Source: a virus
Strand: one strand, 5' to 3'
Length of the DNA stretch: 30,138 nt
IMG/VR virus record: IMGVR_UViG_3300042375_000676
Span: 1-30,138 of that record
The position numbers and the translations under genes were made by a program. How positions within the stretch are numbered: position 1 is the stretch's first letter; each line of letters starts with the position of its first letter. The notes under the pieces are model-generated. The model was given only the letters and a program-made list of their open reading frames with translations, did not search any database and was not told where the DNA came from. Of the stretch, positions 1 to 30,138 are shown piece after piece.

Positions 1-1749
1 TCTACCATACTTAATACGTGGAGCAAGATATGTATGCATCATGTCTGCATTAAGATCTCTAGCTTCTAGTTCATCTCCTTGTATAGTAGCAGATTGTTGT
101 TGTTCTTGTAATGTAACAAATCTATTTACAGCTTCAAGTTTTTCTTTGAATGCTTCTCTAAATGTAGGCGCACCATTAAGATCTTGAATAAATCTTTCGG
201 TGTTAGATTTTGTAACTTTGTTTCTTGCAATCTCTCCATTAGGTCCAAGTGATTGCATTAGTCCTCCAGTGATACCACCAAGTATTCCACTCTCAATACC
301 TTCTTTTGAATTAAGTGCTCCTACACCTTCACCCTTTTCATTTTCACCATACATTCCGTATAAGAAACCATCAGTCCAAACACTTGCTTCTTTACCATCA
401 CGTCCTTTATTAAAATAGTTTTGTGTACCTACTTGTAAAGCAAATTGTCCAATCTCTTGTCCAGCTTCTTTAGGATCGAAAACATACTTACCTACTTTAG
501 CACCTCTTTCATAAAGCTTACCAAATTTAGTTGTAGCACCTTCTGCTGCTGCATACTTACCTTCTCTTAATAATACATCATCTGCTTTTCCTAATAAACT
601 ATTAGCAGCTTGTCTTTCAGCAGCATACGAACTTCCTAACAGTTTAGGAAGCTGAGCATATTCTGTAACACTTAATAATGCTAAGTTACCAAAGAAAGAA
701 GTTTTACCTACTGCTTCTGCTGTTGCATTTATTTCTGCTAAAGCTGCACCTGTAGGATCTTGATCCTCATGATCTTTTTTATATTGTTCAATTAAATTTT
801 TTCTATATTCATTTGATGTTTGTAATGCTTCAAAAGAAGCTTCACCTGCAGATGAATAAGCAGCAACTGCTGTTCTTCTAAACTTATCTTGGAACCCAGC
901 TATTCTATTTGTTACCTTAGCTATATTTGCAATTTCAGATTCTATAGCAGTAAGATCAGCAATAGAAGATATTCCATTCTCTAATGCTGCAGCAGCTTCA
1001 ATATTTTTTCCAGCAGAGAAAGCTCTTGATGTATTTTTTAATAATGGAGTGAATAATTTAAATGCTTGTGATGATTCAGCAAGTATAGCACCTTCTGCAG
1101 ATAATGTTCCAATTGCTCCACCAATACCACGCAATGCACCATTAGCTATGTTACCAGATAACATTGCTCCAACAGCAAATCCAGAATTCTTAATTAGTTT
1201 ATCAAATAAGAAGTTAGCTCTCATCCAGTTATCTGGAGAATACCAAGAAGCATTCTTTTCTTGATTAGTATAATAGTTTGGTAGATAGTTTTGATCCACC
1301 TCATTATTATATTTATCTAACATTTGCATTGCTGGATTATCCCATATGTCAGCAAGTCTACCAGAGAATGGAGACTTAGCTAATCCATATAACATACCAA
1401 AACTTCCTGCAACTGTAGTAGCTGCAAGGTTAACTCCTTTTAATACACCATTAGTAGCTTTTGATAATATAGATTGTGCATTAGCATTCTGATCTTCAAT
1501 ATCAATAATGTCACGAGCAAACACATCATATCTTCTATTCTCATATAATTCATTTGCTGTAACAGTAGGGATTAATCCTTTTCCCATAACTGGACCTTTA
1601 CCAAATATAGGATCCCCATTATTCCTTCCTGATAAATCTGTACGTAATGATGCGTAGTTATCTGGAGTGGGTGTAGATGGGTTAGGCAGATAAGGCAGTT
1701 GCTGATCTGGGTTTACAAGAATTGGATTAAGGTTTTTAAAATCTGGCAT
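1..1749 (-). CDS. Large crAss-like virion cargo/ejection protein, N-terminal part (cut by window edge)
   Basis: The frame is open from an ATG at 1749 to the left edge (583 codons, no stop), so the protein continues outside the window. It starts MPDFKNLNPILVNPDQQLPY, and the ATG sits in the AATTATG context used by several neighbours. An Arg-Tyr segment near residues 72-80 is followed by Gly/Ala-rich hydrophobic stretches at about 101-123 and 190-225, and a further Gly-rich stretch lies near the cut end. The rest is charged and helical. I recognise the general pattern of the very large proteins encoded after the muzzle in crAss-like phages, which are packaged as cargo and ejected into the host; this is memory of the family, not a search. 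The hydrophobic stretches could insert into membrane during ejection (inference). It follows the 854-aa gene by 15 nt, so the two are probably cotranscribed. No enzymatic motif is visible in this part. Confidence 0.8.
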   Translation of the reverse strand, partial: MPDFKNLNPILVNPDQQLPYLPNPSTPTPDNYASLRTDLSGRNNGDPIFGKGPVMGKGLIPTVTANELYENRRYDVFARDIIDIEDQNANAQSILSKATNGVLKGVNLAATTVAGSFGMLYGLAKSPFSGRLADIWDNPAMQMLDKYNNEVDQNYLPNYYTNQEKNASWYSPDNWMRANFLFDKLIKNSGFAVGAMLSGNIANGALRGIGGAIGTLSAEGAILAESSQAFKLFTPLLKNTSRAFSAGKNIEAAAALENGISSIADLTAIESEIANIAKVTNRIAGFQDKFRRTAVAAYSSAGEASFEALQTSNEYRKNLIEQYKKDHEDQDPTGAALAEINATAEAVGKTSFFGNLALLSVTEYAQLPKLLGSSYAAERQAANSLLGKADDVLLREGKYAAAEGATTKFGKLYERGAKVGKYVFDPKEAGQEIGQFALQVGTQNYFNKGRDGKEASVWTDGFLYGMYGENEKGEGVGALNSKEGIESGILGGITGGLMQSLGPNGEIARNKVTKSNTERFIQDLNGAPTFREAFKEKLEAVNRFVTLQEQQQSATIQGDELEARDLNADMMHTYLAPRIKYGR

Positions 1750-1764
1750 AATTATCTATTATAA

Positions 1765-4329
1765 TTAGTAGTCTATTTTAGAGAAATCATAAGATGGGTA
1801 AGATTGTTTAAGTACATTCAATAGCACCTCATCATTTAATGAATTTAAATTTTGTATACCTTGTTCATATCCAACTCTAGATAATTTATCATCTCCTGCA
1901 ATTTCAAAACGAACATACTTACCATCTTTTTGTTTAAGAAAAATTGTTGGAATAAATAAACCAGGAGTATCTTCTTCTAGTTTTGCAGTTACTTGTAATT
2001 TTTTAATTCCAGGGAAATCACCAAAACGTTTTTGCATTAATTGATCAGTTGCAACGTTTGATCTATTAATATCACTATTACCTTTACCTAATGCAAATCT
2101 ACCAGAAACTTGAGAATTATCATTTACATATTCATCACCTAGGTACGCTCGAACTTGTTGACTATTCACTTTAAATGATTGAACATTATCTGGATCTTGT
2201 AAATTTCTCAATTGTATTGTGTAATTATCTCCATCTTGTTTTATCATTACTCTTGTATCTTTTGCAAGCTTATCTGTAAAATATGATGATGCAGTACCAA
2301 AATTCCATTTACTATCTGTTTTAATTCCTTTCTCATTTTGAGCAATAACTAATTGATTAAGTTTTTGTAATATGATTGGTGGAACTTCTCCTTTAGGATT
2401 AGATACAGCTTTTATTTTTGGAACAAATGCAAAAGCAGATTCTCCTAACTTTGATGTATATATAATATCAGATTTATCATAAGCTTCTTTCACTTTACTA
2501 GCTGCTGGTCTAAAAGTTTTTACAATATTATTTAATTGAGTTCTTGTAGTATTACTTAATTTTCCACCAAAACCATATACAGCATCTACATACTTTCTTT
2601 GGTTTTTATTTAACGCTGCTTTTGGATCTATATAAGTTTGTTCTGTTGTAAGTTCTCCTGAAGGAACAGTTTGTTTTCTTTCAGCATTCAGCACCCCAAC
2701 TAATTCTTTTGGAGTTAATGTAACTCTTTCACCATTAGCCATTGAAAAAGATACATTACCTCTACCTTTTACAGCTGAATTAATTATTTTTTCTACACCA
2801 GCTTCTTTTTCAGAATCAGCTCTGGTTCTTGTTTCAAAAGTTTCTAATTGTTTTAAGTAGTTTTCATTTTTTACAATGTCTTGTATTTCTTTAATTGCAT
2901 TAGCTGGTATGCCAGCTTTTGAAACTACACCTTGTGCATCGTTCCATTTTTTAACCATTTCATTAATATCAGCTTCACGATATCCTTTTGATTTTAATGC
3001 ACCTTTAGTTGAATCAACTGAATCTTGAACTGATACAACATGGTTAGTGAATAACTCAGAACCTCTGTTTAAATTATCTGTTGGGTTTCCTAGATCAGTC
3101 CATGGAGACTCTACACCATAAGCCATTGCTTTATCCATTGCAAGCTTCTCAGCATCTATAGCAATTTTCTGTCTAGTTAAATCTGTAGTTACACCAAACT
3201 CATATTTATCTTGTTGGAACTGAGCTTGTTTAAGTTTCATCTCAGCAACCCAGTTTTGTTGTGCTTTCAATGGGTTTGTAACATACTCCATTTCCTCTTT
3301 CTTGTATTTGAAAGCATTTGCATACTCACTAACAAACCCATCTTTGTATATGTTATACTTCACCTCATCAGGATTAGTTCTAGCTTGTTCAACATTCTTA
3401 TAGAATCTTTCATCAAGCTTACCCACTTTACCATCACCACCTAATAAGTCTCTATATTGTTCAATTTGATTTTCAATATCATCTAACTTAGTAGGATCTG
3501 TTGTAATAGCTTGTTGAACTTGTAATCTATCTAATTCACTAATTGCTTGAGCTCTTTGAACATCATAATCTTGTTTAGCTTTCACTGCAAGTTGTTCAGA
3601 TCCAACTCCTCTGAATTGATACTTAGAATCAATTCTTAATTGATTAAGATCATCTGGTGTCATAGCTGCAGTTAATGCTTGTGTAATCTTCTCTGCACTA
3701 ATTCCTTCAATCTTATATCTCTTCATTGCATCAGCAATTCTAGTTTGATCTATTCTACCATTCTCATCTACAAAAGGAATATCATATTTTAATAAATCAG
3801 GATTCAAAGCTTTGATAGTATCTAAAGCTTTCTTCTTTACATCTGTATATTGTGTATATCTTCCTCTGAAAGATTGTCCCACTTTATCATTATTTAAATA
3901 CTCACTTGCTTGTTGATTGAAATCATAGATGTTAGATTGTGAAGACTTACCTTCAGCAATAGCTTTCTCCATATCAGCTTGTTGTTTTCTTAACCAAGCT
4001 GTAGATGATGCAGCAGTTTGCACATTAGGATCTCTTGCAATCTGTGAGACCATACCTGTTGTAGAATTAACTAGTTGAAAGTTAGAGAAATCACCAGCTG
4101 CAACTGTGGTAAGATCATTACCAAGTTGATTAAGTTTAGATTGCAGGTATGCCTTATCCGCATCATTAGCAACATCTAATCCTGCAACATTATCAATGCT
4201 AGTTTGTATTTTCTGAATGCCCTCTTCGTACTTTTGTTGTTTGTACATACCTACTTGAACCATTGCCTCAAGAGGTAATTGTTTCACGTAGGGATTAAAC
4301 GTAGGGACTGTGTCTTTGTATGAAGCCAT
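1765..4329 (-). CDS. crAss-like conserved virion (cargo) protein, helical, 854 aa
   Basis: The protein begins MASYKDTVPTFNPYVKQLPL, a start I associate with a conserved crAss-like structural or cargo protein encoded beside the giant ejection proteins. The first ~350 residues are charged, Gln/Lys-rich and predicted by eye to be long helices. The C-terminal part (about 540-854) has more beta-type segments. There is no signal peptide, membrane segment or catalytic motif. It has its own 79-nt upstream region with a hairpin (4359-4390) and a 28-nt palindromic repeat (4388-4415) that may be a promoter, so it and the following giant gene may form a separate transcription unit. The start is in AATTATG context. 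The role in packaging or ejection is inferred from position and family memory; the molecular function is unknown. Confidence 0.85.
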   Translation of the reverse strand: MASYKDTVPTFNPYVKQLPLEAMVQVGMYKQQKYEEGIQKIQTSIDNVAGLDVANDADKAYLQSKLNQLGNDLTTVAAGDFSNFQLVNSTTGMVSQIARDPNVQTAASSTAWLRKQQADMEKAIAEGKSSQSNIYDFNQQASEYLNNDKVGQSFRGRYTQYTDVKKKALDTIKALNPDLLKYDIPFVDENGRIDQTRIADAMKRYKIEGISAEKITQALTAAMTPDDLNQLRIDSKYQFRGVGSEQLAVKAKQDYDVQRAQAISELDRLQVQQAITTDPTKLDDIENQIEQYRDLLGGDGKVGKLDERFYKNVEQARTNPDEVKYNIYKDGFVSEYANAFKYKKEEMEYVTNPLKAQQNWVAEMKLKQAQFQQDKYEFGVTTDLTRQKIAIDAEKLAMDKAMAYGVESPWTDLGNPTDNLNRGSELFTNHVVSVQDSVDSTKGALKSKGYREADINEMVKKWNDAQGVVSKAGIPANAIKEIQDIVKNENYLKQLETFETRTRADSEKEAGVEKIINSAVKGRGNVSFSMANGERVTLTPKELVGVLNAERKQTVPSGELTTEQTYIDPKAALNKNQRKYVDAVYGFGGKLSNTTRTQLNNIVKTFRPAASKVKEAYDKSDIIYTSKLGESAFAFVPKIKAVSNPKGEVPPIILQKLNQLVIAQNEKGIKTDSKWNFGTASSYFTDKLAKDTRVMIKQDGDNYTIQLRNLQDPDNVQSFKVNSQQVRAYLGDEYVNDNSQVSGRFALGKGNSDINRSNVATDQLMQKRFGDFPGIKKLQVTAKLEEDTPGLFIPTIFLKQKDGKYVRFEIAGDDKLSRVGYEQGIQNLNSLNDEVLLNVLKQSYPSYDFSKIDY

Positions 4330-4358
4330 AATTAAGCAAATGTAATATGAATTATTAA

Positions 4359-4390
4359 ATTATCCAAAACTAATAATCAATTTTGGTAAT
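4359..4390 (-). promoter_or_regulatory. Hairpin upstream of the 854-aa gene
   Basis: Inverted repeat with arms attatccaaaa and ttttggtaat: six continuous pairs, a bulged T, then four more, around an 11-nt loop. It lies between the stop of the 1098-aa gene and the start of the 854-aa gene, directly downstream (in transcript direction) of the palindromic repeat. It could be a weak terminator for upstream transcription or a 5' UTR element. The U-rich run after it is poor. Confidence 0.4.
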
Positions 4391-4415
4391 TCTTTATAAT
4401 TAAATTAGTTATAAA
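4388..4415 (-). promoter_or_regulatory. Candidate phage promoter/operator, copy 2 of a 28-nt palindromic repeat
   Basis: This stretch matches 20152-20179 at 26 of 28 positions. The core is a near-perfect 23-nt palindrome, tttataattaa/a/ttagttataaa, with one mismatch between arms. It overlaps the stop codon of the 1098-aa gene and lies about 58 nt before the start of the 854-aa gene. Two copies, each shortly upstream of a gene that follows a gap in an otherwise packed array, suggest a promoter or regulator site. No start site can be proven from sequence. Confidence 0.45.
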
Positions 4416-7400
4416 TTTTTGAATGCTTTAACAACTGAACTATTCTTAGCATTTTTAACAACTGATCCTCCATTCTTTTTCTTAGCAACTATACCTGGAG
4501 TTTGATAAGGAGCAGTGGTTGTTTCAGTTGTTGTATCATTATAAGGTTTTAATTCGTAACCTGTTATTTCACCATCAGGACCATATTTAGGAACCTGTAT
4601 AAATGATGCTTTGTTACCATACATCTGTGGAATATTTAGTTGAGTATATCCTTGATTATATATATTACCTGTTTGACCATATCTATAGTTAGGGAATAAA
4701 TTACGTTTAACTCTGTATTCAGCATTACGAGCTTCGTGTTGTAAATACTTATCACCAATAGATCCTATAGCTTCTTGATTAATTTTATTTGTAATAGCTT
4801 CTCCTTCTAATTGTTTATCTCTTTGATCAGCTAACAGTTGCATATTTATACCTCTTGCTTGATTTATCTTAGCTCTATTACCACCGAATATTTGTTGTTC
4901 AATAGCTTGGTTAGTTCTAAACTCTTCTCCTTTAACTGCTTGGTTTGCTTTATATTTATTAGCAAGTAAACCAGCTAATGCAGCAGGATTATTTCCAAGT
5001 TGTCTTTCTACATCTCTAAAGTCTGCAGTGTTTTGATTCATTACATCTTCATAACTTACACGATATACAGGATCTAACTCTGGAGCATATTGTTGAGCTT
5101 GTACAGGATAAGGTGTATTCTGAGCCATAGCCATATATTCTTTAGCAAACTGACGTGGATCAATATCAGGTAAATCATTATTTTGAAAAAATGGAGAAAT
5201 CATATTAGCGAAATCTACTATCTTATTTCTTTCATATGGAATTATATCTGTTGGTTTTTTAGGTTCTTCTTTAGGTACATTAGTTTTATCATCTTTAGGA
5301 ATTTCTGCAGGCTTTGGTAATAATAATTGATCAGCTGCCCAACCATAACCTAACTTCTCATCTATCATAGGTGTGTCTTTACCGTATAAATTCTGATGTC
5401 TAGCTTTAATCAATGGAGCACTTTCAGGATTGTTTAAAAGAAACTCTTGAAACTCTTTGTTTCCTTTTCCTTTGAATCCTAATTTGTCTGCTACTTCATC
5501 CCATTGTTTTGCACTAAATGAAGAAGCTGTAGCTTTACCATATTTGTTTCCTTTAGATGTATTTCCTTTCCAAGGAGTGATACCATATTTACTTACATAA
5601 TCTTTATCATCTCCAACAGTAGCACTGTTCTGAGCTTTTCTTAAGAACGCTCCATGTTTAGCATATGGATTTTCTAATTCAGCATCTTTAGTAATAGGAT
5701 CATAATCAGTTTCTATTTTACCTTTACCTAATGCTTCAGCACTAATGTTTTTTCCTTTAAGATATGATTGTTCTTTCTTCACTTCTTGTGTAGCATTCTG
5801 TAAGTTAGCTAGTTTCATTATTAGATCAGCATAATCTTTTTGTGTTTGGTCACCACCATATTCCATCATCTCTGCAGTCTTTAAATCAAGTGCTCCCCAT
5901 TTAGTAGTGTCTGCATCATTTGCTATTTCAGAAGCTTTAACTTTATTTTGTTCTGCTCTTTTTTGTGGTGCAGCTAAATCAGCTATTAGTTTCTTATATG
6001 TTTTACCATCTTTTTCTTTAGCAAGTTTAATAAGAGCTTCATCTCCTGTAGCCTGTGCTACTTTTTTAGTAAATGGTATATTACCAAATATCACAGCTGA
6101 TGTATTAGAACCCATTGATCCACCTTCTGCCATTTCAATAATAGGCTCTCCTGTTTCAGCTTCTACTTGTGCTCCCATGTTTGCACCATTTTCAGCCATT
6201 GATTGATAGTCTTCTTCTCCACCATTATAACTAATACCAATGCCACCATTATCGTGAGATGCTCCACTAAGCATACTTATTTCACCAGATCCTGGTAAGT
6301 AAGGATTGTAAGCTATAGGATTAACTTCTCCACCCCAATGAGTTTGAAGTTGTCCACCCATAGCATAAGAATTCATTCTTCCACCATTCTCATAAGTTTG
6401 CATAGCTCTTTCACTAGGAGCAGTGTATTCTTTTAAATGTCCACCAGCTCTAAATTTATGTGCATAGTCAGCAAAGTCATCAGCATTATGATCACCAAAC
6501 ATTGCAATCACTTGTGGATTATATTCAGGATTCATATATCCACCTTCTTCATATGCAGGAAGTTCTGTACCATCCTGAGCAACACCCATACCTTGTATAC
6601 CAGTAGTGATGTTATTTGCACCATCTACCTGACCCATCAATTTATTATTGAAATCCATTCTGTTTGTTGCATTTCTTTGTCTACCTGGATTTTTATCAAA
6701 AGCTGTTGCAACTTGTTCAGCTAACAATCCTACACCTGGTCCAAATGCACTACCAATCTTACCCCACTTTTTACCCTCTGCAGAATTATTAGAACCAGAT
6801 ATCATACCTGCAAAAGGACTACTCACTCCAAAGTTACCCATGAATCCTCCTGTAGCACTTCCACCTAATGCACCATTCATTTTTCCAAACCATTCTCCAA
6901 ATCCTCCACCAGTTTGAAATGCTTTAACTTGATCTTCATCTTGCAAAGGTGCATATCCAAGATCATCATATAATGTATTGTTAGGGGCATATGTGTTTTG
7001 TATTTCTGTTGGATTACCTCCAATGAAAGATCCATTTTGTACATTTAATATATCAGTTCCTCTTCCTTGTGTATTATATAATTCATTAGTGTTAGCAATA
7101 AATCTTTTATCATCTGGACTAACCCATTTATTTTTTGGTCTAGGCACAGCATCATTTGATCTTTTAGCTCTTAATACAACATCAGAAACATCAGCCCAAG
7201 TTTCATATTTCTTTGTTAATTCTTCTGCTGCTTTACTTTCTTGATTTAATTGATTAATATCACCTAGAAAACCAACTGCTTTACCAAACATATCCATTGC
7301 ACCACTACCTTTTTTATCACTAGGGTTACCATTTAATTCTTTTGCTGTAGGTAATTTTGCTGTAGGTAATTGTGTAGGAAGTTGAGCTAATCCTGAAGAT

Positions 7401-7705
7401 TTTAAATTACTACCAATAGGACTAACCTGAGGAGTATATCCATATCCTTGAGTATTTGCATAATTAGCAGTTTGTCCAAATCTAGGATCATTCATACTAT
7501 TTATGTTTTCTAGAAAATCTGGAACACCATTATTATTAGTATCATTCAGATTACCATAGTTCTGTGCTTTATCTATTGCATTAGATGATTGAGCTTTCTT
7601 AAACTCTTTACCATGCTTTTTCATGAATGCTGCTTCAGATGGATATTTCTTATAGAACTCCTTCTCAGATTTAACTCCTGCAATTTTTAAAATTTGTGCC
7701 TTCAT
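4409..7705 (-). CDS. crAss-like cargo protein with repeated Gly-Gly motifs, 1098 aa
   Basis: The N-terminus (MKAQILKIAGVKSEKEFYKK) is one I associate with crAss-like cargo proteins. Residues 53-66 (NDTNNNGVPDFLEN) resemble a calcium-binding D-x-N-x-N-G-x-P-D loop. Residues 265-325 are Gly-rich. Between about 385 and 530 there is a series of short aromatic/acid-x-Gly-Gly motifs (YEEGGYM, FRAGGHL, YENGGRM, YAMGGQL, MAEGGSM). Within it is a stretch of the SHDNGGIGI type (483-491) that recurs in Bacteroidota phage proteins. Residues 728-760 (SSFSAKQWDEVADKLGF onward) look like a small helical domain, and the C-terminal third is long and helical. There is no signal peptide or clear enzyme motif. 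The gene ends inside the palindromic repeat at 4388-4415 and follows the 680-aa gene after one base. Packaging as cargo is inferred from neighbours and the shared Gly-Gly motifs. Confidence 0.82.
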   Translation of the reverse strand: MKAQILKIAGVKSEKEFYKKYPSEAAFMKKHGKEFKKAQSSNAIDKAQNYGNLNDTNNNGVPDFLENINSMNDPRFGQTANYANTQGYGYTPQVSPIGSNLKSSGLAQLPTQLPTAKLPTAKELNGNPSDKKGSGAMDMFGKAVGFLGDINQLNQESKAAEELTKKYETWADVSDVVLRAKRSNDAVPRPKNKWVSPDDKRFIANTNELYNTQGRGTDILNVQNGSFIGGNPTEIQNTYAPNNTLYDDLGYAPLQDEDQVKAFQTGGGFGEWFGKMNGALGGSATGGFMGNFGVSSPFAGMISGSNNSAEGKKWGKIGSAFGPGVGLLAEQVATAFDKNPGRQRNATNRMDFNNKLMGQVDGANNITTGIQGMGVAQDGTELPAYEEGGYMNPEYNPQVIAMFGDHNADDFADYAHKFRAGGHLKEYTAPSERAMQTYENGGRMNSYAMGGQLQTHWGGEVNPIAYNPYLPGSGEISMLSGASHDNGGIGISYNGGEEDYQSMAENGANMGAQVEAETGEPIIEMAEGGSMGSNTSAVIFGNIPFTKKVAQATGDEALIKLAKEKDGKTYKKLIADLAAPQKRAEQNKVKASEIANDADTTKWGALDLKTAEMMEYGGDQTQKDYADLIMKLANLQNATQEVKKEQSYLKGKNISAEALGKGKIETDYDPITKDAELENPYAKHGAFLRKAQNSATVGDDKDYVSKYGITPWKGNTSKGNKYGKATASSFSAKQWDEVADKLGFKGKGNKEFQEFLLNNPESAPLIKARHQNLYGKDTPMIDEKLGYGWAADQLLLPKPAEIPKDDKTNVPKEEPKKPTDIIPYERNKIVDFANMISPFFQNNDLPDIDPRQFAKEYMAMAQNTPYPVQAQQYAPELDPVYRVSYEDVMNQNTADFRDVERQLGNNPAALAGLLANKYKANQAVKGEEFRTNQAIEQQIFGGNRAKINQARGINMQLLADQRDKQLEGEAITNKINQEAIGSIGDKYLQHEARNAEYRVKRNLFPNYRYGQTGNIYNQGYTQLNIPQMYGNKASFIQVPKYGPDGEITGYELKPYNDTTTETTTAPYQTPGIVAKKKNGGSVVKNAKNSSVVKAFKNL

Positions 7706-7706
7706 A

Positions 7707-9749
7707 TTAGTTATATTTATTCAACCATCCACCTGGTTGTGGTTTGTTATAGTTTGTAAAGTTAGTTAGATTATCTAAGTTAACCAAACCTTTTTGTTCT
7801 TGTCTTAATCCATTCTGAGCCATAGGATATTCAGTTACCTTCTTTCCTTTGAACTTATAATTCTTTCCTGGTTTCATTAGTTTAGTATCACCAGTATCAG
7901 ATATACCTAACAGTGGTTGATCTACTCCTTCCATTGTTATTTTATTAGAACCTATCTCAACAGGACTTCCCCAATTATCAGGATTCCAATATCCCATATC
8001 ATCTTTAACAACTCCTCCATCTTCATAGCTATCTAACCATCCACCATTCTTACTAATGCTCTTAGGTTTCCAATCTAATCCCTCTTGATAGAATTTCATC
8101 TCTTGACCATTCTGTGCTACATAAGTTTCTTGTTCAGGTTGTTTATTCTGTGCAATATTATTCATTAGCCAGATTAAATCTTTATCTGAATAGTTTTTTA
8201 ACAAACGATCTTTTGCAAATGTTTTCCTTGCTTTTTTTAAATGCCCTTCATTAAAATCTTCTTTACCTGCATCATATATTCCTTGTTGTTTTAAATTATA
8301 TCTAAAAGAATTTAAATCAGCTTTATTTTCATATGGATCTTGATCATGTTCATTTATACCTTTTGATCTACCACCTCTCTTAATTAAATTATCTACATCT
8401 TTTTTATTTAATCTAAAGTCAAAATCATTTTCTCCTGTAGGATCTAATCTTTGTACTTCAGCATGACCAAGTTCATGTGACTCAGTTTCATTTATTGTAG
8501 GTGATGTAAACTTAGAATTTTTGTATATATCTTTATGTAGGAGTGCATCATTCTTTTCATTTAAATGTATTATGTTTTCATCTAAATTATAATGACTACT
8601 ATATTTATCAAAGTCACCAGAATCCCACATCTTATTCATTTCATAAGCTTCATTAGGTATTGGTTCAATCTTTGTATTTTTTACATTACCACTTCTAATT
8701 CTAATTTCCTTTGGTACATTTTCGTATCCAGATTTAGTTAATCTTTCTTTATACTTAGGGGAATTAATATAATCTAAAGTCCATTGTTTAACTGGATCAG
8801 AGTTTACAGTTTTTATTTTATATGAATTATCTTTAATTATTGGACCAAGATTTAAACCTTCTTGTGCACTAGCCATTGTTTTCTTTGCATACTTCCCATT
8901 GCTAGGAGCAGGAGATTGTGTACGTGCATATGAGAAACCTACAGCTCCTGGAATAGAACCACCCATCTGTGCTTGAGGAACATAGTTAACTGGATAAACA
9001 TATCCACCCATTTGATAATTAGGAGTGTTAGGATTAGCAAATGTATTATGAGGATTTCCTCTACCAGTTATAATTGCACGAGGAGGAGGTGCTTCACTTT
9101 CTACAGTTTTTACTTTTTGTTTATTTTTACCATTATATAAATCTTCTGGATTAGGCATCATTCTTCTAATACCATCTTCATTTACTGAATTATAATCATT
9201 AAAATTAAAACCATTATTAGTATAGTAGTTTGAAAATATTTCTTGATTAGTTCTTGTATCTTCATCTTCTATAACTTGAACATCATGCCAAGGCATATAC
9301 TCATCATCATAATTATTCATACCATAATCAACAGAATCTTTTGTTCTTGTATAATGTGGATTGAAAGTATTTAAATTACTTGCACTATCATCACCATATG
9401 TTTCATATTGATTTTTGTTTCCAAATATATTTTCAGTTAGATTTAAATCTGTTCCAGATAAAACTCCACCCATTTGAAATTGTCCACCCCATGCAGGAGA
9501 ATAGTTTCTACCTTTGGTGTTATTACCCATACCAACAAATCCTTCTGGTAATGACACAGAAGAATCATTATAATTCTCTTGGTGTTCTTGCATTGTTCCA
9601 CCATTAGCATAGCTATCTAGCCAACCACCATTTTTCATGTTGTTAGAATTATCTCTACCACACTCATGACATATGTACATATCTTTCTTACTAGAATCAG
9701 ATTTGTTCCATGACCATCCACATGTGCATTTTACTTTACCACTACTCAT
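7707..9749 (-). CDS. Cargo protein with zinc ribbon, GGWLDxY motifs and zincin-type metallopeptidase motif
   Basis: Residues 8-30 form a zinc-ribbon-like knuckle (CTCGWSWN, then CHECG; C8, C10, C27, C30). NGGWLDSY occurs at 40-47 and again at 568-575, and the protein ends with PGGWLNKYN. Further QMGG motifs lie at about 92, 246 and 261. The middle part (about 300-540) contains HELGH at 425-429, the HExxH zinc and catalytic motif of zincins, with acidic candidates for the third ligand downstream (E467, E474 in PYENKADLNSFRY). This supports a zinc metallopeptidase domain inside a virion cargo protein; the substrate is unknown. The N-terminal ribbon plus GGWL arrangement is something I associate with crAss-like cargo proteins. 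Its first base overlaps the stop of the 288-aa gene and the next gene follows one base after its stop, so it is cotranscribed. Alternatively the zincin motif could be structural only. Confidence 0.82.
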   Translation of the reverse strand: MSSGKVKCTCGWSWNKSDSSKKDMYICHECGRDNSNNMKNGGWLDSYANGGTMQEHQENYNDSSVSLPEGFVGMGNNTKGRNYSPAWGGQFQMGGVLSGTDLNLTENIFGNKNQYETYGDDSASNLNTFNPHYTRTKDSVDYGMNNYDDEYMPWHDVQVIEDEDTRTNQEIFSNYYTNNGFNFNDYNSVNEDGIRRMMPNPEDLYNGKNKQKVKTVESEAPPPRAIITGRGNPHNTFANPNTPNYQMGGYVYPVNYVPQAQMGGSIPGAVGFSYARTQSPAPSNGKYAKKTMASAQEGLNLGPIIKDNSYKIKTVNSDPVKQWTLDYINSPKYKERLTKSGYENVPKEIRIRSGNVKNTKIEPIPNEAYEMNKMWDSGDFDKYSSHYNLDENIIHLNEKNDALLHKDIYKNSKFTSPTINETESHELGHAEVQRLDPTGENDFDFRLNKKDVDNLIKRGGRSKGINEHDQDPYENKADLNSFRYNLKQQGIYDAGKEDFNEGHLKKARKTFAKDRLLKNYSDKDLIWLMNNIAQNKQPEQETYVAQNGQEMKFYQEGLDWKPKSISKNGGWLDSYEDGGVVKDDMGYWNPDNWGSPVEIGSNKITMEGVDQPLLGISDTGDTKLMKPGKNYKFKGKKVTEYPMAQNGLRQEQKGLVNLDNLTNFTNYNKPQPGGWLNKYN

Positions 9750-10615
9750 TACTTATAAGATATTTGTGCAGGTGCTGTTATAAATTGAGACACTAGATGA
9801 GTTGTTGAACTGTTATCTAGTATATGTCTCACCTTTAATTCTTTTGCTCTTAGCGTTGCTTTCTTAAAGCTCTTAGGGCCATAGTCCATATTAGCTTGAT
9901 TAACTATCTTATCAATAGAAAGATTTTCACAAGTTGTTCTAAATAATGGAATCTGAGAACTTATCTCTGCAGCCCAGAATGTATTGTACTGATAGAAGTT
10001 ATCACTCTTAGTATAAGTGATAGTTTTACTCTCAGCATTCAATATAGGATACTGCATGTATGCATGTAAGTTATGAAGAGGTTTAGCTACAAGTTCTAAT
10101 ATACCAGAACTCTGCTGTCCGTTATATAAGATAGCTTTATTAAACCATTTATCATTTGTTTCTATTCTTGTATTATCATCAAACACTCCATCAAATATAG
10201 GATAGTATTCATATGCTTTTGTATAATCTTTTACATTCTGTAATATTTCATCTTGGTATTGATACGCAAAAGGATACTCAATAATATATGGTTCTATAGT
10301 TCCATAGAATGTATTATAAAGTCTTATATTAGTTAAGTGTCTCCATAAACAAGCTGTAACAGATTGTGTGTATGTTGTATTTATAAACTCTACAGTATCA
10401 AATGATTCTAATTTAAAAGTATTTTCTATAGTACAATTTCCTACAGATTTTATAATTATAGCATTTACATTATTATTAACTTCATAACTCACTCCTCTAA
10501 TAAGAGTTTTCTTAGGAACATTTTCAGCTATGATATTTCCACGATCATCCAATATGTTGAATGGTCCTGCAGAAGGTCCAGCTTGTTTCAATTTTATTGT
10601 TATAATCTTTGACAT
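9749..10615 (-). CDS. C-terminal part of a split muzzle (tail stabilisation) protein with an N-terminal GPFN domain
   Basis: Residues 1-65 form a small beta domain with GPFNILDDRG (17-26) and a GNCT end (59-62). It is similar to the starts of the 83-aa and 436-aa proteins at 20246-20497 and 20515-21825. From residue 89 (CLWRHLTNIRLYNTFYGTIE) to the end the sequence looks like the C-terminal region of crAss-like muzzle proteins, including EYPFAYQYQDEILQNVKDYT, KWFNKAILYNGQQSSGILEL, NFYQYNTFW, LRAKELKVRHILDN and the ending SQFITAPAQISYK. In relatives, as I remember them, this region is continuous with the muzzle body; here it is a separate gene. The start is in AATTATG context, two bases after the stop of the 525-aa gene. 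Assembly into the tail muzzle beside the other two pieces is inferred. Confidence 0.8.
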   Translation of the reverse strand: MSKIITIKLKQAGPSAGPFNILDDRGNIIAENVPKKTLIRGVSYEVNNNVNAIIIKSVGNCTIENTFKLESFDTVEFINTTYTQSVTACLWRHLTNIRLYNTFYGTIEPYIIEYPFAYQYQDEILQNVKDYTKAYEYYPIFDGVFDDNTRIETNDKWFNKAILYNGQQSSGILELVAKPLHNLHAYMQYPILNAESKTITYTKSDNFYQYNTFWAAEISSQIPLFRTTCENLSIDKIVNQANMDYGPKSFKKATLRAKELKVRHILDNSSTTHLVSQFITAPAQISYK

Positions 10616-10617
10616 AA

Positions 10618-12195
10618 TTATGGAGCAGTAGTGGTTGTTGTTGTTGTTATATCAGCTATAGAACTTATCACACAGCTTCCTACTTGAGTAGCTGAATTTA
10701 AAGCAGTTACAGTTATACTTGATGTATCTGTAATATTTCTATATGTATCAATGATTGATTGAGGATTAGATTTAATTATTACATAAATATTTCCATCTAC
10801 ATCTGTTACATATATGTTACACTGACATTCGTATATAGAAGTAGGAGAGAATGCACCTACATTAATATCTACTAAAAGTGTTCCTGTAGCATAGTCATAT
10901 TCTGATATGTAATAATCTAATGTTACACTATCTTTGTTGATAATTAATAACTCACCAGTTTGTACATATAACATATTACCTTGTGCCACTCTATTTGTTT
11001 GTAATGTAAACTTAATAGTGTTAGATGCAGTTAATGTAGCGATGTCTAATTCTGTAACCTCTTGTGGAGATGGTGCATCATTTACAGCAATCAATGTAGT
11101 GTCATCTAAAGCAACTATTCCTGATGATGTAGTAAATCCACCTGAGAAAGAAATTGCTCTGTTAAATGTAGCATTAAATGGAGATAGAGTGATATCCCAT
11201 TCTTGTATATCAGTATCAATAGACCAAAGCTTATTAGTTGTCATAGCTATTCCTAGAGATGATATATATCCTGGAACATCTATAGGTTGTATAGAATCAG
11301 TGATACTATTAACATAATAGTAAACAACATCACCTGATGTAAATAATATACCACAACATTCTGAAATAACTGGAGGTAATGTAGTAGTGGTGGTAGTAGT
11401 CTCACAACCACAGTTTGATATTTCTACAATAATACCATCTACAATATGATATATGTAATCTTGAATAGAATACATATTAGGTAGAGTTGATACACTATAC
11501 CAACCATCTGGTAAATAAGTACAATAAATAAATGCTGCATTATATACATACTCTCCTAATATAGGAAGAGCTGTTACATCTTGCGTAGTGTATGTAGCTC
11601 CAAAGAAAGAAGTTAATACTATATCTACATTATCAGGACTTAAAGATGTTTGTACAACTGGTACAGCATCACATGCATCCTGAAGAGTTAATGAAGAATC
11701 AACTGGAGGATCTATTCCTATTGTATATCCTTGAACAAATGTAAATACATTTAGATCTGTAGGTGTAAGACATACAGTGGTGGTACTTGTTGTAGTTGGA
11801 TAAACTGTAATCACTCCTGTTCCATCTAATTCACAATCTGTTGTTACACCAAATCCATCTAAATCACAATACAATAATGTAGTGGTATGCGTAGTGGTTG
11901 GTTGTGGTGCTCCTGTAGTAGTTGTTGTAGTGCTTGGTGGTAAAGGTTTTGTCATAATTCCAACAAGAGCTTGAAATCCTCCTCCAGCAGAAGAATCATC
12001 ACAACATCCATTAAGTCCTGAATAAAAGAAATTATTTTCTCCTATATAAAAATTAGGAATATAAGTATGAAAAGAAATCCAACTTCCAGTATTTAAATTA
12101 TATGACATGGTCCAAGATTTATTACAAAAATAATCTGGATCTGATAAGTAAACTTTCGTTCTTATTACTACTGGTATTTTATTTTCGTCAGCCAT
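10618..12195 (-). CDS. Middle part of a split muzzle protein carrying Thr-linked beta domains, poly-Thr tail
   Basis: Residues 14-64 (KVYLSDPDYFCNKSW, SWISFHTYIPNFYIGENNFF, LNGCC) resemble a segment near the C-terminal third of crAss-like muzzle proteins. After it come Thr-rich linkers (88-106, 134-140, 266-272) separating inserted modules: a small C(D/E)LDGxGV double repeat (110-131), a beta domain (142-262) and a beta-rich domain (279-510) whose repeating strand pattern suggests a propeller or sandwich. The protein ends ITTTTTTTAP. No signal peptide or enzyme motif is visible. The simplest reading is that receptor-binding or decorating cassettes were inserted into the muzzle gene, which now ends here; the rest of the muzzle begins two bases later in another frame. 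The role in adsorption is inferred. A misassembly or sequencing frameshift is less likely because new domains, not just frame changes, lie at the breaks. Confidence 0.78.
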   Translation of the reverse strand: MADENKIPVVIRTKVYLSDPDYFCNKSWTMSYNLNTGSWISFHTYIPNFYIGENNFFYSGLNGCCDDSSAGGGFQALVGIMTKPLPPSTTTTTTGAPQPTTTHTTTLLYCDLDGFGVTTDCELDGTGVITVYPTTTSTTTVCLTPTDLNVFTFVQGYTIGIDPPVDSSLTLQDACDAVPVVQTSLSPDNVDIVLTSFFGATYTTQDVTALPILGEYVYNAAFIYCTYLPDGWYSVSTLPNMYSIQDYIYHIVDGIIVEISNCGCETTTTTTTLPPVISECCGILFTSGDVVYYYVNSITDSIQPIDVPGYISSLGIAMTTNKLWSIDTDIQEWDITLSPFNATFNRAISFSGGFTTSSGIVALDDTTLIAVNDAPSPQEVTELDIATLTASNTIKFTLQTNRVAQGNMLYVQTGELLIINKDSVTLDYYISEYDYATGTLLVDINVGAFSPTSIYECQCNIYVTDVDGNIYVIIKSNPQSIIDTYRNITDTSSITVTALNSATQVGSCVISSIADITTTTTTTAP

Positions 12196-12208
12196 TGTTA
12201 ATCTTTTA

Positions 12209-15200
12209 TTATGGTGTTGTAGTAGTCGTGGTACTTGTAGTGATAGGTTGATTAGTATAAACTATTGACTCAACATAAAACTCTTTAGTTATAGGATCAT
12301 ATTTTACATCTTTATCAATAGGAATATAATCTTGTTTTGTAATTATCACTCTATCAAACTTACTATCATATACACCATGAAGTCCTATTCCAGTATAGTT
12401 ATTATCTATATCAACATTAGGAAAGAATCTAAGTATTTCAAATGCTAAGTGATCTGTCATAAATCTATTTACACCAGAACCAACTGCTGTAAGATCTTTA
12501 GCTCCTTCATTAGTTATTAAAAACACTTGTCCTCTTTTAGCATCTACAGTTACTTGTCCTTGTGGTATCTTCAATAAGAACTTATTCTGACTTCCTACAT
12601 ATCCAAGATCTGTTTCAGCAAAATCAATAGGTGGAGTTTCTCCAAATAATTTAGTTCCTCCTAAATAAGCAGCTTTTGGATTTGTAGAATCCATTGTTAA
12701 TAATTTGTTATACAACAATGATTTGTTTTCAAATCTAGCAAGTACAGCTTTATCCTGAATACCATCTAATGATGTAAGCTTTCCATAGTTTTGAGGAAAA
12801 TCAAATAATGCTAATGGGGCATAACTTAACCAATTGTTAACTCTTATATCAGCATTTTGTTCTTGTGAATCAGAATAGATTGCTCTAAATGGATAATATG
12901 TATAACATAATTGACTAGTCCAATCTGCTGGTAGATGTGAAAAGAAGTTTTCTTTATTCTGTTTAGAGAATGTTACATTATAATAATATGTATTATCATA
13001 AGCAATTGTTGTAAACTCTTCTTGTACCCAATCATCAGGAATACCTGTAGATACATGTGGCCAGAAGTTTCCTTCTCTATCATTGAATGCTTGTCTTAAA
13101 TTTAAATTATAAGAAGTCTCACAATAAAAATTAGGAATACCATATGCAAATAAATAAAACTTACCATCATAAAATGTTCTATATGTACCAGCTGGTCCTC
13201 CAACAGTTGTAGGAGCTTTACTAGGATCACTAGGACAATCAAAGTTGTGAGCTTTAATTGATATAATGTTAGTCATTGTTTGGTAGTTATACAAAATAGA
13301 TCTAGCAGAATGCCAGAATTTTGGATAAGCTACGTTACCTATTTCATCATAGAATATATCACTATCATCTAATCCATTCACTCTATTATCTATAAAGAAT
13401 GGAAGTTTTGTTTTGTATGCAAATCTAGAAATAAATGTATCTCCACCAAACACTACATCATTTGAAAAACCACTATCAAAAAATCTTTGGAATCCTGTGT
13501 CAATTGTTTCATATGAATATATTTGTCCCCATTGGTTTACAAATATATTTTTCAATGAAGCATAATATACTACAGTTGTAATGTCTTGTTCTTTCTCAGG
13601 TGTGTTACAATAGTTTCTACCTGTAAGAGGATCTATATTACTAGAGATTGTGAATCTAGATTTATCTGTAATTAAAGATGTACCTAATGAATTAACAAGT
13701 GTTGGTGTTTTATCAGGGAATGGTAATGGCACTACTGAATTAGTTAATGCACCTTTTGTTCTTAAATAAATAGAAGACTCTCTTTGGTAGTTATTAATGT
13801 TTTTATCATCTCCAATATTTTGAACTCCTGGAATCATATAAGATTTTAAATCAAGAGGTCTTTGTTTAATACCAACATTTCCATTAATATCTGCAGTGTT
13901 ATTATTTATATCTGAATAGTAATCATAGTTAGCTACAGAGTTAAATGAATACGCATAATTCTTTCTTGTAATACCATTTACATAAATAGTTAGATATGCT
14001 TGGTATGCTGTAAATACAGCTGTTATATCTAGACCACCAATAGTAAATGATGCTTTTAATGCATCTTCTTGAACCTCTTTAGAAAGAAGTCTATATTTAG
14101 CATTACCTTTCACTTTGACAAAATGTGCTCTACCTCCACCAAACATTACATTTTCTAACTTAAGAACATCTCCTAAGAATGGTTGTGCAAAAGAAGTTTC
14201 AGGAGAATTAAACACTTGTCTATATCTAGAACTATCACTAGTTATAGGAGGAAGTGGTTTAGGATCTCCACAGAATGCATTAAGTGGTGATCTTCTTCCA
14301 TACTCTCTTCCTGGAACTACATTTCCAAAAGGAGTTAATGTATTTGGAGGAAACTGTCCTAATGGGGGTGTTACAAAAGGTTGCTTAGTTGCACAAGGAG
14401 CAGGTTGTAAATCTTGTTCTTTAAAAGGAACTGAGTTTAAATCTAATCTTTGAACATATACAGGACCAATAGCACCTGCACAAGGATAAGGCATCCATCC
14501 CCCCCAATTTAAAGTTTTAAGAGGTTGATTATCATTAGTCCAACGAGTATTACTTCTTAATTTATAACAACTAACACCTGCGCATGCATTATTAACATAC
14601 CACACATCATAGTTACCAGGACCTATTGTTGCTTTACCACTTAAATATATTGGTCTTGTTAAAGAACAAAATTCATAAGTTTCATTAGCAACCATTTGTT
14701 TAATTACTTGTTCACCAGTTTCTGGCTCAAAATAACTATAATCACCTGACTCAGTACATACAACCATCCATGGTTCTGTTTGTCCTAATACAGCATATGA
14801 ATTACTACTTGCTAATAAGAATGGATCTGTATTAAGATCGTTATATGGATAGTTTGGATAGTATAAAGTTTGATCTTGTCTTTGGTATGTTCCTACATTA
14901 CGGAGCATTCCTTTAGCTACAATAGATTTATTTGTATTTCTATTACCTCTTACAATTTTAAATCCTACAACATCATCTTTTTGATCTTGTGTAAGACCTG
15001 TTGATGTTTGTATAAGTGTTTCTATTTGTTTAATATTAACTTTTACACCTAATGGATATACAGCATTATTTTGCATCACTGGTTGAAACCCAGGAGTTAA
15101 TGAATATACAGGATTCTCAAATATAGGACTTACAAGAACATCTGGAAACTTATGATGTCTAATAGGTTTACCAGCAAGATCACCCCATACATCAACATTA

Positions 15201-16654
15201 CAAGGATACTCTTCTGTAGACTCCCAATAAGCAAACTCACCATATTGATATGGTGTAGCATTATTAATATTAGGACCAGTAGCATTACCTATGACAGTAG
15301 CTGTATTATATATTTTCCAATAAGAACTATATCCTATTCCTGTAACAGGATCGATATAATCAGGCTCACCTATAAAATCAGCATTAGTATTTGGTACATC
15401 TGGATATTGTAAATCAGCATAAGTTAATGTTCTTCCAGGAATATGGAACCCATCTGTTTGTTTTCCATTCTTTAATAAGAATACAATCTCAAATGCATAC
15501 ACCTCATCACGTAGATATCCACGTAGGTTTGTAGCATTTAATTCATCACCATAATTTTCATTGGAAGGAATTCTGTATGTCTCCCATAATAAATCTATTT
15601 GAGATGCTATTTGTTGATAATTAATTCTATCTATAGATGTAAGATTATCCCATACAAGAACATCTTGTACAGCTGTAAGATCTTGTGCTATATCATAGTA
15701 TGGATACTTCTCAAATATATCTGATGGAGAAAGATTAATAAGTGTATTATTCTGTCCAGTATATGTTATTGTGTCAACTTGATTCTCAATTGAATATGTA
15801 CCAACTAATTCTATAGTGGTAATATTATTAACTGTTTTAATTACAGCTACATTATAATATTGAAATAACCCTGTTGTATCTAAATTAGTAATACTAACTT
15901 CTATAGATCTACCCACTTTATAATCAAATATAGCTGTGGTTAATTGCGTATCAGCAATTGGTGTAGGATTTGTAACAGAGTAATATGATGTGTAAGGATT
16001 ACCAGATGCATTAGCATATTGAATAGCAAACTGATATGTACCAGCAGTAAGATCTCCACCACTAGCTATATCTGATATAGTAAGTTGTGGAATATTAAAA
16101 TTAGGTTGTATTTTTAATTGATTACAATCTAATTGATTTGTATATGTAGGGTCACAAGGATCTGAAGTAGGAGTTTGTAAATATGGAATATTTTCAATAT
16201 CTAAATATCTTCTTGGATTTAATCCATCTGTCCAATATATTTCTGTAGTGCAATTACTTATTTTATGTACAACTTTATGTATAGGATTGTTCTCATTAAA
16301 ATTAAGACATGCAGCTTCTACTAATGTACGGTAGATACAATCATTGTTATCCATATATCCTATTTGACTCATCCCTAGTTGAGGATTTACAACAAAGAAT
16401 ATATGTTTGCTTTTTTCTGCAATAAAGTGTCTACCAATTAACATGTATCCAGAAGGAAAACTTATACAAAGTTCATTCCCTTGTTCATTTTGATAATTAA
16501 TAGAACTTGCATCAAAGTTTTCTAAGGCAGCATTTAATGCATATGTAAGAGTACCTGGTTTAATCTGGTTCAAAGTTTGATCCATATTTAAACCAATAGA
16601 TCCACTATTAATTTCTATCCTTATATTACTTTGTTCTTTTTCTTGATCAGCCAT
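12209..16654 (-). CDS. Tail muzzle / stabilisation protein (main body), poly-Thr tail
   Basis: This 1481-aa protein has the N-terminal pattern of crAss-like muzzle (tail stabilisation, P22 gp10-like) proteins: a Gly-x-Asn-x-Asp start (GLNMDQTLNQIKPGTLTYAL, 17-36), a NEQGN/SFPSGY stretch (56-69), and a strand-rich segment around FFVVNPQLGMSQIGYMDNND. The rest is beta-rich with many Tyr/Asn, as expected for a propeller-bearing tail nozzle. In this family the protein forms the tip of the short tail and guides DNA and cargo outward. It follows the 324-aa ring protein by 5 nt, the usual order. It ends at an FDRVIITKQDYIPIDKDVKY region followed by TSTTTTTTP and stop, whereas relatives as I recall continue into the sequence found here in the next two genes. 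Both later pieces are in different frames. Confidence 0.85.
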   Translation of the reverse strand: MADQEKEQSNIRIEINSGSIGLNMDQTLNQIKPGTLTYALNAALENFDASSINYQNEQGNELCISFPSGYMLIGRHFIAEKSKHIFFVVNPQLGMSQIGYMDNNDCIYRTLVEAACLNFNENNPIHKVVHKISNCTTEIYWTDGLNPRRYLDIENIPYLQTPTSDPCDPTYTNQLDCNQLKIQPNFNIPQLTISDIASGGDLTAGTYQFAIQYANASGNPYTSYYSVTNPTPIADTQLTTAIFDYKVGRSIEVSITNLDTTGLFQYYNVAVIKTVNNITTIELVGTYSIENQVDTITYTGQNNTLINLSPSDIFEKYPYYDIAQDLTAVQDVLVWDNLTSIDRINYQQIASQIDLLWETYRIPSNENYGDELNATNLRGYLRDEVYAFEIVFLLKNGKQTDGFHIPGRTLTYADLQYPDVPNTNADFIGEPDYIDPVTGIGYSSYWKIYNTATVIGNATGPNINNATPYQYGEFAYWESTEEYPCNVDVWGDLAGKPIRHHKFPDVLVSPIFENPVYSLTPGFQPVMQNNAVYPLGVKVNIKQIETLIQTSTGLTQDQKDDVVGFKIVRGNRNTNKSIVAKGMLRNVGTYQRQDQTLYYPNYPYNDLNTDPFLLASSNSYAVLGQTEPWMVVCTESGDYSYFEPETGEQVIKQMVANETYEFCSLTRPIYLSGKATIGPGNYDVWYVNNACAGVSCYKLRSNTRWTNDNQPLKTLNWGGWMPYPCAGAIGPVYVQRLDLNSVPFKEQDLQPAPCATKQPFVTPPLGQFPPNTLTPFGNVVPGREYGRRSPLNAFCGDPKPLPPITSDSSRYRQVFNSPETSFAQPFLGDVLKLENVMFGGGRAHFVKVKGNAKYRLLSKEVQEDALKASFTIGGLDITAVFTAYQAYLTIYVNGITRKNYAYSFNSVANYDYYSDINNNTADINGNVGIKQRPLDLKSYMIPGVQNIGDDKNINNYQRESSIYLRTKGALTNSVVPLPFPDKTPTLVNSLGTSLITDKSRFTISSNIDPLTGRNYCNTPEKEQDITTVVYYASLKNIFVNQWGQIYSYETIDTGFQRFFDSGFSNDVVFGGDTFISRFAYKTKLPFFIDNRVNGLDDSDIFYDEIGNVAYPKFWHSARSILYNYQTMTNIISIKAHNFDCPSDPSKAPTTVGGPAGTYRTFYDGKFYLFAYGIPNFYCETSYNLNLRQAFNDREGNFWPHVSTGIPDDWVQEEFTTIAYDNTYYYNVTFSKQNKENFFSHLPADWTSQLCYTYYPFRAIYSDSQEQNADIRVNNWLSYAPLALFDFPQNYGKLTSLDGIQDKAVLARFENKSLLYNKLLTMDSTNPKAAYLGGTKLFGETPPIDFAETDLGYVGSQNKFLLKIPQGQVTVDAKRGQVFLITNEGAKDLTAVGSGVNRFMTDHLAFEILRFFPNVDIDNNYTGIGLHGVYDSKFDRVIITKQDYIPIDKDVKYDPITKEFYVESIVYTNQPITTSTTTTTTP

Positions 16655-16659
16655 AGTTT

Positions 16660-17634
16660 TTAGTTATTACGTCTTCTACCATATCTATTAGTACGGTTAG
16701 GAAGTTCATACATATTGAATCTATTAAGATCGTTTTTAATTCTTCTTTGCTTCTCCCAAGGAGTTTGTTTCTTCATTTCAATCTCAGCCATGATGTAAGA
16801 TTCTTCATAAGCTTGTTTATGATATAACATCTTTTGTTGTAACTGATTGAAAGTTTCATCATTAGTTTGATTAGTAAGAGTTTCAAATATCTTGAATTTA
16901 AGAAACGCTTCTACATATTCTCTAATACGATAGTTATCAGGAATCATTTGATTTCCTATTTGATCATACTCTGTAGCATAGAATAATAAGTGTACCACAC
17001 CATTTCTAAAATTAGTTACAAACTTATTGTCTCTAATATCAAATGAGTCATAACTAGCAGCACCAGGAGTGAATTCATGAATAGGAGGAGCTTCTGCATA
17101 GAAGTCCCAATTGTTAGTGTATTCCACTCCACAGTTTTGTCTTGCAGATATATTACCAGGCTTAAGTAAATACTCGTGAGTAAATCCTCTAGCTACAGTG
17201 TTGTTTGTTTTATATACAGCTTGTACTAATACAGGCATACATGTACCATCACATTGTGGAACTTGACAACCAGGTTGATTACAAGGAGTTCCTCCAATAG
17301 TTAATGGAGCCACTTGAATAGTTGTAGCTGAAGCAGCTTGAGAATAGAATGAATTAGCTGATTGATATGGGTATCCTGCAACTTCTGTACACATCCAAGC
17401 TTCTCTTACAGCATAAAAGTTATCAGGGAGTCTAGCTTGGTAATCTTCTATAAATAAGACTTCTTCACTTATTACAAAGGTAGTTCTTCCTAACTTCTTA
17501 AGACACTTATCTAAGTAGGTAGGAAATAAAAGATCATCCACTGCACCAGTATCAAAGTAACTTTTAAGTTCTTCTTTAACTGTTGAGTAGACAGGCTCTG
17601 GGGATACAAAATTATATTTATAGTAATATGACAT
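16660..17634 (-). CDS. Ring / tail tubular (head-tail connector) protein, 324 aa
   Basis: The N-terminal part (about 15-90) has the look of connector proteins of the P22 gp4 / crAss Ttub kind: FPTYLDKCLKKLGRTTFVIS, then IEDYQARLPDNFYAVREAWM. A Cys-rich loop follows at about 118-132 (CNQPGCQVPQCDGTCMP). A hydrophobic helix (RNGVVHLLFYATEY) and a helical, basic C-terminus (KQTPWEKQRRIKNDLNRF onward) finish it. It sits immediately before the muzzle gene and after two other connector-like genes, the standard position for a ring protein between portal and muzzle. The assignment is by family memory and position; which of the four known ring types it is cannot be decided here. Confidence 0.78.
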   Translation of the reverse strand: MSYYYKYNFVSPEPVYSTVKEELKSYFDTGAVDDLLFPTYLDKCLKKLGRTTFVISEEVLFIEDYQARLPDNFYAVREAWMCTEVAGYPYQSANSFYSQAASATTIQVAPLTIGGTPCNQPGCQVPQCDGTCMPVLVQAVYKTNNTVARGFTHEYLLKPGNISARQNCGVEYTNNWDFYAEAPPIHEFTPGAASYDSFDIRDNKFVTNFRNGVVHLLFYATEYDQIGNQMIPDNYRIREYVEAFLKFKIFETLTNQTNDETFNQLQQKMLYHKQAYEESYIMAEIEMKKQTPWEKQRRIKNDLNRFNMYELPNRTNRYGRRRNN

Positions 17635-17640
17635 AGTTCA

Positions 17641-18117
17641 TTATTTTTTCCATTCTCGGTAAATATTTTGGTACTTGTCGCTGGTTTTTAGATAGTGTGA
17701 TAAAAGTCTTGAAGTGAGTCTAGAAGGTTTGAAATACCATAGGTCAGAGTTTTTGAAACGTGCTGTTGGTTTAAACCACATCCAACCAAAAAAATAACCT
17801 TCCGTATGATAATTAAAGTTATAAATAACTTTTCCTTTCTCTTTAGTTTTCTGCCAATCGATTGGTAAGTTAATAAACTCTTTTCCATCAGCTAGTTTTA
17901 TTTTTCTTCTTTTCTTTTTATTGATAGAGAACTCTCCAAACCCATAAGGTAGTTTTGCTTTCTCACCTGTTTCTAATATATACTCTTTAAAGAATTCATT
18001 GTAAGTGTAGATAATATTTCTCCACTCATCATACGTAAGAGTTATAGAAGGGTGTTTTTTGCAGAACTGATTATAGTTGTCTTTGCTAGAGCTTCTCCAA
18101 TCAATCTTTGTTCTCAT
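17641..18117 (-). CDS. Conserved crAss-like tail-module protein with HU/IHF-like GFGEF segment, 158 aa
   Basis: A basic protein of 158 aa. Residues 38-75 (NEFFKEYILETGEKAKLPYG, then FGEFSINKKKRRK) resemble the beta-arm start of HU/IHF-type domains (ge-v-l-GFG-F). The remainder ends in FKPSRLTSRLLSHYLK and lacks the rest of that fold. IHF-like subunits are reported in crAss-like structural modules, so the resemblance may be real, but DNA binding is not shown. Its start shares one base with the stop of the 242-aa gene (18117), and 6 nt separate it from the ring protein downstream, so coupled translation is likely. It may instead be another ring or connector component. Confidence 0.72.
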   Translation of the reverse strand: MRTKIDWRSSSKDNYNQFCKKHPSITLTYDEWRNIIYTYNEFFKEYILETGEKAKLPYGFGEFSINKKKRRKIKLADGKEFINLPIDWQKTKEKGKVIYNFNYHTEGYFFGWMWFKPTARFKNSDLWYFKPSRLTSRLLSHYLKTSDKYQNIYREWKK

Positions 18118-18845
18118 TAATTAGTTGGTTTTGAGTTTGGTGATTGACCATCTATTCCTTCTTGACTAGTATCAGTTTTAAGATTGAAGTATGTAGATAG
18201 AAGTTTTTGAGATGTAAGTTGTAGTACTTGTTGTTCTAAATATCCAGGAAGAGGAAACTCTTTATCTAATGGATTCTTACATAGTTCTTCAGTAGTGTAT
18301 TCTGGAGTTCCACATCCACATTCTGGATACATGATTTCATTTTCTACATCTTCTTCAAATAATGCAACAAATCTAATTGCTTTAAGTAAAGGATTGTTTA
18401 CATATAGATATCCATTAGATATCCAATAGTATTCTTCTTTCTTGATTATAGGAAGCTTTAAAAGATTTATATATCTATTGATAGTTATTTCTTTTAACTT
18501 TTTTCCTACACCACTCATAGCATTAATGGAATAAACTCCTTGTATTACATATTGGTAATTACCTTCTGATATACGTGGAAGTTTAAACTTAGTTCTAGCT
18601 ATAGTACATTCATCTACATAATTACAACATTCAGAAATAGATACCTCTACCATTTCCAAACAAGGAATGGTAGTAAATAATGTATCAGTTGCCCAAAGCT
18701 TTCTTAGATTGGTTTCTCTCTTTATAAGTAATAAAGAGTTGTTTCTTATCTCAGATGCAATTGCTCTATCTGTAATAAGACTATCTGTAGAAAGTATCTT
18801 GTGGACACTTCTAACATCTGATACTAATTTTCTTAATGTTGCCAT
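18117..18845 (-). CDS. crAss-like ring/connector protein, 242 aa
   Basis: The N-terminal helix (RKLVSDVRSVHKILSTDSLI) and the segment DRAIASEIRNNSLLLIKRET are of a type I recognise from crAss-like ring proteins that stack under the portal. A strand-rich middle follows with a CLEMVEVSISECCNYVDECT stretch (58-77). The C-terminal part has a Cys pair (CGCGTPE, about 177) and a helix (LEQQVLQLTSQKLLSTYF), then a polar tail. It sits between the phosphoesterase and the 158-aa gene with almost no spacing. The start is in AATTATG context. Structural role by family memory and order; the exact ring is unknown. Confidence 0.78.
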   Translation of the reverse strand: MATLRKLVSDVRSVHKILSTDSLITDRAIASEIRNNSLLLIKRETNLRKLWATDTLFTTIPCLEMVEVSISECCNYVDECTIARTKFKLPRISEGNYQYVIQGVYSINAMSGVGKKLKEITINRYINLLKLPIIKKEEYYWISNGYLYVNNPLLKAIRFVALFEEDVENEIMYPECGCGTPEYTTEELCKNPLDKEFPLPGYLEQQVLQLTSQKLLSTYFNLKTDTSQEGIDGQSPNSKPTN

Positions 18846-18847
18846 AA

Positions 18848-20071
18848 TTATATTCTTGTTTCGAACTCAGCAATCTTACCTAGTTTACTATCATATACTA
18901 AAGCTAAGGCAGCTCTTACTGAATGTACGTAGTTATTATCTAGGTGCCATCTATCAGTTCCTGAAAGACTAGGCATTTGTTGTATTCTTACACCTTTGAC
19001 TTCTTTAGCCATGTAGTGATGTTTATCACCTGTATGTACTTCTCTATAGATAGCATTACCAAATGCTTGACTATATTGAGGATGTGTTGCAAACAATAAT
19101 GGTAGGTCTTCTAACTTACAGTTACCATGGTGCCATCCAATAAATGTATTTCCTAATGTTAATCCTTTAACTACACTATGCTCTCTGATAAAATCTACAT
19201 CAAGATCTTCCTTGAAATAAACATCTAATGCATGAGCTAAGTAAAAAGATTTAGTTCTATCATGATTACCCTGTACAAGAATGACAGTTACATCATTGGC
19301 ATTCTGTCTTAACATGTTAATTGTATCTACAAGAATAGCAAATCCTAATTCATATTCAGAACTATAATCCATTATAGTATCTTGTGGAGTACCTTGTGTA
19401 GTTTGGTTTTGATAGTTATCAGTATGAAAGAAATCATTTGATATAGGTAACACTACAGTGTTTATATTGTAATTAGCTCTCACTTTGTTAATCAAAGACT
19501 GAGCCACATTAAAATATCTTAAAGCTCTTCCTTCTGGACTATTATCACCATCTACAGTTCTTTTAGCTAAATGAAAATCAGATAAAGATATTTCTATATC
19601 TACATAATCTTTCTCTATAGAATAGTTTTCTTTAGCAATTGATATGTTATTTGGTTTGTAGTTTTGTAAAAATTTAGCAAAGTCTTCAGGGGAATAATCT
19701 TTTGCTTGTTTTAGTTTTGAAAAGACTGAGGAAGTAAACTTCCCACTTGGTAACATCTTAGACCAGTAGTTGGTTATGATGTATTTATCTAAATTTATCT
19801 TATGTAGCTTAGCTAGTTCAATATCATTTTTAGGTTCATAGTCAGATATGATTGTACTTTCTAGTGTACCTTTTTCAACATTAACTTTACGTTCTTCTGT
19901 ATAGTTTCTTGCTATCTCTGAAGGTTGTTCATTATCTTTTTCTTTAAGTTCTCTCATGAGCTCACTCACTTCAAACTCACTTATTCCTAATCTTTCAGCA
20001 TAGAACTTTTTACTTTTCTTTTGCGTTAATAACTCTTCTAATTGGTATAACAAGTGTTGATTTTCAGACAT
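18848..20071 (-). CDS. Calcineurin-like metallophosphoesterase with N-terminal helix-turn-helix, 407 aa
   Basis: Residues 12-44 look like a helix-turn-helix (AERLGISEFEVSELMRELKE). The catalytic part starts near 156. It shows SDFHLAK (D165, H167), ISNDFFH (N212/D213, in the place of the usual GDxxD/H), the hallmark GNHD (268-271), HHG (314-316) and a GDKHH (348-352) in the place of the final GHxH. These are the metal-binding motifs of calcineurin-like phosphoesterases in order, so it probably binds two metals and cleaves phosphoesters, perhaps nucleic acid. The target is unknown. It is first after the promoter-like repeat at 20152-20179 and is followed by connector genes, so it may serve packaging, ejection or DNA repair rather than virion shape. 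The G of the usual GD motif is replaced by N. Confidence 0.85.
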   Translation of the reverse strand: MSENQHLLYQLEELLTQKKSKKFYAERLGISEFEVSELMRELKEKDNEQPSEIARNYTEERKVNVEKGTLESTIISDYEPKNDIELAKLHKINLDKYIITNYWSKMLPSGKFTSSVFSKLKQAKDYSPEDFAKFLQNYKPNNISIAKENYSIEKDYVDIEISLSDFHLAKRTVDGDNSPEGRALRYFNVAQSLINKVRANYNINTVVLPISNDFFHTDNYQNQTTQGTPQDTIMDYSSEYELGFAILVDTINMLRQNANDVTVILVQGNHDRTKSFYLAHALDVYFKEDLDVDFIREHSVVKGLTLGNTFIGWHHGNCKLEDLPLLFATHPQYSQAFGNAIYREVHTGDKHHYMAKEVKGVRIQQMPSLSGTDRWHLDNNYVHSVRAALALVYDSKLGKIAEFETRI

Positions 20072-20151
20072 ATGTATTTATATTAGTTAAAAAATATTGT
20101 AAAGATAAACAATTGTTTTTATATATTCCAAATAATTTTAGTTAGAGATAG

Positions 20152-20179
20152 AATTATTTATAACTAAATTAGTTATAAA
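20152..20179 (-). promoter_or_regulatory. Candidate phage promoter/operator, copy 1 of a 28-nt palindromic repeat
   Basis: It contains a perfect 23-nt palindrome at 20157-20179 (11-nt arms, tttataactaa and ttagttataaa, one central base). It matches 4388-4415 at 26 of 28 positions. It lies directly after the terminator of the adsorption block and about 80 nt before the phosphoesterase start, so it is well placed to start the connector/muzzle/cargo transcript. The 174-nt gap 20072-20245 holds only this repeat and the terminator. Confidence 0.5.
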
Positions 20180-20210
20180 ACAAAAACTCCCCAAGAAAAA
20201 TCTTGAGGAG
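20172..20210 (-). terminator. Intrinsic terminator after the adsorption block
   Basis: Read on the minus strand: CTCCTCAAGA, loop TTTT, then TCTTGGGGAG (ten pairs with one A-C mismatch), followed by TTTTTGTTTT. This is a standard stem plus U-run, 36 nt after the stop of the 83-aa gene. It closes the adsorption transcript before the promoter-like palindrome. Confidence 0.8.
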
Positions 20211-20245
20211 AAAACTTGTAAAACCAACAAAACAAGATTTTTTTA

Positions 20246-20497
20246 TTAAGTTAAGGTAGTTGTAGTGGTTGTTGTCACTTGATCTAGTACTATATCTATA
20301 TAGTTAGTACAATCTCCTGTTGATAACACTCTAACTACTGTTGTGTAATCAGGAACTAAAGAAGAAGAATATCCTGTAAGTAAAGCTGTTTTATCTACTC
20401 CTGATTCAAATGCTGTTACATATCCATCTAGATTTGAATACAGGTTGAAGGGGCCTGAATCAGCCCCAGCAACTGTTAATGTTATTAATACTGTCAT
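20246..20497 (-). CDS. Single-domain GPFN protein with poly-Thr tail, 83 aa
   Basis: Residues 1-72 form one small beta domain: MTVLITLTVAGADSGPFNLY, DGYV, SLVPDYTTVVRV, then GDCTNYIDI. The last residues are VTTTTTTTLT. The first 436-aa domain next door is clearly paralogous, with the same MTVLITLT start, GPFNLYS, DGYV and CTNYIDI. A third copy begins the muzzle piece at 9749-10615. There is no signal peptide or enzyme motif. It is the last gene before the terminator and follows the 436-aa gene by 17 nt. It could be a minimal virion decoration, or the leftover of a larger fibre that lost its distal modules. Confidence 0.7.
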   Translation of the reverse strand: MTVLITLTVAGADSGPFNLYSNLDGYVTAFESGVDKTALLTGYSSSLVPDYTTVVRVLSTGDCTNYIDIVLDQVTTTTTTTLT

Positions 20498-20514
20498 ATA
20501 TTATTGATTTTAAA

Positions 20515-21825
20515 TTAAAACGGACAAGGTCCTATTATATTAAATAGTACACCTCCTGTTGAGTAAACATTAGTTGCACAGCCAGTACCTGTTTCACCTG
20601 GTCCATAAGGAACAGTAGAGACAACACCTGTGTCACAATCAGTCACAACTAAATCTCCTCCAACATCTCCTGAATCATAAGAATATTCAAAACAATATCC
20701 TGTACAACCTGCTCCTTCTGTTGTGTCTGCTGGAAAGTTATCACTAATTAAAGGAGATTGAGCACATATTGTTATTGAAGGATCTAGTTCTCCTAAATTA
20801 ATAGTAAGTGGAGTTGATCCACCACATGGTGTGTATTGTACTGTATGTATCTCACCAGCAACTGGATCTATTAGATATTGTGCACATGTAGGAATACCTG
20901 TAGTTGTACTTGTAGTTGTAGATGTAGATGGTGTTGGTATACAGCATGGACCGAAAGCTTCTACAGTAAAGGATACAGTTGCTGATAATGAATTTCTATT
21001 CAAACATGCAGGATCATCAAGACCAATAAATACGTTTGGACCTGAAACTATAGCTACTGATTTAGGAGTACCAAAACAATCTTCATAGTTAAATGTACCA
21101 GCTCCATCTGCAATAATACTTACATACTCAACACATGGACACACAGTAGTAGTGGTTGTAGTTGTTGGCGGTATAGTAGTAGTAGTAGTTGTTGTTTGAC
21201 AAGCTCCTAAAATACAAGGATCTCCAACTGTAATTATTACACTAGGATCATTCGCAGATGGTAGAGATCCACAAAGTTTTACAGTTTCATTACCACCAAT
21301 ACCTATATTGAATAGTTCAACATTATCACAAGTAGTATATCCAAACAAATGAGGATTTTCATCTGTATTTACAAATGTTAAACAATTACAAGCAATAACT
21401 GTTGTTGTTGAAGTTGTTGTACTAGAACTACTTGTAGTAGTTGATGTAGTACTACTTGAGGTACTAGTTGTTGTACTTGTAGGAGGAACAGTAGTTGTAC
21501 TAGTTGATGTAGAACTACTTGTACTGGTTGTAGTGCTCGTAGGAGGAACTGTAGTAGTAGATGTAGTTGTACTACTAGAACTGGTAGTAGTAGTTGTAGT
21601 AATTAAATTGATTGGTATATCAATATAATTTGTACATGGTGCAATAGATCTCACTCTAATGATTGTTGTTCCAGGAGGTACATTAAATGATATAAATCCA
21701 GCTGTTAAAACAAGTGCAGATATATTTGTTTCAAATGGTAGGACATACCCATCTGTATCTGAATAAAGATTAAAAGGACCTGCAATCCCACCAGGTGGTA
21801 TGGTTAATGTTATTAAGACTGTCAT
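20515..21825 (-). CDS. Modular adsorption/decoration protein: GPFN domain, Thr/Ser linkers, Cys-paired modules
   Basis: Domains in order: GPFN domain (1-72); a long Thr/Ser linker (76-143) with the unit VPPTSTTTSTSSST repeated; Cys module A (146-209, CNCLTFVNTDENPHLFGYTT onward); a short Thr linker (211-227); Cys module B (229-294); a linker; Cys module C (314-375); and a related fourth unit to the end (376-436). Each module starts with a Cys, has a C-G or Cys near its middle and ends in Gly-x-Cys, with mainly beta pattern, which suggests small disulfide- or metal-free sandwiches. Module A is paralogous to residues 225-289 of the 537-aa protein. No anchor coiled coil is present. A role in surface binding is inferred from the neighbours. 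Confidence 0.75.
   Translation of the reverse strand: MTVLITLTIPPGGIAGPFNLYSDTDGYVLPFETNISALVLTAGFISFNVPPGTTIIRVRSIAPCTNYIDIPINLITTTTTTSSSSTTTSTTTVPPTSTTTSTSSSTSTSTTTVPPTSTTTSTSSSTTSTTTSSSSTTTSTTTVIACNCLTFVNTDENPHLFGYTTCDNVELFNIGIGGNETVKLCGSLPSANDPSVIITVGDPCILGACQTTTTTTTIPPTTTTTTTVCPCVEYVSIIADGAGTFNYEDCFGTPKSVAIVSGPNVFIGLDDPACLNRNSLSATVSFTVEAFGPCCIPTPSTSTTTSTTTGIPTCAQYLIDPVAGEIHTVQYTPCGGSTPLTINLGELDPSITICAQSPLISDNFPADTTEGAGCTGYCFEYSYDSGDVGGDLVVTDCDTGVVSTVPYGPGETGTGCATNVYSTGGVLFNIIGPCPF
21397..21600 (-). repeat. Thr/Ser-coding microsatellite with 60-nt tandem unit
   Basis: About 200 nt of ACN/TCN/AGT triplets (seen on the plus strand as GTA/TGT/AGT runs) coding the linker at residues 76-143. 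A clear 60-nt period is visible: gtaggaggaac recurs at 21479 and 21539. Because the unit is a multiple of three, length changes keep the frame. Confidence 0.8.
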
Positions 21826-21832
21826 ATTTTTA

Positions 21833-21872
21833 TATGTTAATTTATGTTAATTTATATTAGTTTATGATAATT
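21833..21872. repeat. Four tandem 10-bp AT-rich units
   Basis: Units tatgttaatt, tatgttaatt, tatattagtt and tatgataatt follow head to tail, spanning the gap before the 436-aa gene and the last codons of the 99-aa gene (whose stop is 21862-21864). Function unknown; could hold an AT-rich promoter or be a slippage remnant. Confidence 0.7.
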
Positions 21873-22161
21873 GATTAGCAGTTCCAGTAAAGTCACATAC
21901 ATTACAACATACAGCAAGTTGATTATATATGTCAGTTATATTATTATTAATATTTGTTATACTGTTGTTAATATCTGTTACATTTATTGTAATTTCATTT
22001 ACACCAATTATAGCATCACATATAATAGCATCAAACTTAGCAAGGATAGTATTTAAATTATCACATGTATTCACATCTGAACAAGGAAGTGGAGTACCAT
22101 CATATGTGATAGTACTCGTTCCTTGTATTGTTGTATTATTTATTTGAGAGCAATTTCCCAT
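21862..22161 (-). CDS. Short fibre-like protein: anchor plus Asn/Ile coiled coil, 99 aa
   Basis: Residues 15-48 (TSTITYDGTPLPC, then CDNLNTILAKFDAIIC) match the anchor of the 537-aa protein (STIVYDGPALSC, CDTLNVILQKIDEIIC). Residues 50-86 form an Ile/Asn-rich coiled coil (INVTDINNSITNINNNITDI), typical of trimeric phage fibres. It ends CCNVCDFTGTANQLS; the same CxFTGTANQL string sits far downstream in the 537-aa protein (303-312). It therefore looks like a fibre reduced to anchor and stalk, either a functional short fibre or a deletion product. It lies between two larger paralogue-bearing genes with 33-36 nt gaps. Confidence 0.65.
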   Translation of the reverse strand: MGNCSQINNTTIQGTSTITYDGTPLPCSDVNTCDNLNTILAKFDAIICDAIIGVNEITINVTDINNSITNINNNITDIYNQLAVCCNVCDFTGTANQLS

Positions 22162-22189
22162 TTTAAATTTTTATTTAAATTACTGTTGC

Positions 22190-22211
22190 TTGTATTAATC
22201 TTGTATTAATC
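22190..22211. repeat. Perfect 11-bp tandem duplication at the end of the 537-aa gene
   Basis: ttgtattaatc occurs twice head to tail. The copy at 22201-22211 codes the last residues and the copy at 22190-22200 supplies the TAA stop. Removing one copy would extend the protein by a few codons in another frame. Confidence 0.85.
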
Positions 22212-23808
22212 TTACTGAGAAACCAAGTGTTGGAGTACTACCAAAATTTCTATAAACAATTCCATCAGCAGGAGTCATTAGGCGATAATAATAATCTGTA
22301 GAAGGAAGAAGTGATGAAGGCCACCAATTACCACTAAAACCAAGATTACTAAATGCACCAAAACTATCTCGTAGACCTCCTCCAAGTGCTGAAAAGCCAG
22401 TACTATTAGTAGCATCTATATTATTAACATTCCAGTGACATAATCCTGTTTGTTTTAATGCACTACCAGCAACGCTTGAACCTCCTAAAAATGTAGTTAG
22501 CGTTGTCCATTCTGCATCACTTGGAACATGATAACCTGTTGGAGCTAATCCCCTTGGATCATTTACAGCGTACCAGTTGTATATTTTTCCATAAATTGGT
22601 CCATTTGCTGAATCATTATTGTAGTAACACCATGCAGGAGTAGTTAATGCTGCCCAAGCAGTTGGATCACTTACTTCTGGAATAGGATCACCATTTGCAA
22701 AAGTAGTAATATTTAGATTACATCCAGTCCACACTTGAGTTCCAATTGTTACATTACCTGGTATACAATTTACACATACAGTTGTTGTTGTAGTAGTTGT
22801 TGGTGCTACAGTGGTAGTAGATGTAGTAGTAGAACTAGAACTACTAGTTGTTGTTGTAGTTGTTGGATCTGGAAGTTGATTAGCAGTTCCAGTGAAGTTA
22901 CAATTTGGTATAGCAGTTGTTGTTGTAGTAGTTGTAATTCCAGGACATAATCCACCAATACAATCAGCTCCAACTGTAATTAATACAAGATCACTGTCTG
23001 CAGATGCACAACATCCACAAAATTGTGATGTTTGATTTGCAGCAATTGTAAAATCAATAGGCTCTCCAAGACAATTATTATATAAAATATTATGGCTTGC
23101 ACTACTATCTGTATTTTCAAATGTCAAACATTCACAAGGAATTGGTGTTGTTGTTGTAGTGGTAGTAGGTGCTATTGTCGTAGTACTAGTTGATGTTGAT
23201 GATGTTGTACTTGTAGTTGGAGGAAAGCAAGGACCATTTGGAATCACTATAATAGTTCCAGGAACAGTTAGAGGACTATCTGTTACAACACAAATATTTG
23301 TATCTCCTGGATATAGTATAATAGCGTCTGGCTCTTGTGTTGTACAATCAGTAATAATTATAGCTACTGGTACATCTCCTGTATTAGTTAATGAGAAGTT
23401 TTCACAAAGACGTATTGTTGTTGTACTTGTTGTAGTAGGTACAGCAGTAGTAGAAGTTGTTGTTGTACAACATTCACCTAATATATTATATATGTTAGTA
23501 ATATTATTGTTGATATTAGTAATCTCATTCTTAATATTAATAATTTCAATATTTAATATATTAATCTGTGTTAATAGATTACATATAATCTCATCAATCT
23601 TTTGTAATATCACATTAAGTGTATCACATGGTTCAGCTGTCGTACAACTTAATGCAGGACCATCATAAACAATAGTGCTAGAAGCAGTTAAATGAGTACC
23701 ACATGGATTGTTACAACCACCATTGGTGATTGTAGAACTACATCCACAAGGACTATTTAAAACTACATCTGTACAGCAAGGATTTACTGGTAAATATGGA
23801 TATGCCAT
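22195..23808 (-). CDS. Modular tail-fibre/adhesin with FISUMP (C-type-lectin-like) tip, 537 aa
   Basis: Domains in order: Cys-rich start (1-36); anchor (41-76, STIVYDGPALSC); Ile/Asn coiled coil (77-111, INIKNEITNINNNITNIYNI); Thr linker; Cys module (135-196); Thr linker; Cys module (225-289, paralogous to module A of the 436-aa protein); CNFTGTANQL (303-312); Thr/Ser linkers (314-343); and a C-terminal FISUMP domain (350-537). The FISUMP domain shows IGTQVWTGCNL, YGKIYNWYAV, PTGYHVPSDAEWTTL, GFSALGGGLRD, GNWWPSS and the ending GFSVRLIQD. FISUMP domains have a C-type-lectin-like fold and are common ligand-binding tips. The protein therefore probably forms a trimeric receptor-binding fibre. 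This class is a frequent target of diversity-generating retroelements, but no template repeat or reverse transcriptase is in the window. Confidence 0.85.
   Translation of the reverse strand: MAYPYLPVNPCCTDVVLNSPCGCSSTITNGGCNNPCGTHLTASSTIVYDGPALSCTTAEPCDTLNVILQKIDEIICNLLTQINILNIEIINIKNEITNINNNITNIYNILGECCTTTTSTTAVPTTTSTTTIRLCENFSLTNTGDVPVAIIITDCTTQEPDAIILYPGDTNICVVTDSPLTVPGTIIVIPNGPCFPPTTSTTSSTSTSTTTIAPTTTTTTTPIPCECLTFENTDSSASHNILYNNCLGEPIDFTIAANQTSQFCGCCASADSDLVLITVGADCIGGLCPGITTTTTTTAIPNCNFTGTANQLPDPTTTTTTSSSSSTTTSTTTVAPTTTTTTTVCVNCIPGNVTIGTQVWTGCNLNITTFANGDPIPEVSDPTAWAALTTPAWCYYNNDSANGPIYGKIYNWYAVNDPRGLAPTGYHVPSDAEWTTLTTFLGGSSVAGSALKQTGLCHWNVNNIDATNSTGFSALGGGLRDSFGAFSNLGFSGNWWPSSLLPSTDYYYRLMTPADGIVYRNFGSTPTLGFSVRLIQD
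22780..22869 (-). repeat. Thr/Ser-coding linker microsatellite in the 537-aa gene
   Basis: About 90 nt of ACN and TCN/AGT triplets coding residues 314-343, directly before the FISUMP tip. Shorter tracts of the same type precede each Cys module in this gene (residues 115-131, 198-223 and 292-298). Confidence 0.75.
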
Positions 23809-23820
23809 TTTATTGATTTA

Positions 23821-24942
23821 TTAATAAGGTTTATACATAATCCAATAACAAGCTGTTACTGGTTGAATGTTTGAATGAGGAAGTCCTCCACCTGCTGGAC
23901 CAGCTACATTATTTATTGAAACTGTAATTCCTGTTGATGCTGGTGCTGTAAAAAATGTAGATTGCAAAGGTGTATTATTAGTATTTGCATTCTGAAATTG
24001 TCTTGTAGTACTACCTGTATCCAATATTCCCAATACACCTTTTCCAGTTGGTCCAACTTGATGTGTGTGTGTAGGATCATTAACAATTGCTGTATTAGCA
24101 TGTGTATGTAAAGGAATTTGTGTAGATGATAATGTAATTTGATTTGCACCAACTTCATCAAAAATAGCATAGTTTGGATTACCAGATCCAGGACTTGGAA
24201 GAACAGATGGATCTAGTGAATTTCCAGGAACATTAACAATTGCACCTGTTAAAGCTCTACCTCTTAAATCAGGAGTTCCATTCTCTCCATTACATAGATA
24301 TATTTTTTCCCAAGGACTACCTATTATACCAGCTCCTGTACTATTAAAATATGAAAGAGATCCAAAATAAGGAACCACTGAGAATGGAACCATTTTATTA
24401 CTAATTAATCCAGTAGATAAACTATCTAAATAATCTTGGATTAATGTGTTAAGTTGATCTAATTGTACATACGTATCTGGTAGATCCATTACTAACTGAT
24501 CAAACTCATCTCTTAATGTACAAAGTGCAGTGATTGTAGCTTGTAATACAGAATGTGTATCTGAAGAACTTGTTACTCCTGTTAAACATCCAACATTATA
24601 ATCTCCATTCAATATTGCAAGTTCTGCTACAATAACATCAACTTGATCTTGAAGATCACAAGTAGATTTTATAATAGCTGATAGTATATCATTTAATGAA
24701 AGATCTCCACAGTTAGGTAGATTTGCTTGAACTAAATCACAAATAATCTGAGGATCAATAATAGGTTTGATTCCTGTACCATCTATTGCAGATGTAAGGA
24801 ATGTAATCAATGCTTGTTCTACAAATGATAATGAATCACCAGTTTGAATTCCTAGGACAGGAACATCTATTCCTGTATATTTAACACATCTGTCAGAGAT
24901 AATCTCTGTACATCCGTTATAACAATTTGAGCAATTGGACAT
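23821..24942 (-). CDS. Tail fibre with tail-collar domain and His-rich tip, 373 aa
   Basis: Residues 1-50 are a Cys-rich anchor (CTEIISDRCVKYTGIDVPVL) related to the starts of the 99-aa and 537-aa proteins (V-Y-T/D-G pattern). Helical stalk segments follow (85-115 and 130-180). A phage tail collar domain starts at about 184: MVPFSVVPYFGSL, WEKIYLCNGENGTPDLRGRA with the hallmark PDLRGR. Residues 279-294 carry clustered HxH pairs (HTHANT, THTHQVG), a pattern known to bind metal in long tail fibre tips. The end (LPHSNIQPVTACYWIMYKPY) matches the family's usual closing strand. It is likely a trimeric adsorption fibre. It has no Thr linkers, unlike its neighbours, and is spaced 12-28 nt from them. 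Confidence 0.85.
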   Translation of the reverse strand: MSNCSNCYNGCTEIISDRCVKYTGIDVPVLGIQTGDSLSFVEQALITFLTSAIDGTGIKPIIDPQIICDLVQANLPNCGDLSLNDILSAIIKSTCDLQDQVDVIVAELAILNGDYNVGCLTGVTSSSDTHSVLQATITALCTLRDEFDQLVMDLPDTYVQLDQLNTLIQDYLDSLSTGLISNKMVPFSVVPYFGSLSYFNSTGAGIIGSPWEKIYLCNGENGTPDLRGRALTGAIVNVPGNSLDPSVLPSPGSGNPNYAIFDEVGANQITLSSTQIPLHTHANTAIVNDPTHTHQVGPTGKGVLGILDTGSTTRQFQNANTNNTPLQSTFFTAPASTGITVSINNVAGPAGGGLPHSNIQPVTACYWIMYKPY

Positions 24943-24970
24943 GTTATTTTATTTTAAGTTATTGTTTATA

Positions 24971-26134
24971 TTATAAAGCATCAAAGTGCGTATAGATTGT
25001 TCTAATTCCACTTGGAGCTAATGTTGTTGTTGTGCTTGTAGTTGAACTAGTAGAACTTGTTGTTGTACTTGTTGAACTACTGCTAGTAGTGGTAGTAGAT
25101 GAAGTAGGTTCAATACCACATATATACATATCAAATCCAGTTCCATTTAAACTTCCAGGATTATTTCCTGTTATTGTAATTGTATTGAAAGGTGCATCTG
25201 CAACCACTTCAATATTTCCTCCTGTACGCTGTTCTGGTGAAGGCATAGAACCTGCAACAACATTTGGAGCTTCAACTCTAAAGTCATTACATCCAGCTAA
25301 TTCTGTTACTACTGTATTTGCAGCATTTGTTGTAAATGTATAATATTCTGATATACCTAATTGGTCAGCATAACCCATTCCATACATTACAAATTTTACT
25401 GCAGTTTGAGCAGTACTATATGTTATTGTAAATGTAAAAGCTCCATCACTATAATTTAAAAAAATTGATCCACCTGTTCCAACATCTCCACCAAATTGTC
25501 CACCTACACAATTAATAAAAGGAGGACTTGGTAAACTAAGTAGTGGTAACGCTCCTGTATATGTAGTGCTAACTACTAATCCAGAACTAAGTGTCATAGT
25601 TCCATCACCTGTATATCTATTTGGAAAACCTACAGGACCATAATAACCAACAGGACATCCTGCTGTAGAATTACTTGTGGTAGATGTAGTAGTTGTACTT
25701 GTTGAACTTGAACTTGTTGTTGTTGTAGTTGGTATTGCAGTTGTACTAGTACTGGTTGTAGATGTACTAGTTGAACTTGTAGTAGTTGTAGTTCTTACAG
25801 GATTTGGTACAATAATAATATCACAAGGTTCCTCTAAACAACGTTCTGGTTCATTACATCTACTAACACATCCTAATGTAAGACGTATCACTCTACTAGC
25901 TATCATCTTAACAGAGTACTTACATACGTAGTTAGGATTACAATACTTATAAGTTAATATTCTCCTGTAACCTATTAACTGAAGAATGTCATCAGCAGGT
26001 ACTGGTTTATTTAACATATACGATATGTTATTATATAAATTATTGCCAAGCTCAGCTAACTTACAATCTATCTTTTTAAGTAAAGAAGGTATATCAGCGC
26101 ATTCTGGGCAATTATTTAGTCTTGGTGATAACAT
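24971..26134 (-). CDS. Adsorption protein: conserved N-terminal domain, two Thr/Ser linkers, beta domain, 387 aa
   Basis: Residues 1-110 form a Cys-rich domain (NNCPECADIPSLLKKIDCKL, then YRRILTYKYCNPNYVCKYSV and LGCVSRC) that I associate with a virion-attached protein in crAss-like phages. A Thr/Ser linker (115-157) leads to a beta-rich domain (160-341) with GYYGPVGFPNRYTGDGTM, several aromatic/Gly strands and a closing MYICG; this resembles carbohydrate-binding sandwich folds only in general look. A second linker (344-373) is followed by the short end piece SGIRTIYTHFDAL. It follows the 31-aa microprotein and precedes the collar fibre. Host-surface binding is inferred. Confidence 0.78.
   Translation of the reverse strand: MLSPRLNNCPECADIPSLLKKIDCKLAELGNNLYNNISYMLNKPVPADDILQLIGYRRILTYKYCNPNYVCKYSVKMIASRVIRLTLGCVSRCNEPERCLEEPCDIIIVPNPVRTTTTTSSTSTSTTSTSTTAIPTTTTTSSSSTSTTTTSTTSNSTAGCPVGYYGPVGFPNRYTGDGTMTLSSGLVVSTTYTGALPLLSLPSPPFINCVGGQFGGDVGTGGSIFLNYSDGAFTFTITYSTAQTAVKFVMYGMGYADQLGISEYYTFTTNAANTVVTELAGCNDFRVEAPNVVAGSMPSPEQRTGGNIEVVADAPFNTITITGNNPGSLNGTGFDMYICGIEPTSSTTTTSSSSTSTTTSSTSSTTSTTTTLAPSGIRTIYTHFDAL
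25016..25105 (-). repeat. Thr/Ser-coding linker microsatellite near the end of the 387-aa gene
   Basis: About 90 nt of ACN/TCN triplets coding residues 344-373, the second linker before the SGIRTIYTHFDAL end piece. Confidence 0.75.
25664..25792 (-). repeat. Thr/Ser-coding linker microsatellite in the middle of the 387-aa gene
   Basis: About 130 nt of ACN/TCN/AGT triplets coding residues 115-157, joining the N-terminal domain to the beta domain. Confidence 0.75.
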
Positions 26135-26146
26135 AGTATTAATTTT

Positions 26147-26242
26147 TTATTTGTTTACTTTAGAAGCGCATTGTCCGCATAGTCCATCTCTCAATTGACA
26201 TCCACACCCCACATTAGCTCCACATGAATTACATTGTGCCAT
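26147..26242 (-). CDS. 31-aa cysteine-rich microprotein
   Basis: The reading frame from ATG at 26242 codes MAQCNSCGANVGCGCQLRDG followed by LCGQCASKVNK and stop. Six Cys lie in CxxC, CxC and CxxC pairs (C4/C7, C13/C15, C22/C25), fitting a tiny zinc knuckle. It starts in AATTATG context two bases after the stop of the 187-aa gene and ends 12 nt before the 387-aa gene. I recall very similar MAQC(x)xCGANVGCGCQL microproteins in crAss-like and other Bacteroidota phage structural modules. It is too short for standard gene finders. Function unknown. Confidence 0.8.
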   Translation of the reverse strand: MAQCNSCGANVGCGCQLRDGLCGQCASKVNK

Positions 26243-26244
26243 AA

Positions 26245-26808
26245 TTAATAAAAGTTTATTTGGTAGTTGTTACCTGAACAACCACAGTTGGTTCTTAAAA
26301 AGTTATCTAACATATTATCTGCCTGTACATATAATGTATTTGATTCATATTCTGCACAGTTATTAGCTGCAGCAATAGCTCCTTGAATAAAGAAGTTAAT
26401 TGTGTTTAATTGAACACTAGATTGTGTTTTAAGTGCTCTGTCGCACTCCATCATATTTAATTGCAAAAACGCATTGTCAAACTTCTCTTGAAGTCTATCA
26501 ACACGTAATATTGTTTTCTCCACATAGTTTGCATATGCAGGAGCAACAGAATATCTTAATCTGTACACTCCATCTGGAAGTGGTTGATTACAACCAGGAT
26601 CTGTAATTCCTAAATTAGAAGATGTAAATACATTTAATTGGTCAGGAACAAAAGGTAAAATCTTGGTTCCGAATCCTGGTATATCAATCTCAATAGATGG
26701 TGCTGAGACCACTGGAGGATTGGTAGGATATACAGAAGCATCTGCAACACCAAGAGTATTAACATCGTAAGTAGGTACTACTAGTATATCTAATTGTAAG
26801 TTTGCCAT
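26245..26808 (-). CDS. crAss-like structural protein, 187 aa
   Basis: The protein starts with a beta-rich half (MANLQLDILVVPTYDVNTLG, then EIDIPGFGTKILPF and PDGVYRLRYSV) and ends with helices (YVEKTILRVDRLQEKFDNAF, CAEYESNTLYVQADNMLDNF) and a CGCSG motif. I recognise the type as a conserved crAss-like virion protein encoded between the capsid and tail genes. A ring or tail-hub component is possible. The gap before it carries a strong hairpin, and the microprotein follows two bases after its stop. No enzyme motif. Confidence 0.75.
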   Translation of the reverse strand: MANLQLDILVVPTYDVNTLGVADASVYPTNPPVVSAPSIEIDIPGFGTKILPFVPDQLNVFTSSNLGITDPGCNQPLPDGVYRLRYSVAPAYANYVEKTILRVDRLQEKFDNAFLQLNMMECDRALKTQSSVQLNTINFFIQGAIAAANNCAEYESNTLYVQADNMLDNFLRTNCGCSGNNYQINFY

Positions 26809-26824
26809 GTTGTTTTTAAATAAA

Positions 26825-26865
26825 TATGCCAGAGGAATGTGAGTTATCCTCTTTCCCCTGGCATA
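26825..26865 (-). terminator. Strong intergenic hairpin (terminator or attenuator)
   Basis: Arms tatgccag (26825-26832) and ctggcata (26858-26865) are perfectly complementary, and inside them agga pairs with tcct. On the minus strand it is followed by TTTATTTAAAAA, a moderate U-run. It separates the 376-aa gene from the 187-aa gene. It may reduce transcription past the abundant 376-aa gene or protect its mRNA 3' end. Confidence 0.55.
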
Positions 26866-26894
26866 GGTTATTATTAATTTCTACTTGTTAATCC

Positions 26895-28025
26895 TTAAGG
26901 AGCAGTTGTAGTAGTAGTTGTAGTTGTGATACAAGTATTATTATCTGGAACAGTTCCTAAAGCAGCTTCTAAGATTGCTTCAAATGGAGCAGTTAAGTTA
27001 CTACCACCTTGAGGCACAGCAATAATCACTGTAGAATCTTCCATGATGTAATCACCCCATTGGTATTCAGATTTGTTATACTCGTTGAATTTGATATAGA
27101 ATGAGTTGTACATAGTACCATTAGATACCCAAGACTCAAAGTTCTCATTGTATCCATTCATTCTATATAAGTGTTTCAAGTAACCTGCTTGGTAGCTGTA
27201 GAAGTTTTTCTCTAATTGAGCAATCTCTGCAGATGTTCCAGTAGGATAAGAAGCACGTTGTGCAATTGTTTCAGTAGCAACAATGTTACAAGCATCCGCT
27301 ACGATAAAGTCAGCAGTAGTAGCTGGACCAGCATAAACGAAAGTTCTGAAAGACAATCTATCATATTCAAATGGGAACGCTGCGATATCACAAGGTTGTC
27401 CATATACAGTTAATGGTTTTCCAGTAATACGTAAGATAGTTCCACCTACATTTTCAAATGTATAGAATGTGTTGAAGCTAATGTTATCAGGGTTATTACC
27501 TGGAGCTTGTTGAGTTAATTTAGCAATCAATAAGTCAATAATAATATTTGGACTTACATCAGCACATGGATTTTCGTCACAACCACAACAAGGAGCTTGG
27601 ATAGTTACTGAACGAGTGAAACCATTGAAATACAAAGTATTGATGTAGCTAGAAAAACCACGTAAAGTTAACGTGATGCTTTCTCCACATTGTACTAAGA
27701 AATCAGTTACATCAGTAATTTGATTAGCAGCAGTTGGACATCCTGTTACTTTGTACCATTCTGTTACGTTAGAGTTGCAACCAGATCCTGAAGGACATCC
27801 TTTGATCTTATCAGATCTTTTAGAACCTTGCAAGTAAGTGTTTGTTCTACCTTGAGCTACATAGAAGTAAGGAGAAGCAGCAATATTCAAAGCAGTAGCT
27901 ACAGAATAATCGCTTTTAAAAATTCCCACAGTACCTGGAGTTAGGTCTTGTGTTGAGCCAGAGCTAGGGACAGCACTCTGCCCTACTGGAACCACGAATA
28001 ACGTGGTTAATGAAAAATCAGCCAT
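26895..28025 (-). CDS. Conserved crAss-like virion protein with poly-Thr tail, 376 aa
   Basis: The start MADFSLTTLFVVPVGQSAVP, the segment YFYVAQGRTNTYLQGSKRSD (54-73) and the region LEKNFYSYQAGYLKHLYRMN (271-290) belong to a protein I recognise from crAss-like structural modules, though I cannot name its exact position (tail hub or auxiliary protein are candidates). Several Cys pairs are present (CCGCD at 146-150). The protein ends CITTTTTTTTAP. Its codons are GC-richer than the neighbours (many GCA/GCT, AAC, CGT), which fits a protein made in large amounts. A hairpin follows its stop and an AT-rich start region precedes it. No membrane or signal sequence. Confidence 0.8.
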   Translation of the reverse strand: MADFSLTTLFVVPVGQSAVPSSGSTQDLTPGTVGIFKSDYSVATALNIAASPYFYVAQGRTNTYLQGSKRSDKIKGCPSGSGCNSNVTEWYKVTGCPTAANQITDVTDFLVQCGESITLTLRGFSSYINTLYFNGFTRSVTIQAPCCGCDENPCADVSPNIIIDLLIAKLTQQAPGNNPDNISFNTFYTFENVGGTILRITGKPLTVYGQPCDIAAFPFEYDRLSFRTFVYAGPATTADFIVADACNIVATETIAQRASYPTGTSAEIAQLEKNFYSYQAGYLKHLYRMNGYNENFESWVSNGTMYNSFYIKFNEYNKSEYQWGDYIMEDSTVIIAVPQGGSNLTAPFEAILEAALGTVPDNNTCITTTTTTTTAP

Positions 28026-28052
28026 TTTAATTTATTTAAATGTTAATAAAGT

Positions 28053-28784
28053 TTATTCGTTTGTTTGTATTCTGTAAGCTGCACTTTGTACTGCAGATTG
28101 GTTTTCAGTATACATTGCTAGATTTTGTACTGTTAAGTCTAACAGCTCATCCTCTAAATATAATTCAAGTTCACAATTTTGATCAAATGATGGTTGCCCA
28201 TCTAACATTATATATCCTGTTTTATTTATATATACTGGATATCTCATGTACATCATGTAAACTTTAGTTGGGGTAAATGTACCATCTGTAAAATAACTTA
28301 TTTCATCTGATGATAAAGAGTTGAATGTTTCTTGATATTCAAAACTTGGTCTATAATGATCATTGTTTAATATAAACTGAAGATCACCATGTTTAGCAAG
28401 ATCTCTATTGATCCAGATCTTTCTATCTTTACATCTACCTTTGTCTGCCAGTATATATGAATCTATGTAGAACATATATTGTGGACTAAGTTGATGTACA
28501 TATGTACACCATTGATTCAATTCAACATTCTTTAACGTAAGATCTAAAGGTTGATGATTGTAATTCATTATAAGACTTTGTAAGTCTTCATAACGTTTCT
28601 TAAATGAATCTTGTCCTAATTGACTAGCAGTACTAATACCATCAATCTTTTGTTTTATCAACTTAATCTGAGCTTCATTCAAAGCTAAGATTTTGTCTTC
28701 TAGTTGAATCTGTTGGTGCTCATTAGTTGATAGTTTATTTAGTTTCTGATCGATCTTATACAATAAACTATCTACTGGTATCAT
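28053..28784 (-). CDS. Conserved crAss-like structural-module protein, 243 aa
   Basis: An N-terminal coiled-coil-like helix (7-60, LYKIDQKLNKLSTNEHQQIQ, LEDKILALNEAQIKLIKQKI) leads to a mixed domain with SPQYMFYIDSYILADKGRCK, RPSFEYQETF and FTPTKVYMMYMRYPVYINKT, ending in an acidic LELYLEDELLDLTVQNLAMY helix. I recall this as a conserved protein two places after the crAss-like major capsid gene. Its function is not established to my knowledge. It starts 16 nt after the hairpin that overlaps the previous stop. Confidence 0.78.
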   Translation of the reverse strand: MIPVDSLLYKIDQKLNKLSTNEHQQIQLEDKILALNEAQIKLIKQKIDGISTASQLGQDSFKKRYEDLQSLIMNYNHQPLDLTLKNVELNQWCTYVHQLSPQYMFYIDSYILADKGRCKDRKIWINRDLAKHGDLQFILNNDHYRPSFEYQETFNSLSSDEISYFTDGTFTPTKVYMMYMRYPVYINKTGYIMLDGQPSFDQNCELELYLEDELLDLTVQNLAMYTENQSAVQSAAYRIQTNE

Positions 28785-28800
28785 ATGCTTTTATATTTTT

Positions 28801-28829
28801 AAAACTAGCCTCTTATACAGAAGCTAGCT
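28801..28829 (-). terminator. Hairpin overlapping the stop of the 322-aa gene
   Basis: On the minus strand AAAGCTAGCTTCT pairs with AGAGGCTAGTTTT (13 positions including G-U pairs) around loop GTATA, and ends in TTTTAAAAATA. The stop TAA of the 322-aa gene lies in the loop. The U-run is short, so it may be a partial terminator or mRNA-end stabiliser. Confidence 0.5.
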
Positions 28830-29781
28830 TTTTAGTTTTCAACTTACCTTCTAATGTCAATAACTCATCTTGGTTATCATCATCAGCTAGGAATTTAATT
28901 AAATCTTGTTCATCTTTAGCAATTTCAAATTCACCTTCGTAAACTTTACCATTTGGTTTAACTCTGTAAACTGAATGTGTAATTGCTTGTTTAATTAAAT
29001 CTTGTATATGGAGTAAATTTTCTTTCATGTCAGCAAATCTATTAAACACTTCAACTGGATTCAATCCTGAATATTTACCATTCGTGAATTCTGTTTGTTT
29101 CAATATATTATCTACTTGATTATAAACAACTTCTTCCATTGTGTCTTCTGATACTGGAAGACCTAAAAGTCTTGCAACTTTACGTTTCTTCTCAGGAGTC
29201 ATAGAATCAAACTTAACAATAGCTTTGTTAATCAATTGTTTTTTCTTGTAGATCACTGCATTTTCTATCTCATCATCAACAACATAAAATTGTGTATCTG
29301 CTGGATATTCTCCTCTTTCCCATGCTTGGTGAGAAGATGCAATAGTTGGATGTACTCTTAACCATGAAAAGGCTATCTCTTGAAAAGGAACTGATAGATC
29401 AAAGTAATTATCACCATCTAATAACTTAACTGGTTGTACATGTGTTTGATCATCTGTAGAAGTTGATAACCCATAATTCCAAAACTTTGAACGAGGTCCT
29501 AAATCAATATCACCTAATTCATTTTCAAGTCTTGCTTTAAGTTTAGTTACTCTTTCTATTTCTAACTCTCTTTCAGTTTGATCTGCAATTCTTCTGATGT
29601 AAGTAGAGTCTGGATCTAATCCTGTTCTATACTTTCCATCTAATTCTTTATAAGGATACTTGAATACTCCTGTTCCAGGAATTCTTGTAAATCCTTTTTG
29701 CGATAGTCCACTGTCCATTGTCTGCAGTTGAGAACTGTTATACTCACGTTTTATCGTAGAGATTTTGCCTGTTTTACCCAT
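28813..29781 (-). CDS. Conserved crAss-like structural-module protein, 322 aa
   Basis: The sequence contains blocks I recognise from crAss-like phages immediately downstream of the capsid gene: GFTRIPGTGVFKYPYKELDG, GPRSKFWNYGLSTSTDDQTH, FSWLRVHPTIASSHQAWERG and FDSMTPEKKRKVARLLGLPV. It is charged and mostly helical, with acidic residues near the end (LADDDNQDELL). No enzyme motif, signal peptide or membrane segment. Its function is unknown to me; a capsid-assembly or scaffolding-like role would fit the position but is unproven. It begins downstream of the hairpin-rich region that follows the capsid gene. Confidence 0.8.
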   Translation of the reverse strand: MGKTGKISTIKREYNSSQLQTMDSGLSQKGFTRIPGTGVFKYPYKELDGKYRTGLDPDSTYIRRIADQTERELEIERVTKLKARLENELGDIDLGPRSKFWNYGLSTSTDDQTHVQPVKLLDGDNYFDLSVPFQEIAFSWLRVHPTIASSHQAWERGEYPADTQFYVVDDEIENAVIYKKKQLINKAIVKFDSMTPEKKRKVARLLGLPVSEDTMEEVVYNQVDNILKQTEFTNGKYSGLNPVEVFNRFADMKENLLHIQDLIKQAITHSVYRVKPNGKVYEGEFEIAKDEQDLIKFLADDDNQDELLTLEGKLKTKKLASV

Positions 29782-29809
29782 AATGTAGTTTAATTAAATA
29801 TTTGGTTTA

Positions 29810-30006
29810 TTTTAGAAGAGTGTCCCCATTGAAGGGAATGCGACTGGGAAACCCAATCCATCACTCTAAAACTTAGTTACGTTGCTGTGCAAGAGGCTTG
29901 ACTAAGTAGGGTTGAGATCAATCCCCTCTGGGAGGGAGAGGAGGTGAGGGGATCTTTCTCGGAAAAAAGAGATGTGTGCTGTTCTATTATGGGAAGCATC
30001 ACATCT
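29810..30006 (-). ncRNA. Hairpin-rich structured RNA region downstream of the capsid gene
   Basis: This stretch, clearly GC-richer than its surroundings, holds four stem structures. (1) 29970-30006: agatgtg/cacatct continued by tgct/agca. (2) 29921-29953: atcccctc/gaggggat with a purine-rich loop on the plus strand. (3) 29871-29907: acttagt/actaagt with an inner caag/cttg. (4) 29810-29871: ttttag..agagtg/cactctaaaa closing two inner hairpins (gactggg/cccaatc, tcccc/aaggga), a three-way-junction look. It occupies nearly all of the 236-nt gap between the capsid stop and the 322-aa gene. It could be a processed RNA, an mRNA stabiliser or an attenuator. No tRNA or known ribozyme core was recognised. 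Confidence 0.5.
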
Positions 30007-30017
30007 ACGTTTTATTA

Positions 30018-30138
30018 TTAGAATTGTGGGATTTCCTCGATCAACACAGTTCTAGATAAATCTTCAATAAATACATCACATCTGTCTTTCATCCAGATTT
30101 CGTATCCTGGGAATTTATTAGCAGAACTCATACCTTGA
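30018..30138 (-). CDS. Probable major capsid protein, C-terminal 39 residues (cut by window edge)
   Basis: The frame is open from the right edge to TAA at 30018-30020 and codes QGMSSANKFPGYEIWMKDRC followed by DVFIEDLSRTVLIEEIPQF. The FPGYEIWMKDRCDVFIEDLSRT type of ending fits my memory of crAss-like major capsid proteins, and the following 322-aa and 243-aa genes are those expected after the capsid gene. Only the end is visible, so the identification rests mostly on context. The stop is followed by TAATAA, giving extra stops in series. Confidence 0.6.
   Translation of the reverse strand, partial: QGMSSANKFPGYEIWMKDRCDVFIEDLSRTVLIEEIPQF

Follow-up and report, generated by a model that had tools for sequence, protein, structure and literature searches.

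In the virus analyzed here, represented by a stretch of 30,138 nucleotides (positions 1 to 30,138 of IMG/VR record IMGVR_UViG_3300042375_000676, hereafter the window), the muzzle (tail-tip gatekeeper) of an uncultured crAss-like phage is probably encoded by three genes. Their products, a body (P1), a middle segment (P2) and a C-terminal segment (P3), would be three chains that co-assemble into a propeller with exchangeable cassettes (probability about 0.77). The muzzle has been described as a single polypeptide that keeps the phage closed until host contact, and judged by its sequence each of the three chains corresponds to one of the successive parts of a protein that the isolates examined encode as a single chain. 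This suggests an injection gate assembled from separate chains. A lineage with its gate in two or three pieces, cut at the sites of domain entry, would mean that a core part of the injection apparatus can be open to module exchange with its function kept, and the split muzzle offers precisely located breaks, a pair of cysteines and expressible chains. Neither P2 nor P3 has a Pfam family over its cut-off, so both easily pass as hypothetical proteins.

Three Genes in Place of One Muzzle Gene

All three ORFs are on the minus strand (Table 1) and have the motifs and Thr-rich ends that the initial annotation had read from them. P1 ends in ITTSTTTTTTP and P2 in DITTTTTTTAP; P2 begins with MADENKIPVVIRTKVYLSDPDYFCNKSW, with NNFFYSG further on, and P3 has GPFN near its N-terminus, CLWRHLTN next and QISYK at its C-terminal end. 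Both joints carry a stop and a new start, as first described, with 13 bases between the P1 stop and the P2 ATG (joint 1) and 2 bases between the P2 stop and the P3 ATG (joint 2). The three ORFs recur on two other IMG/VR contigs (L002 and L003), whose matched segments are 100% identical and which may be copies of the window's virus. Purifying selection is seen in each of the three genes, with dN/dS between the window and locus L006 of about 0.30, 0.43, and 0.20, respectively. As expected of the order Crassvirales, ring proteins are encoded beside the muzzle: ORF 16660-17634 matches CrAss_Ring_1 with 36.7 bits, and ORF 18117-18845 matches CrAss_Ring_2 with 68.1 bits (cut-off 27 for both). The window has no tRNA or tmRNA genes and no Rfam matches at the gathering score.

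Table 1. Muzzle genes, their parts and related genes, in window positions.
Feature	Position	Strand	Evidence
P1, muzzle body, 1481 aa; muzzle up to ~residue 1465, then Thr tail	12209..16654	-	Pfam crAss_MUZ, PHROG 37948/15100, single-chain alignment
Thr tail ending P1 (joint 1), no cassette after it	12212..12241	-	Sequence
P2, 525 aa	10618..12195	-	
P2 N-terminal 63 aa, muzzle segment from joint 1 to joint 2 (DPDYFCNKSW...NNFFYSGLNG)	12007..12195	-	hhalign 99.3%, PHROG 15100
P2 Cys64-Cys65, broken edge of joint 2	12001..12006	-	Co-occurrence with P3 Cys89 in relatives
P2 cassette domain a, ~residues 145-262, flanked by Thr tracts	11410..11763	-	AlphaFold2 of P2
P2 cassette domain b, ~residues 273-506, beta-propeller-like	10678..11379	-	AlphaFold2, VIA-align
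Thr tail ending P2 (TTTTTTTAP)	10621..10647	-	Sequence
P3, 288 aa	9749..10615	-	
P3 residues 1-80, GPFN domain, putatively Ig-like	10376..10615	-	AlphaFold2; Ig-like matches weak
P3 residues 86-288, muzzle C-terminal segment (CLWRHLTN...QISYK)	9752..10360	-	hhalign 99.8%, PHROG 15100
P3 Cys89 beside LWRH, broken edge of joint 2	10349..10351	-	Co-occurrence with P2 Cys pair
Small separate gene, GPFN domain and Thr tail, 83 aa	20246..20497	-	30.6% identical to P3 N-terminus over 62 aa, E 2.4e-6
Separate gene, GPFN domain, then Thr tracts and further domains	20515..21825	-	28.8% identical to P3 N-terminus over 66 aa, E 3.4e-5
Separate gene with Thr tracts and C-terminal Fib_succ_major domain	22195..23808	-	PF09603, 133 bits (cut-off 33.9)

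P1 is recognized by Pfam crAss_MUZ (PF25731) with 126.8 bits (cut-off 27), and the muzzle body matches PHROG 37948 at E 3.9e-97. The best stretches in PHROG 15100 (1783 columns) follow in order, with P1 at columns 12-421, P2 at 1546-1586 (E 1.2e-8) and P3 at 1588-1780 (E 2.5e-12), those of P2 and P3 abutting. Profile comparison by hhalign against C-terminal portions taken from seven single-chain muzzles gave 99.3% for P2 (E 2.1e-20) and 99.8% for P3 (E 2.8e-29); the two matches meet at a single template position, and P2 from residue 14 and P3 over residues 86-286 align end to end with single-chain muzzles. The earlier proposal that relatives carry the three parts as successive segments of one muzzle polypeptide is thus borne out, the N-terminus of P2 and the C-terminus of P3 both being carried inside the relatives' muzzles. 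P3 alone had no match to phiCrAss001 gp44 (0.4%), which was linked via intermediate single-chain muzzles (89.6%, E 1.9e-6), and no PDB sequence search, whether by P1, P2, P3, or the C-terminal profile of the single-chain muzzles, gave a useful result. Only when the three genes are taken together do the muzzle segments reach the C-terminus. The crAss-like muzzle (PF25731, PHROG 15100/37948) is usually a single polypeptide; because three ORFs are found here instead, P1, P2, and P3 together are a split homologue and not the usual muzzle protein. A single muzzle CDS is annotated in five named phage genomes (phi17:2, Fpv3, Lbo-JY46, csAssE-Sib, and phiCrAss001), and single-chain muzzles also occur in loci L125-L127 and L129 and as one open frame in MT837925. 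An extra scan for single-chain relatives found only four contigs, those of the same four loci.

Conservation of the Split

All three parts were present in 409 loci, which reduce to 219 unique loci for the split counts. The muzzle is split at joint 2 only in 191 of these, at both joints in 25 and unsplit in 3 (the single-chain locus L129 lies outside these 3; elsewhere the single-chain loci number 4), so that joint 2 is split in 216/219. It is extremely improbable that the split stems from gene decay or from an error in sequencing or assembly. One locus, L023, does resemble such a case, its joint 1 overlapping by 14 bases without Thr tract or cassette, but a reading error, which the initial annotation had itself raised as a possibility, cannot account for a break conserved across the clade at joint 2 and present in 25 loci at joint 1, nor does it fit the recurrence of the three-gene form in L002 and L003 or the purifying selection seen in each gene. 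Programmed frameshifting or stop readthrough fusing P1, P2, and P3 into one polypeptide would agree with the tight spacing at joint 2 (stop-to-start distance within 50 bases in 159/216 loci), with the reading frame shared by P1 and P3 in the window and with the Pro that precedes the stop in 67/131 Thr tails vs 73/1386 other genes; C-terminal Pro slows termination. The joint-2 distances, however, cover all three frames (87, 67, and 62 of 216), and P2 and P3 are more than 200 bases apart in 54/216 loci, with an ORF in the gap in 53, GPFN-headed in 52. Given this spread of spacings and the genes lying between P2 and P3, fusion was rejected as very improbable.

Two Joints With Different Histories

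The two joints differ in history, joint 2 being clade-wide and joint 1 recurrent (all trees for joint 1, the cysteines and GPFN are quick or FastTree trees). A GPFN domain opens P3 in 215 of the 216 loci split at joint 2, the exception being L237, which has no GPFN match. The GPFN domains of P3 form one clade separate from free GPFN domains (local support 99), and the clade-wide split was apparently accompanied by a single capture of a GPFN-type gene start. Locus L052 is mosaic, its distal part deriving from another clade. AlphaFold2 folds the GPFN part (pLDDT 80-91) and the P2 propeller alone, but not the muzzle parts of P2 (pLDDT 27-37) and P3 (pLDDT 23-49 from residue 91 on), and these parts could not be placed by folding each alone; the low values may also reflect shallow alignments (25 and 15 sequences). 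Structural matches of GPFN are weak, the best being chain D of 8gl8, an entry for a T9SS translocon with RemZ (Z 6.1, 65 aligned, rmsd 2.4), and Foldseek gave no GPFN match at 0.001.

A cysteine pair flanks joint 2. All 125 loci in which P2 has "CC" carry the P3 Cys beside the LW motif, and in all 91 loci with a single P2 Cys the P3 Cys is missing; no locus has one side of the pair alone (all 216 loci counted with a wide pattern; a narrower one missed the motif in 10/216). Supported independent co-changes number only 2 (sign test p 0.5), or 5 on the less resolved P3 tree. An inter-chain disulfide between P2 Cys64 and P3 Cys89 is plausible as a reading of this co-occurrence, and the pair is dispensable for the split, because 91/216 loci are split without it.

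At joint 1 a Thr tract is present in 24 of the 25 split loci: 7 have a Thr tail only, as in the window, 17 a tract plus cassette, and 1 has neither. The statement in the initial annotation that Thr-rich stretches sometimes mark the same joints in relatives holds for unsplit joint 1 too, an in-line T/S tract occurring in 34/194 loci fused at joint 1; five of these (L101, L106, and L108-L110) have ~100 aa of added sequence at the tract. On a tree without L012 and L056, which have short bodies, joint 1 appears as a recurrent split that opened several times. The joint-1 extension of L010 holds a Fib_succ_major domain (PF09603, 75.1 bits, cut-off 33.9), a domain with no match in the window's P1, P2, or P3.

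Cassettes and Thr Tracts

The initial annotation placed inserted beta domains and a GPFN domain at the joints. The breaks do coincide with added domains, and GPFN lies in P3, but the beta domains of the window are all at joint 2, inserted at P2 residues ~145-510, joint 1 having the Thr tail only. The initial interpretation, that host-binding cassettes entered the tail-tip gene and made the protein a multi-chain assembly, is partly supported. AlphaFold2 gave ten-residue blocks of pLDDT 48-78 for domain a, and 75-93 over residues 301-470 of domain b, with lower ends. Domain b resembles the LRP6 YWTD propeller in VIA-align (Z 15.2, 211 aligned, rmsd 4.0), which is a common fold. A T/S run lies within the last 14 residues of P2 in 86/216 loci split at joint 2.

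Cassette turnover is fast at both joints. For L116 and L121 the bodies share 98.5% identity, and the joint-2 extensions measure 193 vs 75 aa; for L113 and L114 body identity is 94.3%, and the extensions measure 524 vs 377 aa, of which only 37 aa matched (best stretch only; a single stretch was confirmed for each pair). Judged from such comparisons, Thr-linked beta domains are gained and lost at both joints. The cassettes are variable and would probably be surface-binding. No match among the other Thr-tract genes of the loci was found for 187/206 muzzle cassette units. A role of the Thr-tract DNA as a recombination repeat was rejected: the longest shared codon run averaged 2.77 codons for genes within a locus vs 2.74 between loci, and shared runs of at least 6 codons made up 1.1% vs 0.5%. 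Since the tracts share little DNA, they look preserved as protein and not as DNA repeats.

A Model of Assembly and Its Alternatives

In the model that we favor, the three chains would co-assemble and jointly close the muzzle propeller, with six copies of each if the muzzle forms a hexamer like that of phiCrAss001. Joint 2 sits in an apparent beta-hairpin, and P2 and P3 would therefore supply one strand each; a Cys64-Cys89 disulfide would probably tie the chains in this lineage. The cassettes (the P2 propeller, the P3 GPFN domain and, at joint 1 of relatives, Fib_succ_major and others) would be suspended on the outside by polythreonine linkers and may bind cell-surface structures, and such surface-binding modules would therefore be exchangeable with the gate undisturbed. 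A wider version, in which a blade of the split propeller gate is stapled by the lineage-specific disulfide and Thr-tailed and GPFN-headed chains form a connector system exchanging surface-binding modules between the muzzle and other tail genes, is tentative and, taken whole, unlikely. The Fib_succ_major domain is common to joint 1 of relatives and another tail gene, the window ORF at 22195-23808 sharing 51.8% identity with the L074 cassette at joint 1 over 191 aa.

That P2 and P3 might be separate fibre or decoration proteins, no longer part of the muzzle core and retaining only a muzzle-derived anchor, is suggested by the cassettes that make up most of P2, by the own starts of both genes and by the GPFN-headed genes between them in 52/216 loci. 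It is unlikely nonetheless, as the muzzle part is the best-kept part of P3 (93% identical to L004, vs 51% for GPFN), P3 spans the C-terminal segment of single-chain muzzles, and the window record shows no other match to it. It is quite improbable that the chains are held together by GPFN domains that each take up the Thr tail of the preceding protein, by strand complementation or as a tag-like plug. The gene directly upstream has a Thr tail for 29/88 other GPFN genes and 67/213 P3 genes, vs 12/1283 (deduplicated 26/79, 62/196, and 11/1076), although these counts ignore phylogeny, the association may reflect a gene order that was inherited, and some two thirds of the GPFN genes are without a Thr-tailed neighbor. 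The GPFN domain has an Ig-like look, and SpyCatcher as well as usher or chaperone domains are among its weak structural matches, but at Z 5-6 these lie below the tool's stated typical noise level. Of 61 stretches of genome contigs that matched a pattern, none was confirmed as a P3 relative, so that no host is indicated.

Comparison With Known Systems

A split muzzle or such Thr-rich joints were not found in the openly licensed literature searched, among it PMC10172136, PMC11054128, PMC12386605, PMC10136315, and PMC7886860, which is a weak absence. The capsid ORF in five fragments with group I introns that PMC7886860 describes is a different case. The gatekeeper at the phiCrAss001 tail tip, gp44, has propeller, Ig-like and crass domains, and muzzle length is stated to vary through insertions in the crass and IG2 regions (Bayfield et al. 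2023, PMC10172136). It is homologous to the window's muzzle, but is a single chain (1371 aa) forming a hexamer, whereas the window has three genes. The joints map to about gp44 residues 1193-1201 and 1235/1236, outside IG2 (318-1021), the insertion regions named there (PMC10172136). The muzzles of csAssE-Sib and Lbo-JY46 have the same segment order as the window, but in one chain with short loops at both joints. Those of phi17:2 (gp043) and Fpv3 (gp29) each have an in-line insert of ~300 aa at joint 1, the same site as in the window, although the chain is unbroken and the alignment shows no long Thr run within the insert. Modular tail fibres swap receptor-binding domains on conserved anchors. 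Modules appear to be exchanged likewise in the split muzzle, but here they sit on the gate protein, and the chain is cut at the sites of insertion.

A Muzzle Gene in Three Pieces

In the virus record of 30,138 bases, ring proteins 1 and 2 lie near the muzzle gene, and the muzzle body (P1), a middle segment (P2) and a C-terminal segment (P3) follow one another on the minus strand; the ATG of the gene after P3 overlaps the P3 stop by one base. The initial annotation had read these frames as consecutive segments of one muzzle, and this is borne out by PHROG 15100, which they match in order (P2 ends at column 1586, P3 starts at 1588), and by profile alignments to single-chain muzzles. The C-terminal profile (alignment A2) of seven such muzzles (Lbo-JY46, phi17:2, Fpv3, csAssE-Sib, L126, L129, and L125) matched P2 from residue 14 (99.3%), P3 over residues 86-286 (99.8%) and, spanning both breaks, phiCrAss001 gp44 (89.6%); P3 alone gave no match to gp44 (0.4%). 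By alignment, the P1/P2 break (joint 1) lies at about gp44 residue 1193-1201 and the P2/P3 break (joint 2) at 1235/1236. The IG2 domain of gp44 is placed at residues 318-1021 in PMC10172136; both joints lie past it and would therefore fall in later propeller blades, joint 2 probably between two strands resembling a hairpin.

Coordinates of the genes and regions discussed
Locus	Coordinates	Strand	Feature
Window	12209-16654	minus	P1, muzzle gene; C-terminal end a Thr tail (threonine run, then P)
Window	10618-12195	minus	P2; start 13 bases past P1 stop; ends in threonine run (AP)
Window	9749-10615	minus	P3; start two bases past P2 stop
Window	20246-20497		Ends in threonine run (LT)
Window	20515-21825		Tail-region gene, small-domain string on Thr/Ser tracts
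Window	22195-23808		As preceding; ends in Fib_succ_major domain
Window	24971-26134		As 20515-21825; ends in TIYTHFDAL
Window	26895-28025		Ends in threonine run (AP)
L023	6742-6755		Overlapping frames at joint 1
L134	1620-2081, 3521-4744		csAssE-Sib muzzle region; annotated TnpB-family protein and periplasmic metallopeptidase shortly before muzzle

Distribution of the Split

Six scans of IMG/VR yielded the related loci L002-L129 and L136-L424, the best 80 of about 400 encoded relatives being taken from each of five P3-query scans. Among the relatives listed, 219 unique loci contained all parts; 191 of these are broken at joint 2 alone, 25 at both joints and 3 at neither; a first, smaller set (n = 95) gave 67, 24, and 4. 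Because the queries were mostly split P3 proteins, these shares describe a lineage, not all crAss-like phages. With 216 of 219 unique loci split at joint 2 among the relatives listed, the split is real and wider than first noted, and both it and its conservation are established. In the GenBank phage collection, P3 matched 30 records, and the three examined are all unsplit (one CDS in Lbo-JY46 and Fpv3, one open frame in MT837925). A single muzzle CDS is also present in phi17:2, phiCrAss001 and csAssE-Sib, the last from a sample of human gut for which no host is named. The crAss-like muzzle of L130 (PP438436.1) is 32% identical to P1; its recorded host, the cyanobacterium Leptolyngbya boryana, may be worth checking.

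Origin of the Joints

Joint 1 changed state repeatedly, at least six times on a quick tree built from the bodies of 93 loci and eight times on a 206-locus FastTree. The 25 loci split here comprise 17 with a Thr tract and cassette (added domains on Thr-rich linkers), seven with a Thr tail only, including the window and L002, and one with neither. Unsplit chains can carry similar material: an in-line T/S tract occurs in 34 of 194 fused loci, in five loci (L101, L106, L108-L110) the unbroken chain contains an insert of about 100 aa that includes a Thr tract, and the single-chain muzzles of phi17:2 and Fpv3 have about 300 aa inserted at this position. Since such in-line insertions exist, insertion without fission is possible, and insertion may have preceded fission. 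In L023, the joint-1 break comes from overlapping frames, with neither a Thr tract nor a cassette, and looks like a recent frameshift or a sequence error. P1 and P2 are separated by 316 and 1263 bases in L092 and L063, and further genes may therefore also enter joint 1.

At joint 2, P3 opens with an N-terminal GPFN (putatively Ig-like) domain in 215 of the 216 split loci. The 197 distinct P3 copies group in a single clade that excludes 143 free GPFN domains, with one change (local support 99, on an alignment of few columns), and the GPFN match begins at most 30 residues from the frame start in all 731 ORFs (loci not deduplicated). The simplest account would be a single insertion into the muzzle gene, carrying a gene end and the start of a GPFN gene. 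A GPFN-headed gene stands between P2 and P3 in 52 of 53 examined loci (of 216); in four of these (L099, L102, L104, and L107) P2 is short, as though its cassette had turned into a fourth chain.

Cassettes and Threonine Tails

At joint 2 the extensions are 26 to 804 aa long, with a T/S tract in 214 of 216; that of the window's P2 contains a small domain alongside one that resembles a propeller. Turnover of the cassettes is established: L116 and L121 have bodies 98.5% identical and joint-2 extensions of 193 versus 75 aa. In the locus pairs compared, no cassette was much closer than the bodies, and since the largest excess was 3.3 points, there is no support for whole joint-2 cassettes having passed between distant muzzles. 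L010 has a Fib_succ_major domain at its joint 1, and L030, L037, L069 and L074 contain relatives of it; the copy ending another tail gene of the window is 52% identical to that of L074. Altogether, 19 of 206 muzzle cassette units match Thr-tract genes elsewhere in the loci, probably a lower bound because few loci extend to the fibre genes. L052 is a natural exchange that left joint 1 fused: its body belongs to the joint-1-split clade up to about column 1350, and its distal part (P2 start, P3 end) shares 94% identity with L044, a member of the fused clade. The cassettes presumably bind surfaces. The end of one window tail gene (TIYTHFDAL) is nearly identical to that of the L063 joint-1 extension (NTIYTHFEAI).

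Of 1986 genes selected from the loci of the relatives, 143 end in a Thr tail. Without correction for phylogeny, they occur on 67 of 213 genes preceding P3, 29 of 88 preceding other GPFN genes, and 12 of 1283 elsewhere (62 of 196, 26 of 79 and 11 of 1076 after deduplication); 67 of 131 tails end in Pro, versus 73 of 1386 other genes. Codon choice within the tracts is mixed, and selection therefore seems to act on the peptide. A bare Thr tail may be the scar of a lost cassette, a rigid or glycosylated stalk, or a docking strand.

A Cysteine Pair across Joint 2

The P1, P2 and P3 chains presumably assemble. In 125 loci, P2 carries "CC" and P3 a Cys adjoining its LW motif; the other 91 have one P2 Cys and no LW-adjacent P3 Cys (24 of them with a P3 Cys four residues earlier), and none is mixed. 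Read by eye, the aligned loop of eight single-chain muzzles contains no cysteine. P2-P3 spacing exceeds 200 bases in 11 of the 125 loci with the pair versus 43 of the 91 without. The co-change is perfect but comprises only two supported independent events, and it is therefore a strong lead towards a P2-P3 inter-chain disulfide, not proof of one. For phiCrAss001, disulfides are reported to stabilise both the tail barrel and the fibre hubs (PMC10172136).
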